A stretch of 64,000 bases of DNA from Xanthocytophaga flava. Lineage in GTDB: Bacteria; Bacteroidota; Bacteroidia; Cytophagales; 172606-1. This document shows positions 1 to 64,000 of this stretch, one piece after another (the stretch's first letter is position 1; each line of letters begins with the position of its first letter). The translations under genes and the position numbers were made by a program. The notes beneath the pieces were generated by a model. That model was not told the DNA's origin, ran no database searches, and saw nothing but the letters and a program-made list of their open reading frames with translations. Location: contig JASJOS010000002.1 in NCBI GenBank assembly GCA_030068525.1, forward strand, positions 124,001 to 188,000. Reading direction: 5' to 3'.

Positions 1-165
1 ATACCTATGATATTTGATGATGTGAAAGCTTTAAAGCTTGTGGATGTTTCTATTCCTACAGTAAAAAGTGCTCCAGCTATCCTGCTTCACAAAACAGACA
101 ACAACACTATTAAAAAAATAATTTCACCGTTAAGTAAGACAGAAACGGTGAAGATCCAGAGGTAA
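1..165 (+). CDS. C-terminal end of a gene cut by the window edge, possibly a parallel beta-helix (GH28/pectate-lyase-like) protein
   Basis: The first frame is open from base 1 to a TAA at 163-165 and gives 54 residues. They contain a segment of the type 'IFDDVKALKLVDVSIPT...APAILLHK', which resembles the coil repeats at the end of right-handed beta-helix enzymes such as polygalacturonases, where each rung alternates a short strand with an 'APAI.L'-type turn. That reading is inference from a short fragment; the catalytic region lies outside the window. No clear terminator follows the stop codon. Confidence 0.5.
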   Translation: MPMIFDDVKALKLVDVSIPTVKSAPAILLHKTDNNTIKKIISPLSKTETVKIQR

Positions 166-1101
166 ATTTCTTTCTTTATTCAACATAACTCATGCCAGGT
201 TTTATAGAGATTTGCCTCTTTAGTAATATTCACTAGATTCAAAGCAGTCAGATGCTTACAAGAATGTGATCGGAATTGTACTCAAAAGAAAACCTACCTT
301 GAATGAGACATAATATGTGTTGACTGATGAGCTTGTTTTGTCCTTCCTAAAAAATTAGGTGTACTAAACTATAGGCAAACAAAAACCTTTCTCCCAAAAA
401 AACAATTTTTACTAATATTTGGATGATTTTTGTTTATCTATAAAACGATTGGTAGAAAAGATATATTCTCTTTTTAGTGTATAAGCTTTTTCAGATATGG
501 AGTTTATTTAGCTGAGTCTATATTTCCACATTTTAGATAATACACTATGTGAAATTATACAAAAATCTATCATTACATTGCACACTTCTGACTTGACAAA
601 CTGAGAGAATTGTCATCCTATGTTGAATTTTAAAGGATTTTCAGTCAAAAGGTATGGGATTAATGTTTGAAAATTCAATTTTATAGCCTTTTGTAAAGTA
701 CATTGATAATCAGACATTTATTGGTATACTATTTTTTGCCATTTACCAACTTAGAAAGTATATTTTTAAATTTTGTATATCAGACTATAAACTATTGATT
801 TGAGATTTTTATTTATGGAGATATTATTCTACCGGTGTTACTGGATTTAGTATTGTTACTTGATTCCTGTATTTTTTTTTATATATTAGAAACCTCAATC
901 AAACCTCAAAACATTGTTCTTATAAAGAAGCTGTTTCCATTTAGCTTTTTAAACTTGAAATCTTTAAATATCGGAAAAGAGCAGGAGCAAATTTATTAAT
1001 AAATCATAATAACATCGGGCAAATTGTATGATTATATTATACAGGTAGTTTGTCTACATGGTATTAGATCTATCTTATCTCACATTTTATTCTAGAGAGA
1101 T
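166..1101. other. Long non-coding gap, no feature recognised
   Basis: About 940 bp that are very AT-rich, without a convincing reading frame, RNA gene, strong hairpin or repeat. The promoter of the downstream hydrolase/kinase operon is presumably at its right end, but I found no clean TAnnTTTG element within 100 bp of that start. Confidence 0.6.
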
Positions 1102-1914
1102 ATGTCTGTTACTACATCTAATTTTTTGGTTCAGCACAATGTTTCCGTTATAGGAGAATCGAGTAAACCCACTATAGTTTTTGCTCACGGTTTCGGTACA
1201 GATCAGTCCGCATGGCGTTTTGTGAAAGATGCTTTTGCGGATAAATACCGACTTGTTTTATTTGACAATGCAGGATCAGGTAAGGTAGATCCCGCTTTAT
1301 ACAGCCCTCTTCTATATAATTCTTTACATAGCTATGTAGGAGACTTGTTACAAATTTGCTCAGATCTTTCGTTGAGAGATGTGACTCTGATAGGCCATTC
1401 TGTAAGTGGAATGCTGGGATTATTAGCATCTATTCAATCTCCTCATTTCTTTTCGAAGCTGGTATGTCTGAGTTCTTCTCCCAGATATCTGAATGATAGT
1501 GATTCTGGTTATATAGGAGGTTTCGAACAGGCAGACTTGGATCAACTGTATGATAACATGCAACAAAACTACTTTACATGGGTAAGTGGATTTGCTCCAT
1601 TGGCAATGAATGTGCCTCATCGACCTGGATTGGGGAATGAATTTGCCAGGACATTAGGAGAAATCCGTCCTGATATTGCGTTGAGTGTCTCCAGAACTAT
1701 TTTTCAATCTGATCATCGAAAAGATCTATCTGCTGTACAAAAGCCTGTACTGCTTATTCATGCTCATGAAGATATTGCTGTCCCTCATCAGGTAGGAGCC
1801 TATTTAAATGCTAGTATTCAGGAAAGTAATTTGTTGTATATAGATGCAACAGGACATTTTCCACATATGTCTGCTCCGGAGGAAGTGATACAGGCAATAG
1901 GTACTTTTTTATAA
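1102..1914 (+). CDS. RsbQ/KAI2-like alpha/beta hydrolase
   Basis: A 270-residue alpha/beta-hydrolase that follows the Bacillus RsbQ pattern closely: 'AHGFGTDQSAW' near residues 28-38, 'LFDNAGSG' near 53-60, the nucleophile elbow GHSVSG with Ser100, 'YIGGF' near 137-141, Asp224, and His252 in 'GHFPHMS'. The spacing matches the RsbQ triad (Ser96/Asp219/His247) to within a residue. RsbQ works with the PAS-domain phosphatase RsbP in energy-stress signalling, and the plant karrikin and strigolactone receptors KAI2 and D14 belong to the same family. It has no signal peptide. Only 15 bp separate it from the multi-PAS kinase downstream, so the two are probably co-transcribed and it may supply a small ligand to that kinase. 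The family assignment is strong; the ligand role is inference. Confidence 0.88.
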   Translation: MSVTTSNFLVQHNVSVIGESSKPTIVFAHGFGTDQSAWRFVKDAFADKYRLVLFDNAGSGKVDPALYSPLLYNSLHSYVGDLLQICSDLSLRDVTLIGHSVSGMLGLLASIQSPHFFSKLVCLSSSPRYLNDSDSGYIGGFEQADLDQLYDNMQQNYFTWVSGFAPLAMNVPHRPGLGNEFARTLGEIRPDIALSVSRTIFQSDHRKDLSAVQKPVLLIHAHEDIAVPHQVGAYLNASIQESNLLYIDATGHFPHMSAPEEVIQAIGTFL

Positions 1915-1929
1915 AATACATGAAAAATA

Positions 1930-4900
1930 ATGGATCGATCTAAATTGCCGGGATATGAAGATTTATCGAAGTGGCTTGAAAAGATGTATGTATTTCTTTC
2001 TGGTTTACAAAACATTGATAAGAGTGTAAATGGTTTTGAGCGGATAAATCTGGTTTTGTCTCTGATCAAAGAGTCGGCAACCGCCGATTCTTTAGTACTT
2101 GTAAAGGCGGCAGATATTCTGACTGCTCAGATTATCTTAGCTCAGCCACCAATAGAGAAGACCTACAGTTTTAGATCACAAATTTATAAATCCTTGTTGG
2201 GTAGCAATGAATCAGAACCTTTACTAGTCGAAGATCCTACTCTTTTAAAAAGTCTGGAAAGTATAACAGGTGCAGACATACAATTTATTGTGTTAATTCC
2301 TGTTTGCAGATCCCATTTTGAGGGAGTGGTTATGCTTACATGGAAGAGTACAGTTCATGTAGATGATTTTTTTCGGTTATTCCTGAATTGTTGTCAGGTT
2401 CATTTGTGTGAAATACTGGAAGCGTTCTATCAAAAACGTAGCTTTGAAGGGCAATTAACACAGTTTTATCAATTAACCAGACATATGTCACAAGGATGTC
2501 TGTTTATAAATGATAATTCACCTACCACTTATGTGAATGAGGCTGCATCCAAATGGTTAGATATCGCTCCCGGTGAACATCCTGCTGAACAGGTTTCTAA
2601 TTGTATGTACAAACTTCGGATGAAAGCTGTTAACCAGGATGAGATTTCAGGACAGGCTGTAAAAGTTTTTTCACAATCTGTTATAAAAGATTGGTTTTGG
2701 AAATACGATAACCCGGTTTCCCTAGTCCTGAAAGTTTCCTGTATTCCAATGAATGGAGATTTGCTGAATGGTAAACTTTGGTTATTTGATGACTTGACTC
2801 CTGAGATCCAGTTACAAGAGCAATTACACATACTGAATCAAAGTTTGACAATCTCCAACGAAAAGCTTGCCGCACAGAATCGGTTTGTAGAACTCATTAA
2901 TATAACCATCCCACATAAAGTAGCTGTAATAGATATAAAAACACTTGGTACAATTTATTCAAACAGACCGGTTGATGTACCAGTAACAGCTGATATATTA
3001 CCTCCTGACGAGTATGCCCAATATACTCGGTATTTCTACGATTTTGTAACAGCAAAAGATCATGAAGTCCGCATTCTTCATTATAGAATCATACAAGAAG
3101 ATAATCAGTATGCTTTTATGAGAATGAATGGAGTGGTGTTTCAGAGGGGACAGGATGACATCCCAGAAAAGGTATTAGTAATTGTTGAAGATATCACCCA
3201 GTTGAAAAAGACTGAATTAGAATTAATGGAAACAGTTGCTTCATTAAAACAACATCAGAAAGAGCTGAGTGTACTTAATGAAGAGATGTTAACCACAAAT
3301 GAAAAGCTTCATACATCACATATACATCTGCTGGAACAAAAAACATTTGTAGAACAGATTATTTCCACCACTCCCAGTACCATATATATACTTGATCTTG
3401 CGTCACGACAGACTGTTTATATGAGTAGAGAAGATATGGCAGAGTTTATGGTTGAATTGTATCCAGATCCTAAACGATCTGATTTTGTCATTCATCCAGA
3501 TGATTTTCATGAATACCTGAAATTTTTTGAGGAATGTCAGCATGCACTGGATAATGAGATTTGCAAAACAGAAGTACGTATCAAATATCATAAGGGTACA
3601 TATCATTATTTGTTGCTTCGACAGACTGTTTTTCGTCGCAGTGTAGACGGTATGCCAGATCAGTTTATCGGAACTACACAGGATATTACTTATCTGAAAG
3701 ACACAGAAAATACTTTGCAGGATGCTATTTATGCCTTGGAAGCAAAACATAGTGAGATGGAGACACTTAATGAAGAATTAATAGCTGCCAATGAAGAATT
3801 AACATCTACGAACGAAGAACTGCTGATACTCACAGAACAGATGAAATCCGCGACATTAGAGATTCAACGTCTGGCTGCTGAAAAGTTAGAGCTTAGTGAG
3901 CAGAAATATATGGATCTTACAGAGAACATGCGTGAGATATTTGTTGTGTTTGATCAGGAATTGCGTTACGTCTATGTAAACAAAGCCGCTGAACTGAATG
4001 CAGGTCTGGATCGGAAGTATATACTTGGTAAAAAATCACATGAGCTTTTTGATGATGAAATGAGTCAGGCTATAGAGTTTCATGTACAAAAAGTTATTGA
4101 TACAGGCACTTCTTCCAACTCAACTACTACCTTTCAATATAAAAGTCAATGGGTATATCTGGTAATAAATCTTTATCCTACCACTACCAAAGGTGCTTTT
4201 GCTATTATACAGAATGTGACAGAAGAGGTAATGGCAGAGTTTCGTTTTAAAGATTTGGCTGAGAGCATTACAGAACCTATTGTTATGTTGGACCAAGACT
4301 TTAGATATATCTATTGGAACAAAGCCACCGAAAGAAGTACTGGAAAACTTCTGAAGAATATTTTAGGGAAGACACCTCTCGAAGCACTTGGGGAAGATTA
4401 CTACAATCAGTACAGAGATCGGTTTGATACATATCAAAGAGTAATGAAAACCGGAGTACAAGAGGTAGTTTCCACAACTGTAATACGAGACGAAAGACTT
4501 ACTTATCTGGAAATTGCTGTCTATCCAACTCAACAGAAAGGTGTTTTGGCAATTACACGAAATATAACAGCTAGAATTGAAGCAGAGAAAAATTATCATG
4601 AATTAGGTGAGAGTATAACGGATTCTATTTTATTACTGGATAAAGAACTTCGTTATCAGTATATGAATGCTACAGCTGAAGAATATGCAGGTTTCAGATT
4701 GATAGAGGTAAAGGGACAAACTCTGGAAGAAGTAGTAAAGGGACAAAGTTCAGACTATCTGGAAATAACCAGGGAACGTCTGAAGGTATACAGACAGGTA
4801 ATGGCAACTGGAGTCTCAACAGAGTTAGACAATGTTGAGTATTACAGAAATGAGGAACGAAGATTTCATATTTATGTGTATCCTTCTATAAGAGGAGGGG

Positions 4901-6417
4901 TGCTGGTTATTTCCAGAGATGTGACCAAGTTGTATCAGGCAGAGCAAAATTATCGGGATCTGGCAGATAGTATTACTGATATATTTTTCTCTTTGGACAA
5001 AGATATGCGATATACCTATTATAACCGGGCTAGTGAAACATTTACAGGACGTTCATCTGAACAAGTAATAGGTAAAAATGTATATGACATATTGCCTGGA
5101 TTAAAAGGATCACCAATAGAAGAAAAGATACTCGAAGCTTTAAAGACCAAAAACCCTCAGATCTTTACCAATGAAATATGGCATCAGGGACAACATTATT
5201 ACCACCGCATGTATTTCTATCCTACCCGATCAGGAGTTTCTGTCCTTGCCAGAGATATTACAGAACGCATGCAGCTTACAAAAAAACTTGAAGAGGATAA
5301 ACAACAACTTGAACTAGCCTTGCGAAGTGGAGAGCTTGGTTTATGGGACTGGAATATAGAGACAGGAGATATAGATTATAATGATCAGTGGCTGGAAATA
5401 CTGGGATATAAACGGGGAGAACTTGTGCAGCGAATTGAGAGTTGGATAGATCTTATTCACCCCGAGGATCTGGAATCTGTAACAGATATAATGGACAGGC
5501 ATTTGAAAAATAGAACCTCTTACTACCAGGCAGAACTTAGACTTCTAACTAAGTCTGGCACATGGAAGTGGATTTATGATATGGGAAAAGTAATAGTTCG
5601 TGATGAGAATGGAAAGCCTATACGGGCAACAGGTATCATTATGGATATTACCCAAAAGAAACAATATGAGTTAAAAATAGAGCAACTGAACGAAGAACTT
5701 GAACAAAAAGTTAAGGAGCGAACAGTGCAGCTCATCGCAGCTAATAAGGAATTAGAAGCATTTTCATATTCTGTCTCTCACGATCTTCGCATTCCATTAC
5801 GTAGCATTGATGGTTTTAGCAAAGCCTTACAGGAAGATTATGCTGAGAAGCTGGATAGTGAAGGTGTTGAATATCTGAATACTATTCGTAGTGCTACTCA
5901 GAAAATGGGGCAGTTGATTGAGGATCTGATGAAATTAGCCAAAGTAACTAAATCAGAAGTCAATAAAGAAGCTGTTAATCTAAAGATAATCGCTTATTCG
6001 ATATTGAAAGATTTACAGAAGGAGAGTCCTGGACGCAAAGTTATCACTCACATTTCAGATGATCTGATAGTGATGGGAGATGAGAAACTCCTCGGTATTG
6101 CATTGCAGAATTTACTGAGCAATGCCTGGAAATATACAGGCAAAAGAGAAGAAACAATTATTGAGTTGGGTAAAATAACAGAAAGTGAAACCTCTATATA
6201 TTATATCAAAGATAATGGGGTTGGTTTTGATATGAAGTATGCTGATAAATTATTCCAGCCTTTTCAGCGTTTGCACTCCAAACGAGATTTTGAAGGGACA
6301 GGAGTTGGATTGGCCACTGTACAACGTATTATCGCAAAACATGGAGGACATATCTGGACTGAAGCAGTTCCCAATAAGGGAGCTACCTTCTTTTTCACAT
6401 TATGGGAGATATTTTAA
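1930..6417 (+). CDS. Giant GAF/multi-PAS sensor histidine kinase
   Basis: 1495 residues with no predicted membrane segment. A GAF-like region (about 20-165) is followed by PAS-like regions at about 180-292, 315-425 and 470-590. A long coiled coil (about 595-655) is rich in 'NEELxxxNEEL' repeats. Four closely similar PAS units follow (about 660-765, 772-880, 890-1000, 1008-1115), three of them opening with L(A/G)(E/D)SIT, and then a PAS_3/PAC unit (1128-1248). The kinase core has the H-box 'SVSHDLRIPLRSIDGFS' (His1284), an N-box 'NLLSNAWKYTG', a G1 box DNGVGF (1428-1433) and a G2 box 'GTGVGLATV'. There is no receiver domain; the next gene starts with one. It is a cytoplasmic sensor, and the RsbQ-like gene directly upstream suggests a small-molecule input. 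Confidence 0.92.
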   Translation: MDRSKLPGYEDLSKWLEKMYVFLSGLQNIDKSVNGFERINLVLSLIKESATADSLVLVKAADILTAQIILAQPPIEKTYSFRSQIYKSLLGSNESEPLLVEDPTLLKSLESITGADIQFIVLIPVCRSHFEGVVMLTWKSTVHVDDFFRLFLNCCQVHLCEILEAFYQKRSFEGQLTQFYQLTRHMSQGCLFINDNSPTTYVNEAASKWLDIAPGEHPAEQVSNCMYKLRMKAVNQDEISGQAVKVFSQSVIKDWFWKYDNPVSLVLKVSCIPMNGDLLNGKLWLFDDLTPEIQLQEQLHILNQSLTISNEKLAAQNRFVELINITIPHKVAVIDIKTLGTIYSNRPVDVPVTADILPPDEYAQYTRYFYDFVTAKDHEVRILHYRIIQEDNQYAFMRMNGVVFQRGQDDIPEKVLVIVEDITQLKKTELELMETVASLKQHQKELSVLNEEMLTTNEKLHTSHIHLLEQKTFVEQIISTTPSTIYILDLASRQTVYMSREDMAEFMVELYPDPKRSDFVIHPDDFHEYLKFFEECQHALDNEICKTEVRIKYHKGTYHYLLLRQTVFRRSVDGMPDQFIGTTQDITYLKDTENTLQDAIYALEAKHSEMETLNEELIAANEELTSTNEELLILTEQMKSATLEIQRLAAEKLELSEQKYMDLTENMREIFVVFDQELRYVYVNKAAELNAGLDRKYILGKKSHELFDDEMSQAIEFHVQKVIDTGTSSNSTTTFQYKSQWVYLVINLYPTTTKGAFAIIQNVTEEVMAEFRFKDLAESITEPIVMLDQDFRYIYWNKATERSTGKLLKNILGKTPLEALGEDYYNQYRDRFDTYQRVMKTGVQEVVSTTVIRDERLTYLEIAVYPTQQKGVLAITRNITARIEAEKNYHELGESITDSILLLDKELRYQYMNATAEEYAGFRLIEVKGQTLEEVVKGQSSDYLEITRERLKVYRQVMATGVSTELDNVEYYRNEERRFHIYVYPSIRGGVLVISRDVTKLYQAEQNYRDLADSITDIFFSLDKDMRYTYYNRASETFTGRSSEQVIGKNVYDILPGLKGSPIEEKILEALKTKNPQIFTNEIWHQGQHYYHRMYFYPTRSGVSVLARDITERMQLTKKLEEDKQQLELALRSGELGLWDWNIETGDIDYNDQWLEILGYKRGELVQRIESWIDLIHPEDLESVTDIMDRHLKNRTSYYQAELRLLTKSGTWKWIYDMGKVIVRDENGKPIRATGIIMDITQKKQYELKIEQLNEELEQKVKERTVQLIAANKELEAFSYSVSHDLRIPLRSIDGFSKALQEDYAEKLDSEGVEYLNTIRSATQKMGQLIEDLMKLAKVTKSEVNKEAVNLKIIAYSILKDLQKESPGRKVITHISDDLIVMGDEKLLGIALQNLLSNAWKYTGKREETIIELGKITESETSIYYIKDNGVGFDMKYADKLFQPFQRLHSKRDFEGTGVGLATVQRIIAKHGGHIWTEAVPNKGATFFFTLWEIF

Positions 6418-6467
6418 CCATAGAGCTGAAGTAATTAAAAGGTTTTGGGTCTGAAAAAAATAGGATT

Positions 6468-8342
6468 ATGTTGCGTCTCTTACTAATAGAAGATTCGGAG
6501 CTGGATGAGAGAATCCTGATCCGACATTTGAATAAAGCTCTTCTTCCATTTTCATATGTGACAGTTGATACTATGCCTGCTCTTTCTTCACTATTAGAAC
6601 AGGAAGAGTGGGATATTATCATATCCGATTATAATCTACCCGATTTTACCGGAATCAATGTAATAGAGACTGTAAAACAATCAGAGAAAGATATCCCTAT
6701 TATTATAGTTTCAGGCAATATAGGTGAAGAGACCGCTGTAGAAGCAATGCATGCCGGTGCAGACGATTATCTGATGAAAGACAACTTGACACGATTAGCT
6801 CCTGCTATAGAGCGGGCTATCCGGGAGGCTGAAAACAGAAGGCAGAAGCGACAGGCTGATAAAGAAATAATTGATGCAAAGGCTCAGTTGGAAGCCTACT
6901 TCAATAGTAGTATTCAGGCAATCTATCTGTTAGATTCTTCATACAACATTCAACGTCTGAATACAATGGCCCGGACGAGTACTTTTCACCTGTTAGATAA
7001 AGAGCCACAAATTGGTGACTCTATGCTCAAATATATACCTGAGGAACTGCATACTCCATTTAAGCGAAATATCTTGCTCTGTTTACAGGGAGAGATGGTT
7101 ACTGAGGAACGATTAATGAAGTTGGCTAATCAAAAAGAACGTTGGTTTCAAATACGCTATTCGCCTGTATATGATGAACAGGAAAGAATTACAAGAATTG
7201 CTGTGAGCCTTCTGGATATTACTACTCGTATTAAAGCTGAAGCAGAGGCAAAAGAGTTCCAGTCAAGACTGGAAGGGATTATCCATTCTGCTATGGATGC
7301 TATTATTACTATAGATAATCATCAGAAGATTGTAATGATCAATGAGGCAGGAGAAAAAATGTTTGGTTACACTGCAAATACCTTATTGGATCAGGCAATT
7401 GATGTATTAATTCCAATCCGTTATCGGAGCAGACATGCTGATTTTATCTGGCAATTTGGGGAGTCTAAAAAGACAACACGTTTAATGGGGTCTGAATCAG
7501 ATGTATTGTATGGGCTTAATGCCAGTGGAAAAGAATTTCCTATTGAAGCATCCATCTCACAGGTAACTGTGGCGCAGAATAGATATTATACCGTAATTAT
7601 TCGGGATATAACAATAAGAGTGGAAGCACAGGAACAGGAACGTCGTTTAAATCGGGAGTTAATCCGTCAGAACGAACAACTACAACAGTTTGGATATATC
7701 ACATCTCATAACATTCGTGGACCAGTAGCAACATTGCTAGGGTTGATGAACCTTTTGCAGGATGATGAGGTAAGTGAGGTTGTAAACAAAGAGATTGTAC
7801 ATCATATTAAATCTACTCTTGTGAAACTGGATACTGTTATCCGTGACTTGAACACGATTCTGGAATATCATAAACCTGTAAGCCGTATCAAAGAAGTAAT
7901 AGTATTGGAGGATTTATGCCAGGATGTGTGTGGACTTATTATTCCAGTACGAAAAGATGTCGATCACTATATGGAAACATTTTTTGACGAGGCCCCTACT
8001 ATTTTCTCTGTAAGAAGTTATATCCATAGTATCTTTTATAACCTGATCTCCAATGCTTTTAAATTCAGATCAACAGAAAGGAAACTATGTTTGAAGATTA
8101 AGTCATATACAGACGGAAATTCTGTTTTTATTTCGTTTGAAGATAATGGCTTGGGAATTGATCTTGCCTCCTATCAGGACAGTATATTTGGAATGCATAA
8201 GCGCTTCCATATAGAAATTGAAGGGAAGGGACTGGGATTGTATTTGATCAAAACTCAGGTAAATGCGTTGAATGGAGAGATTACTGTACAAAGCGAAATC
8301 AACAAAGGAACAACGTTTATTGTAAGCTTACCCAAAGTATAA
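6468..8342 (+). CDS. Receiver-PAS-PAS-histidine kinase
   Basis: 624 residues. An N-terminal receiver domain (3-120) has the acidic pair Glu8/Asp9, the phospho-acceptor Asp54 in 'IISDYNLPDFTG' and Lys104 in 'LMKD'. Two PAS domains (about 130-250 and 258-385) precede a kinase core with the H-box 'SHNIRGPVATLLGL' (His414), the N-box 'NLISNAFKFRS', 'EDNGLGID' and 'GKGLGLYLIK'. There is no DNA-binding output domain. It lies 50 bp after the giant kinase in the same orientation, so it probably receives a phosphoryl group from it and passes the signal on through its own kinase. This order (kinase, then receiver-kinase) fits a phosphorelay; the final regulator is not in the window. Confidence 0.9.
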   Translation: MLRLLLIEDSELDERILIRHLNKALLPFSYVTVDTMPALSSLLEQEEWDIIISDYNLPDFTGINVIETVKQSEKDIPIIIVSGNIGEETAVEAMHAGADDYLMKDNLTRLAPAIERAIREAENRRQKRQADKEIIDAKAQLEAYFNSSIQAIYLLDSSYNIQRLNTMARTSTFHLLDKEPQIGDSMLKYIPEELHTPFKRNILLCLQGEMVTEERLMKLANQKERWFQIRYSPVYDEQERITRIAVSLLDITTRIKAEAEAKEFQSRLEGIIHSAMDAIITIDNHQKIVMINEAGEKMFGYTANTLLDQAIDVLIPIRYRSRHADFIWQFGESKKTTRLMGSESDVLYGLNASGKEFPIEASISQVTVAQNRYYTVIIRDITIRVEAQEQERRLNRELIRQNEQLQQFGYITSHNIRGPVATLLGLMNLLQDDEVSEVVNKEIVHHIKSTLVKLDTVIRDLNTILEYHKPVSRIKEVIVLEDLCQDVCGLIIPVRKDVDHYMETFFDEAPTIFSVRSYIHSIFYNLISNAFKFRSTERKLCLKIKSYTDGNSVFISFEDNGLGIDLASYQDSIFGMHKRFHIEIEGKGLGLYLIKTQVNALNGEITVQSEINKGTTFIVSLPKV

Positions 8343-8372
8343 AGATTGCTCCTCTGTCGATTTGTAAGCTTG

Positions 8373-9257
8373 CTATCGTTTGATGACAGGCTTACGTGTA
8401 AATTTAATGGATGTTGGACATTCTGGCTTACCATATTTGTTAAATGGCCAGATTAGATATTCAAACTTGATCATTAATGTAGCATAGCCATCTTTACGAT
8501 TTGGGTTTCCGCGTTGGGCACCTGCTTCTCGAAAAGGCTGATTAACTTCAGGACCTCTATCTGCCAGTTGTGCCCGAATATTGTCGGTTATATTGGCACT
8601 TCCTACATAGGTAGTACTTACATCATCCAGATAATCTGAGAATGTAAACCGATAGGCGCCTTCCAGACTAAATCCAACCCGACGGCTTATTTCGAATCGT
8701 ACACCCATACCAAAAGGAATTACTGCTGCGGCTCCACTATAAGATACATCTTCGGTCTTAAAGCGTCTTAGGTAATAGGTAGTATTGTTCAAACTAGTAT
8801 AAGGATTCACAGTGGTAAAACCTAATCCTGCCCATACATACGGATTGACAATCAGGCCCTGACCACGCATAGGATTTTCTACATCAAATAATTCATACAT
8901 CAGTCCGGCATAGCCTTCAAAATTTCGGGATTGAAAAGATAGATTTCTCTGCCAGTTTTTTCCTCCAACATCTGTACCTGAAAGCTGATAAAAGCTGAAT
9001 TCTGTTTTAAGGCTAATATGGGGTGCAAATTTATACAATATTCCTCCACTGAAGATAGTATTAATACGTTCTCCCACATCGTTCAAATCCCCTGAATAGG
9101 AGGTAATACCACCACCTATGGTGAATTTCAGAGAACGATCTATGTTTGAGCCAAATTGCTTGTTCTGAAAATAGCCACTTTTTTTGGTTTGAGCGTTCAG
9201 ACAGATAGGGCTTAGCATCCCTATACACCAGCAAGAAAAAAGTAGTAGATATTTCAT
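8373..9257 (-). CDS. DUF6089-like outer-membrane beta-barrel protein
   Basis: About 294 residues from the chosen start. A longer frame reaches 9326, but the Met at 9257 opens a signal peptide (MKYLLLFSCW... ending near 'LNAQ'), so I place the start there. The mature part has many short amphipathic beta strands ending in aromatic residues, and motifs such as 'GGGITSYSGDLND' and 'PYVWAGLGF' that are typical of the Bacteroidota outer-membrane family around DUF6089. It is convergent with the kinase operon, whose stop is 30 bp away. Its cargo or role is unknown. Confidence 0.72.
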   Translation of the reverse strand: MKYLLLFSCWCIGMLSPICLNAQTKKSGYFQNKQFGSNIDRSLKFTIGGGITSYSGDLNDVGERINTIFSGGILYKFAPHISLKTEFSFYQLSGTDVGGKNWQRNLSFQSRNFEGYAGLMYELFDVENPMRGQGLIVNPYVWAGLGFTTVNPYTSLNNTTYYLRRFKTEDVSYSGAAAVIPFGMGVRFEISRRVGFSLEGAYRFTFSDYLDDVSTTYVGSANITDNIRAQLADRGPEVNQPFREAGAQRGNPNRKDGYATLMIKFEYLIWPFNKYGKPECPTSIKFTRKPVIKR

Positions 9258-9538
9258 TGAAACAGAAGAATTGTACATATAGATAACGAAAAATGTATGA
9301 GTAGCGTACATAGGTCCTATACGCATAAATACCTTTTTTTATAAAATAGTAAACGTATGTAAGAAATTACTTGTAAAATGATAGTTATTTGATCCGTTAA
9401 TTTGTTGATTTTTAGTTGTATATAGTTTTTCTAGTCAGACAACTAATTTGAAAGAATATACTTTTCATGTAAGCCTGAACCAAGGAATAGAAATAAAATC
9501 AGAAATAACGGCAAAAGATAGTAAAAACTTGCTTGTTT

Positions 9539-10528
9539 TTAAACGGTAAGTTTTTTAATCCGGTTACTTATCTCATTTAATTCTTCCGATACATCTGTTT
9601 CAGATTCCCACTTGCGTATTTTTTCTTCTGTGTTGAGCAAGAATTGTCGGTAAGATTCTGACTGTTCACGCATTGGACGATGTGATAAAGCCTGAGTGAT
9701 TTTTGCCCATTCCTGTAAAAAATGAAGCATAGACTTGTCCATATATGTGTTTATAAAAAGTTGCCATATATACTCTTCTGCCACTTCGGAAGGATGGATC
9801 ATATCTGCTTTATAGAAACGATAGTCTCGTAAATCATCCATCATAATTTCATAGGCTGGAAAATAGCTGATATTTGAAAATCGTTCTATCAGATGATGAC
9901 ACACAACCCGTAACAGAGATTTACTGGCACTATTGAGTATAAGTGTATCCTTGATATGGCGAACCGGGCTAACGGTCAAAATTATCTTCAGATTTGGATT
10001 GCTTACTATTAATTTGGAGAATGCATTTTCCAATGCAGACAGAATTTCTGTTTCTGACAACATTCGTTTGGTGAATATATTCTGACCTGATACCTTATGG
10101 CAGTTACTTACTACTTGCTGATCACTGATAAGTTGATAGATAATGGAAGTGCCTAAAGTAAGGATCAGAAAATCTGCTTTTTTAAAAAATGAAGACGTCT
10201 GTTGAATGGCATTTTCAAGCTTTGTTGTTAATTCTTCTTGTGTAGATGCACTCAGACGGGAGTGAAAATCATAATGGTACCAATAATCCTGTACCAGCAC
10301 GAATCTGTCAGGATTTATGGTTTGTTGGTTTAATGACAATTCTAGCAACTGGGCTAGTGAGATGGGATTGAAAACCGTACCATAGGGGTTGACAAGCACT
10401 TTTAGTTTATTGTGGTATAAGCGAGTTCCCATTACATCTGCAAAGCAGGAACCTATAGTTACCACATAAGATTGCAGAGAGAGACGAAAAGGAGAGGAGA
10501 GGGGCGAAATATTGGTTCGAAACTCCAT
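9539..10528 (-). CDS. GSCFA-domain protein
   Basis: 329 residues. The N-terminal motif 'VVTIGSCFADVMGTRL' (about residues 22-37), followed by 'VNPYGTVFNPISLA', is the signature that names the GSCFA family, an SGNH/GDSL-like group common in Bacteroidota. 'LTLGTSIIYQL' and 'LTVSPVRHIKD' are further conserved blocks, and 'DMIHPSEVAEEYIW' near 240-255 supplies the His expected near the end of SGNH enzymes. No signal peptide is seen. It lies after the terminator of the rplI operon, so it should have its own promoter in the short gap at 10529-10566. The substrate is unknown. Confidence 0.85.
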   Translation of the reverse strand: MEFRTNISPLSSPFRLSLQSYVVTIGSCFADVMGTRLYHNKLKVLVNPYGTVFNPISLAQLLELSLNQQTINPDRFVLVQDYWYHYDFHSRLSASTQEELTTKLENAIQQTSSFFKKADFLILTLGTSIIYQLISDQQVVSNCHKVSGQNIFTKRMLSETEILSALENAFSKLIVSNPNLKIILTVSPVRHIKDTLILNSASKSLLRVVCHHLIERFSNISYFPAYEIMMDDLRDYRFYKADMIHPSEVAEEYIWQLFINTYMDKSMLHFLQEWAKITQALSHRPMREQSESYRQFLLNTEEKIRKWESETDVSEELNEISNRIKKLTV

Positions 10529-10566
10529 GTCGACAAGTTTTGATTATATGAATTGCCTATAAAACA

Positions 10567-10594
10567 AAAAGCGTTTCGATATCGAAACGCTTTT
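10567..10594. terminator. Perfect palindromic terminator after rplI
   Basis: A 28-bp perfect inverted repeat (AAAAGCGTTTCGAT and its complement) lies 36 bp past the rplI stop on the minus strand. The A/T flanks give a T-run in both directions, so it can work bidirectionally; it separates the ribosomal operon from the GSCFA gene. Confidence 0.8.
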
Positions 10595-10630
10595 CATATA
10601 ACAGTTTGTATTAAAAGACTCTATTTTATA

Positions 10631-11077
10631 TTAGTCTCCTATTACATTAAATTTAATTTTATGTTTTACCTCTTTGTGAAGATCAAGAGTAGCTGTATAG
10701 TTACCAACTGATTTTACTTCACTATCCAAAGAGATTTTCTTTCTGTCAACTTCAAATCCTTTAGAACGTAGAGCATCAGAAATTTGTGTAGTAGTTACTT
10801 TTCCGAAGATTTTACCACTTTCACCTACTTTAGCTGCAATTTCAAGTGTGATATCACCAATATTTGTTGCTAGTTCTTCTGCATCTTTACGAAGTTTCTC
10901 AGCTTTGTGAGCAACTTGTTTCACATTTTCTGCCTGGATCTTTTTAGCTGACTCGGTAGCCACAATTGCATATCCCTTTGGAATCAGGAAATTGCGAGCA
11001 TATCCGGGACGAACCTGTACCAGGTCGTTTTTATAGCCTAATCCCGCTATGTCTTCTTTTAAGATAATTTCAATCAT
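10631..11077 (-). CDS. rplI: 50S ribosomal protein L9
   Basis: 148 residues, the usual L9 length. The N-terminal RNA-binding domain has 'MIEIILKEDIAGLGYKNDLVQVRPGYARNFLIPKGYA' character, followed by the long connecting helix and a C-terminal domain with 'GKIFGKVTTTQI'. It is the last gene of the rpsF-rpsR-rplI operon, 92 bp after rpsR, and is followed by a strong terminator. Confidence 0.97.
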   Translation of the reverse strand: MIEIILKEDIAGLGYKNDLVQVRPGYARNFLIPKGYAIVATESAKKIQAENVKQVAHKAEKLRKDAEELATNIGDITLEIAAKVGESGKIFGKVTTTQISDALRSKGFEVDRKKISLDSEVKSVGNYTATLDLHKEVKHKIKFNVIGD

Positions 11078-11097
11078 ATGAATATAAATCTTTAGTC

Positions 11098-11159
11098 GTT
11101 AGTTGAAAATAGTTAGTCATTAGTAGAAAAGAACAATTGACTTGTTACTAACAACTAAC
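11098..11159. repeat. Inverted repeat in the rpsR-rplI gap
   Basis: GTTAGTTG (11098-11105) and CAACTAAC (11152-11159) are exact inverse complements, and further GTTAGT/ACTAAC arms lie between them. The transcript could fold into an extended hairpin just ahead of rplI. Whether it regulates or only marks a processing site cannot be told from the sequence. Confidence 0.5.
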
Positions 11160-11169
11160 TGATAACATA

Positions 11170-11421
11170 TTATTTCAGACCATCCGCTACATATGGTAAC
11201 AGAGCCAGGTGTCTGGCACGTTTGATCGCTAATGTAACTTTGCGCTGATACTTCAAGCTTGTTCCTGTAATACGGCGAGGTAAAATTTTACCTTGTTCGT
11301 TAATGAACTTCAACAGGAAGTTTGCGTCTTTGTAGTCGATATATTTGATACCGTTTTTCTTAAAGCGACAATACTTTTTGCGGGTATCGGTTTTGTGCAA
11401 AGGCTCGTTTTGTAATGTCAT
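11170..11421 (-). CDS. rpsR: 30S ribosomal protein S18
   Basis: 83 residues. The block '[26 protein letters not shown]' and '[34 protein letters not shown]' is the S18 core that packs against S6 on the platform of the 30S subunit. The start lies 3 bp after the rpsF stop, indicating tight co-translation. Confidence 0.97.
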
Positions 11422-11424
11422 GAT

Positions 11425-11808
11425 TTAGTTCTCCTTTTCTGTAGTTGAAACTTCTTTTTGCTCTTTCTTTCTACCAACCAGACCTTTCCGGCGCCGTTCG
11501 TTGTAGTCGATTGCATACTTATCAAGAACGGTTGTCAGGAAGCGTATGATCTTTTCATCGCGGCGGTACTCGATTTCAAGAGTACTTACTTTCAGAGGAT
11601 CTGCTTTGAACTCAATCAAATAATAGAAGCCATTGCTTTTGTGCTGAATCGGATAGGCTAGTTTACGTAGTCCCCAGTTTTCTTCGTGGATAATCTCAGC
11701 TCCGATAGATTCCTGAAGCACTTTTTTGAATTTTTCGACCGCATCCTTCATCTGAACTTCAGATAAAACGGGAGTTAAAATGAATACGGTCTCATAATTT
11801 TTCGTCAT
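11425..11808 (-). CDS. rpsF: 30S ribosomal protein S6
   Basis: 127 residues. '[27 protein letters not shown]' and '[23 protein letters not shown]' are the S6 fold that pairs with S18. The C-terminal tail is rich in Lys and Glu, as often in Bacteroidota. It is the first gene of the operon and lies about 45 bp below a well-formed Bacteroidota promoter. Confidence 0.97.
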
Positions 11809-11850
11809 GGTAAAATGAACTTTTTGTTATGAGATAAATTTTTCGAGGCG

Positions 11851-11882
11851 CAAAGGTAGAAATATTATTATTCCTATCCAAA
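11851..11882 (-). promoter_or_regulatory. Promoter of the rpsF-rpsR-rplI operon
   Basis: On the minus strand the -7 element TACCTTTG (11851-11858) lies 20 bp downstream of TTTG (11879-11882). This is the TTTG-N19/20-TAnnTTTG arrangement of Bacteroidota primary-sigma promoters. The transcript would begin about 40 nt before the rpsF start codon. Confidence 0.72.
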
Positions 11883-11945
11883 TAGATATAATGTATTTTA
11901 CACCAGAAAGCAGCGTTTATTTAACTAAGACAGAAATAATACAAA

Positions 11946-11974
11946 AAAGACGATCAGTTTTGCTGATCGTCTTT
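11946..11974 (-). terminator. Rho-independent terminator after the coiled-coil protein gene
   Basis: A 12-bp stem (AAAGACGATCAG / CTGATCGTCTTT) with a five-base loop, followed on the minus strand by TTTTTT. It ends the gene at 12007-12927 and lies upstream of the ribosomal operon promoter. Confidence 0.85.
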
Positions 11975-12006
11975 CGCTGAGAGTTATATATTAGTGTTTT
12001 CTCTTA

Positions 12007-12927
12007 TTATTTTACTACAAAAGAACCAGAACCAATCTGGAATTCATCTGCATATAATTCTACTGTATGCTTTCCAGCTTTGTAAGGACTACCTTTCGCA
12101 AATACGAAATCTACTTTCTGACGAGTTTTGTCATATAAGATATCTTTTTTAGCAGTATAGAAAGCTTCTTTTCCATCAACAGTAAAAGTTCCACCACCAG
12201 TTGCCATATCAAATACAGCTGCACCATCAGGTTCTACTAAACGCATATATACAGTGTGAGTACCTGCTTCTGAAATTTTGTTTTCGGCTATATCAAACAT
12301 GATTTTTATGCGATCGATTTTTTTGCTTTTGTATTCACCGCCATCACGTTCTTTACCTTTTTCATTTAGTACATTTATTACTAAGTTTTCGGCTTTCAAC
12401 GCTCCACCAACACGTACTTTTTCTGCCAGGTCACGTTTCTGTGCATCTATTGTACTGATAGAGTCTGTCAAACGTACTTGCTTACCTTTCAGATCTGTAT
12501 TTTCACCATATAAAGTTTCATTTTGTTTTTTGAGCACTACAAGTTCCTCATCTTTAGCTACCAGCATCTCTTCGTACTTCTTGATTTGTGCTATGTATTT
12601 TTTGCGTTCAGAAACTGTAGAGTTTTTCAGGTATACTTTATCTTTTTCCAGTTGTTCTTTTACTTTTTGAAGCGATTCTACATCTCCACCTAGTTTTTGA
12701 ACTTCTGCAATACGTTTGTCATATTCCTGCTCCAGAGAATCTAGTTTGGCTAGTGTAGCATCTTTTTCTGCTTCTACTGTTTGATTGGTTTGAGTAAGCG
12801 CTTTGTTTTTATCACGCTCTTTTAAATTTAAATAGAATAAGACACCATTAAGAGCAACTAAAATAGCGATAAGAGCCGTCAGCAAAATTTTTCTGCTGTT
12901 TGATTTTTCAGGCGTTTGTTCAGTCAT
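12007..12927 (-). CDS. Membrane-anchored coiled-coil protein of unknown function
   Basis: 306 residues. A short polar N-terminus is followed by one membrane segment (about 13-33, 'ILLTALIAILVALNGVLFYLNL') and a long coiled coil (about 38-170, rich in Lys/Glu/Gln heptads). A compact C-terminal domain (about 175-306) is beta-rich, with 'AGTHTVYMRLVEPDGAAVF' and 'VDFVFAKGSPYKAGKHTVELYADE'. The predicted topology puts the coil and C-terminal domain in the periplasm. I recognise the architecture as widespread in Cytophagales but know no function. It is a single-gene unit with its own terminator. Confidence 0.75.
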   Translation of the reverse strand: MTEQTPEKSNSRKILLTALIAILVALNGVLFYLNLKERDKNKALTQTNQTVEAEKDATLAKLDSLEQEYDKRIAEVQKLGGDVESLQKVKEQLEKDKVYLKNSTVSERKKYIAQIKKYEEMLVAKDEELVVLKKQNETLYGENTDLKGKQVRLTDSISTIDAQKRDLAEKVRVGGALKAENLVINVLNEKGKERDGGEYKSKKIDRIKIMFDIAENKISEAGTHTVYMRLVEPDGAAVFDMATGGGTFTVDGKEAFYTAKKDILYDKTRQKVDFVFAKGSPYKAGKHTVELYADEFQIGSGSFVVK

Positions 12928-13285
12928 AAGATTTGTTAAGTGAAATTAGTTAACGAAAGAATTTTACGTAATATTATTTTTTTTGTTACAGAGTCTGTTA
13001 ATCTATATCAGATTGCTTGTCTTAAGACAAAGGAATCCAAAGGGTATGAGCACTATTGTGCCTTTACTAAAATTATTACAGAGTTGTTTTTTAAAGTTTG
13101 AATCTAAATACGAAATTTTTGGAAAAAAGTTTAAACAAAGATGTTAAAAATAGTAAATCAAGAATTTATCTCCGTCTTTTAATAAAAATGTTTTAACAGC
13201 TAAACAGCGTTCTATATTCATTTACTTGATCCCTTTCCAAATACTAGTTTGGTAGAGTATAAAAAAAACTGTAAAAAATTCATGC
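12928..13285. other. Non-coding gap between surE and the coiled-coil gene
   Basis: 358 bp of AT-rich sequence. It holds a 14-bp perfect palindrome (TTGTCTTAAGACAA, 13017-13030), too short to interpret, and otherwise nothing I can name. It must contain the promoter of the minus-strand coiled-coil gene. Confidence 0.5.
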
Positions 13286-14074
13286 CTACTTGGTTGAGAT
13301 CTCCCATTGATTAAGATAAGGGAATGTGTGATAGGCTGTCATATCAAAGCCACAGGGTACAATAGATATATATCCATTATTGAGTGCCCACATATCTGTA
13401 TCTTCACCTTTATCCAGATCAACAAATTCTCCATTCATCCAGAAGTAAGGTCTACCATGAGGGTCAGTGCGTTTTTCAAAGTTTTCTGTATATTTCGCCT
13501 GAGCTTGCCGACATATCTTAACACCTTTAATAGGTCCCTCTGTCTGAGAAGGAATATTGACATTTAATGCAACATGTGAAGGTAGTCCTGACGTCAATAC
13601 TTGCAGCGCAATTTGTTTGATATATTCTAAACAATGAGAGAAATCTGCTGTTAGAGAATAATCACATAGTGAAAATCCAATAGCAGGCAATCCTTCAATC
13701 GCTGCTTCAATGGCGGCAGACATCGTGCCTGAGTATAATACACTAATAGAAGAATTGCTACCATGATTAATACCACTTACTACCAGATCCGGGCGACGGT
13801 TTTTCAATACATGATGTTTGGCAAGTTTTACACAATCTGCCGGAGTGCCAGAACATTCGTAAGCTTCTATTCCCTCTGTTTCAAATGCAATAGAACTATC
13901 CAGTCGTAACGTATTACCTATGGTGATAGCATGCCCCATGCCTGATTGAGGGCTATTTGGAGCAACTACTACAACTTCTCCAATCTGATGCATGGTTTCT
14001 ACCAAAGCTCTGATACCACGGGAGGTAATACCATCGTCATTGGATACTAATATAAGCGGCTTTCGTTTAGTCAT
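13286..14074 (-). CDS. surE: 5'/3'-nucleotidase SurE
   Basis: 262 residues, normal SurE length. The metal site is visible as Asn12-Asp13-Asp14 in 'LVSNDDG', Ser44 in 'SPQSGMG' and Asn103 in 'SGINHGSN'; 'GTPADCV' (76-82) is also conserved. The enzyme removes phosphate from nucleoside monophosphates in a metal-dependent way. A -7-like element TATATTTG lies 30-37 bp upstream, so it is probably transcribed on its own. Confidence 0.95.
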   Translation of the reverse strand: MTKRKPLILVSNDDGITSRGIRALVETMHQIGEVVVVAPNSPQSGMGHAITIGNTLRLDSSIAFETEGIEAYECSGTPADCVKLAKHHVLKNRRPDLVVSGINHGSNSSISVLYSGTMSAAIEAAIEGLPAIGFSLCDYSLTADFSHCLEYIKQIALQVLTSGLPSHVALNVNIPSQTEGPIKGVKICRQAQAKYTENFEKRTDPHGRPYFWMNGEFVDLDKGEDTDMWALNNGYISIVPCGFDMTAYHTFPYLNQWEISTK

Positions 14075-14103
14075 ATAAAAAAGATAGATAGAAAAATAGC
14101 GGA

Positions 14104-14111
14104 CAAATATA
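14104..14111 (-). promoter_or_regulatory. Probable -7 element for surE
   Basis: TATATTTG on the minus strand fits TAnnTTTG and would start a transcript about 25 nt before surE. I see no good TTTG element at the expected upstream distance, so the call is tentative. Confidence 0.4.
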
Positions 14112-14129
14112 AATAGATAAGTATGTTAA

Positions 14130-14768
14130 CTATTCATACTTACTGACTTTATCCTTGTAATTTGAATAATTGTATTGGTTGATAATTCGGATCAGGTCGT
14201 CTTTGTCATTGTAACGTAAACCTGAGTCTTCTATGAATGTTCGGATATAACCAGATTTATCTTTGAGCAGGTATTCAAAATCTTTTCTTGTGCCCCGATA
14301 GACCCGTATTTTACCATCTGCAAAACCAAAATAAAAATCGAACGATAGTTGTGCCTGGGTAAATCTGCTTCCAGCCCATGTATTCTGAACGACAACAATT
14401 TTTTCACGTCCTAGCAATGAGACGGTGCCTTCTGTGAGCATCTCAAATATGGTAGGTGAAACATATCTGTTGTTTAATGCATACGGGAATACATAAAAGT
14501 TTCTATCTCTTTTACTTGCAGGATCATAGGCTTGTATCCATTTGATCTGGCGGGAAGTGTAGGTTTTGACTGTATTGTTTGCAAGATAAATCTGCACAAG
14601 GTTATTATCCAGTTCAAAACGGAGTGTACACTGTATCGTATCGCCTTCACTGTCCTGTAGAAGAAGTTTTCCTTTTACCCAGTCTGCGCCAAATACATTG
14701 ACCTGGCCTTGTACTGATGGTATAAGTAAAACACTGAAGGCCAAAAAGAAATAAATAGTGATCCGCAT
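14130..14768 (-). CDS. Secreted protein of unknown function
   Basis: About 212 residues from the chosen start. A longer frame begins at 14804, but Met at 14768 opens a clear signal peptide (MRITIYFFLAFSVLLIPSVQG), and a -7 element at 14774-14781 would exclude the longer start. The mature protein has 'KGKLLLQDSEGDTIQCTLRFELDNN' and 'NRYVSPTIFEMLTEGTVSLLGREKI', features shared with Bacteroidota periplasmic proteins that begin with a conserved 'G.l.l.dg.' strand. No catalytic motif is seen. Confidence 0.65.
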   Translation of the reverse strand: MRITIYFFLAFSVLLIPSVQGQVNVFGADWVKGKLLLQDSEGDTIQCTLRFELDNNLVQIYLANNTVKTYTSRQIKWIQAYDPASKRDRNFYVFPYALNNRYVSPTIFEMLTEGTVSLLGREKIVVVQNTWAGSRFTQAQLSFDFYFGFADGKIRVYRGTRKDFEYLLKDKSGYIRTFIEDSGLRYNDKDDLIRIINQYNYSNYKDKVSKYE

Positions 14769-14773
14769 GTTGG

Positions 14774-14781
14774 CAAAGGTA
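14774..14781 (-). promoter_or_regulatory. -7 element almost touching the start codon of the secreted protein
   Basis: TACCTTTG on the minus strand, followed by CC, is a very good Bacteroidota -7 element. It lies only 5 bp before the ATG at 14768, so the transcript would be leaderless or nearly so. Confidence 0.5.
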
Positions 14782-14836
14782 AGTAGTGCGGAAACAAAAG
14801 GCAATGGGAAGAAGAAATTGCTAAATATAGAGAAGA

Positions 14837-14873
14837 AAAGGCGGCGTAAGCTTTATACTATACACCGCCTTTT
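14837..14873 (-). terminator. Hairpin terminator after the small unknown gene
   Basis: Arms AAAAGGCGGCGTA and TACACCGCCTTTT with a single mismatch and an 11-base loop. It starts 5 bp past the stop of the gene at 14879 and gives a T-run on the minus strand. Confidence 0.7.
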
Positions 14874-14878
14874 GGTAT

Positions 14879-15100
14879 TCAGTCATCAATACGCTGAATC
14901 AGTTGAATCATTATCTGATGCTGATCTCCATCCGGGTCCTGAAGGGTAAAAATCAGACGGGGATTATCTAGCTTGACATTATTATCTACTTTAGTGATTG
15001 TATAATCGGAAAGTTGTTTCTGTATTTCTTCCTTTAAGTTTGCGATAACATTTGCAAATTCTACCTCAAGAGTACTGGGATTATAAAAAACTGTTTTCAT
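14879..15100 (-). CDS. Small protein of unknown function
   Basis: 73 residues from Met at 15100 (MKTVFYNPS...). The frame is open to 15163, but the extra residues are unlike the rest. It has a helical middle ('LEVEFANVIANLKEEIQKQL') and two beta-like stretches ('PRLIFTLQDPDGDQHQIMIQLIQ'). It ends just before a terminator. I do not recognise a family. Confidence 0.6.
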   Translation of the reverse strand: MKTVFYNPSTLEVEFANVIANLKEEIQKQLSDYTITKVDNNVKLDNPRLIFTLQDPDGDQHQIMIQLIQRIDD

Positions 15101-15248
15101 AATAAGAATAAGGTTAATGCTTCTTTTGCAAGTTGTATATTTTTGCGGTTTTAAAAAATACAAATAATTGCAAGAAAAACCATAGTGTAATATTCAAGAC
15201 ATAAACGATAAGGAGAGTTAAAATGATATGCCCGTACTATGATATTTC

Positions 15249-15665
15249 TTAAAGCGAAGTACCTTGTTCATATATAATTTCAAATGCCCGATCTACAGAG
15301 TTAAAACGGACGACAATTGTTTTTGCATCAGCTTTTCCTGTTGTACAAGTACTAGCTGGCTCCAGAAAGTAAAGATAGGATTTCATATGACGATCTTCAA
15401 GGCGTTGAAAATCAGGCTTTCCCAATACATCAATAATTTCCATCTGATCTAATCCCTTGAGCTTGGATTTTATCTGCTCAAAATCTTTTTTCATTGCCAA
15501 TCGTTGGCCTGAACATGCTTTGTAGTCTTTTTTCCAGGCTATTGAATCAAATTCTTTGAACTGATTCTGATCAGCAGAACATGATAAAAAAAATAATGTC
15601 AGTATGGATACATAACTAAATCGCATTAGCAGAACACAAACAGAGATTATAGGTATAGGTTTCAT
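15249..15665 (-). CDS. Small lipoprotein, possibly BamE/SmpA-like
   Basis: 138 residues from the first Met; the Met at residue 14 (MRFSYVSILTLFFLSC) is an equally good start and gives a cleaner signal peptide. The lipobox is FLSC followed by Ser. The mature part has 'KLKGLDQMEIIDVLGKPD', which is like the helix-turn motif of BamE/SmpA lipoproteins ('..G.t..eV...lG.Pd'), then 'YLYFLEPASTC' and 'VVRFNSVDRAFEI'. The family link is by motif only. It lies 18 bp downstream of the TPR lipoprotein gene and is probably in the same transcript. Confidence 0.6.
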   Translation of the reverse strand: MKPIPIISVCVLLMRFSYVSILTLFFLSCSADQNQFKEFDSIAWKKDYKACSGQRLAMKKDFEQIKSKLKGLDQMEIIDVLGKPDFQRLEDRHMKSYLYFLEPASTCTTGKADAKTIVVRFNSVDRAFEIIYEQGTSL

Positions 15666-15683
15666 AAAAGCAGTATTACACTG

Positions 15684-16451
15684 TTAATTTTTGCAGTACA
15701 TTTCAATGGCTTGTTTGGCCTCTGGATAGCCTAGTTCATCTGAGCGATGTAAATGTTCACACCCATCTTCCTTATTCTTACTAAGTAATTCTTCCAGGCC
15801 AAGTGTATAGTAGCCTTTGGCAAATCTGGGATTGACCTGAATGCTATGCTGAAAATCATCCAAAGCACCCTGTACATCCTGAATCCTTAATTTTGTGGTT
15901 CCGCGGTTATAATAGTAATCGTGGTTTTGCGGATTTAATAAAATAGCTTTGCTGAAATCCTGCAATGCTTCCGGAAATTGATTTAGTTGAAAGTAAATGA
16001 CTCCCCGATTAAAATAAATATCTGCTGTATCTGGTGCCAGTTGAACCGCCTTGCTAAAGTCTGCCAATGCTGGCTGCCATTTTTGTTGTGCAGCCTGATT
16101 CCTTCCTCGGTTATAGTAAGGCTTGTATGTATTGGAATTTAGCTTAATTGCCTGATCAAAATCCAGTTGTGCTGCCGCATATTGTTTCAGTTCCAGATTG
16201 GCGACACCCCTGGCATTTAGTGCATCTACATTTTCAGGATCTTTTTCGATAGCTTTATTTAAAAAATCCAGTGCTCCTTTAAAGTCTCCTTGCTGCATCA
16301 TTTGTCTGCCTTTTTCAAGAAATGCCTCAGATGAACTAGAACAGGATATTGCAGAGATGAAACAAATGATACAAAACGTATACAAATGCAATTTTTTGAA
16401 ACCGGATAGTCTAAATCCGGATTTTATAGTAAAAAGGTATGTAGTCATCAA
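15684..16451 (-). CDS. TPR-repeat lipoprotein
   Basis: 255 residues. The N-terminal membrane segment ends in a lipobox (ISC, about residue 37) and is followed by about five tetratricopeptide repeats from 45 to 215 ('ALDFLNKAIEKDPENVDALNARG' type). The C-terminal end has 'EDGCEHLHRSDELGYPEAKQAI' with a final Cys, which is shared in outline with the TPR lipoprotein at 58053-59099. TPR proteins mediate protein contacts, probably here in the periplasm. It lies 6 bp after the TrpF-like gene and is likely co-transcribed with it. Confidence 0.8.
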   Translation of the reverse strand: MMTTYLFTIKSGFRLSGFKKLHLYTFCIICFISAISCSSSSEAFLEKGRQMMQQGDFKGALDFLNKAIEKDPENVDALNARGVANLELKQYAAAQLDFDQAIKLNSNTYKPYYNRGRNQAAQQKWQPALADFSKAVQLAPDTADIYFNRGVIYFQLNQFPEALQDFSKAILLNPQNHDYYYNRGTTKLRIQDVQGALDDFQHSIQVNPRFAKGYYTLGLEELLSKNKEDGCEHLHRSDELGYPEAKQAIEMYCKN

Positions 16452-16457
16452 TTTGAA

Positions 16458-17078
16458 TTATTCTGTTTCTAATACTTCTAATATTTCTGCCAGATCATCA
16501 AAGTCTTTATAACCTGGACGTATTTCCTGTCCGCCTTTGAGTGCTATTCCTTTTAATGGTATAGAAGAAAGGGTTTGTAAAATACTATTTTGCTGAATTC
16601 CAAATCCTAGTATTATTGGATAATGTTCTGCAATTTGAGTTAAGTGATACCCAATTTCTGGAGTGATGCTATCTTCTTCTGATTCTATAAGAAAATAGGA
16701 GACATATGGCTTAATAGAATCATATTGGGTCTGGAAGTTTTGTAGAGATAAATCTTCACTCCATGATATTTTACAGAGTAGAGTAAGGTTAGCTGCTTGC
16801 AAACCCTTCCAATCTGATGAATTTATAAGCTGTAATCCGTCTATTGGATAGTTTTTAACCAGTTCCTGAAGTGCATCTGGTTCAATAGATTCTACTTCCC
16901 CAATAAGTTGTACACCTGCTACCCATTCTGTTATTGATTGAAAAGTGGTTGGATCAACAAATGTTTCAGCATATGGGTCTAATGAGAATCCCAGCATATC
17001 TACTCCCATACCCGCACAGTAACGGGCATCACTCAAATTGGTAACTGCACTGATTTTAACAAATGTTTGAAGAGACAT
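16458..17078 (-). CDS. TrpF-like beta/alpha-barrel protein lacking the catalytic residues
   Basis: 206 residues with the outline of phosphoribosylanthranilate isomerase: 'VKISAVTNLSDARYCAGMGVDMLGFSLDP' at 7-35, a 'GLQLI' strand at 81-85, 'LGFGI' at 157-161 and a phosphate-loop-like 'GIALKGGQEIRPGYKDFDDL' at 177-196. In true TrpF the first strand reads KICG, with the catalytic Cys, and the general acid is the Asp of 'LLDS'. Here Ser10 replaces the Cys and Glu132 replaces the Asp. No other trp gene is nearby. It is probably not a tryptophan enzyme; its present role is unknown. Confidence 0.75.
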   Translation of the reverse strand: MSLQTFVKISAVTNLSDARYCAGMGVDMLGFSLDPYAETFVDPTTFQSITEWVAGVQLIGEVESIEPDALQELVKNYPIDGLQLINSSDWKGLQAANLTLLCKISWSEDLSLQNFQTQYDSIKPYVSYFLIESEEDSITPEIGYHLTQIAEHYPIILGFGIQQNSILQTLSSIPLKGIALKGGQEIRPGYKDFDDLAEILEVLETE

Positions 17079-17382
17079 AATGGAAAATTTCTGATTTCTG
17101 TAAACCTTTCATTCAAGGTTATATAGGATCTTCGAACGGGATGCTCCTCTTCTATAGATGCTATTAACTTTGAAGATGCAAGATTACACAGCAAAGATCG
17201 GATTTCCATTTTTCTGAAAGATTTTGTGATTGGAATTTATTAACCGAAATTTACGTTCATTGTCCATAATCAGTTTTGAGGCAATTTATACACAAGTGTT
17301 GTGTTTTGATTTATACAGAAGCTACAGATAGCTGAAGATTTTTGGTTTAGCGGTATAAGACAAACGTAAAACAAATGAAATT
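17079..17382. other. Divergent promoter region between the TrpF-like gene and mnmA
   Basis: 304 bp between divergent genes. A TAACTTTG on the plus strand (17165-17172) fits the -7 consensus but lies over 200 bp before mnmA and lacks an upstream partner. No RNA gene or repeat is apparent. Confidence 0.4.
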
Positions 17383-18528
17383 ATGAGTAAAAAAGGACGC
17401 GTATTGGTCGCCATGAGTGGTGGTATTGATAGTTCACTGGCTGCTGTGTTACTGCACGAACAGGGTTATGAAGTAATAGGTATGACTATGAAGACATGGG
17501 ATTATGCTTCTTCTGGTGGTTCTAAGAAGGAAACGGGATGCTGTAGTCTGGAATCTATCAATGATGCTCGTGAGGTTGCTGTACAATTAGGCTTTCCACA
17601 TTATATATTGGATATACGGGAAGAGTTTGGAGACTTTGTGATTGATAATTTCACAGATGAATATCTTGCTGGCCGAACCCCTAATCCATGTGTATTATGT
17701 AATACCCATATAAAGTGGGATTCATTGTTGCGCCGTGCTGATAAACTGGATTGTGAGTTTATTGCAACAGGACATTATGCGAATCTACGTCACGAAAACG
17801 AACGATATATTATCTCTAAAGGGCTGGATGTCAATAAAGATCAGTCTTATGCTTTATGGGGAGTTTCACAGCAAAGTCTAAGCCGTACTTTATTTCCGCT
17901 CGGACATTTACGGAAAACCGAAATACGACAAATGGCAACAGAACGTGGATTTATGGCTTTGGTGAATAAGTCAGAATCTTATGAGATCTGTTTTGTCCCT
18001 GATAATGACTATCGGGGATTCTTAAAGCGTAGGGTAGAAGGGTTGGAAGATAAAGTGGCAGGTGGAGAGTTTATATTGGAAGATGGGACTGTAGTTGGCA
18101 CACATGAAGGCTATCCATTTTATACAATTGGTCAGCGCAAAGGTTTAGGCATAGCCTTAGGCTATCCGGTTTTTGTAACAGAAATACGGGCAGAGACCAA
18201 TCAGGTAGTTTTGGGCCAATATGAGGAACTGGCGCGTAATGGAATGTGGGTAGGGAAACTGAACATGATGAAATATCCTGATTTAATTGGTAAGCCAACA
18301 GAAACTATCACTAAAGTTCGTTACAAAGATAATGGCTCTCCTGCTACAATTGAACAGGCAGAGAATGGACAAATGAAAGTATTATTTCATGCTCCTGTCA
18401 ATGCAATCGCTCCCGGACAGGCGGCCGTTTTTTATGAAGGAAACGATGTTATAGGTGGCGGCTGGATTCTGAAAAGCTTTAAAGTTGGTGCAGATAACCC
18501 TGTATTTTCAGTTGCTGGTCGGGAATAG
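17383..18528 (+). CDS. mnmA: tRNA-specific 2-thiouridylase MnmA
   Basis: 381 residues. The PP-loop 'VAMSGGIDSSLAAVLL' (9-24) binds ATP. Cys103 in 'NPCVLCN' and Cys203 in 'SYEICFVPD' match the two catalytic cysteines of the E. coli enzyme (102 and 199). 'GHYA' (130-133) and 'YTIGQRKGLGI' are also conserved. The enzyme places sulfur on U34 of Lys, Glu and Gln tRNAs. It is a single-gene unit with a strong terminator. Confidence 0.97.
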   Translation: MSKKGRVLVAMSGGIDSSLAAVLLHEQGYEVIGMTMKTWDYASSGGSKKETGCCSLESINDAREVAVQLGFPHYILDIREEFGDFVIDNFTDEYLAGRTPNPCVLCNTHIKWDSLLRRADKLDCEFIATGHYANLRHENERYIISKGLDVNKDQSYALWGVSQQSLSRTLFPLGHLRKTEIRQMATERGFMALVNKSESYEICFVPDNDYRGFLKRRVEGLEDKVAGGEFILEDGTVVGTHEGYPFYTIGQRKGLGIALGYPVFVTEIRAETNQVVLGQYEELARNGMWVGKLNMMKYPDLIGKPTETITKVRYKDNGSPATIEQAENGQMKVLFHAPVNAIAPGQAAVFYEGNDVIGGGWILKSFKVGADNPVFSVAGRE

Positions 18529-18550
18529 TTTGATTCTCCTATACTTATAT

Positions 18551-18581
18551 AAACCTCTGTAGTTGTTACAGAGGTTTTTTT
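18551..18581 (+). terminator. Rho-independent terminator after mnmA
   Basis: A 10-bp perfect stem (AAACCTCTGT / ACAGAGGTTT), 7-base loop and T-run, 22 bp past the mnmA stop. Confidence 0.9.
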
Positions 18582-18673
18582 ATGTCATGTCAATTAAAAA
18601 GTTGTTTTATAAAGGCAAGTCCAAAGTTTGATAATAAATGATTATTTTATGCGTTGAATAACAAAAATCTTTC

Positions 18674-19444
18674 ATGAAAGATTATTACGATATCCTGCAG
18701 GTCTCACCTGATGCAGATACTGCTGAGATTAAGAAGTCATTTCGTCGGTTGGCTACATTGTATCATCCGGATAAAAATCCAGACCCGTCTGCGCATTATC
18801 TGTTCCAGGAAATCAATGAGGCTTATCAGATTATTGGAGATAATCAACAGCGACAATGGTATGATCTGAAACGGATGTACGCTGTTGCAGAATCTGTACC
18901 TGTATCTTATACGCCTCCTGTACAACCTCGTCGTCCGCCTCCTGCTTATAAGCCACGTCAACGTGTACATATAGATTTGCGCCCTTATGTAGTATTTGCC
19001 CGAGGGATGTCTTGGGTCTGCCTGATATTTTGTGTTTTGTTGGGGATAGATTACTTACTTCCCAAGCCATTCAGTGAAGAGCCTGTACTGGGGGTAAGAA
19101 TTATGCATCAGACTGGAAAGATTGTTGTGACTACTCCGCATCGGGTGATGACTATGTCTATGATAGGAAATTTTACAATAGATCTCAGCAAATACACTCC
19201 TGTTTCTATTTATCGGACTCCTTTATTTGGGTCAGTAGTGAAGGCGGAACTTAAAGGGATGGAGGCTCCAACCGAAAATAATATTTATGGTAGCCTTGTC
19301 TTTTTTCCTGTTTTACTTTTTATACTTTCACTATTAGGAGTTAGTATTCGGAATAACACAGAATTGATTGTTAATTTTGGTATTGCGGCTTCTATCATTT
19401 TGATTATTACTTTATTCCTGATATTTGTAGTTTTCCGTTTATAA
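18674..19444 (+). CDS. Membrane-bound J-domain protein
   Basis: 256 residues. An N-terminal J domain (3-66) has the HPD motif at 31-33 and 'FQEINEAYQIIGDNQQRQWYD'. A Pro-rich linker (about 76-96) leads to a membrane segment (about 110-132), a beta-rich stretch (about 140-200) and two more membrane segments near the end (about 206-224 and 232-254). It lacks the Gly/Phe and zinc-finger regions of DnaJ, so it is a class III co-chaperone that would bring DnaK to the inner membrane. The client is unknown. Confidence 0.85.
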   Translation: MKDYYDILQVSPDADTAEIKKSFRRLATLYHPDKNPDPSAHYLFQEINEAYQIIGDNQQRQWYDLKRMYAVAESVPVSYTPPVQPRRPPPAYKPRQRVHIDLRPYVVFARGMSWVCLIFCVLLGIDYLLPKPFSEEPVLGVRIMHQTGKIVVTTPHRVMTMSMIGNFTIDLSKYTPVSIYRTPLFGSVVKAELKGMEAPTENNIYGSLVFFPVLLFILSLLGVSIRNNTELIVNFGIAASIILIITLFLIFVVFRL

Positions 19445-19568
19445 AAGAAGGGTTGTGCAAGATTCAAATCAAAATCGTTTTTTTCTTCTATGATTTCTTC
19501 TGTAACTATGTGATTGATTCAGAGTTATTCAAAGTTCTGAATGATTATTTTCAAAAAGACAGAGAGGC

Positions 19569-20264
19569 ATGTGTAAAAAAATACTGTTTATTGTGGGTGT
19601 ACTTATGATTTTCTGGGGATGTAATTCATCTGAAGAGACACCTAGTCCAACTCGTTTGGGATATGATTTTTATCCACTTGAAGTAGGCCAATATGCTATC
19701 TATGATGTTTTTGAAGTAAAGTACCAGATTTATACAAAGCCTGATACCCATACTTATCAGATTAAAGAACTGGTCTATGATACCATCACTGATCTCACCC
19801 ATGAGCCAGCATTTATCTTATATCGATATTCCAGGGCTAATTCTTCAAGTGCTTGGTCATTAGATTCTGCCTGGCTTACAAAACGTACTTCTTATATTGC
19901 ATTGCGCAAAGAAAATAATGTAGATTATGTGCGCTTATCTTTTCCGCTAAAAGAAGGATTGAAATGGAATGGAAATCAATACAATACTTATGGTGAGGAA
20001 ATGTATGAGGTAAGCGATTTTGACCAACCTTATCAGGTGCTGGATAGCACCTATGATAAAACAGTCACTATTCTACAACGTGATGAAGTAAATGCTGTTT
20101 TAAAAGATCGAAGGATGGATGTATATGCAAGAAATATGGGCTTAATTTATAAAGAACGTATTCAGCTTACTTATTTACAGGATGGAGGAACCGTTGGCAA
20201 TGGAGATATTGATCACGGAACCTACTATATTCAAAAGATCCGGGAATTTGGTAACGAGAGATAA
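19569..20264 (+). CDS. Lipoprotein of unknown function
   Basis: 231 residues. The signal peptide ends in a lipobox 'FWGC' with Cys18, followed by a Ser/Glu/Thr-rich linker. The mature domain begins 'YDFYPLEVGQYAIYDVFEVKYQ' and holds alternating beta strands and a late 'ARNMGLIYKERIQLTYLQDGG', a pattern common to Bacteroidota surface lipoproteins. I know no function. It is convergent with pgk. Confidence 0.7.
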   Translation: MCKKILFIVGVLMIFWGCNSSEETPSPTRLGYDFYPLEVGQYAIYDVFEVKYQIYTKPDTHTYQIKELVYDTITDLTHEPAFILYRYSRANSSSAWSLDSAWLTKRTSYIALRKENNVDYVRLSFPLKEGLKWNGNQYNTYGEEMYEVSDFDQPYQVLDSTYDKTVTILQRDEVNAVLKDRRMDVYARNMGLIYKERIQLTYLQDGGTVGNGDIDHGTYYIQKIREFGNER

Positions 20265-20291
20265 CTGTATGTAATACTTTACCTACTAAAT

Positions 20292-20327
20292 AAAAAGTCC
20301 TCGTTATATAGATAATGAGGACTTTTT
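20292..20327. terminator. Bidirectional terminator between the lipoprotein gene and pgk
   Basis: Arms AAAAAGTCCTCGTTAT and ATAATGAGGACTTTTT with one G-T pair. T-runs on both strands suit the two convergent genes. Confidence 0.88.
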
Positions 20328-20350
20328 ATTTATACTATCATGAGGCTGAG

Positions 20351-21535
20351 TTAATCCAGTGCTTTTACACCCGGTAAAACTTTACCTTCCATATACTCAA
20401 GCAGTGCACCACCACCTGTGGATACATAAGATACACGATCTCCAAATCCAAGATTATTTACAGCTGCTGCTGAATCTCCACCCCCAATTAAGGAGAAGCC
20501 ACCATTTTCTGTTGCTTTCACAACTGCTTCTGCTACACGGATTGTTCCTTTGGCAAAATTGCTGAACTCAAATACACCCATTGGTCCGTTCCATAGGATT
20601 GTTTTTGAGTTTTCAATTACTTTGGCAAATTCTTCGCTTGCATCCGGACCAATATCAAGACCCATCCAACCATCAGGAATTTGTTTGTTATCTGCTATCT
20701 GAGAGTTTGCATCATTACTAAAGCCATCTGCAATGATGGAATCAGTTGGTAATATAAGGCTAACTCCTTTTTCTTTTGCTTTGGCAATCAGTTCTGATGC
20801 TAAATCCAGTTTATCTGCCTCCAGTAAAGATGATCCGATAGAACCTCCCATGGCTTTAAAGAATGTATAAGCCATACCTCCACCAATCAACAGATTATCT
20901 ACTTTATCAAGAAGACGTTCAATAATCAAAATCTTATCAGAGATTTTAGCTCCACCCATAATAGCAGTGAATGGACGTGCTGCATTTTCCAATACTTTTT
21001 GGGCATTGTCAAGCTCTGCCTGCATTACATAACCACATACTCTGTCTTTGAAAAACTGACCAATCACAGCTGTAGATGCGTGTGCACGGTGGGCCGTACC
21101 AAATGCATCATTTACCCATACATCTCCCAGTTTGGAAAGCTTTTCCGCAAAAGCTACATCACCTTTCTCTTCTTCTTTGTAGAAACGCAGGTTTTCAAGC
21201 AACAATATCTCACCTGATTTTAGGGCTGCTGCTTTTTGAGTAGCCTCTTCTCCTATACAGTCATCTGCAAACTGCACACTGGTTTGAAAAATATCGTTCA
21301 GATATTTTACCAAGTGTTTTAGTGAGTATTTTTCTGTTGGACCATCCTTAGGGCGTCCCAGGTGTGACATCAGGATAACTGCTCCACCATCTTTGCGAAT
21401 CTTATTGATAGTAGGGATAGTAGCCTGAATGCGTGTATCGTCAGTTACTTCGTAAGCGCTGTTTAATGGAACGTTGAAGTCAACCCGTATCAGGGCTTTC
21501 TTGCCTGCAAAATTGTACTGGTCAAGGGTGATCAT
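20351..21535 (-). CDS. pgk: Phosphoglycerate kinase
   Basis: 394 residues, full length. '[11 protein letters not shown]' (about 14-24), '[21 protein letters not shown]', 'GAKISDKI', '[10 protein letters not shown]' and 'GGGDSAAAV' are the substrate and nucleotide sites. It transfers phosphate from 1,3-bisphosphoglycerate to ADP in glycolysis. It is monocistronic. Confidence 0.98.
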
Positions 21536-21661
21536 AAATCAGATTGTTTTATTTGGTAGATTGTAAAAGTATTGAGAACCTCTTAATTACTGATAGTTTT
21601 AAATGGCTGAGGCTCTTTTTTTCTCAATTGCCGTACAGTTGCTGATGAAAGTGCTGCAAAT

Positions 21662-21669
21662 CAAAAGTA
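21662..21669 (-). promoter_or_regulatory. Possible -7 element for pgk
   Basis: TACTTTTG on the minus strand fits TAnnTTTG and lies about 127 bp before the pgk start. No upstream TTTG at the right distance is seen, so confidence is low. Confidence 0.35.
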
Positions 21670-21746
21670 AAGCCAATAAAATCGCAAATAAAATCGTGAA
21701 GAATGTGTGTTGTTAGAATATTGGCAGATCCTGATAGCTCGGGAAC

Positions 21747-22706
21747 TTATCGAGCCGCTGCTCTTCTGATACGATCATTAATAGCTCTGCCTAGATCTTC
21801 TTCTGGTAGAAGTTCTGCAACAATGATTTCCAGATGAGGAAACGTATCCAGCATACGCATAGCTGCAAACAGCTTTTGTGCTGCTTCAGCATAGTTTCTG
21901 GTCTGAGAAAGCACAAGTTGATTTTTCTTGGGAAGGTCTTTTCTAAAATCCGAGAAACCCATATAGCCTATTTTTTCAGGAACATATTGTTTTAGAACCT
22001 GATCAACGGAATCTAGAACCAATGGCTTTCGTGGGGCATAGTGACTTTTTAACATTCCGGGGGCTTGTGGATTTGAGCTGGAATGAGGCATCAATGAAAC
22101 CGGACCTATAACTGATTCAATGGCTTCTATTGAAAGTCCTCCTAATCTGTAAACAATAGGAGTTGTATCTTCAAAGCCAATAATAGTCGATTCAATTCCT
22201 ACATGACTGGGACCTCCATCAAGAATATAAGGAATCTTATTACCTAGTTGTGCCTGTACATGTTCAGCCTGAGTAGGGGAGATGTAACCAAATGGATTAG
22301 CACTAGGGGCTGCTAACGGAAATTCCAATAATTCCAAGAGATCCAGAATCAACGGATGAGATGGTATCCGTACAGCTACAGTCTCCAGTCCGGAAGTGAC
22401 CAGATCAGGAATGTTAGGTTTTTTTTGTAATAACAGAGTCAAAGGACCAGGCCAGAAATGTGTAGCCAGCTTTTGTGCTAAGGGGGGAATAGTCTCGACA
22501 AACTGAATGATCTTGGCCAGACTACTACTGTGTACGATCAGAGGATCAAATGTGGGACGATTTTTAGTCTGAAAGATTTTAGTTACAGCCTGAACATTAA
22601 ATGCATTTCCTGCCAGGCCATATACGGTTTCAGTGGGTATGCCTATGACTTCACCTGCTTCTAAAAGTGATTTTGCTTTATAAATATCTTTGTCAATAAG
22701 TGCCAT
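21747..22706 (-). CDS. L-threonylcarbamoyladenylate synthase (Sua5/YrdC type)
   Basis: About 319 residues from Met at 22706. An upstream Met at 22721 is possible, but a -7 element at 22729-22736 leaves almost no room for it. 'GEVIGIPTETVYGLAGNAF', 'KNRPTFDPLIVH', 'PGPLTLLLQKKPNIPD', 'VAVRIPSHP' and 'PLAAPSANPFGYISPT' form the YrdC fold that makes threonylcarbamoyl-AMP for the t6A37 modification of tRNA. The C-terminal extension (about 215-319, 'PQAPGMLKSHYAPRKPL') is the Sua5 domain, so it is the long form. Confidence 0.95.
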   Translation of the reverse strand: MALIDKDIYKAKSLLEAGEVIGIPTETVYGLAGNAFNVQAVTKIFQTKNRPTFDPLIVHSSSLAKIIQFVETIPPLAQKLATHFWPGPLTLLLQKKPNIPDLVTSGLETVAVRIPSHPLILDLLELLEFPLAAPSANPFGYISPTQAEHVQAQLGNKIPYILDGGPSHVGIESTIIGFEDTTPIVYRLGGLSIEAIESVIGPVSLMPHSSSNPQAPGMLKSHYAPRKPLVLDSVDQVLKQYVPEKIGYMGFSDFRKDLPKKNQLVLSQTRNYAEAAQKLFAAMRMLDTFPHLEIIVAELLPEEDLGRAINDRIRRAAAR

Positions 22707-22728
22707 TAGATGATTAAGCATTTATTGA

Positions 22729-22736
22729 CAAAGATA
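22729..22736 (-). promoter_or_regulatory. Probable -7 element for the Sua5 gene
   Basis: TATCTTTG on the minus strand. A transcript from here would begin near 22722 and favours the ATG at 22706 over that at 22721. Confidence 0.45.
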
Positions 22737-22785
22737 GAGGGTTTTGTTTATAGTATGGATTATTTTCCTTATCAGAGTAAATAGA

Positions 22786-25320
22786 TTATAGCTTAAACTG
22801 AAAGGAAATCTTAACTCCGAAACGATTAGTGCCAGAATTATTCAGATAGGTAAGACGATGAATAGCATCAATACGCATAAACCGGAATATGTTTTCAATA
22901 CCATATCCCAGTTCTATGTAAGGAACGTCACCCAGACGTCCGATAGGGCGTGATGCATTTCCCTTGTCATCATATTCAAGAGGAACCAGATTATAGTTTT
23001 TATCACTTAACCCTCCATATAATACATTCGCATTGGCAACCAAACGCCATTTTAGCTTACGTATCAAAGGAATACGATTAAACAATAATCCCTCAAAATT
23101 ATGTTGTAACTGAACAGAGGCATACCGATCACTAACAAATTCAAAGAAATTCATCAGATTGTATGCATTGTTGATGTAAAAAAAGGTCTGATTGCCTTGA
23201 TGAGATTGTAAAATAGGATAAGGAACTGTAGAGGGTATATAACCCGCACTTATGGAGTAGGAGGCGCGACCTAAGGATCCGACGTTTATACTTTGCGAGA
23301 GATTCAGCGCTATTTTGTGGTAATTGAAACCTCCACCCACTATGCCTTTTAAGCCCAATGTATAACTAAGAGTAAACACAGGTTTAGTTGTGCCTAAACT
23401 AATTCGTGTATTATCATTGATCAGGAATTGTTCATTTTGTGCAAAGCGAGATTCAAATGTAATCTCTGTGCTCTGAAAGTTGTTATCAGTAGCTAGTTGA
23501 TTATCAGTTGGATTTGTATAGTATGTAAAATTATACAGCGGATCAAACTGCCACTGACGTAGTTTGATCTTTTGAGTAAAGCCTCTGACAAAGTCTGTCT
23601 GAAATGCAATCTGATTATTTCGCAGCATAAATGGACGCCTGAATGTACCAAAACGAGATGATACCAGAAAGAGGGTATTGTCCCATACATCCTGTGAGAG
23701 AAGTCCCACACGTTCAAGGTCATAGCTATGCCTTACACTTAATGTAGTCCAATGTTTCTTGGAGAAAATGCGTTGAATTTCCGCTCCATATTTAAACCGA
23801 TGATCACCAAATCCATACCCTCCATATCCTTTCAAAACCCATTTATCACTAAAGTCAATATTGGTTTTAAAGCCAAGGCGAGCATAGCTACCCTCTACAG
23901 TATTATAACTGTAAGCCAGAATATAAGGTCCTATGTCTATAGGACCAGCTTTTTTGTACCCATTTACAACAATATTGGCAATCTCTATATAAGACCGAAT
24001 CAGTGGAATATTTTTGATTGAGTCAATCATAGCATATACATTCTTCTCAGATTCTGTCAGAGGTTCATGACGATGCTCATCCCAAAATGCCTCATCGTTG
24101 ATTTGAGCAGTGGGCTCCATTTCTATTCCTACATCGTAGAACTTTGTGCTATGTGGCTGATTAACTACTACTCGTTCGTTAGATGTATAAAACTTGGCCA
24201 GCATACCGGCTGACTGGTTTGTTATTTCTGCAACATCAATTAACACACGGGTTTTTACAGGTATCCAGGGCCCTGCTTCTGTTGGAGCAAGTTCCTGTTG
24301 AAGTTTGATCTTTTCTATGAAGTTCAGGTTGGCTGTTTTGCTCATAGTTGCATCTACCTGCACCAAAGCAAATGTTGCCTTATCTACCCACATTGTGCCT
24401 GTAAAAGCAAGATCCTGAGGTCTTTTGGGTTCGAAATCAATCCGATAGCTGTAATGCCCGTTTACTTCTGCACTATCTACCAGAAAATATTCATAGTAGA
24501 GCTTCCAGCCATCGGCGATGGGTGAAACAAAATCTTTATTAAGGATGTTAAGCCAATTACGATAAAAGTTATATTCCTGAAACGAAGATCCTGCCATTTG
24601 AGAAATCAGTGTGCCATCCTGAATGCCTACTCCCGTTACCCGTGTTTTCAGAATATGTTCGCGTTTCTTTTCAGGCGATTTCCTATAATAGACATTCGAA
24701 AATGATTCCGAAATAAACAAAGGAAGAATTGGTTTTCCATCTTCGCCCGCAAGTACTTCTACACTATCTATAACCTGTTGTATTTTCTTAATCGCTTTGC
24801 GTTTCTTGAGCTTCTCGGAAATATTATCTACATCAATTTCAATCTTATTATAACTTTCATATTCAAAATACTCTAGTGAACGCTTATCATTTTTTTCTTT
24901 ATTCCGTACAATCTTTCGCAGAATAGCATAGGCGGGATTTTCTCCTGCATAAATTTTTATCTCATTCAGACTGATGGAAGCTGGAACAAGTTGAAAATCT
25001 ATTGCTTGTGTAGTGGCTTTCCGATTGACAAGTTTCGATTTTTCTGTATAGCTGATGGCTGTAGCTGTGAGAGAGTCCTGTAGGGTATGTGTGACCAACT
25101 TATAATTACCATTAAAGTCAGTTGTAGTACCAATAGTCGTCCCTTTAAAAGCCACTGCGACAAAAGGCATTCCTTCACCTGTTTCGCTATCGGTGACTTT
25201 TCCTGTAATAACATAACTTGTTTGTGCATAACTTACAGAGGTCATATACAAAAACAAGGAAATGTAGAAAAGATATGTTGTTATCTGTTTAAACAAAGAT
25301 TTATGTATGGTTGATTTCAA
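22786..25320 (-). CDS. DUF5686 outer-membrane protein with carboxypeptidase-like regulatory domain
   Basis: 844 residues. A signal peptide (about 1-32) is followed by a CarboxypepD_reg-like beta-sandwich (about 35-115, 'VITGKVTDSETGEGMPFVAVAFKGTTIGTTTDFNGNYKL' type). A conserved helical and beta section follows ('AYAILRKIVRNKEKNDKRSLEYFEYESYNKIE'), then a long C-terminal barrel (about 440-844) ending in 'FGVKISFQFKL' with a terminal hydrophobic residue, typical of proteins inserted by the Bam machinery. The family is universal in Bacteroidota and its function is not established. Confidence 0.88.
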   Translation of the reverse strand: MKSTIHKSLFKQITTYLFYISLFLYMTSVSYAQTSYVITGKVTDSETGEGMPFVAVAFKGTTIGTTTDFNGNYKLVTHTLQDSLTATAISYTEKSKLVNRKATTQAIDFQLVPASISLNEIKIYAGENPAYAILRKIVRNKEKNDKRSLEYFEYESYNKIEIDVDNISEKLKKRKAIKKIQQVIDSVEVLAGEDGKPILPLFISESFSNVYYRKSPEKKREHILKTRVTGVGIQDGTLISQMAGSSFQEYNFYRNWLNILNKDFVSPIADGWKLYYEYFLVDSAEVNGHYSYRIDFEPKRPQDLAFTGTMWVDKATFALVQVDATMSKTANLNFIEKIKLQQELAPTEAGPWIPVKTRVLIDVAEITNQSAGMLAKFYTSNERVVVNQPHSTKFYDVGIEMEPTAQINDEAFWDEHRHEPLTESEKNVYAMIDSIKNIPLIRSYIEIANIVVNGYKKAGPIDIGPYILAYSYNTVEGSYARLGFKTNIDFSDKWVLKGYGGYGFGDHRFKYGAEIQRIFSKKHWTTLSVRHSYDLERVGLLSQDVWDNTLFLVSSRFGTFRRPFMLRNNQIAFQTDFVRGFTQKIKLRQWQFDPLYNFTYYTNPTDNQLATDNNFQSTEITFESRFAQNEQFLINDNTRISLGTTKPVFTLSYTLGLKGIVGGGFNYHKIALNLSQSINVGSLGRASYSISAGYIPSTVPYPILQSHQGNQTFFYINNAYNLMNFFEFVSDRYASVQLQHNFEGLLFNRIPLIRKLKWRLVANANVLYGGLSDKNYNLVPLEYDDKGNASRPIGRLGDVPYIELGYGIENIFRFMRIDAIHRLTYLNNSGTNRFGVKISFQFKL

Positions 25321-25504
25321 TATAGATTAAAAGTGCTCTACTATAAGCTAAAAAATATTGTGATGGTTCAGTTCTTCAAATATATTAAATAATCCTGTGC
25401 TTAGAATGAGGTTAGTCTTCTGCAATAGGATTTAATTACTTGAGTCTGATGTAATATATAGATTCTTTACTAGTAAATATTTATACCTGTTAATCGTACG
25501 ATTC

Positions 25505-26131
25505 TCATTCACTTTCATTGTCAAATACAGTTTCTTCTTTTTGTAAAAGATATATATCCAGAATAGCTTTTGGACGTGCCAGATACTCCCTAAAACGTGT
25601 TTGTATGGATGCCTGCCATGGAACATCCTGTGCTGCATAAGCTATAAATGGAAATTTATAGTGTCTGGCAATAAACACAGCACGAGCCCCATGAAACGCC
25701 TGCGAAATAACAATAACACTATCCCGATTGTACAGTTGATGGCATCGTACCACAGATTGAAATGTATTCTGTCCTGCATAATCCAAGGTCATAGCATTCT
25801 CTGGTATTCCTAATAACATCAGCGCATTTTTCATATCAGATGGCTCATTGTAGTATCGGGAAGAATTATCTCCACTCAGAATCAGATGTTTTATTTTTCC
25901 TGCCTGAAATAACTGTGCTGCTGCTGCAATTCTATATTTGAAAAAGAGATTCTCGTTTCCATCCCTTACCCGCTTGCTTGTACCTAGTACTAATCCTGTA
26001 GGACGAGATGCAACAGTTTGGCTGTTTGTGAAAATATATTCTTCTGTTTCCTGTGAAACCCAAACATTACAAACGATAATTAATCCTATCGCAATGGAAA
26101 ATAAAATGAAAAAAGCCTTTAGGTATTTCAT
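25505..26131 (-). CDS. SanA/YdcF-like DUF218 membrane protein
   Basis: 208 residues. One N-terminal membrane segment (about 5-24) is followed by a DUF218 domain with 'GLVLGTSKRVRDGNENLFFKYRIAAAAQLFQAGKIKHLILSGDN', 'NEPSDMKNALMLLGIP', 'DYAGQNTFQSVVR' and 'VIVISQAFHGARAVFIA'. This matches SanA, an E. coli envelope-barrier protein associated with vancomycin exclusion at high temperature; the biochemical activity is unclear. It is divergent from the GH43 gene. Confidence 0.88.
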   Translation of the reverse strand: MKYLKAFFILFSIAIGLIIVCNVWVSQETEEYIFTNSQTVASRPTGLVLGTSKRVRDGNENLFFKYRIAAAAQLFQAGKIKHLILSGDNSSRYYNEPSDMKNALMLLGIPENAMTLDYAGQNTFQSVVRCHQLYNRDSVIVISQAFHGARAVFIARHYKFPFIAYAAQDVPWQASIQTRFREYLARPKAILDIYLLQKEETVFDNESE

Positions 26132-26560
26132 TGCAGACAGATATCAAAAAAATATACTAAATATATAATGAATATAAGAAAATACAAGGATAAACGCATT
26201 GAAAAATACTAATTTTGTCATAAAAGGAACTATCCTCAGTATGTTTATTTTCTGCAAATATATCTACCATTTTATTTCTGCAAACTGTTACTCAAATTCC
26301 TGCCTTTGCATTGTACCTGTTAACGGGTTGCCCAGCAATATATTTTACAAACAAAAGTATAGACTTGAATAATGCATCTTAGTTGGTTCTCTGCTCTCAA
26401 AACAGAACAGTTCTCTAGCAGTTTGATCCATGTAATACTTCAGCAACAGTAATGTGCTGAATCCCAGAGTATAATAAAGGTTCTGTACTATTGGGAATTT
26501 TAAGAAAAGAAAATATTTTGCATAAAATAAAGATGTAGTAGAATCTTAATAATATATGCA
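26132..26560. other. Divergent non-coding region between sanA-like and GH43 genes
   Basis: 429 bp, AT-rich, with no gene, hairpin or clean promoter element that I can support. It must hold both divergent promoters. Confidence 0.5.
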
Positions 26561-28327
26561 ATGAAATTTTCTTTTTATTTCTACTTATTCCTGACTTTTC
26601 TGTCTGTGACTCTTCTATCAGCTCAACATCCTGGACAGCTTACATATTGCAATCCTATGGATATAGATTACAAATACAATTTTGAGCAGCTGAATGAGCA
26701 GATTTCCTACAGATCTGGTGCTGATCCTGTTATTATTAATCACAAAGGAGAATATTATCTATTTGTAACTATATCTGGTGGATGGTGGCATTCGCCGGAT
26801 TTAATCAACTGGAAGTATACAATACCAGATAAGTGGCCTATGGAAGATATGTGTGCTCCTGCTGCTTTATCTGTGCGGGATACATTGTATCTGTTTCAAT
26901 CGACTTTTGAACAACGACCTATATTTATTAGTCTGGAGCCAGAGAATGGAAAACTAATTTTTTATAATCGCTGGCTTCCGCGACTTCCGCAATATATTGG
27001 TCCTTGGGACCCTGCTTTGTTTTATGATGAGCAGCTGGATAAGTGGTATATGTACTGGGGTTCTTCAAATGTGTATCCCATTTTTGGTGCAGAACTGGAT
27101 AAACGAAGAAATCTAACCTACAAGGAGAAAAATAATTACAAAGAATTGATTTATCTGCATCCTGAACTTCATGGATGGGAACGTTTTGGGCGTAATCACC
27201 GGGATACAATACGTCCCTTTACAGAAGGTGCCTGGATGACAAAACATAACGGCAAATATTTCTTGCAATACGGTGCACCTGGGACAGAGTTCAATGTATA
27301 TGCAAATGGTACTTATATAGGAGATAATCCATTGGGGCCTTTTTCCTATGCACCTTACAATCCAATATCCTATCGTCCGGGAGGATTTATGAATGGGGCA
27401 GGGCATGGCAATACATTTCAGGATAACTATGGTAATTATTGGAATACCGGCACACCATGGATTGCTGTAAACTGGAATTTTGAACGACGCATTGCTATGT
27501 TTCCTGCTGGTTTTGATAAAGATAATCAATTATTTGTCAACACCCGTTTTGGAGACTTCCCTCATTATCTACCTAAGAGGAAATGGCAGAGTAAAGATGA
27601 ATTGTTTACTAACTGGATGCTTTTGTCTTATAAGAAACCATGTGTTGCTTCCTCTACATTGGATACACTATTTGCCAGTAAGGTTACAGATGAAAATCCT
27701 CGTAGCTTCTGGGTCGCTAAACAGAATCAGCCTGGTGAGTGGATTACAATTGATCTGAAGAATATAAGTGAAATCAGAGCCGTTCAAATTAATTACACAG
27801 ATTATAAGTCAGATATTTTTGATAACGACTCGGCTAAAACATATACCCAATACAAACTATATACATCCAAAGATGGCAAGGACTGGGATCTGGCTTACGA
27901 TGTAACAAAAGAGCCCAAACGTGACCGAGCCTGTTCGTATATTGAATTACCAAATCCTATACAGGCACGATATGTCAAATATGAACATGTGTATGTCAGA
28001 TCTCCCAATCTGGCTATCAGTGATATTCGTGTGTTTGGCAATGCTGCAGGAAAATTGCCTACAACTCCAGATCACCTGGTAATAAGTCGTGATAAAGATC
28101 CACGTAATGCTTTTATTTCATGGAACAGGGTAAATAATGCAGTTGGATATAATATTCTTTGGGGTATAGCACCTGATAAACTATATCAGGCATATCAAAT
28201 GTGGCATGACCAATCCAATCAATTGGAATTAAGAGCTTTATCTGTGGGAGTAAAATATTATTTTGCTATTGAGTCGTTTAATGAAACAGGGGCTTCCACT
28301 ATTGGAAAAGTTTTGGGGCCTTACTAA
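26561..28327 (+). CDS. Glycoside hydrolase family 43-like enzyme with F5/8-C and fibronectin III domains
   Basis: 588 residues. A signal peptide (1-21) is followed by a five-bladed beta-propeller hydrolase domain (about 45-350) that starts with 'SGADPVIINHKGEYYLFVT', where Asp55 matches the general-base Asp of GH43, and has 'SPDLINWKY', 'GPWDPALFYDEQLDKWYMYWGS' and 'GHGNTFQDNYGNYWN'. An F5/8-type C (discoidin) carbohydrate-binding domain covers about 375-500 and an FN3-like domain about 510-588. It should act on arabinose- or xylose-containing glycans outside the inner membrane; the exact substrate cannot be told. No SusC/D pair is beside it. Confidence 0.85.
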   Translation: MKFSFYFYLFLTFLSVTLLSAQHPGQLTYCNPMDIDYKYNFEQLNEQISYRSGADPVIINHKGEYYLFVTISGGWWHSPDLINWKYTIPDKWPMEDMCAPAALSVRDTLYLFQSTFEQRPIFISLEPENGKLIFYNRWLPRLPQYIGPWDPALFYDEQLDKWYMYWGSSNVYPIFGAELDKRRNLTYKEKNNYKELIYLHPELHGWERFGRNHRDTIRPFTEGAWMTKHNGKYFLQYGAPGTEFNVYANGTYIGDNPLGPFSYAPYNPISYRPGGFMNGAGHGNTFQDNYGNYWNTGTPWIAVNWNFERRIAMFPAGFDKDNQLFVNTRFGDFPHYLPKRKWQSKDELFTNWMLLSYKKPCVASSTLDTLFASKVTDENPRSFWVAKQNQPGEWITIDLKNISEIRAVQINYTDYKSDIFDNDSAKTYTQYKLYTSKDGKDWDLAYDVTKEPKRDRACSYIELPNPIQARYVKYEHVYVRSPNLAISDIRVFGNAAGKLPTTPDHLVISRDKDPRNAFISWNRVNNAVGYNILWGIAPDKLYQAYQMWHDQSNQLELRALSVGVKYYFAIESFNETGASTIGKVLGPY

Positions 28328-28363
28328 TTATTGGTACTGGGTATCCATAGTACACTAAAATAA

Positions 28364-28394
28364 ATCAGACCTTCTCACATGTAGAAGGTCTGAT
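28364..28394. terminator. Bidirectional terminator between GH43 and DUF4142 genes
   Basis: A 12-bp perfect stem (ATCAGACCTTCT / AGAAGGTCTGAT), 7-base loop, between convergent genes. Confidence 0.85.
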
Positions 28395-28415
28395 AAAAAC
28401 TAACAGTTTAAAAAA

Positions 28416-28991
28416 TTACTGAACATATCCTCTCTGTGATATAATAGTATCTGCCTCAGTTTGGTGACTAATAACTACAGGAAGAGTTTTCGATACATAC
28501 GCTTTTACATCGCTGTTCTGACCAGTACCATTCTGATACGCTTCCAGTTTACTGCGAACCTGTGTATGTGCATCTAGCTGGCCTAATATATATTTTCTAC
28601 TAAAAACAGAATCTACTGTGATAGCCGTAAGACTATCTTTCATTTTCTGACTTGTAGAATCTAATCCGGTTGGCAATGAATATGAATACTTATCTGCAAC
28701 AGAATCTAAAGAGGCTTGGGCTGAAGTATGATGTGTTATCATCATTTGTGCAAAATTACGAATTACAGAATCTGTAGATTTAGTCAGTGCCAGTTGACCC
28801 ATTTCTATCTCAGACCGGTTGGCGTATGCTACCTGGTCTATTATGCCTTTGTCTGCTGTGTTTAGTGTGGTTGGCGTAACTACTGAACCATCATCGTCGT
28901 CGTTATTACAGGCACTAAAGCTTGTTACACATGCTGTTAAAAGAAGTCCCCAGATAAAACTTCCAGCTTTGGTTGCAAATGGATTTGTCAT
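28416..28991 (-). CDS. DUF4142 lipoprotein
   Basis: About 191 residues from Met at 28991; the frame is open further to 29048, but this Met starts the signal peptide. The lipobox is FSAC followed by Asn and an Asp-rich linker (NNDDDDG). The DUF4142 domain (about 45-190) is a ferritin-like four-helix bundle with 'AYANRSEIEMGQLALTKSTDSVIRNFAQMMITHHTSAQ' and 'KYILGQLDAHTQ'. The His and Glu residues are placed as in the family. Proteins of this family are often linked to stress or metal handling, but the role is not established. Confidence 0.85.
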   Translation of the reverse strand: MTNPFATKAGSFIWGLLLTACVTSFSACNNDDDDGSVVTPTTLNTADKGIIDQVAYANRSEIEMGQLALTKSTDSVIRNFAQMMITHHTSAQASLDSVADKYSYSLPTGLDSTSQKMKDSLTAITVDSVFSRKYILGQLDAHTQVRSKLEAYQNGTGQNSDVKAYVSKTLPVVISHQTEADTIISQRGYVQ

Positions 28992-29468
28992 AATGGTTGC
29001 TTTTTGGTGAAATTGAACTATGCCACCTTTGGGAAAAAATGATACCACCCAATTGTTAGTGTAAGTGACTGTAAATCATTTATGAATTGTTGTGTAGATG
29101 GACTGTATATTGTGTGTTATTATTGTATTTTTCTCTGTCTTATGGATTTGAAGCTCTATTGTGTTTAACTATATCCGGATTTTTATATGATGATATAAGA
29201 GAGAATAAAAGCTTGTTTGGATACTCGTTCATAAGCTCCAAAGTATAAGATTCTATGGAAAAACAGACTACTTGATGAGATTCGGAAAGTTGAAAGTTTT
29301 CTACGGTTTGAAGAAATTTATTCCCGTTATCTTTTGCGCATGATTTTTTAGGAGAACTTAGTAGGGAGGATAAATGAACGGATGCTAGATACATAATAAC
29401 AAGGAAGTTTCTGCTATGCCATCATTGTAAGGCACTTTATAGAAAGAACAGAAACTTCGTGTAGGGTA
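28992..29468. other. Gap between the GMC oxidoreductase and DUF4142 genes
   Basis: About 480 bp on the downstream side of the GMC gene. An 84-codon frame (29140-29394, minus) has no recognisable domain, start context or low-complexity signal, and I do not call it a gene. Nothing else stands out. Confidence 0.45.
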
Positions 29469-31181
29469 CTATATTGTTTTCTGAATAGACACAGCATGAT
29501 TTACAGCTCTGGCCGTAAGGGCCATAAATGTCAGGGATGGATTCTGATTGCCAACAGAAGTCATGCAAGCTCCATCGGTAACATATACATTTTTGCAATG
29601 ATGTAATTGGTTCCACTGATTCAGCAAGGATGTCTTTGGATCTTTACCCATACGTACACCTCCCATTTCATGAATATCTAGCCCAGGTGCTTGTCCAGAA
29701 TCATAAGGACTGATGTTTTTGCAACCACTTTTCTCAAGTATTTCAGTACCCTGCATTAGAAAATCCTGAAGAAGTTTTTCATCATTCTGGTCATATTCTA
29801 TGGAAGTAATAAGTTGTGGAATACCCCATGCATCTTTTTGATCTTTGCTCAATCGTACATGATTTTGTTCTTTCGGTACAGTCTCTCCCTGCATCATCAT
29901 GTAGATTCCCCAGTCATCTGGTTGAGTAATGTTTTCCTTATACTCTGCTCCAAAACCTTCCTGACCTCCTTGGTGCCATCCTGCCCGACTGGCAGAGAAA
30001 GCAACCATATAACCCCGTAGAAAGTCTGTATCCTGTTTGAATACATTGCGAAAGGATGGAATAAATGCAGTAGTAGGACGTCGGCCATAATAGTACTTGT
30101 CTTTATATCCTTCAAAGCTAGCGGTAAGGCTACCTCGATAATTATGGAAGGCTACATATTTTCCCAAAAGGCCAGAATCATTACCTAACCCATTGGGAAA
30201 TCGACTGGATGTAGAATTTAATAGAATCAGATTGGTGTTCAGGCAGGCTGCATTTACGAAGATTACTTCTGCGAAAAACTCAAGCATTTCTTTACTGTTT
30301 GTATCTACTACTCGGACTCCTGTTGCTTTTTGTTTCTGTTCATCATAGACAATAGAATGAACAACTGAGTGAGGTCTTAGCGTTAAATTACCGGTTTTGG
30401 CTGCCCACCGAATAGTTGAAGAGTTACTGCTGAAATAACCTCCATATGGGCATCCCCGATAACACAAATGCCTTGCCTGGCATTGTCCCCGACCTTGTTG
30501 TGTATGAATTTCATTGGGTTGGGTAAGATGTGCACACCGACCAATGATTACCTGACGGTCACGATAGTGTTCTTTTACTTTTTGCTGAATGTGTTTTTCT
30601 ACACAATTCAATTCAAAAGGAGGTAAAACCTCACTATCTGGCAGATTGGAGATTCCATCTCTGTTACCACTAATTCCTGTAAACTTTTCTACATAGCTGT
30701 ACCAGGGAGCCAGATCTTTGTATCGGATAGGCCAGTCTACTGCAAAGCCATCACGGGCAGGTGCTTCAAATTCAAAGTCACTCCAGCGTTGTGTTTGGCG
30801 CGCCCAGATCAAAGACTTTCCTCCTACCTGATAGCCCCGAATCCAGTCAAATGGTTTTTCCTGTATATACGGATGGTCATTGTCTTTGACGAAAAAATGC
30901 TCAGTAGCTTCTTCAAATGCATAACACTTATTGACAATTGGATTTGTCGTTTCTGAAGCAACTGTAGAACGGCCTCTATGTGGAAAATCCCAAGGATTGC
31001 TCATGGCTGTTGGATAGTCTGTAATATGCCTGACATCACGACCACGTTCCAGTACAAGGGTTTTTAATCCTTTCTCACAGAATTCTTTTGCAGCCCAGCC
31101 ACCACTTATTCCTGATCCTATAACAATCACATCATAGGTGTTTTTCTTTTTAGTGTCGATAGAGAGATTCATAGACTTCAA
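29469..31181 (-). CDS. GMC-family (glucose-methanol-choline) oxidoreductase
   Basis: 570 residues. The FAD Rossmann motif 'DVIVIGSGISGGWAAKE' is at 17-33, with 'LVLERG' near 43 and 'GYQVGGKSLIWARQTQRWSDFEF' following. A Cys-rich loop 'CQARHLCYRGCPYGGY' lies near 235-250. The C-terminal catalytic part has 'GLDIHEMGGVRMG' and 'NPSLTFMALTARAV'. No Tat or Sec signal is visible. In Bacteroidota such enzymes are usually beside a gluconate-2-dehydrogenase subunit-3-like gene; none is present here. It probably oxidises a sugar or polyol; the substrate is unknown. Confidence 0.9.
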   Translation of the reverse strand: MKSMNLSIDTKKKNTYDVIVIGSGISGGWAAKEFCEKGLKTLVLERGRDVRHITDYPTAMSNPWDFPHRGRSTVASETTNPIVNKCYAFEEATEHFFVKDNDHPYIQEKPFDWIRGYQVGGKSLIWARQTQRWSDFEFEAPARDGFAVDWPIRYKDLAPWYSYVEKFTGISGNRDGISNLPDSEVLPPFELNCVEKHIQQKVKEHYRDRQVIIGRCAHLTQPNEIHTQQGRGQCQARHLCYRGCPYGGYFSSNSSTIRWAAKTGNLTLRPHSVVHSIVYDEQKQKATGVRVVDTNSKEMLEFFAEVIFVNAACLNTNLILLNSTSSRFPNGLGNDSGLLGKYVAFHNYRGSLTASFEGYKDKYYYGRRPTTAFIPSFRNVFKQDTDFLRGYMVAFSASRAGWHQGGQEGFGAEYKENITQPDDWGIYMMMQGETVPKEQNHVRLSKDQKDAWGIPQLITSIEYDQNDEKLLQDFLMQGTEILEKSGCKNISPYDSGQAPGLDIHEMGGVRMGKDPKTSLLNQWNQLHHCKNVYVTDGACMTSVGNQNPSLTFMALTARAVNHAVSIQKTI

Positions 31182-31385
31182 ATAGACTGAATTGTTAAAA
31201 GTAAAGATAATTGCCGAAAAATGCTGGCTTGTAACTATTTCTTTAGCTAAAAGCCTCTTACTGTAGTGTGTATTCTACACTTTGTGCTCAATAGACCACT
31301 GTATGGGAAACATTTTCGAATCTGGATACAAAACGAATAACGGCATGAAATTTTGCCTGTTTGCAGTAATTATTCTCCAATTTAC

Positions 31386-31970
31386 ATGAAAAAAAAACTT
31401 ATACAGGCATTAATTCTAGGCCTGGCATTAACAACAATAGCCTGTAATCATTCTGTTGATGACATAGGGATTGTGAGAGATCCTGAAATTTCTGTGGATA
31501 TCAATGGCAAAGCCTGGCAAACCCGAAATATGTTCGTAGTAGGCCTTGAGAAAGCAATAGTTTACAAAAGTGAGACCGATACCGCTGGCCTGTTGTATTA
31601 TACCTATCGCATGATTTTGAATGGGCAAAATGAAGCAGGATTAAACCGAAAGATTACTATTCGTTTTGCTGTTCAACAACCGGATCAGTTAAAAGGACGA
31701 TATTCTACCCAATTCTCAGAATATGGAAAAATAATAGAAGCGGAGGTGCTGGATCAGGTTTCTAATGATGAGTATACTTCCTACCAATTGATATCCCCTG
31801 ATTCTACTACTTTTCTGCAGATTGATCGACAAAGTACTGATAAAAATCTGATTGCAGGAACATTTGCTTTTCATTTGGTAAATACACAAGACTCAACACA
31901 GGTATTAGAAGGAACAAATGGCATATTCAAAGATATCACCTACCAGAAATGGCAAAACAGTAATTTATGA
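31386..31970 (+). CDS. Lipoprotein of unknown function
   Basis: 194 residues from Met at 31386, the start of the signal peptide (the frame is open to 31353). The lipobox is TIAC followed by Asn. The mature domain is beta-rich, with 'ISVDINGKAWQTRNMFVV' near its start, like immunoglobulin-type Bacteroidota lipoproteins that begin 'ati.G..w.a'. Its stop overlaps the next start (ATGA), which suggests translational coupling in a three-gene operon. Confidence 0.7.
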   Translation: MKKKLIQALILGLALTTIACNHSVDDIGIVRDPEISVDINGKAWQTRNMFVVGLEKAIVYKSETDTAGLLYYTYRMILNGQNEAGLNRKITIRFAVQQPDQLKGRYSTQFSEYGKIIEAEVLDQVSNDEYTSYQLISPDSTTFLQIDRQSTDKNLIAGTFAFHLVNTQDSTQVLEGTNGIFKDITYQKWQNSNL

Positions 31971-32914
31971 GAATTATGAAAAATACAATTCTAAAAAGTG
32001 TACTGGTAAGTCTGATGTTCATAAGCACTATGATGAGCTATGCACAAAGTCAACCTGTTTCCAATTCTTTTGATGTGATTATCAAGAAAAATGGTGATAT
32101 AGTTTATGGCTTGGTTACCGAAGTTGATTTACAATATGTCAAATACAAACGGACAGATATTCCGGATGGGCCAATTTATACTATGCCCAGAACAGATGTG
32201 TATGCTATAAGCTATCGAAATCAGGTAAAAGATATTCTGGCTAAGAGTGATAGTAGTTTTTTCAGGCAACCGGTTCAACCTCCTGCAGCTGTTGCTGTTG
32301 ACACTGCAAAAGTTGATACAGTTTCTCAGGAAGACCAGAAAGAATCTGCTGATAAGAAAGTAGATAAGTTTTTTGCCCGTGAAAACTTTTCACAACCAGA
32401 AATTCATTTCCATCTGGGATTCATCAGAGGATTTACGAAAGTTAGTAATATTGATCAATATACTTCTGCTCTTAGGTTTCCCGGAATAGGATTTAGCTAC
32501 GATGCCCAGTTTAAAGAAAATTTTCGTATGGGAATTACATTTGGGGTAGCTGGATTTCGGTTTACACAGAATGAGTATGATTCTTACGATAGCCTGCAGA
32601 TTAACCGAAAGTTAAATGAAACGCTGCTTTTGTTAAATGCATATGCGAAACGTAGGTTTGGTACAGGACGTGCAAAACCTTATATCCTGGTAGGAATTGG
32701 GATCAATGGTTCGTTCTTAAAATCAGAATCAATTTTGGCTGTAGATAATAACAATGATCGGATGTTGCAGGTACGTTCTAATAGTCGTGCATTTAGTCTG
32801 GGCATCCAGGCACGAATAGGGGTGGATTATGAAGCTCAGCCAGGTTTGATGGTATTTGGTGATATTGGTGCAGGTCTGACTATACTGCAGTTTGGGATTG
32901 GGTATAAACTATAA
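31967..32914 (+). CDS. Outer-membrane beta-barrel protein
   Basis: 315 residues (or 312 from the second ATG at 31976). The signal peptide ends near 'SYAQ' (about 27). A small N-terminal domain 'DVIIKKNGDIVYGLVTEVDLQYVKYKRTD' (37-66) is typical of Bacteroidota proteins that precede a barrel. An Ala/Val/Asp-rich linker follows, then a C-terminal eight- or ten-strand barrel (about 145-315) ending in 'ILQFGIGYKL'. It is co-translated with the lipoprotein upstream. Confidence 0.75.
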   Translation: MRIMKNTILKSVLVSLMFISTMMSYAQSQPVSNSFDVIIKKNGDIVYGLVTEVDLQYVKYKRTDIPDGPIYTMPRTDVYAISYRNQVKDILAKSDSSFFRQPVQPPAAVAVDTAKVDTVSQEDQKESADKKVDKFFARENFSQPEIHFHLGFIRGFTKVSNIDQYTSALRFPGIGFSYDAQFKENFRMGITFGVAGFRFTQNEYDSYDSLQINRKLNETLLLLNAYAKRRFGTGRAKPYILVGIGINGSFLKSESILAVDNNNDRMLQVRSNSRAFSLGIQARIGVDYEAQPGLMVFGDIGAGLTILQFGIGYKL

Positions 32915-32926
32915 CATATTACAACT

Positions 32927-33541
32927 ATGAAAACATTTGTTTTTACATTATATACATTAATTCTCTCTCTGGGATTCTCAATGCTGGCGATGGCACAAAA
33001 AGAGGGTGGAGGGATTAAAGTGCAATTGGGAGGTGCTGTAAACTACTACTTAGGACCCGGTAATCAGAGCTTTGATAAATTCGAAGAGAATCACCTGAAC
33101 TGGCAACTGGATGGATTGGTAGGAATAAAGCTGGCAGAGAGTAAAGATCATAAGAAAACATATCTTGGTGTGTACGGTAGTGCAGGAAGTTTGAATCGAA
33201 CTACAATAACCTCTATGATTCAGGATCAAAAGTTTACGATTGTCAACGAGACTGAGCAGAATCGTTACAATCTGCATTATCAATGGGAGGTCGGATTCCT
33301 TATTGCGGAGGTATTACGAGTCAGTACTGGTTCAGGGACTCAATATTTTGGTAATCAGTTACTGGCAAATAGCAACGGTACTTCTTTACAAAGAGATCAT
33401 TTTGATTATTATTCCTCTACAGCAGGAGTCCAGCTTAAACTGGGTTCTGTTGCCTGGACAATTAACTGTAATCTGTTATATGGAAAAGATCTGGATCGTA
33501 CTATTGTCAGACCTTCAACTGGTTTAGCACTTACATTCTAA
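32927..33541 (+). CDS. Secreted or outer-membrane protein of unknown function
   Basis: 204 residues, 12 bp after the barrel gene. The signal peptide is 1-23 (ending 'AMAQ'). The rest is beta-rich with Gly and aromatic residues ('GGAVNYYLGPGNQSFDKFEENHLNWQLDGLVGIKL') and ends 'PSTGLALTF', as expected of a small barrel. It is the last gene of the operon. Confidence 0.68.
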   Translation: MKTFVFTLYTLILSLGFSMLAMAQKEGGGIKVQLGGAVNYYLGPGNQSFDKFEENHLNWQLDGLVGIKLAESKDHKKTYLGVYGSAGSLNRTTITSMIQDQKFTIVNETEQNRYNLHYQWEVGFLIAEVLRVSTGSGTQYFGNQLLANSNGTSLQRDHFDYYSSTAGVQLKLGSVAWTINCNLLYGKDLDRTIVRPSTGLALTF

Positions 33542-33546
33542 AAAAT

Positions 33547-33591
33547 ACAATCCCCAGAAGCTAGCCTTTATTGATAGTTTCTGGGGATTGT
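33547..33591 (-). terminator. Terminator at the end of the permease array
   Basis: A 13-bp perfect stem (ACAATCCCCAGAA / TTCTGGGGATTGT) with a T-run on the minus strand. It ends the permease unit at 33610 and may also stop the convergent operon. Confidence 0.8.
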
Positions 33592-33609
33592 AGAAATCAG
33601 ATTCTTACA

Positions 33610-36039
33610 TTATTCAGATCGCAAAGATTTAACAGGATTAATCAATGCCGCTTTGATGGCCTGAAAGCTTACCGTTAACAACGCAATCAATAAGGCTGCT
33701 ATACCTGCTATCAAAAATACCCACCATTGAATGTTGACCTTAAAAGCAAAATCCTGTAACCAGGTACTTATAGCCCAGTAGGCTAATGGGAAGGCTATGC
33801 CATTGGCAATCAGTATAAGTTTCAGAAAATCTTTGGATAACAGAGCCACAATATTGGATATACTGGCTCCGAGTACTTTGCGAATCCCAATTTCCTTGGT
33901 ACGTTGTTCTGCTGAATAAGCTGATAATCCAAATAACCCTAGGCAAGCTATAAAAATAGCAAGTAGAGCAAATGTGATAAATAGCTTACCCACTTTTTGT
34001 TCACTCTGATATACATTGGTAAATGCCTCATCCATAAACTGATAGTTAAATGGCTGCCCTGGAGCAATAGTTTTCCACTTAGCTTCAATTTTTGAAATAG
34101 TAGCAGGCATGTTCTCTGTATTCAGTCGGAAACTAACATTGCCAGGTGCATTTCCAAGTGTGAAGCATACAGCACCAATATTTTGTCTCAGAGATTCAAA
34201 ATTGAAGTTTTTAACAACTCCAACAATTGTATAGGCACGTGTTTGCTGAGTTTTAAAATCAGTCAAAGCAGAAATACGTCTTCCAATTGGATTGGAATAG
34301 CCAAATAGTTTCGCAGCGGTTTCATTGATAATAATACCAGAAGAGTCTGTCTGTAACTGTTTATCAAAATCTCTTCCTTTAATAATCTGCATTCCCATTG
34401 TTTGAATGTAATCATAATCTACATTCCAGCTTTGTATAGAGACTGCTTTATCCTGTCTTATTTCTCCTTCCGGAAAATAAAGATTGTCGCTGCGCCAGGA
34501 GGGTACAGGAAGATATCCGGTAATAGTTCCATTTTTCACTTCTTCCAAACGCAAGACTTCATTTTTGAAGCTTTCTGTGCTGTTTCCTAATGCACTGGCA
34601 TCATTGATAATAAGTACCTGTTCTTTATTGAACCCTAATTGTTTATTTTGTATGAAGGTGAGTTGCTGATAGATGACAACTGTACATATAATCAAAAATA
34701 CAGAGGCCAGAAACTGAAATACAACCAGCGAACTTCGTAAGCTACTGCTTTTAGCCCCCTGACTTAGCTTACCCTTTAATACCTGTATAGGCTCAAATGC
34801 AGATAAAAAGAATGCCGGATAACTTCCTGCCAATAAACCTGTAAATAGGGTGAATAATAATAGTACAGGTATAATCAGGGGGTGTTCAATGACAGACATA
34901 GTCATTTGCTTGCCTGCTAAATCATTAAACAAAGGAAGTAACATCACTCCTATACCCAATGCAAGAACAAATGCAATACCTGTTAACAAAATAGATTCTG
35001 TAAGAAACTGATAGATTAAACTACTACGGTAAGATCCAAGAACTTTTCGTACACCTACTTCTTTTGCTCGATTGGCTGAACGGGCTGTAGCCAGGTTCAT
35101 AAAGTTGATGCAGGCAATAAGCAGTATGAAAAAGGCTACAGCAGAGAAAATATAAACATACTGAACATTACTATTAGGAGATACTTCAGCCACACGGTCT
35201 GAATACAGATGGATATCAGAAACAGGCATCAGGCTATAATTAAGATAGCTTCCTGACTTTTTTAAGTCATTCAGTGTAGAGCCAAATGCCTGTTTTATTT
35301 GGGGGCCTACATATTTTAAAAGTAGATTATCAAATACTGCTTCTACCTGAGCTGGTTTTACTCCTTCTTTCAACAATAAATAGGTAGTGTAATTGTGACT
35401 TACCCAATTATCAATCTTACTATCTTCATGGTCAAGCATCGTAAGAAAGAAATCAATTTTTAAATGTGAATTGGTTGGAAGATTCTCTATAACACCCACT
35501 ACTTTGTAGGGTTGTTTATCATCCAGAATCATTGTTTTACCTACCACATTGGACTCCCCAAAGTATTTCTGGGCTATTCGCTCAGAAATAACAAGTGTAT
35601 GAGGCTCTGTAAGTGCTTTGTCTGGGTTACCATACAACATTGGAAAAGAGAAAACTCTGAAAATAGTTGAGTCTGCATAGCCGACATTTTGTCCATCCTC
35701 CTTGATGTTTTCATTTCCTTTTTTTACCAATATACTTCCTGTTTGTCGTATACGTGCAGCAGCTTCTACCAATGGATAATCACGAACCAATGCAGCACCA
35801 GTTGGAGCGGGCATTACGGCTAGACTCATCTGATTGCCTCCAAATTTGATATCCGAATTAAGTCTGTATATACGATCTGCGTTGGAGTAAAAACGATCAT
35901 AGCTGATCTCATCCAGAACATATAACATAATTAACAGACAGGTGGCAATACCAATAGATAAACCAAAGATGTTTGTTGCTGAAAAACCTTTGTTACGCCA
36001 GAGATTCCGCATTGCAATCTTAAAGTAGTTTCTTAGCAT
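33610..36039 (-). CDS. MacB/FtsX-type ABC permease, copy 1
   Basis: 809 residues from Met at 36039 (MLRNYFKIAMRNLWRNKG, the start form of its neighbours). A first membrane segment (about 17-40) is followed by a periplasmic MacB_PCD domain, three membrane segments with 'RAKEVGVRKVLGS' and 'GSYPAFFLSAFEP', then a second periplasmic domain and three segments with 'RTKEIGIRKVLGAS' and the tail 'NPVKSLRSE'. It is thus a full-length duplicated permease of about eight segments. No ATPase gene lies beside it. The family includes lipoprotein, drug and peptide exporters; the cargo is unknown. It is the last gene of the second permease unit. Confidence 0.9.
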   Translation of the reverse strand: MLRNYFKIAMRNLWRNKGFSATNIFGLSIGIATCLLIMLYVLDEISYDRFYSNADRIYRLNSDIKFGGNQMSLAVMPAPTGAALVRDYPLVEAAARIRQTGSILVKKGNENIKEDGQNVGYADSTIFRVFSFPMLYGNPDKALTEPHTLVISERIAQKYFGESNVVGKTMILDDKQPYKVVGVIENLPTNSHLKIDFFLTMLDHEDSKIDNWVSHNYTTYLLLKEGVKPAQVEAVFDNLLLKYVGPQIKQAFGSTLNDLKKSGSYLNYSLMPVSDIHLYSDRVAEVSPNSNVQYVYIFSAVAFFILLIACINFMNLATARSANRAKEVGVRKVLGSYRSSLIYQFLTESILLTGIAFVLALGIGVMLLPLFNDLAGKQMTMSVIEHPLIIPVLLLFTLFTGLLAGSYPAFFLSAFEPIQVLKGKLSQGAKSSSLRSSLVVFQFLASVFLIICTVVIYQQLTFIQNKQLGFNKEQVLIINDASALGNSTESFKNEVLRLEEVKNGTITGYLPVPSWRSDNLYFPEGEIRQDKAVSIQSWNVDYDYIQTMGMQIIKGRDFDKQLQTDSSGIIINETAAKLFGYSNPIGRRISALTDFKTQQTRAYTIVGVVKNFNFESLRQNIGAVCFTLGNAPGNVSFRLNTENMPATISKIEAKWKTIAPGQPFNYQFMDEAFTNVYQSEQKVGKLFITFALLAIFIACLGLFGLSAYSAEQRTKEIGIRKVLGASISNIVALLSKDFLKLILIANGIAFPLAYWAISTWLQDFAFKVNIQWWVFLIAGIAALLIALLTVSFQAIKAALINPVKSLRSE

Positions 36040-36100
36040 AGTTGTTTGATTCATTAGGTGAGTTAGATTCTGGAAAATTTATTTTATCGGACGGTGATCT

Positions 36101-38545
36101 TTATTCAGATCTAAGGGATTTGACAGGATTAGCTCTTGCTGCCCGAATGGCCTGATAGCTGACTGTGGCCTGAGCTACAATCATTGCCAGAATACCTGCC
36201 AGTAAAAATATCCACCACGAAATATCAATCCGAAACGCAAATCCTTGTAGCCATTTATTCATAAAGTACCATGCAACAGGGGCCGCAATAACAAATGAGA
36301 TAAGGACAAGTTTGATAAAATCTTTTGACAGAAGGATTACTATCTGACTGATCGAAGCTCCCAATACTTTTCGAATACCTATTTCCTTTACTTTTTGTTG
36401 TGCTACCAGAGAAATAAGACCATACAGACCCAGGCAGGAAATAAGAACAACCAACCCGGCGAAGTAGCTGATGATATTTCCCAGACGCTGATCGCTTTCG
36501 TATTGACGGGCAATGGATGTATCCAGAAAGTCATATTCAAATGCCTTTTCCGGGAAATACTCAGACCATTTTTTCTCCAGGAAACTGAGTGTCTGAGGTA
36601 CATTGCTTGAACTGATCTTTATTGAGAATAAGTTCAGTTGAGGAATATCAACATCTATAAGAACACCTTCCAATGGTTGAGACAATGTTTCTGCATGAAA
36701 ATCCTGTATTACTCCAATAATCTTTCCTTGTTTTCCTTCTCTGTCAATAGTTTTACCCAAGGCTTTAGCCGGAGTAGTCCATCCGAACGATTTAGCTCCG
36801 GTTTCAGTGATAAGAAAGGCGGACTCTTTATCTGTTTCAAAATCTTCCGAAAAATCCCGTCCTGCCAGTAATTTCATGTTATAGGTTTTCAGAAAGTTGT
36901 AATCTACTGCCAGACAGGCGATAAATTTGTTGTCTTCTTTTGTAAAGCCTTCTGGTACAATTCCTCTTCGTGTGCTTCCCTGCCCCAATGCCTGGCTGGA
37001 TAATGTTACTTCCTCAATAGAAGGGTTCTGTTTTAGTACATTTCTAAACGTTTTGATCTTTTGATACAGACTATCATTTGATGGAAGGAAAATATTGTTC
37101 AGGTTCTGGCTAAAGAGAGGTGTCGTAATAATGTAGTCTTTCTCAAACCCTAAAGGTTGGTTACGCATAAAATGCAACTGATTGAAGGCGATGCTTGCTG
37201 CAATGATTAGCCCTATAGATGCTGCAAACTGTACAACCACCAATGCTTGCCGCAAAATTCCTCCCTTCGCTTTTTCACTGGTATAGCTTCCTTTTAATGT
37301 AGTAATAGGCTGGAAGGCTGATACGAAAAATGCCGGATAGCTACCTGCCAACAGACTGGTTATGAGAAATATTCCAATAAAGGAAGGTATGAGAATAGGG
37401 TCATTTAGTAAAGTAGAGAATGACAAGTGTTTTCCTGTTAGTGTATTCATTACAGGTAAGAATAATTGAATCAGGATAAACGAGCATAGAAAGGCTATCA
37501 ACGCCAGTAAAAAGGATTCACCTAGAAACTGCTGAATAAGGTGTTTTCTCTCTGCCCCCAGTACTTTACGCATACCTACTTCTTTAGCACGTTTTAGTGA
37601 ACGAGCTGTGGAAAGGTTGACAAAGTTGATACAAGCAATCAGTAATGTAATAAAAGCAACACCTGTAAACACATATAAATAAGTGATATTTCCAGGAGCC
37701 TCAGCTTCTCCTCCCAGATTAGATCTGAGGTGAAAATCACGCATCGGTTGTAACTGATATTCTATGTCTTTGCTGAATTGTTTGGGAGCATGATCCAGTA
37801 AAAACTGAGGAAATCGGGCATTTACTGATGCAGGATTCTGATTTGGTTTTAATAATACATAGGTGAATGAATGGCTGATGATCCAGTTGCGAGGTAGGTT
37901 TTCGCGTGCCTCAGGATTCTCCAGCGCGAACATAGTTTGATAGTTGGAAATGAAATTGAAATGAATGTGTGAGTTGTCTGGAAATTCTTTGACAACACCT
38001 GTCACTTTCATCGGATGCATACCTCCAAACAGGATTATTTGTCCTAATGCCGATTGGCTACCAAAATATTTCTTCTCCATCTCCTCTGTCAGAATCACAG
38101 TAAACGTCTCATTAAGAGCCGTTTTAGGATCTCCCTTCAGGAATGCGAAGGAGAAGATTTGCAGGATAGAAGAATCCGCAAAGAAGAAGTTTTCTTCCTC
38201 AAAACTCTTTTTTATATCGCCCTGATTGACAGCCATACTGGCATTACGGCGATACATACGGGCAGCAGTTTCCATCTGAGGAAAATAACCAGGCAATAAA
38301 GGGGCTACAGGGGGGGGAAGCACAGCCAGTGCAGTAGGTAACTCCGCAAATTTTGGATTGTATGTGATACGATATATTCTGTCAAACTTTTCGTGAAAAG
38401 TATCAAAGCTTAATTCATTACGCACAAACAACAAAATCATAAAACAACAGGTCATACCCATTGTCAAACCAATAATGTTAATGAACGCAAAGCTTCTGAA
38501 GCGATTTAAATTGCGAAGAGCGATTTTAAGATAATTCTGTATCAT
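36101..38545 (-). CDS. MacB/FtsX-type ABC permease, copy 2
   Basis: 814 residues from Met at 38545 (MIQNYLKIALRNLNRF). The architecture is that of copy 1, with 'RAKEVGMRKVLGAERKHLIQQFLGESFLLA' in the middle and 'KVKEIGIRKVLGASISQIVILLSKDF' and 'NPVKSLRSE' at the end. A run of eight G (38310-38317) encodes Pro residues in the first periplasmic domain. The upstream gap (38546-38599) holds a hairpin but no sigma-54-like site, so it is probably read through from copy 3. Confidence 0.9.
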   Translation of the reverse strand: MIQNYLKIALRNLNRFRSFAFINIIGLTMGMTCCFMILLFVRNELSFDTFHEKFDRIYRITYNPKFAELPTALAVLPPPVAPLLPGYFPQMETAARMYRRNASMAVNQGDIKKSFEEENFFFADSSILQIFSFAFLKGDPKTALNETFTVILTEEMEKKYFGSQSALGQIILFGGMHPMKVTGVVKEFPDNSHIHFNFISNYQTMFALENPEARENLPRNWIISHSFTYVLLKPNQNPASVNARFPQFLLDHAPKQFSKDIEYQLQPMRDFHLRSNLGGEAEAPGNITYLYVFTGVAFITLLIACINFVNLSTARSLKRAKEVGMRKVLGAERKHLIQQFLGESFLLALIAFLCSFILIQLFLPVMNTLTGKHLSFSTLLNDPILIPSFIGIFLITSLLAGSYPAFFVSAFQPITTLKGSYTSEKAKGGILRQALVVVQFAASIGLIIAASIAFNQLHFMRNQPLGFEKDYIITTPLFSQNLNNIFLPSNDSLYQKIKTFRNVLKQNPSIEEVTLSSQALGQGSTRRGIVPEGFTKEDNKFIACLAVDYNFLKTYNMKLLAGRDFSEDFETDKESAFLITETGAKSFGWTTPAKALGKTIDREGKQGKIIGVIQDFHAETLSQPLEGVLIDVDIPQLNLFSIKISSSNVPQTLSFLEKKWSEYFPEKAFEYDFLDTSIARQYESDQRLGNIISYFAGLVVLISCLGLYGLISLVAQQKVKEIGIRKVLGASISQIVILLSKDFIKLVLISFVIAAPVAWYFMNKWLQGFAFRIDISWWIFLLAGILAMIVAQATVSYQAIRAARANPVKSLRSE

Positions 38546-38564
38546 ACAAGAAAAGTTTAAAAGC

Positions 38565-38590
38565 AAGCCCATAAGTATAGGTATGGGCTT
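38565..38590 (-). terminator. Hairpin between permease copies 3 and 2
   Basis: A 9-bp perfect stem (AAGCCCATA / TATGGGCTT) with an 8-base loop and only a weak T-run on the minus strand. It may slow or partly stop transcription rather than end it. Confidence 0.5.
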
Positions 38591-38599
38591 TGTTTGGAC

Positions 38600-40984
38600 T
38601 TATTCAGATCGTAATGCGTTAACAGGATTTGATAAAGCTGCCCTGATTGTATGGTAGCTTACTGTTAAGAGCGTGATAAGTAGAATCACCAGGCTTGAAA
38701 TAATAAAGGTTTCAGGCTTTAAAGGTGTACGATATGGGAAAGTACTCAACCATTGATGCATAAAATAATACGAGACAGGAAAGGATATAATACAGGCTAC
38801 CCCTATCAGAAGCAGAAAATTCTTATTGATGAGAAGGAATAAGTTTCCTGTTTCAGCTCCCAGTATTTTCCGGATGCTGATTTCCTTTTGTCGTTGCTGG
38901 GTAGTGAATGCTACCAATCCCAATAGGCCCAGACAGGCTATTAATATAGTCAGAGATGAAAAAGCGGTAAATATCTGGCCTCTCCGCTGGTCGGCTGCAA
39001 ACTGAGTGGTAAAGTCCTGATCCAGGAATGTGTATTGAAATGGCTCATCCGGAAATACGGATTTGACTTGTTTTTCTACATAACCGACTGTGGCAGGAAT
39101 ATTCTGATTGCTGACTTTAACCTGAATGGTATTGTTATTTTGCCGATATACAAGAATGAGAGGCTCTATAGGATTATAAAGAGATCTTTGGTGGAAGTCT
39201 TTTACCACACCAATTACTTCCATAGTATTGGCTGTATCACCTGCAAAGCGGATCTTTTTACCTAAAGCTTCCTGCCAGCCCATTTGCTTCAGCATTGCTT
39301 CATTGACAATGGCTCTTCGTAAGGTATCAGACTGATCTGTCTCGGTAAAGTTTCTTCCTTCAACGAGTTTAATACCCAATGTTTTTAAATAGAATGGATC
39401 TATACCATAAATATCAGAAGCGTAATTGGTAAAACCATTTTTCGATTCTATCTCAAATAAGATTTTGCTGGCATCAGACCCCGGTGTAGCATTGGATGTA
39501 CTTACATCAATTATCTGAGAATTTTTACGTAATTCATTTTGAAGCAAACGTAATTTGCTCTTTACATCACCTTGTTGGTTCAAATTAATAACCATTACCT
39601 GTTCCTTGTCATAACCTAGATCTTTGGTGCGTAAAAACTGCAACTGGTCATATACTATCCAGGTACAGATAAGCATAATCATAGAAATGGAAAACTGCAT
39701 TACAACCAACACTCTCCGTAAGGCTATGTTACTGGACCCTTTCGCCAGACTGCCCTTTAATACAGATACAGGATTAAATTTAGCCAGATAAAACGCTGGA
39801 TAGCTACCTCCAATCAGACCGACCAGTACTATAATGCCAATCAGCGAAAGAAATGTAAACGGATGAAAGAGAGTGTTAAATTGAAATAGCTTGCCTGATA
39901 GCATATTAAATACCGGAATCAGGAAAAAAATAAATACTATGCTTATCACAAAGGAAATAAATGTTAACACAATGGATTCTGTCAGAAACTGCAGAATCAG
40001 TTGAAATTGTGTAGAGCCTGCTACTTTACGGATGCCTATTTCTTTTGCCCTGCGTGCAGATCGGGCTGTTGTTAAATTCATGTAGTTGATACTGGCAATA
40101 AGCAACATGAATACCGCTACAATAGAAAACGTATAAATGTATGACATACTGCCCACCTCTTCAGGTTCACCATTTAGTGTAGAGTGAAGATGGATATCTG
40201 TAATAGGCTGGACACCATAATGCATTTTGACATTGAAAGGGGCAAAAATACTTGCCATGTATTTATCATACATAGGCAACAGCTTTTTTTCAAATGCGGA
40301 TGGGTTTACAGCAGGATTAAGTAATACATAGGTAAAAAATCCAAAATTACCCCAGTTATTGCCGAAGTCTTTTGGAAGTGTGCTTACAGATAGGAGTGCA
40401 TTGAATCGGATATGTGAATTAAGTGGTACATCCTGTAGAATTCCTGTTATTTTATATACTGTTCCATTGGATGTTTGCAAGGATTTACCTGTTAGATCTT
40501 TAGTCGTTGAAAAAAGTTTTTTCGCCAGTGTTTCTGTTAATAGAATAGAGTTAGGCGCTAACAAGGCTGTTTTCGGATCTCCTTCCAGAAAGGGATAGGT
40601 AAATACCTCAAACAGATTACTGTCTGCAAAGAATATTTTGTCTTCAAAAAGATGCTGCTCTCCATTTTTTAACAGCGTTCGCCCTTTTCCGACAAAGCGA
40701 ACCGCTTGCTCTACTTCCGGATATTCTTTTTTCAATGCCGGAGCAAGTACAAATTGGGTAATAGCTACATGATCAGTTCGTTCTGGTTCCTGTAGGTGGG
40801 TGATAATGCGATAAATATGGTCTGCTTTTGTATGGTAACGATCAAAGTTTAGCTCATCCCTTACATAAAACAATAAAAATAAGCTAAAGGTAATTCCAAT
40901 GGTTAGTCCAAGAATATTTAACAGACTAAAACCTTTGTCTTTGGTTAAGTTCCGGAACGCGACTTGTAGTAAATTCTTAAGCAT
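38600..40984 (-). CDS. MacB/FtsX-type ABC permease, copy 3
   Basis: 794 residues, starting MLKNLLQVAFRNL. It has the same eight-segment design: 'RAKEIGIRKVAGSTQFQLILQFLTESIVL' in the middle, and 'RQKEISIRKILGAETGNLFLLINKNF' and 'NPVNALRSE' at the end. It begins the second transcription unit. Upstream are a terminator, a -24/-12-like promoter (41080-41096) and two palindromic sites (41145-41184). Confidence 0.9.
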   Translation of the reverse strand: MLKNLLQVAFRNLTKDKGFSLLNILGLTIGITFSLFLLFYVRDELNFDRYHTKADHIYRIITHLQEPERTDHVAITQFVLAPALKKEYPEVEQAVRFVGKGRTLLKNGEQHLFEDKIFFADSNLFEVFTYPFLEGDPKTALLAPNSILLTETLAKKLFSTTKDLTGKSLQTSNGTVYKITGILQDVPLNSHIRFNALLSVSTLPKDFGNNWGNFGFFTYVLLNPAVNPSAFEKKLLPMYDKYMASIFAPFNVKMHYGVQPITDIHLHSTLNGEPEEVGSMSYIYTFSIVAVFMLLIASINYMNLTTARSARRAKEIGIRKVAGSTQFQLILQFLTESIVLTFISFVISIVFIFFLIPVFNMLSGKLFQFNTLFHPFTFLSLIGIIVLVGLIGGSYPAFYLAKFNPVSVLKGSLAKGSSNIALRRVLVVMQFSISMIMLICTWIVYDQLQFLRTKDLGYDKEQVMVINLNQQGDVKSKLRLLQNELRKNSQIIDVSTSNATPGSDASKILFEIESKNGFTNYASDIYGIDPFYLKTLGIKLVEGRNFTETDQSDTLRRAIVNEAMLKQMGWQEALGKKIRFAGDTANTMEVIGVVKDFHQRSLYNPIEPLILVYRQNNNTIQVKVSNQNIPATVGYVEKQVKSVFPDEPFQYTFLDQDFTTQFAADQRRGQIFTAFSSLTILIACLGLLGLVAFTTQQRQKEISIRKILGAETGNLFLLINKNFLLLIGVACIISFPVSYYFMHQWLSTFPYRTPLKPETFIISSLVILLITLLTVSYHTIRAALSNPVNALRSE

Positions 40985-41079
40985 AGTTGTAGTGAGTAGG
41001 TGGAGTTACAGCATACTTAGCCTGAGTATCTTTATGGTACCAGATTACAGAAATAAGAAATGCTGAATTCCTATCGAGG

Positions 41080-41096
41080 ATCAAGCTATATGCCAA
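41080..41096 (-). promoter_or_regulatory. Sigma-54-like promoter of permease copy 3
   Basis: On the minus strand TTGGCATATAGCTTGAT matches the TGGCAYR-N4-TTGCW consensus except for A in place of C in the -12 GC. It would start the transcript near 41069, about 85 nt before the ATG at 40984. Confidence 0.55.
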
Positions 41097-41104
41097 AATA
41101 AAAA

Positions 41105-41132
41105 ATGCCCTTTATCTGCAAATAAAGGGCAT
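41105..41132 (-). terminator. Strong terminator after permease copy 4
   Basis: An 11-bp perfect stem (ATGCCCTTTAT / ATAAAGGGCAT), 6-base loop, and TTTTTT on the minus strand. It splits the array into two transcription units and lies between the palindromic sites and the promoter of copy 3. Confidence 0.88.
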
Positions 41133-41144
41133 GCATAACGCGAA

Positions 41145-41184
41145 TATTGTCCATTATCGGACAATACTGCACGTTTGCGAACAG
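41145..41184. promoter_or_regulatory. Paired palindromic operator upstream of permease copy 3
   Basis: Site A, TATTGTCC-N6-GGACAATA (41145-41166), is a perfect inverted repeat. Site B, CTGCAC-N6-GAACAG (41167-41184), is less symmetric, and its right half shares 12 of 13 bases with the site upstream of copy 5. The centres lie 20 bp apart and about 87 and 107 bp before the predicted start of transcription, the usual range for enhancer-binding activators. Confidence 0.6.
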
Positions 41185-41231
41185 TAGAAAGTATAATTAG
41201 TTACAATACAAGAGAGTATAATATTAATACG

Positions 41232-43679
41232 CTATTCTGTACGAAGAGCTTTTACCGGATTGGTAAGAGCCGCTTTAATAGCTTGATAACTGATGGTTAG
41301 CAAAGCTATCCCTGTAGCCGTAATTCCCGCTACAACGAAAATCCACCAGCTTAGTCCGGTTCGGTAAGCAAAGTTCTCCAGCCATCGACTCATTACCCAC
41401 CAGGCTATGGGCGAGGCAAGCACAAAAGAAATGCCTACCAGTCTTATAAAATCTCTGGACAGCAATACGATAATCTGCTGTACTGAAGCGCCTAATACCT
41501 TGCGTACTCCAATCTCTTTGGTGCGTTGCTGAGTAGTATAGGCTGCCAAGCCCAGTAAACCCATACATGCTATAAAAATAGCTAGTATGGAAAACACACC
41601 AAATACTCGTTGAGAGGTTTGCTCGGCATGATACAATGCTGCCAGATCCTGATCCAGAAAGGAATAGTGAAACGGCTGCTGTGGAAGAAACTGATGCCAC
41701 AGAGATTCAATGGTAGTAAGTGTATGCTGGAACTTATCAGACTGAATGCGTAGGCTGGTTAAGGGTGATACTTCTCCAAACTTGCTTGTGTTAAGCAGAA
41801 TAAGGGGTGTGATTTTTTGGTGCAGTGATTGAAAATGAAAGTCTTTCAGAATTCCTACAACTGTGTAGTAGGTTTGACCAGGCTTGCCGGGCTGATTCAG
41901 AAATGGGTCCGGACTGGTAAGCCGTGCACCAATAGGATTGGCTAGTCCTAGTTCTGCTACCGCTTTTTCATTCAGCATAACAGCCAATGAATCAGACGGA
42001 AATTTATCGGAAAAGCTGCGACCTTTGACTATTTCCAGTTTGAGTGTAGAGGCAAAATCATTATCTACAACTAATCCTCTTCCTGTGAGTGGTTCTTTTA
42101 CTCCTTCTGCTTTCATTGTCATACCAAAAAAGTTTTGACCACCAGGCATAGACGATGCACCTGAGACCTCTTCGACTCCAGCAATTTTTTTGAGTTCAGT
42201 TTTGAACGCTTTTGTTTTTGTATTTAACAGATCTGTTCGCTGTAAGGTAATGATATGATCTTTCTGAAAGCCCAGGCGATCTCCTTGCATAAACTGCATC
42301 TGTTTAAAAACAACAATTGTGCAGATGATAAGAATAATTGAAATACTAAACTGAAAGATCACCAATCCATTGCGTAATTCAATCCCCCTCTGATTGTGTT
42401 TGAACTTCCCTCGAAGCACTGCCAGTGGCTGAAATGAGGACAATATAAGAGCCGGATAGCTGCCAGCCACAAGACCAATCAGAATAGAAAAAAGTAAAAA
42501 TCCTGGCATGAATACAGGATTCAATAAAAAGCCTAATGATAACTCTTTGCCAGAGATCTTATTGAAGGAAGGTAGAAGAATAAGTAATAGGAGACAGGAC
42601 GTAATAAAGCTAAATACACTGATCACAACCGCCTCAGTAAGAAATTGCATGACCAGCATTTTTCGCTCAGAGCCAAAGGTTTTTCGAATACCTACTTCTT
42701 TAGCTCGTTCTACAGAGCGGGCAGTAGCCAGATTTACAAAGTTCACACAGGCAATCAACAAAATAAATCCGGCAATAACAGAGAATATATAAATGGTAGA
42801 AATACTACCATTCGGTTTGAGTTCTGCTTCCAGATCTGAGTGCAGATGAATATCCAGTAAGGGTTGTAGAGAATAATTATATCCATTACCAGCTGCCTGA
42901 AACTGCTCGTAAGAGGTATCAAATGTACGGGCTATTTCTCCTGCTACATACTTTTCAATGATCTTGGGAAACTTTGCCTCCAGTGATTTGGCAGAAGCAT
43001 TGGGTTGTAGCAGAAAATATGTATACGCATCAAAGCCTGTGTAGTTTATTTGTTTGGTGAAATCTATACCGGATGAAGCTGCCAGCAGATCAAATGTGAA
43101 ATGAGAATTTTCGGGTACCTTAGAGCATACACCCGTTACAATCAAATCATTGCCCCCTGCATCAAGTTTTATCGTTTTATTCAGAACATTTAACGTTCCA
43201 AAATACTTTAAGGCGGTTTCTTCTGTCAGAACAACAGCATTGGGTTTATTAAGTGCTGTTTGTGTATTACCTTGAGTTAATGGAATTGTAAAGACCTGAA
43301 AAAAGTTTGAGTCAGCAAAGATGACATGATTCTCTTCAAATACCTGGTCTCCTATCCTAATAAAAATTGTATTGCCTCCATCTGCATACATACGCATGCA
43401 TTGTTGAACTTCTGAATATTCTTTCTGAACTGCTTCACCTATGGAATGAGGAATGATAGAGTAGGAGGTAGAACGTCCCGGATACCGGCGTTCCAAAACC
43501 ATCCGATATATACGATCTGCTTTTTCATTGAACCGATCATAACCAAGTTCACTCTGAATATAGACCACAATCAGTAGACAAATGGATATTCCTACTGCCA
43601 ACCCAATAATATTGATTAGAGAAAAACCTTTGTTCTTCCATAAATTTCGTAGTGCAATCTTGATATAGTTACGAAGCAT
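41232..43679 (-). CDS. MacB/FtsX-type ABC permease, copy 4
   Basis: 815 residues, starting MLRNYIKIALRNLWKNKG. 'RAKEVGIRKTFGSERKMLVMQFLTEAVVI' is in the middle, and 'RTKEIGVRKVLGASVQQIIVLLSRDF' and 'NPVKALRTE' at the end. It is the second gene of the first unit, 142 bp after copy 5, and is followed by a strong terminator. Confidence 0.9.
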   Translation of the reverse strand: MLRNYIKIALRNLWKNKGFSLINIIGLAVGISICLLIVVYIQSELGYDRFNEKADRIYRMVLERRYPGRSTSYSIIPHSIGEAVQKEYSEVQQCMRMYADGGNTIFIRIGDQVFEENHVIFADSNFFQVFTIPLTQGNTQTALNKPNAVVLTEETALKYFGTLNVLNKTIKLDAGGNDLIVTGVCSKVPENSHFTFDLLAASSGIDFTKQINYTGFDAYTYFLLQPNASAKSLEAKFPKIIEKYVAGEIARTFDTSYEQFQAAGNGYNYSLQPLLDIHLHSDLEAELKPNGSISTIYIFSVIAGFILLIACVNFVNLATARSVERAKEVGIRKTFGSERKMLVMQFLTEAVVISVFSFITSCLLLLILLPSFNKISGKELSLGFLLNPVFMPGFLLFSILIGLVAGSYPALILSSFQPLAVLRGKFKHNQRGIELRNGLVIFQFSISIILIICTIVVFKQMQFMQGDRLGFQKDHIITLQRTDLLNTKTKAFKTELKKIAGVEEVSGASSMPGGQNFFGMTMKAEGVKEPLTGRGLVVDNDFASTLKLEIVKGRSFSDKFPSDSLAVMLNEKAVAELGLANPIGARLTSPDPFLNQPGKPGQTYYTVVGILKDFHFQSLHQKITPLILLNTSKFGEVSPLTSLRIQSDKFQHTLTTIESLWHQFLPQQPFHYSFLDQDLAALYHAEQTSQRVFGVFSILAIFIACMGLLGLAAYTTQQRTKEIGVRKVLGASVQQIIVLLSRDFIRLVGISFVLASPIAWWVMSRWLENFAYRTGLSWWIFVVAGITATGIALLTISYQAIKAALTNPVKALRTE

Positions 43680-43714
43680 AGGAGTGTATGTTAGATGAAT
43701 GGGAAAGATAGCAG

Positions 43715-43736
43715 AATGAATACTTAATGAATACTT
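43715..43736. repeat. Two tandem copies of an 11-bp direct repeat
   Basis: AATGAATACTT occurs at 43715-43725 and again at 43726-43736, one helical turn apart, 36 bp before the start of permease copy 4. It could bind a protein or be chance in AT-rich sequence. Confidence 0.4.
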
Positions 43737-43748
43737 ACTTTATAAACG

Positions 43749-43782
43749 GCTATTCTTCTACCTGAAAAAGTAGAAGAATAGC
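43749..43782 (-). terminator. Hairpin between permease copies 5 and 4
   Basis: A 13-bp perfect stem (GCTATTCTTCTAC / GTAGAAGAATAGC) with an 8-base loop. Only a short T-run follows on the minus strand, so it may be an attenuator or partial terminator. Confidence 0.55.
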
Positions 43783-43821
43783 TGTTCCGGCTGATTGCAG
43801 AAAACTATATGCTTGAACACC

Positions 43822-46203
43822 CTATTCGGAACGTAACGATTTTACCGGATTGGCTAGCGCTGCTTTGATGGCCTGGAAGCTTACCGTTAACAGTGTAATT
43901 ACCATAGCTCCCACTCCCGACAAAACAAATACCCACCAACTGATTTCAGAACGATATTCGTATTTTTCGAGCCATTGACTCATCGTAAAGTAGGCAATCG
44001 GCACAGCGATAAGGAATGAAATAATAACTAAGGTAACAAAGTCTTTCGATAGCAATTGCCATAAGTTAACAACAGAAGCCCCAAGTACTTTCCGAATACC
44101 AATTTCTTTGGTACGTTGCTCTGCCATAAAGGAGGCTAGACCAAACAGCCCCAAACAGCTGATAAATATAGCCAGTGAGGCAAAAAAGCTAGCTAGTGTG
44201 CCTATACGTTCTTCTGCACGAAACTTTTGTTCATATTCTTTATCAACAAACTTGAAGTCAAAAGGACTACCCGGATTATGTTTTTTGAAAACGGCCTCAA
44301 CTTTTGCAAGAGCATTCTTTGAGTTTATACCTGCTTTCATTTTAATGGTAATAACGTTAGCCCATCCATAATCTAACAGGAATATGGTGGGTTTAATCGG
44401 ATCAAAAGGGGATTCCATTACCATATCTTTAATGATCCCAATGATTGTATATTTTTTGTCATTAAATCTAACTGTCTTTCCTACAGGATCTTTTATTCCT
44501 GCATACTTAACAGCTGCCTCATTGAATACAAAACCAACACTATCTGTAGCGTATTCCCTTGAAAAATCCCGGCCTTCTTTAAATTGCCAGCCTACTGTTT
44601 TACCATAATCATGAGTAACTGCGATAGTACCAAACAATGCTAGCATGTTTGGGTCTTTGCCTTCCCAGTCAAAGCCAATCTGATTAGACCATACACCTGT
44701 TGTCGGACTGGAAGACTCACTCATGTTTTCTACAGCACCTGTCTTAATCAAGTCACTGCGAAGAACATCATAGTGTCCATATAACTCTGGCGTATTCATC
44801 ATAACCGTGATAAGCCCTTCCCGGTCGTAACCAATCGGACGGTTTTTCGCATACTGGATCTGACGAAAGACAATGATAGTACCAATGATGAGACTGACAG
44901 ACACTGTAAATTGTACCACTACCAAGACTTTACGTGGTAAGGATGCCAATCGACCAGCTTTGAAGGTCCCTTTCAATACTTTAACAGGTTGAAAAGAAGA
45001 TAAATAAAAGGCTGGGTAGCTGCCTGATATCAGACCTGTAAAAGCTGTAAAGGTAAGACAGGATATCCAGAAGACAGGATTTGTCCAGAGGATACTCATC
45101 TCTTTATCTGCCAGTGTATTAAACCAGGGTAGTGTACAAAGTACCAGAAATACCCCAACCAGAAACGCAATTCCTGCAATAACAAGTGATTCGCTGAGAA
45201 ATTGTCCAATCAATTGTTGTCTGACTGACCCAATTGCTTTACGAATCCCTACTTCTTTAGCTCGTTTTTCACTACGGGCCGTACTTAAGTTCATAAAGTT
45301 GATACAGGCCAGTAATAATACAAATGTCCCAATAATACCAAACAACCACACAAACTGAATGCGTCCGCCTATATTTATGCCATTTTTAAACTCAGAATAT
45401 AAATGCCATTGACTCATAGGATGCAAAAATGCAACAGGCTTGTCATCTTCACCTTTGGCACGATGTGACTGAACTACATTTTTAATCTTGGAATTGATCT
45501 TTCCATACTCTGCTTTATCTGCAATCTGGACAAATAGCTGAAAGGAATTGTTGTTCCACTGGGTCTGTGACTCTTTTACCCAGTTTTGCAGAGTTAGATA
45601 TTTTTCCCAGGGAATTAAAAATGAGGTACTGTGTAAGGTTGAGTTATAAGGAAGGTCTTCATAGACACCCGTTACTTTTAAGGTCGTCTTATTATCTAAC
45701 TTTATGATTTTATTGATAGGGTCTGTATCTCCAAAAAGTGTTTCAGCTAGCGATTTGGTAATAAGTATAGAAGAGGGATCTTTTAATCCATCTAATGTCC
45801 CTTGTATCATTTTTAATGAAAGCATTTGCGGGAGTTCAGGTTCTGTAAACATTCCCTCTTTGGTAAACTTTTTGTCCTCAAAAGCTAAGATATGTTCAAA
45901 GTTCCAGGAAGCTAAAGCCAAAGATTTGAAATCTGCCGCATACTTAGTGCGTAACTCTCCTGCCAGCGGAACAGGAATTGCAGCACTGGTACTTGTAGTT
46001 CCACTAAAGGTTTGATTCTGATAGACCTGTGCTAAACGATCATAGTTCGTATGAAACTTGTCATAAGAAAGTTCATCATAGATCCATAACCCTATCAGAA
46101 TGGCTACAGCCATGCCTACAGATAGTCCCAGAATGTTAATGGATGAATACGCTTTGTTCTTTAAAAGATTTCGAAAGGCAATTTTGATGTAGTTTCGAAT
46201 CAT
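43822..46203 (-). CDS. MacB/FtsX-type ABC permease, copy 5
   Basis: 793 residues, starting MIRNYIKIAFRNLLKNKA. It has the same eight-segment design, with 'RAKEVGIRKAIGSVRQQLIGQFLSESLVI' in the middle, and 'RTKEIGIRKVLGASVVNLWQLLSKDF' and 'NPVKSLRSE' at the end. It is the most diverged in the periplasmic domains. It opens the first unit of the array, with its own paired palindromes and a -24/-12-like promoter upstream. Confidence 0.9.
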   Translation of the reverse strand: MIRNYIKIAFRNLLKNKAYSSINILGLSVGMAVAILIGLWIYDELSYDKFHTNYDRLAQVYQNQTFSGTTSTSAAIPVPLAGELRTKYAADFKSLALASWNFEHILAFEDKKFTKEGMFTEPELPQMLSLKMIQGTLDGLKDPSSILITKSLAETLFGDTDPINKIIKLDNKTTLKVTGVYEDLPYNSTLHSTSFLIPWEKYLTLQNWVKESQTQWNNNSFQLFVQIADKAEYGKINSKIKNVVQSHRAKGEDDKPVAFLHPMSQWHLYSEFKNGINIGGRIQFVWLFGIIGTFVLLLACINFMNLSTARSEKRAKEVGIRKAIGSVRQQLIGQFLSESLVIAGIAFLVGVFLVLCTLPWFNTLADKEMSILWTNPVFWISCLTFTAFTGLISGSYPAFYLSSFQPVKVLKGTFKAGRLASLPRKVLVVVQFTVSVSLIIGTIIVFRQIQYAKNRPIGYDREGLITVMMNTPELYGHYDVLRSDLIKTGAVENMSESSSPTTGVWSNQIGFDWEGKDPNMLALFGTIAVTHDYGKTVGWQFKEGRDFSREYATDSVGFVFNEAAVKYAGIKDPVGKTVRFNDKKYTIIGIIKDMVMESPFDPIKPTIFLLDYGWANVITIKMKAGINSKNALAKVEAVFKKHNPGSPFDFKFVDKEYEQKFRAEERIGTLASFFASLAIFISCLGLFGLASFMAEQRTKEIGIRKVLGASVVNLWQLLSKDFVTLVIISFLIAVPIAYFTMSQWLEKYEYRSEISWWVFVLSGVGAMVITLLTVSFQAIKAALANPVKSLRSE

Positions 46204-46256
46204 AGTTTTAATTCGGGTAGTGATAGTGTATACAGAAAGCAGTTTGGTTTTCTGAA

Positions 46257-46273
46257 CACAAACAATGCACCAA
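46257..46273 (-). promoter_or_regulatory. Sigma-54-like promoter of permease copy 5
   Basis: On the minus strand TTGGTGCATTGTTTGTG keeps the -24 TTGG and the -12 TTG at the correct spacing but lacks the C of the -12 GC. It is weaker than the copy before 40984. It would start the transcript near 46246, about 42 nt before the ATG. Confidence 0.4.
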
Positions 46274-46334
46274 ATCTCAGCGAAAGCCTTTGTGAGCTAA
46301 TTTAGCGGTTTTCAGGAATTGTTTCCTTATAATA

Positions 46335-46373
46335 CTGTCCGTTTGTGAACAGCTACTGTTCGACGGTGAACAG
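46335..46373. promoter_or_regulatory. Paired palindromic operator upstream of permease copy 5
   Basis: CTGTCC-N6-GAACAG (46335-46352) and CTGTTC-N6-GAACAG (46356-46373) have centres 21 bp apart, about 98 and 119 bp before the predicted start of transcription. The second is a perfect inverted repeat with 6-bp arms. The pair has the same plan as the sites at 41145-41184, shifted by about one helical turn. Confidence 0.62.
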
Positions 46374-46427
46374 ATTCAAAACTGGAGCTGATAGGAGAAA
46401 TAAACGTTGATTAGGCTGGACTGTATC

Positions 46428-46466
46428 ATCTTCAGTCTTTTGTTGTCGATGCAAAAGACTGAAGAT
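46428..46466. terminator. Hairpin after the HSDL2-like gene
   Basis: A 15-bp perfect stem (ATCTTCAGTCTTTTG and its complement) with a 9-base loop, 20 bp past the dehydrogenase stop. On the minus strand the T-run comes before rather than after the stem, so it is a strong hairpin but not a textbook terminator. Confidence 0.5.
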
Positions 46467-46485
46467 AAAAAATTATCACAGAGGA

Positions 46486-47310
46486 TTAAATAAAGAAATC
46501 CTTCGTAAGCTCTTCCGGTTTTAAACCTGGAGTCACATTATAAGATGACAGATCTGTAATTCCTTCAGAAGCCATAATTTCATCATCAATAAAGAAATTA
46601 CCTGTGGTTGTTTGGTGATCTCTCCTTAGTATATAATAAGCAGCATCTGCCAGAATTTCCGGTGTACGACTATGTTTAATCATCTCATCTCCTCCTAGAA
46701 TATTGGCTACAGCAGCAGTGGCAATCGCTGTTCGAGGCCATAATGCATTGAAAGCAACTTTGCCTTTAAATTCGTCCGCCATACCCAGTACGCACATACT
46801 CATGCCAAATTTAGCCATCGTATAGGCTACATGAGGTGCAAACCATCGGGTTTCCATACTCAGAGGGGGTGATAAATTCAGTACATGTGGGTTTTCTGCC
46901 TTAAGAAGATGAGGAAGACAGGTTTGAGAGCATAAAAATGTGCCTCGCGTATTAATCTGATGCATCAGGTCATATCGCTTCATATCAGTTTGCAGAGTAC
47001 CTGTCAGATTAATAGCACTGGCATTATTAATCAGTATATCAATACCTCCAAATGTTTCCACTGCTTTTTCTACTGCCGTACGCACTTGATCTTCATAACG
47101 AATGTCTACTACAAGTGGCAATGCTTTTCCACCTGCTTTTTCCATATCTTCAGCAGCTGTATAAATGGTACCTGGAAGTTTGGGATGAGGCTCTGTTGTT
47201 TTGGCTGCTATTACAATATTTGCACCTTCCTTTGCCAATCGTATTCCAATCGCATGGCCAATACCTCTGCTGGCACCAGTAATGAAAACGGTTTTTCCTT
47301 GAAAAGACAT
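46486..47310 (-). CDS. HSDL2-like short-chain dehydrogenase
   Basis: 274 residues from Met at 47310 (MSFQGKTVFITGASRGIG). The frame is open to 47385, but this Met follows an AAGGAAG sequence on the minus strand and begins the domain. The NAD(P) motif TGASRGIG is at 10-17 and 'INNASA' near 94. The catalytic set is Ser-Tyr-Lys with 'LNLSPPLSM' and 'YTMAKFGM'. 'GMADEFKGKVAFNALWPRTAIATAAV' and 'NFFIDDEIM' are typical of the hydroxysteroid-dehydrogenase-like protein 2 group, though the SCP2 domain is absent. The substrate is unknown. Confidence 0.9.
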   Translation of the reverse strand: MSFQGKTVFITGASRGIGHAIGIRLAKEGANIVIAAKTTEPHPKLPGTIYTAAEDMEKAGGKALPLVVDIRYEDQVRTAVEKAVETFGGIDILINNASAINLTGTLQTDMKRYDLMHQINTRGTFLCSQTCLPHLLKAENPHVLNLSPPLSMETRWFAPHVAYTMAKFGMSMCVLGMADEFKGKVAFNALWPRTAIATAAVANILGGDEMIKHSRTPEILADAAYYILRRDHQTTTGNFFIDDEIMASEGITDLSSYNVTPGLKPEELTKDFFI

Positions 47311-47629
47311 AAGCTTCCTTAAATAAGTTAGATCATATAGTATCATGTATATCATGGACATGGCATACATGCCATCTGTATACACAAGAAGAGAATAAAA
47401 ATTAATATAAGGAAGAAGAAGTTGGATTTTTGTGTGATTGTATGGAGGTGAATTTTATAGATAGGGCCTGTAGCAACCTATCAAGTTGTTAAGTAAAATA
47501 TTGGGAATAGTTGGTTTAAATAAAATGGGATTGAAAGTGAATCTGAGATAAACATCCTATAAACGCCAGTGCCTACACTTATTAAAAATGCAGGCACTGA
47601 TCAGTATAATAAATAACGTATGTTGTATT
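47311..47629. other. Gap between the 117-aa gene and the dehydrogenase, with a hairpin
   Basis: About 320 bp, mostly AT-rich. An imperfect terminator-like hairpin (CAGTGCCT, 47567-47574, with AGGCACTG, 47592-47599) lies 31 bp past the stop of the minus-strand 117-aa gene. I see nothing else. Confidence 0.5.
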
Positions 47630-47983
47630 CTAAGGATTTAATTCCTCACTTTGTATAGATGGCAATAAGCCGAGTGACTGATACGTAGTAGATAGTCGAT
47701 TTAACGTTTGTTCAAAAGAACTGAAATACAAACGTGAACTGTGTGAATATCCTGTATGGCAAATTAGTTGCCAGGTACTTTCGTCTGTCTCAGATTGTGG
47801 TGTACAAATTATCCAAAACGGATGTTGAAATAGGGTTAATGAACCTATCTTCTCACAACTGCTTCCTCCTCGGATAGCCCAGGAGCCCTGTGCTTCCGGA
47901 TCACGCTGAGCGACCAGACCTGCATTGGCAATAAGTTGAAGACAATAGTTTATCTCTAAAATTTGCTCATTCTCTGTATCCAT
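47630..47983 (-). CDS. Small protein of unknown function
   Basis: 117 residues without signal peptide or membrane segment. It has 'SWAIRGGSSCEKIGSLTLFQHPFWIICTPQSETDESTWQLICHTG' in the middle and a helical end 'FEQTLNRLSTTYQSLGLLP'. Codon use looks normal. I know no family. Confidence 0.6.
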   Translation of the reverse strand: MDTENEQILEINYCLQLIANAGLVAQRDPEAQGSWAIRGGSSCEKIGSLTLFQHPFWIICTPQSETDESTWQLICHTGYSHSSRLYFSSFEQTLNRLSTTYQSLGLLPSIQSEELNP

Positions 47984-48212
47984 AAATATAAGCTTGTTAT
48001 TATATATTGATGCTGGTCAAGCCCAATAGGTAAACGATTTTTATCAAGATAAAAAAAGAGAATGACAGTTACAAATGACTTTCACAAATTTGTGTCATGT
48101 AATTATCATACTGTGTTTTGGAATTATCCATTTATGCCTACTAGATACGGCAGAGGCCTATCTGAGTATTTTCTGAATAAAATTGTGTTAAAAAATATTT
48201 TCAATTCAGATA

Positions 48213-48413
48213 CTAATTGCTGGGTTGAGGAACCGGTGGTGGTACTGGAGGAGGCATAGGTGGTGTAACAGGTGGAATTAACGGTGTAGGAATTTCTTGA
48301 GGTGGAGTTGTTTCTGGATGCTGTGGTGGTTCAATAGGTTCCGGTTTGTCTGTTAGCAAATAACTTGTAGTAAGTGCCAGACTATCTATTGAATGTGAAC
48401 GGAAATATTCCAT
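48213..48413 (-). CDS. Possible small Pro-rich protein
   Basis: 66 residues: an ordinary N-terminal 22 ('EYFRSHSIDSLALTTSYLL') and a C-terminal 44 of which about half are Pro, in blocks such as 'PPVTPPMPPPVPPPVPQPSN'. It could be a small disordered protein, or the frame may arise from a GGT/GGA-rich stretch on the other strand. The N-terminal part with normal codons supports a real gene. The gap 47984-48660 contains nothing else. Confidence 0.35.
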   Translation of the reverse strand: MEYFRSHSIDSLALTTSYLLTDKPEPIEPPQHPETTPPQEIPTPLIPPVTPPMPPPVPPPVPQPSN

Positions 48414-48660
48414 AAGAAAAAAGGATGAATCTATGAGAATGTGTAGCTATGTTGTTAAACATGGTAAAAAAATATGCCAGATCGGAAAAAGGTAGGTAAT
48501 GTAGTAATATGATTAAAAGAATTAGAAAAATGTTGGTAATGTATTCTTTTAAAAAGTAATTTCATGTAACAATATCTACTACTCAAGCCTTATCTACCTC
48601 TATTGTATGAGCATACTATTCTGAAAATGTATCAGATCAGAAATTTTATTTTTTGTTACT

Positions 48661-49074
48661 ATGTCAGAAAACCGGATTTCATCTAAACAAATACAGATCA
48701 TTGTCATTATTGGATTGGTATATTTGTGCGGGCTGTGTTTTTACGATTCTATTACTGAGAAACTGGATGGGTTTTCTCTTTCTGTAAATGCCAATCGTGA
48801 AGAAACTATTAATGATCATATTTCTCAGGTGATCTCCCGAAAGATTCCTGAACGTATTTCGCTTCCTTCATCAAAAGGAAAGTTTATATACACTAACCTC
48901 CTGATTCAGGAAGAATCTCAGAACAGATACAGAGTAGTCGTTCCTGTAACTTTTTATACGAATGGTGATACTTTACAAAGAGATTGTGTAGTGAAGTTAG
49001 CATATAAAGGTGGAGAGCCTGATGAGGATGACTCCTGGGATATAGTTGCTTTTACACTTTTGCGGGATAAGTAG
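48661..49074 (+). CDS. Small membrane-anchored protein of unknown function
   Basis: 137 residues. One membrane segment (about 10-28, 'IQIIVIIGLVYLCGLCFY') is followed by a short helix and a beta-rich C-terminal domain ('KFIYTNLLIQEESQNRYRVVVPVTFYTNGDTLQRDCVVKLAYKGGE'). No family is recognised. It is a single gene well separated from the sigma-factor gene downstream. Confidence 0.62.
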   Translation: MSENRISSKQIQIIVIIGLVYLCGLCFYDSITEKLDGFSLSVNANREETINDHISQVISRKIPERISLPSSKGKFIYTNLLIQEESQNRYRVVVPVTFYTNGDTLQRDCVVKLAYKGGEPDEDDSWDIVAFTLLRDK

Positions 49075-49562
49075 TTTTACATATTTTTTTCTTTCTCAAA
49101 CGCAAAAAAAGTATATCCTTCGCTATAAGTTATATACAATATAGTGTATTTTTTGTCTCTCTGTACCATTTTCCATAGGTCTGATTAATGTAAAAGCTAC
49201 TAATTGTAAAGTAATATCAATATGAATATTTATAGTTCATAAAGGACTTACAGGAGACTACAGGAAAGTAAACTCTAGAGGAATTATTACTTTTACTTCA
49301 ATTAATTATTTATATTACTACTAAGTAGTTCATACATCTTTGTAATTCATCTATACAGATACTGCATCCTGTTTTTTATCCACAATATGGATAGTTTATT
49401 GCCTCAGACAAGATCTGTTATAGTTGTACAATCTATCTGTTCTTAAGCCTGATGTTTTGATTGATACAAAATTAATTATAGAGCCAGCATTTTTATGCCC
49501 TTTTTTATTTTGGATTATTTGAATGTATTTGTGGATTTTAATAATTAAATAAAGACTGTAAA
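49075..49562. other. Non-coding region upstream of the ECF sigma gene
   Basis: 488 bp, very AT-rich, with no reading frame, RNA gene or strong hairpin that I can support. It should carry the promoter of the sigma/FecR/SusC/SusD locus. Confidence 0.5.
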
Positions 49563-50198
49563 ATGATGTGGAAAACTACCAATGCAGAATGCGGGCATGT
49601 TTCTGAAATGAGCGAAATGGAACGCTCCAGATATTATTGGACAGCATTTAAACAGGGCGATCAGAATGCCTATGCTATGCTGTATAATATACATGCTGCC
49701 TTACTATTACGCTATGGAAGAAAAATCATTCATGACCGGGAAGTTGTAAAAGATTGTTTACACGATTTATTTGTTGAATTATGGCGTAATAGACAGACAA
49801 TTGGAAATCCTGAATCTGTTAAAAACTATCTGCTTAAATCTTTGCGGACAAAACTATACAAAAAACTAAAGGGCGATAAGTGGGTGGTGTCAGATGAATG
49901 GGAGGAGAGTGATAACAGATTACATGAAATTTCTCCGGAATATGCTATTATCCAAAGCCAATGGGCGCTTGAACAAAAGCACTCTATCGATAATGCATTG
50001 AAAAAGCTTTCGAAAAGGCAACGAGAGATCATCTTTCTGTTATTCTATGAAGATATGAGTCCTACCGAAGTGGCAACAGTGATGTCATTAACTATTCGTA
50101 CAATTTACAATACTACCTATAATGCGATTCAGGTTTTAAAGAAAAACATTTCAGTAGTAGAAGTCGCCTATATAACCATTCTTACTCTGTTTATATAA
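49563..50198 (+). CDS. ECF-type RNA polymerase sigma factor
   Basis: 211 residues. Region 2 ('AYAMLYNIHAALLLRYGRKIIHDREVVKDCLHDLFVELWRNRQ') and region 4 ('ALKKLSKRQREIIFLLFYEDMSPTEVATVMSLTIRTIYNTTYNAIQVLKKN', about 145-195) are both present; regions 1 and 3 are not. This is the Bacteroidota SusC/D-linked type of ECF sigma. The start may also be a later Met (residue 16 or 19). The FecR-like anti-sigma gene follows after 99 bp, as usual. Confidence 0.93.
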   Translation: MMWKTTNAECGHVSEMSEMERSRYYWTAFKQGDQNAYAMLYNIHAALLLRYGRKIIHDREVVKDCLHDLFVELWRNRQTIGNPESVKNYLLKSLRTKLYKKLKGDKWVVSDEWEESDNRLHEISPEYAIIQSQWALEQKHSIDNALKKLSKRQREIIFLLFYEDMSPTEVATVMSLTIRTIYNTTYNAIQVLKKNISVVEVAYITILTLFI

Positions 50199-50297
50199 TC
50201 CGTAAAATGGAATTAGATATGAAATGAAATTTTTTTAATTTTTTTTGGTAAAAAAAAAAGGTGTAAGGCTAATACCTGAAAACAAAACATCTTTCTG

Positions 50298-51323
50298 ATG
50301 CCTAAGCCTTACTCCAACTATACATTAGAAGATCTGATTGATAATCAATCTTTTCGGAAATGGGTGAAAGACCCGGATTCGGATCAGTCTGATTTTTGGC
50401 AGGAGTGGTTATATCAATATCCGGAAAAAGCAGATCTGGTTGCTCAGGCAAGACTGATTCTGACAAATATGGATGAAGATATAGAGGATGACGATATAAT
50501 AGATGTATGGGATCGAATTACCAAAACAAATAATGACTATGAGCAGGAACTACAACAGATCAATACACCTGTTACCAATACACCTGTTACCAATACATTC
50601 CCTATTTATTTTCAGTGGGCAGCTGTTATACTCGGAGTTATACTGACCAGTGCTTTGGTATGGTTTGGTTTGCAGGAAGAACAGATCAGCTATACAACTC
50701 AGTATGGTGAAATGAAGACAGTTATACTGCCTGATGGCTCAACTGTTCAGCTAAATTCAAATTCTTCAATTCGATATACAAAGGGGTGGAATAGTACTCA
50801 GATTAGAGAAATATGGCTTGAAGGAGAGGCCTTCTTTTCTGTTACGCATACTGTAACACATCAGCGCTTCCTGGTACATACTCCACAAGTAATAGTAGAA
50901 GTATTAGGAACCCAGTTTGATGTAAATACTCGGCGTTCTACTGCCCGGATTGTCCTGAGTGAGGGAAAAATACAACTAAATGATATTCAAAAACACCATG
51001 GTTCATTAGAGATGGCTCCGGGAGAGTTAGTGGAAGTAAATAAAACCATTGACACATTGATCCGCAGACGAGTTGACCCTGATAACTATACTTCCTGGAA
51101 GCAAAATAAGCTAATTTTTGAAGATATGGTTCTGAGTGAAGTAGCCACTATGCTGGAAGATAACTATGGATTTGAGTTCTATTTTAAGGATCAGGAGATT
51201 GCCAATTTTACATTTACTGGTTCTGTGAGCCGGGATAAAGTACCTCTGCTTTTTACTATTCTGGAAAAGACATTTCGCATTCACATCAATCAAAACGGAA
51301 ATAAAGTGACGGTCAGTAAATGA
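50298..51323 (+). CDS. FecR-family anti-sigma factor
   Basis: 341 residues. A cytoplasmic N-terminal helical part (1-85) is followed by an NTPVT-repeat linker, one membrane segment (about 108-128), the FecR domain (about 135-235, 'TVILPDGSTVQLNSNSSIRYTKGWN', 'REIWLEGEAFFSVTH') and a DUF4974 domain (about 265-340, 'LIFEDMVLSEVATMLEDNYGFEFYF'). It should hold the ECF sigma at the membrane and receive the signal from the STN domain of the SusC protein. Confidence 0.93.
   Translation: MPKPYSNYTLEDLIDNQSFRKWVKDPDSDQSDFWQEWLYQYPEKADLVAQARLILTNMDEDIEDDDIIDVWDRITKTNNDYEQELQQINTPVTNTPVTNTFPIYFQWAAVILGVILTSALVWFGLQEEQISYTTQYGEMKTVILPDGSTVQLNSNSSIRYTKGWNSTQIREIWLEGEAFFSVTHTVTHQRFLVHTPQVIVEVLGTQFDVNTRRSTARIVLSEGKIQLNDIQKHHGSLEMAPGELVEVNKTIDTLIRRRVDPDNYTSWKQNKLIFEDMVLSEVATMLEDNYGFEFYFKDQEIANFTFTGSVSRDKVPLLFTILEKTFRIHINQNGNKVTVSK
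50562..50597 (+). repeat. 15-bp tandem repeat inside the fecR gene
   Basis: AATACACCTGTTACC occurs twice in tandem (50562-50576, 50577-50591), plus a partial third copy, encoding NTPVT-NTPVT-NT just before the membrane segment. Confidence 0.8.
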
Positions 51324-51406
51324 CCAGTTATATCAGTAAGACCTTGATACCTTCAGATAAATAGTCAATTAGTCTCTCATTTAATTAATTAAAAAAACAG
51401 ACGCTT

Positions 51407-54400
51407 ATGCAACACCTGTTACGACAATCCAGTGTGTGGCTCCTATTGGTACTGACAAGTGCCTCTTTTCTGGAAGTCACTGCTCAGTCATTTTTACTGG
51501 CTAGCAATAGCCAGTACCCAATTGCACTACAACAGAAGGAGGAAATGAGACCTCTTGCTAATGTATTGAAAGAATTAGAAGAGAAATATCATGTAACATT
51601 TAACTACAGTAGTCAGATTGTCAAAGATCGGCAGGTTCGTGTAAAACCTAACGATGTTAGTGTTCAGGAACTAGATAAAGTATTGGTTCAGTTACTGAAA
51701 CCTTTGCATTTGGATTTTGAAAAAGTAAAAGACACCAACTATATTCTTTTTGAGAAAAAAGAAACTGTTGGTGATGGACATAACAGATCTGTAACTAATG
51801 TGGATGGTAAGGCATTGCTTACCAACACTCCTACGGAAGTGTTGCATATCAGAGAATCCTTATCTGCCTCTATTCGTCCTGTAAGCGTAGAGTTTACCAT
51901 TTCGGGTAAAATTACCTCAGATGAAGGAGAAGCTTTACCCGGAGTAAGTGTTTCCTTAAAAGGAACAAAAATAGGTACTACTTCCAATGCAGAAGGCCGC
52001 TATTCACTTATCGCTCCGGATGCCAATGGAATACTGGTATTTTCATTTATTGGTTATACAACAGAAGAAGTTGCTGTGGGTGGTCGATCTGTGGTAGATG
52101 TAAACCTAATACCAGATATCGAATCATTGAGTGAAGTAGTTGTGGTAGGATATGGAACGGTGAAAAAGAGTGATGTAACAGGTGCCTTATCTTCTGTTTC
52201 TGCAAAGCAACTAGAGGCCGTCCCTGTACAGAATTTATCACAGGCATTACAGGGACGTGCTGCAGGGGTAGATGTTGCTGCCGGCAGCTTTCGCCCTGGG
52301 GATGCACCTACTATTCGTATTCGGGGTAACAGATCATTAAAGGCAACCAACAATCCATTATATGTAGTAGATGGTATACCACTTGCTGAAGGTTCAGGTA
52401 TTAACGATTTTAATCCATCTGATATTGAGTCTGTGGAAGTACTGAAAGACGCGTCTGCTACTGCGATCTATGGATCACGTGGTGCCAATGGAGTAATCCT
52501 TGTGACAACTAAAAAAGGAAAGCAGGGAAAAGCAAAGGTTGTATACGATGGCTATATAGGCTTCTCAAAGCCGTTGGCTCAGATAGATATGATGACAGGA
52601 TCTCAGTATGCTGAAATGAAACGGGAAGCATATCGTAATAATAGTACTAAGGGATATCTTGCACCGTATGCCGATCCGGCTGGTGACTATACTTTATTTC
52701 AGCAAGATCCCAATATGTGGTCATCTATAGCACAGGCATATGACTGGGTGGATGAGGAAAATCGTGTACCAGTAATGCGACCTGTTACAGAGGAAGAACG
52801 ATCTGTTTTTCAAAAATATTATCAGCAAGATTTAATTCGGTATGCAGGGAATGCTGCTGTGCTTGGAAAGCTGGTAGATCCTTCAACTATAACAGAAATA
52901 CCTTCTTACCATCCGGAAAGAGTACGTAATACTGACTGGGCTTCACTGGTTTTACGTACAGGTATTAAACAAAATCATGCGCTCAATATCTCTGGAGGTT
53001 CTGAAAATTTAACTGTTAAATTTTCTGGCGGTTATTATAAAGAAGATGGTATCCAAAAAAACCAAGGATATACACGCTATTCTGCGGGGTTAGGTTTGGA
53101 CTATAAAGCAACCAACTTTCTTCGTATTGGGGGTACTATGATGGCGAATCTGGCTGAACAGCAATATGGAGGAGGCAGTTCTTTGTATACAAGAGCCATT
53201 GGGCAGGTTCCATTAGCAATACCTTATGACGCTAATGGAAATCTAATCAGACAACCTGGTGCAGATCCTTTGTTGTTTAACCCTTTGTTTGATATCCCAA
53301 ATGCTATTGATAATCGCCGGATTACCCGTCTTTTTGGAAGCTTCTACGCAGATATTACTCTTGCAAAAGGATTACGATTCAGAATGAACTTTGGACCAGA
53401 TTTCCGTCATAACAGAAGAGGTCGCTATTTTGGCTCTCTTACTACAGAACGTAATCAAGGTACTTCTCAGGCATTTTACGACCAGGATCAACGATTTACC
53501 TATGTTTTGGAAAACCTGTTGTTTTATGACAAACAGATTAATGATAAACATTCTATTAGTGTAACTTTACTACAAAGTGTTCAGAATGAGCGGTCTGAGG
53601 CGTCAGCAATCCAAGTGTCTGATTTGCCTTATGATGCCCAATGGTTCTACAATGTAGGATCATCCAATGCTGCCAGCCCGGATGCATACAGTTCTAACCT
53701 TACGTTAAGACGATTAATGTCATGGATGGGACGGATAAACTATACGTTGATGAATAAATACCTGTTGACTGTAACGGGACGCTATGATGGCGCATCTACA
53801 CTGGCAGCTGGAAATAAATGGCACCTGTTTCCTTCTTTTGCCTTTGCATGGAAAGCTCATGAAGAATCCTTCCTAAAAAATATAACTATTCTGGATGAAC
53901 TGAAACTGCGTATTGGATATGGACGGACCGGAAACTCAGCAGTAAGCCCTTATAGTACATTGGGAGCTCTTGCCAAAACCAGGTATGTATGGGGTAATAG
54001 CGCTGCATGGGGATATCGTCCCGATCTGATTGCCAATCCTGCGTTGAAATGGGAAGGTACTGCACAAATAGATGCTGGTATCGATTTTAGTTTATGGAAC
54101 AGTCGTGTAAGTGGTAGTATTGATTTTTATCGTGCCAATACCTCTGATCTGATCATGGATCGGCAGATTCCTACTGCATCTGGTTTTGCTCTGATTCAGG
54201 AAAATGTGGGTGCAACACGAAATACAGGAGTAGAAGTTTCTTTATCTACTGTGAATATACAAACAGCAAGTGGCTTTAAATGGTCAACTGATTACATTTT
54301 TACAAAGAACAAAGAAGAGATTGTCTCATTGTATGGAGGTAAGAATAATGATATAGGTAACCGTTGGTTTATTGGACAGCCTGTAACTGTTTTTTATGAC

Positions 54401-55048
54401 TGGAAACCTATTGGTGTGTGGCAGTCTAATGAGGTAGATGCTGCCAAGGAATATGGAAGAATTCCTGGACAAGGAAAGATTGAAGATATTAATGGAGATA
54501 AGAAAATCAACTCTGATGACAGACAAATTATCGGTAATACTGTTCCAAAATGGACAGGTAGTTTGGTAAACCACTTCTCATACAAGGGTTTTGATCTTTC
54601 TATTTTCTTATATGCCCGTTATGGACAAATGGTTGCTAGTGGATACTATCGTCCGGCACTAGCTGGTCGCTATCCTGAACCTGCTTTTATTAACTACTGG
54701 ACTCCTAATAATCCTACCAACGATTTTCCAAGACCAAATCAGGATCAAGAAAGAATTGACTATCCGGAGTCGTATCTGTATCGGGATGGATCATTCCTGA
54801 AAGTTCGTCAGGCTACTTTGTCTTATAATTTTCCGGCTAATTTAATTTCCCGATTTAAAATAGAAAATCTGAATGTGTATGTGACTGCCTATAATCCATT
54901 CCTGTTTACCAAATACAAAGGCGGTGATCCTGAGTTCTCAACTCCTGCTACAGATTCAAATGGAAACAGATTAGGGATCAATGATCAGTTATCAGGCAAT
55001 ACCCTGAGCGAAAAAAGCATAATATTTGGTATTCGACTTGGATTCTGA
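51407..55048 (+). CDS. SusC/RagA-type TonB-dependent transporter with STN domain
   Basis: 1213 residues. A signal peptide (1-26) is followed by a secretin/TonB N-terminal STN signalling domain (about 47-120), a CarboxypepD_reg-like domain (about 163-240), the 'EVVVVGYGTVKKSDVTGA' plug start (about 244-260), the plug with 'IRIRGNRSLKATNNPLYVVDGIPLAEGSGINDFNPSDIESVEVLKDASATAIYGSRGANGVILVTTKKGK', and the C-terminal barrel ending 'IIFGIRLGF'. With SusD it imports an oligomeric nutrient over the outer membrane. The STN domain shows that it also signals to the FecR protein upstream. Confidence 0.96.
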   Translation: MQHLLRQSSVWLLLVLTSASFLEVTAQSFLLASNSQYPIALQQKEEMRPLANVLKELEEKYHVTFNYSSQIVKDRQVRVKPNDVSVQELDKVLVQLLKPLHLDFEKVKDTNYILFEKKETVGDGHNRSVTNVDGKALLTNTPTEVLHIRESLSASIRPVSVEFTISGKITSDEGEALPGVSVSLKGTKIGTTSNAEGRYSLIAPDANGILVFSFIGYTTEEVAVGGRSVVDVNLIPDIESLSEVVVVGYGTVKKSDVTGALSSVSAKQLEAVPVQNLSQALQGRAAGVDVAAGSFRPGDAPTIRIRGNRSLKATNNPLYVVDGIPLAEGSGINDFNPSDIESVEVLKDASATAIYGSRGANGVILVTTKKGKQGKAKVVYDGYIGFSKPLAQIDMMTGSQYAEMKREAYRNNSTKGYLAPYADPAGDYTLFQQDPNMWSSIAQAYDWVDEENRVPVMRPVTEEERSVFQKYYQQDLIRYAGNAAVLGKLVDPSTITEIPSYHPERVRNTDWASLVLRTGIKQNHALNISGGSENLTVKFSGGYYKEDGIQKNQGYTRYSAGLGLDYKATNFLRIGGTMMANLAEQQYGGGSSLYTRAIGQVPLAIPYDANGNLIRQPGADPLLFNPLFDIPNAIDNRRITRLFGSFYADITLAKGLRFRMNFGPDFRHNRRGRYFGSLTTERNQGTSQAFYDQDQRFTYVLENLLFYDKQINDKHSISVTLLQSVQNERSEASAIQVSDLPYDAQWFYNVGSSNAASPDAYSSNLTLRRLMSWMGRINYTLMNKYLLTVTGRYDGASTLAAGNKWHLFPSFAFAWKAHEESFLKNITILDELKLRIGYGRTGNSAVSPYSTLGALAKTRYVWGNSAAWGYRPDLIANPALKWEGTAQIDAGIDFSLWNSRVSGSIDFYRANTSDLIMDRQIPTASGFALIQENVGATRNTGVEVSLSTVNIQTASGFKWSTDYIFTKNKEEIVSLYGGKNNDIGNRWFIGQPVTVFYDWKPIGVWQSNEVDAAKEYGRIPGQGKIEDINGDKKINSDDRQIIGNTVPKWTGSLVNHFSYKGFDLSIFLYARYGQMVASGYYRPALAGRYPEPAFINYWTPNNPTNDFPRPNQDQERIDYPESYLYRDGSFLKVRQATLSYNFPANLISRFKIENLNVYVTAYNPFLFTKYKGGDPEFSTPATDSNGNRLGINDQLSGNTLSEKSIIFGIRLGF

Positions 55049-55107
55049 TGCGATCGCTATTCCAATTGTAACTCATTAAATAGATAGTTAATACAACCGA
55101 TCTGAAA

Positions 55108-56931
55108 ATGAAAAAAATATTTATATCTCTTTTGACACTCAGCTTGTGTACTGTATCCTGTAAGGATTATCTGAATGAAAAGCTGATTTCTCAGGTGTCA
55201 TACGATTATTATAAGAATGAAGCTGGTATTGAAGACTTGGTAGATGCCGCCTATAGCGAACTCCGTTTCCTATTTAATGGAGAGGTAAGTTTTACAATGA
55301 CTAATTATGGCGTGGATGAATATCATCAGGCATCTGATGGACAGTTTAAACATTGGGATAACTATGGAGCTCAGTTAAATCCTTCCTCTGCAGGACATAT
55401 TCATGATATGTGGACTGCCTACTATCGAGCTATTAACGAGTGTAATTTGGGCATTGAATGGATTCCGGAGATTGAGGGTGCAACAGGTATATTGAAAGAT
55501 GATGTCGGCAAAGCGCAACGAATAGCAGAATTGAAGTTCCTTCGGGCATTTTATTATTTTATGCTTGTACAGCAGTTTGGACAAATACCCATCACGTTAC
55601 AAGGATCAACTGAAGTACGTTTGGAGTTTACAAGAGCTTCTGTTGCAGATGTATACAAAGTGATTCTTAATGACCTGCGTGCTGCTGAGGAAATATTGCC
55701 TGTTTCTCAGACACAGGTTGGACGTGCTACCAAAGGAGCTGTACGGCATTTTCTGGCTAAAGTATACCTGACTCGTGGAAGTGCTGTAACCGAAAACAGA
55801 GGCCAGTTGGAAACAGACATGGATAGTGCCATTTATTATGCAGAACAAGTGATTACTTCCGGAACTTATCAGTTGCAAGATAATTATGCTGATCTTTGGA
55901 AGATTGAGAATGAGGCAAATAAAGAAGTAATATTTGCTGCTCAGTTTAACAACAATGCTTTACTGCTTAATGGATCTGGCAATCGTACTCACTTGTATTT
56001 TCAGATGGTATATGATACCAAACCAGGCATGCAGCGTGATATCAATTATGGACGTCCTTTCAGACGCTTGATGCCTACCGATTATGCAATGGACATTTAT
56101 GACAGAAAGAATGATTCCCGTTTTTACAAGAGTTTCCGTACCACTTATTTAAGTAATAACGCTAATAGCATTCCAAAATGGACAGAGGCCAATGCGCCTA
56201 GTCCGGACTTAGTTGGAAAAGCTAAATTTAAGCTGGGTGATACGGCCATATTTGTTACGATGAATAAAAATGTATCTGATGCTGCAATTGCCAAAAAGCC
56301 ATATTTATGGATTCCCCGAAATAAATTTTCCCGTCAGGAGTTTTTAACTCTGGTGAAACATATGGATCCTACCCGTCTGGATATCACTACCGAAACTTCA
56401 GGAAGAGATGGTGTATATGCACGGTTGGGGGAAACTTATCTGATTGCAGCAGAGGCATATGGACGTAAAGAAAATTATAGTAAGGCAGTTGAATATATCA
56501 ATGTGTTACGTAAACGGGCTGCCTACAAGCAGGGTGAATCCAAACCTTCTCATTTCTGGATAGCAGAAGGCGGGACAATGGGAGATGTTAACAGTACGGA
56601 AAGTGCTATTTTGGTAACAGAAGATGCTTTTTCTACTAACAGTACTTTTGAGCAATATCCTGCTTCTGCAACAACAACAAAGCAACGGTTTATCCATTTT
56701 ATACTTAATGAGAGGACCCGTGAGCTTTTGGGTGAGTTTCATAGATGGTTTGATCTAGCCAGAACAGAAACTTTCTTTGAACGGGTGAAACAATTTAATC
56801 CCGATGCAACTGGTGTACAGGAATTTCATAAACTAAGACCTATTCCTCAGGAACATATTGATCGGTTGTATAAGAATGGGGCTCCATTGACAGCAGAGGA
56901 AAGAAGGGTAGAGCAAAACCCAGGATATTAA
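55108..56931 (+). CDS. SusD/RagB-type lipoprotein
   Basis: 607 residues. The signal peptide ends in a lipobox with Cys18 ('CTVSCKDYLNEKL'). The mature part has the TPR-like SusD fold: 'LRFLFNGEVSF', 'MWTAYYRAINECNLGI', 'KAQRIAELKFLRAFYYFMLVQQFGQIPI', 'AVRHFLAKVYLTRGSA' and a C-terminal 'RFIHFILNERTRELLGEFHRWFDLART'. It is the surface lid over the SusC barrel, 59 bp before it in the same transcript, and closes the locus. Confidence 0.96.
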   Translation: MKKIFISLLTLSLCTVSCKDYLNEKLISQVSYDYYKNEAGIEDLVDAAYSELRFLFNGEVSFTMTNYGVDEYHQASDGQFKHWDNYGAQLNPSSAGHIHDMWTAYYRAINECNLGIEWIPEIEGATGILKDDVGKAQRIAELKFLRAFYYFMLVQQFGQIPITLQGSTEVRLEFTRASVADVYKVILNDLRAAEEILPVSQTQVGRATKGAVRHFLAKVYLTRGSAVTENRGQLETDMDSAIYYAEQVITSGTYQLQDNYADLWKIENEANKEVIFAAQFNNNALLLNGSGNRTHLYFQMVYDTKPGMQRDINYGRPFRRLMPTDYAMDIYDRKNDSRFYKSFRTTYLSNNANSIPKWTEANAPSPDLVGKAKFKLGDTAIFVTMNKNVSDAAIAKKPYLWIPRNKFSRQEFLTLVKHMDPTRLDITTETSGRDGVYARLGETYLIAAEAYGRKENYSKAVEYINVLRKRAAYKQGESKPSHFWIAEGGTMGDVNSTESAILVTEDAFSTNSTFEQYPASATTTKQRFIHFILNERTRELLGEFHRWFDLARTETFFERVKQFNPDATGVQEFHKLRPIPQEHIDRLYKNGAPLTAEERRVEQNPGY

Positions 56932-56959
56932 TACCTACATAAAATCGAATTGCTGAAAG

Positions 56960-56988
56960 CGGGTTGACATTGTCGACCCGTTTTTTTT
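56960..56988 (+). terminator. Strong rho-independent terminator after the SusCD locus
   Basis: A 9-bp stem (CGGGTTGAC / GTCGACCCG) with one G-T pair and a 3-base loop, followed by eight T, 28 bp past the SusD stop. Confidence 0.92.
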
Positions 56989-57033
56989 GTTGAATATTTA
57001 GAATGAATAGTTGACGAATCATCCGGTTATGCC

Positions 57034-57041
57034 ACAGAAAA
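57034..57041 (+). promoter_or_regulatory. -7 element for the methyltransferase gene
   Basis: TATTTTTG followed by CGG, about 60 bp before the start codon, fits the Bacteroidota -7 consensus. No clear TTTG lies 19-20 bp upstream. Confidence 0.4.
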
Positions 57042-57099
57042 CACTATTTTTGCGGACTGAAAGCATTATACCTGATTTGGACATCTATTAGAACGCAGA

Positions 57100-58008
57100 A
57101 TGACAAGCCATACATCATCTATACAATTACTGACACCTGAACTATGGAAAGAATATGAATTGCTGGATAGCGGAGGTTTTGAAAAACTGGAACGTTTTGG
57201 CAATTATATATTATCTCGTCCGGAACCACAGGCTGTATGGGATAAATCACTGACAACTGAAGAATGGGAGGAACGAGCTCATGCTTTTTTTCGGAAAGAA
57301 AAGAATAATCCTGAAAAAGGGCAGTGGGAATTGAAGCGGGGCATGATAGAACGCTGGTGGATGAATTACCAGACCCACGATCTCAAGTTGACCTTTAAGA
57401 TGGCATTATCTTCCTTTAAGCATGTGGGTATATTTCCAGAGCAGGCTGTTAACTGGGATTATATTGCAGCAAAAGTAAAAGCCTTAAAAAATACTAACTC
57501 TCAGATATCTGTCCTCAACTTGTTTGCATACACTGGTGGTGCGTCACTGGCTGCCAGGCAGGCAGGAGCTGATGTAACTCATGTAGATTCCGTAAAACAG
57601 GTAATTAGCTGGTCCAGAGAGAATATGGAAGGTAGCAGCCTGGACAATATTCGCTGGATTGTAGAAGATGCCATGAAGTTCGTGAAACGAGAAGTGCGAC
57701 GGGGCAATCAGTATCAGGGCATTATTCTGGACCCACCAGCCTATGGACGAGGAGCCGATGGCGAAAAGTGGATACTGGAAGAACAAATCAATGAAATGCT
57801 TAAACTTTGCCAGCAGTTAGTAGACCCTGAAAAACATTTTTTGATCCTCAATGTATATTCCCTGGGATTTTCCTCTCTGATTGTTGATAATCTGATCCGA
57901 AGTAATTTTGGCATAGTACAAAATCCGGAAATGGGCGAGTTGTATCTGAATGACTCTTTTGATAAAAAGTTGCCTCTGGGCGTTTTTTACCGATTTGCTA
58001 CTATATAA
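57100..58008 (+). CDS. Class I SAM-dependent methyltransferase (RlmI-like)
   Basis: 302 residues. The SAM-binding strand 'VLNLFAYTGGASLAARQAGADVTHVD' (about 138-163) and the 'ILDPPAYGRG' motif (about 208-217) are those of the RlmI/RlmK-like RNA methyltransferases. The PUA domain of RlmI is missing and the N-terminus is instead 'YELLDSGGFEKLERFGNYILSRPEPQAVWDKSL'. It most likely modifies rRNA; the base is not known. Confidence 0.85.
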   Translation: MTSHTSSIQLLTPELWKEYELLDSGGFEKLERFGNYILSRPEPQAVWDKSLTTEEWEERAHAFFRKEKNNPEKGQWELKRGMIERWWMNYQTHDLKLTFKMALSSFKHVGIFPEQAVNWDYIAAKVKALKNTNSQISVLNLFAYTGGASLAARQAGADVTHVDSVKQVISWSRENMEGSSLDNIRWIVEDAMKFVKREVRRGNQYQGIILDPPAYGRGADGEKWILEEQINEMLKLCQQLVDPEKHFLILNVYSLGFSSLIVDNLIRSNFGIVQNPEMGELYLNDSFDKKLPLGVFYRFATI

Positions 58009-58052
58009 TATCTATTTTCGTTATAGATGACTCTATCTAGCTATACCATACA

Positions 58053-59099
58053 ATGAAACATACTCTACATATACATTTAGTAAACTATTTTTTATGGGTG
58101 GTTATCTATATAACTACTATTGGTTGTAGCTCAACACGAGATGATGAAACACTCCGTTTTTTTCGTCTGGGCAACATTGAGATGAAGAAGGGAAATGATG
58201 TGGAAGCTATACGATATTACAATGAAGCTGTTCGTCTAGATCCTACCTATCCGGATGCATATAATAACAGAGGTATTGCTTATATTAAATATGGTGACTA
58301 TCAAAAAGCTATAGCTGATTTTTCCAATGCGCTCCGCTTTGCACCTGATTACCATGAAGCCTTATTTAACCGTGCACAGGCATATGATAAAGCAGGTCAA
58401 CTAGATAATAGTCTCGCAGATCTGAATAAGCTGAGTGAGGTATATAAAGATTCTGCAAAAGTTTTTTTGAGCAGGGGAGGTGTATGGGCAGCCAAGAATG
58501 ATTTTGTAAAGGCCATGCCTGATTATAACCGGGCTATTCAGCTATCACCCAACCTAACAGAAGCATATGTAAACAGAGGCGTTGTGAACTATAATCTTCA
58601 GTATTTTGCAGAAGCTGAATCTGATTTTAAGAAAGCTATAGAACTGGATAATAAACAAGATTTTGCTTACAACAATCTGGCTCAGATATATATACGTAAA
58701 CAAGACTATAAACAGGCGAATGAGTTGCTGGAAAAAGCTATCACTCTCAGCCCGCACCAACCTTATTATCTGAATAATATAGGATTTGTGAAAATGCAGA
58801 CAGGCCATATTGAAGAAGGTCTGACCGATATAAAAAAATCAATCCAGACAGATCCCAATAATGGATGGGCTTACCGTAATCTGGGAGTATATTATCTCCT
58901 GACAAAAAAGTATGCAGATGCTCTTATCAATCTTCAGAAAGCCCAAAAGCTAGCTGGTGGTGTTGAACTGATTCATTTTTATATAGGACAGGCATATAAC
59001 GGACTCGGAAATAAAGAAGAAGCCTGTAAGGAGTGGAGGTTATCTAAGGATCTGGGAGATAAAGAATCTGAGTCCGTCTTAAAGGAGTATTGTATCTAG
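58053..59099 (+). CDS. TPR-repeat lipoprotein
   Basis: 348 residues. The membrane segment ends in a lipobox ('TIGC' with Cys near 25). At least seven tetratricopeptide repeats (about 35-320) follow. The end 'EEACKEWRLSKDLGDKESESVLKEYCI' has the same Cys-x(n)-Cys plan as the TPR lipoprotein at 15684-16451, so the two are related beyond the repeats. It probably acts as a periplasmic or outer-membrane scaffold. Confidence 0.8.
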   Translation: MKHTLHIHLVNYFLWVVIYITTIGCSSTRDDETLRFFRLGNIEMKKGNDVEAIRYYNEAVRLDPTYPDAYNNRGIAYIKYGDYQKAIADFSNALRFAPDYHEALFNRAQAYDKAGQLDNSLADLNKLSEVYKDSAKVFLSRGGVWAAKNDFVKAMPDYNRAIQLSPNLTEAYVNRGVVNYNLQYFAEAESDFKKAIELDNKQDFAYNNLAQIYIRKQDYKQANELLEKAITLSPHQPYYLNNIGFVKMQTGHIEEGLTDIKKSIQTDPNNGWAYRNLGVYYLLTKKYADALINLQKAQKLAGGVELIHFYIGQAYNGLGNKEEACKEWRLSKDLGDKESESVLKEYCI

Positions 59100-59102
59100 C
59101 AA

Positions 59103-59360
59103 TTACTGCTTTCGACCTGTTATATAATCAATTACCTCGGCTACTTCTTTTAGTAGTCCGATCTCAATTTCTTTGGAATTTTTTAACAGGTCAGGATCAA
59201 TCAACGCTCGGTAACATTCTTCTTCGTCCAGTTCAAATATAACAGGATAGCCTGCTATTTCTACCTCAAATTTGTGGCCATAGCCTGCTTTAAGCAGTTT
59301 TGCTGGGAAAGAAAAGTCTTCTCCTTTGTAGGTAACAGGTAACTCAAAAATTTCGTCCAT
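59103..59360 (-). CDS. Small acidic protein of unknown function
   Basis: 85 residues. A beta-rich N-terminal half ('ELPVTYKGEDFSFPAKLLKAGYGHKFEVEIAGYPVIFELDEEECYRALID') leads to a helix ('IEIGLLKEVAEVIDYITG'). It is convergent with the TPR gene, with 3 bp between stops. No family is recognised, but the composition and codon use look like a real gene. Confidence 0.7.
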   Translation of the reverse strand: MDEIFELPVTYKGEDFSFPAKLLKAGYGHKFEVEIAGYPVIFELDEEECYRALIDPDLLKNSKEIEIGLLKEVAEVIDYITGRKQ

Positions 59361-59590
59361 AGTGATTTGTATACTATTGGGTTGTCAAACAAATTATATT
59401 TCAGGTCTGCAAGATTACACAAAAACCAGAATATGTAACAGGTTTCCATTCCTGTTGGAAAATATTTCTGTAGGTATCGTGCGAAAAATCCGTAAGTATT
59501 TGGAAATGAGTTCTGAGCGTTGTTTTGATATTTTTGGTGGTAGCTTGCGATTTTTGTATTTTTACGATATAGAAACCTAGTCAAGCTATT

Positions 59591-60259
59591 ATGAAAACTA
59601 TTTCAGAAACCATTGAAAAGCATCGTCATCTTTACTATGACCTGATTGATTCTGATATTCGTCTGGATAAGGAAATCTACCTAATGAAGAAGCGTATCGC
59701 CAAAATTGCTATTGACGAAGTTAAATACCAAGCCCGTCAACAGTTTCTGGATATGTATCTGGCTGAATTAAAGGAAATAAAAGCTCAGTTTCAGGCATCA
59801 GATCAACCCGAAAAATACAAAAAACGTAAACTGAAACAGTTGCAAAAAGAAATAGATAAAACGCAGGGACGTTGGTATGCCAATCGTTGGCGTCTGAGTG
59901 TAGTCTATAAACGCCAGAGGAAGGACAATGTTGTTAAACTACTTCTCAAAGAAACCAAACAAGCTGAGATTAAAGTGAATATCCAGCAGACTAAGCAACT
60001 GATTCTACAACTGCAGGAATTAGAACAAGTTGAAAATAAGCTGGTTAATGAACTTGTTCAACGTGAGTTAGAGCGAGCGGGTATTACTGTATTTACATCC
60101 GTACATATTTCAGTTGAAGAACCTATAGCAGAAGTAATGAGATTGGAGGAAGATACTGACTCTCGAGTTATTCATTTGACTTCTTCTGAAAATAACTCAG
60201 AGAATATAATTAGTTGTAATAGCCATGACTTAGAATCGAAGTATTATAAGTTTGGTTAA
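59591..60259 (+). CDS. Coiled-coil protein of unknown function
   Basis: 222 residues, strongly helical and charged: Lys/Gln/Glu-rich segments 'LKEIKAQFQASDQPEKYKKRKLKQLQKEIDKTQ' and 'LLKETKQAEIKVNIQQTKQLILQLQELEQVENKLVNELVQ' form probable coiled coils (about 60-170). A short C-terminal tail is Ser/Asn-rich. No signal peptide or catalytic motif is seen. Confidence 0.65.
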   Translation: MKTISETIEKHRHLYYDLIDSDIRLDKEIYLMKKRIAKIAIDEVKYQARQQFLDMYLAELKEIKAQFQASDQPEKYKKRKLKQLQKEIDKTQGRWYANRWRLSVVYKRQRKDNVVKLLLKETKQAEIKVNIQQTKQLILQLQELEQVENKLVNELVQRELERAGITVFTSVHISVEEPIAEVMRLEEDTDSRVIHLTSSENNSENIISCNSHDLESKYYKFG

Positions 60260-60447
60260 ATAATTGAGTGAAAAAGTATCTGTATTTCTTCATTAACGTT
60301 TAGTAAGCAGATTTATATCTGAAAAGATGTTATTTTGGCTAATTATTACCCAATAGGAGCTATATCACAAATTTTTATTTTTATTCTTAGGTTTGTGGTC
60401 TCTTATAGGGATGTTTTAGTCATAGTAATCTAATTCAACTATAATTC

Positions 60448-61212
60448 ATGTTATTAGCCGTTGATATTGGCAATTCCGATGTAGTAATAGGCGTCTGGGG
60501 CCTACAGCAATGGAAACAAATATGGCGAATCCGCTCACTTCCTGAAGAAAATGCATTGTATTATCAAACCCGTTTGCTAAATTATTTTCTGGAAGCTGGT
60601 TTTCGGTTCAGCGACTTTGACCGGGTGGTGATAAGTAGTGTAGTACCGTCATTGACAGGATTATTTCGCGAATTGCTTCAAGCATTGTTTGGATTCAAAC
60701 CTATTGTAGTAACGATAGATACTTTTCCTACATTAAAAGTACAGATAGATCGTCCTCATGAGCTAGGAAGTGATTTGTTTGCCAATGCGGTAGCTGCCTA
60801 TACAAAATACCAGCAAAATTGTATTGTTGTTGATTTTGGAACCGCATTGACTTTTACTACAGTTTCTGCCAAAAGTGAGTTATTAGGTGTGGCAATTGCT
60901 CCCGGTTTAAAGACCGCCATGAAAGCACTTTCTGCTAATACGGCTCAACTGCCTGAAATTCCACTGTTTTTACCTCCTTCTGCATTAGGGAAGAATACAG
61001 TCCATGCCATACAGGCAGGTATCCTGCTGGGATATGTAGGACTAGTGGAGGCTTTATTAAATCAGATCAGAAAAGAATTGAATGGAGAGTGTATAGTAGT
61101 AGCTACAGGTGGTTTGTCGTCAATTATTCAACCTCTTCATTCACACTTTACAGAAGTGAACATGAACCTGACTCTTGATGGGTTACGAATTATAGGTGAA
61201 AGTAAACTGTAA
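60448..61212 (+). CDS. coaX: Type III pantothenate kinase
   Basis: 254 residues. 'LLAVDIGNSDVVIGVW' (2-17) is the phosphate-binding start of the ASKHA fold; 'VVISSVVPSLTG', 'VDFGTALTFTTVS' and 'GVAIAPGLKTAMKAL' are also conserved. The substrate block reads 'ELGSDLFANAVAA' (about 105-117) where most CoaX enzymes have GADR: Asp109 is kept but Leu110 replaces the Arg. The enzyme phosphorylates pantothenate in coenzyme A synthesis. Confidence 0.93.
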   Translation: MLLAVDIGNSDVVIGVWGLQQWKQIWRIRSLPEENALYYQTRLLNYFLEAGFRFSDFDRVVISSVVPSLTGLFRELLQALFGFKPIVVTIDTFPTLKVQIDRPHELGSDLFANAVAAYTKYQQNCIVVDFGTALTFTTVSAKSELLGVAIAPGLKTAMKALSANTAQLPEIPLFLPPSALGKNTVHAIQAGILLGYVGLVEALLNQIRKELNGECIVVATGGLSSIIQPLHSHFTEVNMNLTLDGLRIIGESKL

Positions 61213-61255
61213 GTTAATAAAGATTATAAGGAGTAATATATATTGATACTACTCC

Positions 61256-62248
61256 TTATAATACAAGCAGATTGCAACCTCGGATATCCGAGTTGTCAAA
61301 ACGTCCTAATACCTGAAATGTATTGTCAGGATGTACAATCCCAATATCTTTTGTTTCAATGAATGCACAAGAATCTACATTGGCTAAATCTATGATATTG
61401 ATACCTCCACTTCGTTGATTGGCATTTATAGAGAAGGGATCATTTACATCCCGTATCAGGATACGCATGGTAGGAGGCATCTGAAACACACCATTTCCAA
61501 AAGAATAAGCCTGGGAAAGGAGTTCTGTCATTCCATATTCAGAATGAACCTTAGGTAATAGAAACGCCTGTTTCAGAATTTCATGCACTTCTTCCCGCAG
61601 AAGTTCTTCACGTCGTCCTTTCATTCCTCCAGTTTCCATTACAATTACCCGGCTCCAGTCTCTGCCTCCATAGTGTTCAGCAAGGTCTAACAAGGCAAAG
61701 GTTACACCAATGAGTAAGACTTTTTTGTTCTGTTGGACAAGTGTATCAATCTTTGAAACCAACTCAGATTGGTCATGTAGAAAAAATCCTGATTCGGAAG
61801 AATGGCTTTCCCGAATAAAATGCTCAACCATATATACTAAAGAAGAACCTGTTCGTTCTAAGTAAGATGGAAGCAACGCCAGCACATGAAATTCAGCCAG
61901 AGAGCCATAGATTTGTTCAAAGATATATTGTGCAACCTTTTCATAAAAAGAAGTGTCATATACATAGTGACGGCTACGAATCTGACCTGTTGTTCCACTA
62001 CTTTCAAATAGAGCCGCTGGTTGGCTTTGTACAGAAGTAATGGTATGAGCTTTGAAAAATTCAATGGGCAAAAAGGGAATCTCATTTACTGAAGAAATTT
62101 TTGCCGGATCAATCTTAAGAAATTCTAAATACTTTCGATAAATTTGATTAGCAGAAGCCTGGAAGCGAAATAGCTCCAGTGCCTTCTCTTCGAAACGGAA
62201 AGACTCAAAAAGAGATTTTTTAAATGATAAAATAAATTGTTGATTCAC
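61256..62248 (-). CDS. LuxE/PaaK-like acyl-protein synthetase
   Basis: 330 residues. 'ALFESSGTTGQIRSRHYVYD' (about 80-100) is the nucleotide-binding loop of the LuxE/phenylacetate-CoA-ligase group; 'RVIVMETGGMKGRREELLREEVHEIL', 'VHSEYGMTELLSQAYSFG' and a late 'DIGIVHPDNTFQVLGRFDNSDIRGCN' are the remaining family blocks. It should activate a carboxylic acid as an adenylate or acyl-protein. No lux or phenylacetate genes are near, so the substrate is unknown. Confidence 0.88.
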   Translation of the reverse strand: MNQQFILSFKKSLFESFRFEEKALELFRFQASANQIYRKYLEFLKIDPAKISSVNEIPFLPIEFFKAHTITSVQSQPAALFESSGTTGQIRSRHYVYDTSFYEKVAQYIFEQIYGSLAEFHVLALLPSYLERTGSSLVYMVEHFIRESHSSESGFFLHDQSELVSKIDTLVQQNKKVLLIGVTFALLDLAEHYGGRDWSRVIVMETGGMKGRREELLREEVHEILKQAFLLPKVHSEYGMTELLSQAYSFGNGVFQMPPTMRILIRDVNDPFSINANQRSGGINIIDLANVDSCAFIETKDIGIVHPDNTFQVLGRFDNSDIRGCNLLVL

Positions 62249-62275
62249 TACTGAAAAGGGCTTTCTTCAACCTAA

Positions 62276-62283
62276 CAAAAATA
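62276..62283 (-). promoter_or_regulatory. Possible -7 element for the LuxE-like gene
   Basis: TATTTTTG on the minus strand, about 28 bp before the start, overlaps by one base the ATG of the divergent lipoprotein gene. The compact divergent arrangement makes mutual interference possible. Confidence 0.38.
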
Positions 62284-62831
62284 TGAGTAAAAATAGTTTA
62301 ACTACAGCATTTGTATTAATTCTGGCCGTTTTATTTTTTAGTGCCTGTGATGAGATCATTCCAAAGTTTAGTGATACTCCAAAAATTACCTTTGATAAAG
62401 TGAGAATAGGACAAGAAGCTACACGAAGGGATACTCTGTATATTTCCATAAAGTTTCAGGATGGAGATGGAGATATAGGTAGGGAAGCTAATACAGACAC
62501 TTCTTGGAATTATAGAATAATACCCTACAAAAAGTTCAGAGGAGAGTTTATCCCAGTCGTTTTTGAAGATGCTGAGAGTGAGAGAATTTGGACCCAGGGC
62601 ACTATTATCCCTGTTTTGAAACCGGATGGGCGTAAAGGACCTATAGAAGGCACAATGACACAGATAATTCTTGGTACCACCCAAGTTGAAGAGTTTCCAT
62701 TACTTCCAGAAGACTCTATGAAATTTTTGTTTAATGATATCGTGAAGTTTAAGATTCAGATTAAGGATCAGGCAGGTCATTTGAGTAATGAAGTAGAGAG
62801 TGACGAGGTGCAAATATTGAAACCACGTTAG
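62283..62831 (+). CDS. Lipoprotein of unknown function
   Basis: 182 residues. The signal peptide ends in a lipobox 'FSAC' with Cys22. The mature domain is beta-rich with 'TLYISIKFQDGDGDIGREANTDTSWNYRIIPY' and 'FKIQIKDQAGHLSNEVESDEVQIL', a pattern seen in Bacteroidota surface lipoproteins with 'F.DgDGDiG' turns. No function is known. It is divergent from the LuxE-like gene. Confidence 0.72.
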   Translation: MSKNSLTTAFVLILAVLFFSACDEIIPKFSDTPKITFDKVRIGQEATRRDTLYISIKFQDGDGDIGREANTDTSWNYRIIPYKKFRGEFIPVVFEDAESERIWTQGTIIPVLKPDGRKGPIEGTMTQIILGTTQVEEFPLLPEDSMKFLFNDIVKFKIQIKDQAGHLSNEVESDEVQILKPR

Positions 62832-62843
62832 TATTGATACCTT

Positions 62844-62885
62844 AGATACAGAAAAGGTCAGTTTTAACTGACCTTTTCTGTATCT
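62844..62885. terminator. Long perfect terminator hairpin between convergent genes
   Basis: Twenty-base arms with a two-base loop form a 42-nt perfect palindrome with a GAAAAGG/CCTTTTC core. It serves the convergent lipoprotein and dehydrogenase genes. Confidence 0.88.
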
Positions 62886-62897
62886 GGAATATCGTGT

Positions 62898-64000
62898 TTA
62901 CTGATATAGAGCAGGAAAACGGTTAGGGTCTACATCATGCATTATCTCATAGGCCATATCAAATACCATTTCAATATTAGGCTTGGAGAAATAGTCACCA
63001 TCGGTAGTATAAGCTGGACGGTGTGGTTGTGCTGCTATGGTCTTAGGAGCAGAGTCAAGCCAGCGATACGCATTCTGACCTACCAGTACCTGATCCATCA
63101 TAAAGGCAGAAGCTCCTCCGGGTACATCTTCGTCTGCAAATATAACCCGGTTTGTTTTCTGAACCGATTGGAGAATAATCTTATGGATGTCAAATGGCAG
63201 TAGCGTTTGCACATCAATTACCTCTACATCAATACCTACTGTATCAAAAAGCTGACGGGCAGCTTCTAATACAATCCGACACATAGCTCCATAGGTAACA
63301 ATGGTGATATCTGATCCTTTACGAAGAATTTCTGGTACGCCAACAGGCACACAAATCTCATCAATATTTTCAGGCATACGTTCTTTCAGACGATACGCAT
63401 TCAATGGTTCTACAACCAATGCTGGCTCGTCGGATTTGAGTATGGTATTGTAAAATCCGGATGCCTGAGTGAAGTTACGGGGTACAATTACATTCAATCC
63501 ACGCAAGCTGCTTAGAATAAGGCTCATTGGGGAGCCGGAGTGAAACACCCCTTCCAATCTATGACCACGGGTACGAATGATTACAGGTGCTTTTTGTCCA
63601 CCTTTGGTGCGATAATGCAAAGATGCCAGATCATCTGAGAGAGTCTGAATGGCAAATGGAATATAATCAACATACTGAATCTCAGTAATTGGACGAAGCC
63701 CACGTAGTGCAGCCCCAATACCCTGTCCGATAATAGTCGTTTCACGAATCCCTGTATCTGTTACTCTGAGTTCACCATGTTTTTTCTGCAGGCCGGAAAA
63801 GCCCTGATTTACATCTCCTATCATCCCTACATCTTCTCCGATGGCAAATACGCGTACATCACGTGTTAGAATAGCATCAAAACATGCCCGTATAATCTGC
63901 CATCCATCCATGAGCGGACTAGTTTCTGTATATATGGGCTTTACTTCTGCAATTTTGATCGCCGCTTCATCTGAATGGCTATACAGATGGGAGTTGTAAC
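62898..64000 (-). CDS. 2-oxoacid dehydrogenase E1 component, C-terminal (beta) part, cut by the window edge
   Basis: The frame ends at 62898 and stays open to base 64000, so the gene starts outside the window. The Met at 63911 is internal or a false start: 29 further residues (ending '[10 protein letters not shown]') run on without a stop. The visible 366 residues are the transketolase-like pyrimidine-binding and C-terminal domains of an E1 beta chain: '[51 protein letters not shown]', '[37 protein letters not shown]' and '[16 protein letters not shown]'. Because the frame continues upstream, it is probably the alpha-beta fusion form of Bacteroidota, which decarboxylates pyruvate or branched-chain 2-oxoacids with thiamine diphosphate. 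No E2 or E3 gene is visible. Confidence 0.88.

What the first reader, a model, noticed from the sequence alone, without database searches (positions are those of the whole stretch)
41145..46373. Shared paired palindromes at sigma-54 enhancer distance before two permease genes
The gaps before copies 3 and 5 each carry two 16-18 bp palindromes of the CTGTYC-N6-GRACAG type, 20-21 bp apart; one 13-bp stretch (CGTTTGYGAACAG) is the same but for one base. A -24/-12-like promoter follows in each at about 90-120 bp, and the two layouts differ by about one helical turn (11 bp). This is the geometry of an NtrC-type activator. The regulator is not in the window.
Basis: partly seen in the sequence, partly recalled or inferred. 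Interest (0 to 1): 0.7.

Follow-up and report, generated by a model that had tools for sequence, protein, structure and literature searches.

The report
Sigma-54 switch for orphan permease genes
The paired palindromes in front of two membrane-pump genes are copies of a gene switch that recurs across this bacterium and its relatives and is probably worked by one two-component regulator elsewhere in the genome, which suggests that dozens of 'orphan' pump genes are turned on together with a single shared motor.

Summary
Single palindromes in the window are no rarer than chance. The full layout (two TGTYC-N6-GRACA palindromes 20-22 bp apart, then TGGYA-N6-TTG, mostly 78-82 bp on) precedes 21 of 71 permease genes, against 0.02 per shuffled set. 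Distances fall in classes one helical turn apart (67-71, 78-82, 89-91). A profile finds the layout in 24 of 39 related genomes.

The missing regulator is most likely the NtrC-type response regulator G000:C33:390375-391757(-), beside a histidine kinase. All 20 genomes with its ortholog (one a fragment) have profile hits, against 4 of 19 without. In four relatives it is divergent from an HlyD-ATPase operon with the site between them.

Here 39 of 59 long permeases lie in units headed by a site, and so does an HlyD-ATPase operon. All 12 of 39 genomes rich in such permeases have regulator, site and exactly one ortholog of that ATPase. One motor for many orphan permeases is therefore testable. Nothing was tested at the bench.

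The parts
46356..46373 (.). Distal palindrome (UAS1) of promoter B, centre about -118 from the predicted start
46335..46352 (.). Proximal palindrome (UAS2) of promoter B, centre about -97
   Evidence: profile hit 46256-46375, E 7.8e-15; this site was one of the 14 training rows
46257..46272 (-). -24/-12-like element of promoter B (TGGTGCATTGTTTGTG); predicted start about 46246
   Evidence: identical in sister species G002
41167..41184 (.). Distal palindrome (UAS1) of promoter A, one arm degenerate, centre about -106
41147..41164 (.). Proximal palindrome (UAS2) of promoter A, centre about -86
   Evidence: profile hit 41081-41186, E 2.7e-7, not a training row
41105..41132 (-). Terminator-like hairpin followed by a T run between UAS2 and promoter A; probably ends the transcript of copy 4
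   Evidence: (-15.5 kcal/mol, z -4.15)
41080..41095 (-). -24/-12-like element of promoter A (TGGCATATAGCTTGAT); predicted start about 41069
43822..46203 (-). Permease copy 5 (793 aa, two MacB_PCD and two FtsX domains), first gene of unit B
41232..43679 (-). Permease copy 4 (815 aa), second gene of unit B (gap 143 bp)
38600..40984 (-). Permease copy 3 (794 aa, two MacB_PCD and two FtsX domains), first gene of unit A
36101..38572 (-). Permease copy 2 (823 aa), in unit A (gap 28 bp)
33610..36054 (-). Permease copy 1 (814 aa), in unit A (gap 47 bp)

Best explanation
Both gaps are sigma-54 promoters with tandem enhancer sites for one NtrC-type two-component response regulator. Its gene lies outside the window at G000:C33:390375-391757(-) (460 aa), next to a histidine kinase at C33:388903-390255. 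The phosphorylated regulator would bind the two TGTYC-N6-GRACA palindromes, which lie two helical turns apart on one face of the DNA, loop over the 52-63 bp to the promoter, and use its AAA+ domain to open sigma-54 polymerase at the -24/-12 element. Promoter B reads permease copies 5-4, promoter A copies 3-2-1. The same switch stands at the head of 25 permease units in this genome (the two in the window included) and before an HlyD-ATPase operon. Shown by sequence: the layout, its recurrence, its conservation, its linkage to the regulator, the rpoN gene. Inferred: binding, phosphorylation, activation, looping, the signal, and that the co-regulated pump parts work together.
For: Layout at 21 of 71 permease genes, 0.02 per shuffled set; distance classes one helical turn apart in the own genome (16 at 78-82, 5 at 67-70) and in 18 parsed sites of two relatives (12 at 78-82, 3 at 68-71, 3 at 89-91). 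In the 16 promoters with 78-82 bp, TGG at -26 to -24 and G at -13 are in 16 of 16 (partly by selection, since the scan required GG). Profile hits in 24 of 39 relatives; 16 of 20 fetched hits in G004 and G034 precede permease or PadR-permease genes. RpoN present. Regulator has receiver, AAA+ and Fis-type HTH domains; the receiver residues D12, D13, D56, T89, K111 are invariant in 16 orthologs. Regulator and site co-occur: 20 of 20 against 4 of 19 genomes; 48 both, 6 site only, 13 regulator only, 51 neither in 118 genomes (Fisher p 1.7e-14, not corrected for kinship). In L186, L187, L194, L196 the regulator is divergent from HlyD-ATPase with profile hits in the shared gap; in L183 a hit lies directly before the regulator.
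Against: No binding or expression data. In the own genome the regulator gene has no such pair in front of it (scan), so the link rests on relatives. Only 19 of 78 named regulator loci have a recognisable pair upstream. In 118 genomes 13 have the regulator without a hit and 6 a hit without the regulator. The -12 base is T (8 of 16), C (6) or A (2) rather than the C of the textbook TTGC (textbook form recalled), and promoter B has TGGTG. 20 of 59 long permeases have no assigned site.
Confidence: 0.85

Rival explanations
1. The sites belong to another sigma-54 activator of the genome: the paralogous response regulator C33:460881-462251 inside an efflux operon, or the GAF-type activator C9:183337-185385 that lies near a site-bearing permease.
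For: The genome has 14 strong activators. The paralog's operon starts behind a pair of related palindromes and TGGCA-N6-TTG at 94 bp (profile E 0.006). The C9 activator lies about 1.2 kb from the site at C9:182078.
Against: The C9 activator has homologs in only 3 of 118 genomes while 54 have the site. G035 has a paralog-like protein (43% to the query) but no site. Neighbourhood in relatives points to the C33:390375 type. The paralog itself was not put through the 118-genome test, and cross-binding is not excluded.
Confidence: 0.1
2. The palindromes are operators of a repressor (for example PadR) on ordinary promoters, and the -24/-12 match is incidental.
For: PadR genes lie at the head of several units; palindromes are typical operators.
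Against: Fixed, helically phased distances to TGG; many sites precede permeases with no PadR gene, as in the window; co-occurrence with a sigma-54 activator.
Confidence: 0.03
3. Artefact of descent: paralogous permease genes share copied upstream sequence without function.
For: The genes are paralogs, often in tandem arrays.
Against: Spacers are unalike while palindromes and promoter agree; distances jump by whole turns; unrelated genes also carry the layout (HlyD, small proteins, a beta-lactamase-fold protein); in sister species G002 the arms and the -24/-12 of gap B are unchanged while the spacer differs.
Confidence: 0.02

Closest known systems
NtrC-type (group I) sigma-54 regulons
   Same: Receiver-AAA+-Fis HTH regulator with a histidine kinase; paired palindromes about 85-120 bp upstream of a -24/-12 promoter.
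   Different: Regulator passes none of the named NCBIfam equivalog models shown (best PEP_resp_reg 400 of 502.6, AtoC 375 of 714, NtrC 362.5 of 558.6); site and targets differ.
Sigma-54 regulon of Flavobacterium psychrophilum (SM4 promoters, PMC9723704; passages, section 15 part 1)
   Same: Bacteroidota sigma-54 promoters with typical -24/-12 elements.
   Different: The selection printed there (chaperones, gliding, envelope functions) names no such permeases, and the activators are unassigned.
[quoted passage not shown]
   Same: Same outer skeleton TGT-N10-ACA, upstream of sigma-54 promoters.
   Different: Here the inner YC/GR bases are also fixed and sites come in pairs; the regulator fails the NifA model (318.5 of 528.85).
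ADOP duplicated permeases (TIGR03434); noted as 28 and 33 copies of unknown function in two Dyadobacter genomes (PMC11573002, passage)
   Same: Closest NCBIfam model for the window permeases, matched along the whole length; large paralogous family.
   Different: Scores 286.4 and 311.9 against a cut-off of 622.3: not members by the model.
Darobactin exporter DarBCD
   Same: HlyD (206 bits) and permeases (126.8, 193.7) match DarC and DarB best or second best: adaptor, separate ATPase, duplicated permease.
   Different: Cut-offs 450 and 700 not reached; one adaptor-ATPase pair beside dozens of permeases.

Membership tests
Sigma-54 promoter with enhancer | -24/-12 element (GG and GC with fixed spacing) | tested here: inconclusive
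   TGGYA-N6-TTG present at both gaps, promoter B as TGGTG; -12 base variable T/C/A; TGGYA-N6-TTG alone near chance in the window
Sigma-54 promoter with enhancer | Activator sites upstream at phased distance | tested here: met
Sigma-54 promoter with enhancer | rpoN in the genome | tested here: met
   C60:423131-424600, all three Pfam sigma-54 domains
Sigma-54 promoter with enhancer | Transcription depends on rpoN and activator | not testable with these tools
   needs mutants and RNA-seq
NtrC-type response regulator | Receiver, Sigma54_activat and Fis-type HTH domains | tested here: met
NtrC-type response regulator | GAFTGA loop | tested here: inconclusive
   GSFTDA here, GAFTDA or GAYTDA in others; GAFTDA, GAYTDA and GSFTGA are listed as tolerated variants in PMC4641369 (passages), GSFTDA itself is not in that list
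NtrC (nitrogen regulation NR(I)) proper | TIGR01818 cut-off | tested here: not met
   362.5 of 558.6
NifA regulon | NifA model cut-off | tested here: not met
   318.5 of 528.85
ADOP duplicated permease | TIGR03434 cut-off | tested here: not met
   286.4 and 311.9 of 622.3 for copies 5 and 3
Darobactin exporter | DarB and DarC cut-offs | tested here: not met
   126.8 and 193.7 of 700; 206 of 450

The most novel reading that the evidence does not exclude
One switch, one motor, many gates: in this group the orphan duplicated permeases are not ATPase-less curiosities but interchangeable membrane subunits of a single HlyD-ATPase pump (perhaps with a TolC partner), expressed together by one sigma-54 two-component system. 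Permease families could expand because one regulator and one ATPase serve them all.
Probability: 0.35. Interest if true: 0.78.

Novelty: new member of a known kind. Interest (0 to 1): 0.6.

Why it matters
Large families of duplicated permeases without their own ATPase gene are annotated as of unknown function (Dyadobacter, PMC11573002, passage). Placing 39 of 59 of them in this genome behind one switch, together with one adaptor-ATPase pair, and naming the probable regulator, gives a concrete route to what they do, when, and with which motor. It also proposes regulator, site and targets for a Bacteroidota sigma-54 activator; in the one regulon study read here activators were unassigned (PMC9723704, section 15 part 1).

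Tried and rejected
Paper searches aimed at this regulon listed nothing that describes it; this covers only the held open-access library. The exact pattern CTGTYC-N6-GRACAG was too narrow; its place C15:81792 is intergenic and was not followed, and the one at window 54540 lies inside an ORF.

Considered and rejected: the spacer hairpin as part of the enhancer. Only 4 of 28 parsed sites fold with z below -2, and all 4 have a co-directional upstream gene (4 of 19, against 0 of 9 divergent), so terminators of the upstream gene are more likely. PadR as binder, and the C9 activator as regulator: see rivals.

Rows dropped or capped: profile alignment used 14 of the 16 promoters printed, without C60:89742 and C7:167802. 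One search used 78 of 80 loci (L274 and L277 had no regulator ORF in that scan); L201 and L223 had under 450 bp upstream. One search parsed 28 of 30 sites, 18 of 20. One search looked at 20 hits: 11 of the 26 matches of G004 and 9 of the 18 of G034, taken from the rows listed. One search used 31 site rows, one of them weak (C33:150161, E 0.05), and took genes of 590 aa or more as read in the fetched stretches. One search keeps 80 of 505 relatives.

Full report
WHAT IS THERE. The window is G000:C22:124001-188000 of an unnamed 9.5 Mb genome in 63 contigs. Five long permease genes lie head to tail on the minus strand, 33610-46203. All five have a first MacB_PCD domain in the genome search, four of five a second; copies 5 and 3, scanned on their own, have two MacB_PCD and two FtsX domains. 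Likely units: copies 5-4 from promoter B, copies 3-2-1 from promoter A (gaps inside 143, 28 and 47 bp).

MORE THAN CHANCE. In the window alone, single palindromes are not enriched (10 against 6.28 expected) and the promoter pattern only marginally (10 against 5.47). The evidence is in the combination. For the 71 genes with a first MacB_PCD domain I scanned 700 bp upstream for two TGTYC-N6-GRACA palindromes 16-27 bp apart and TGGYA-N6-TTG 45-114 bp on. 21 of 71 had at most 3 mismatches in all. Fifty shuffled sets averaged 0.02 (largest 1); 212 coding stretches gave none; reverse-complemented upstream regions gave 5, with scattered distances. In the 21, the palindromes are 20-22 bp apart and the TGG lies at 78-82 bp in 16 and 67-70 bp in 5. 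In 18 parsed sites of two relatives: 78-82 in 12, 68-71 in 3, 89-91 in 3. Classes one helical turn apart are what enhancer looping predicts.

GENOME-WIDE SET. A sequence-only profile from 14 promoters gives 30 hits at E up to 3.6e-4 in the own genome; the 14 training rows match by construction and two rows are one site read on both strands. Besides single permeases, sites precede PadR-permease genes (C16:63004; C9:181983; C12:137435, E 0.006), a permease-prefix gene at a contig end (C29:909), an HlyD-ATPase pair followed by a permease (C61:197182), and two similar small proteins, probably secreted (C60:140774, C7:17148; weak DUF3244 under cut-off); weaker, a beta-lactamase-fold protein (C63:23806, E 0.001). 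A palindrome pair also stands before a TolC-family gene (C61:306168), but no promoter at the usual distance was found there. Of 59 long permeases, 25 stand directly behind a site, 14 follow in the same unit and 20 were not assigned; one of the 20, C61:194583, follows the HlyD-ATPase pair.

THE REGULATOR. The genome has rpoN and 14 strong sigma-54 activators, none in the window. The candidate C33:390375-391757 is a receiver-AAA+-Fis HTH protein beside a histidine kinase. Among 39 genomes its ortholog (50% identity or more; in G033 a fragment) is in 20, and all 20 have profile hits at E up to 0.01; of the other 19, 4 have one hit each, E 3.7e-4 to 0.009. Among 118 genomes of the order: both 48, site only 6 (G033, with the fragment, counts here), regulator only 13, neither 51 (Fisher p 1.7e-14, not corrected for kinship). 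A control activator from C9 has homologs in 3 of 118. In relatives L186, L187, L194 and L196 the regulator is divergent from HlyD-ATPase genes related to the own C61 pair, with profile hits in the shared gap (E from 1e-7 to 3e-4); in L193 a hit lies just before HlyD, 2 kb from the regulator; in L183 one lies directly before the regulator. Of 80 named loci 78 had a regulator ORF: 52 have HlyD, ATPase or permease relatives nearby, and 19 have a pair with at most 2 mismatches within 450 bp upstream (10 of those 52, 9 of the other 26), against none in 50 shuffled sets. The other 59 show no such pair, so the site is changed, elsewhere or absent in most of these lineages.

THE WINDOW'S OWN SITES IN A SISTER SPECIES. 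G002 has both (C3:517217 and C3:522393). Gap B is 84% identical over 275 columns, with arms and -24/-12 element unchanged and many differences in the spacer; gap A is 91% identical over 247 columns, with all arms unchanged.

TARGETS IN RELATIVES. Of 20 fetched profile hits in G004 and G034, 16 precede a permease or PadR-permease (in L288 the permease is the second gene); 4 precede other genes.

ONE MOTOR? The own genome has 12 ATPases of this type at E up to 1e-30 and 59 long permeases. The C61 ATPase, whose operon has the site, has exactly one ortholog at E up to 1e-85 in each of 17 of 39 genomes, all among the 20 with the regulator. The 12 of 39 genomes with 30 or more MacB_PCD matches all have the site, the regulator (G033 a fragment) and exactly one such ATPase; the other 27 have at most 16 matches, and 8 of them have the regulator. 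In the five loci with all three proteins the ATPase is the most conserved (72-85%, against 56-68% for the regulator and 44-66% for HlyD). This fits, but does not show, a shared motor; no other ABC ATPase was compared as a yardstick.

KNOWN OR NEW. The mechanism is of a known kind. The regulon was not found in the library searched. For neighbours and failed memberships see the tables. That the organism belongs to Cytophagales is my inference from the named relatives.

LIMITS. No expression or binding data; the signal is unknown; the profile was trained on own permease promoters; co-occurrence is not corrected for kinship; the paralog C33:460881 was not tested in the same way.

Noticed in passing
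window 41105-41132: A terminator-like hairpin lies between enhancer and promoter A. Such hairpins occur in 4 of 28 parsed sites, all with a co-directional gene just upstream, so the upstream gene's terminator seems nested inside the enhancer-promoter spacer.
   Followed up: partly
window 41147-41164 and L301 (G002:C3): Between the two sister species the central six bases of the proximal palindrome are reverse-complemented (GATAAT / ATTATC) while the arms are the same, as if the centre had inverted.
   Followed up: no
window 47757-47773: A palindrome TGGCAAATTAGTTGCCA matches the -24/-12 pattern on both strands; it may be an operator of another kind.
   Followed up: no
L231, L235, L238, L241, L249, L250, L266, L270, L274, L279: Relatives of the regulator (59-64% identity) occur in records labelled KSB1, Zixiibacteriota, Aminicenantes, Latescibacterota, Cloacimonadota, Deltaproteobacteria, Acidobacteria and Chlorobiota, eight of these ten beside HlyD or ATPase genes: wide transfer or mislabelled bins.
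   Followed up: no
L163:6231-6710 and L167:4591-5124: Two similar small proteins with a weak DUF3244 / secretion-tail match (under cut-off) stand behind the same switch.
   Followed up: no
L166:6169-7659: A TolC-family gene (OEP domain) has a palindrome pair upstream but no promoter at the usual distance.
   Followed up: partly
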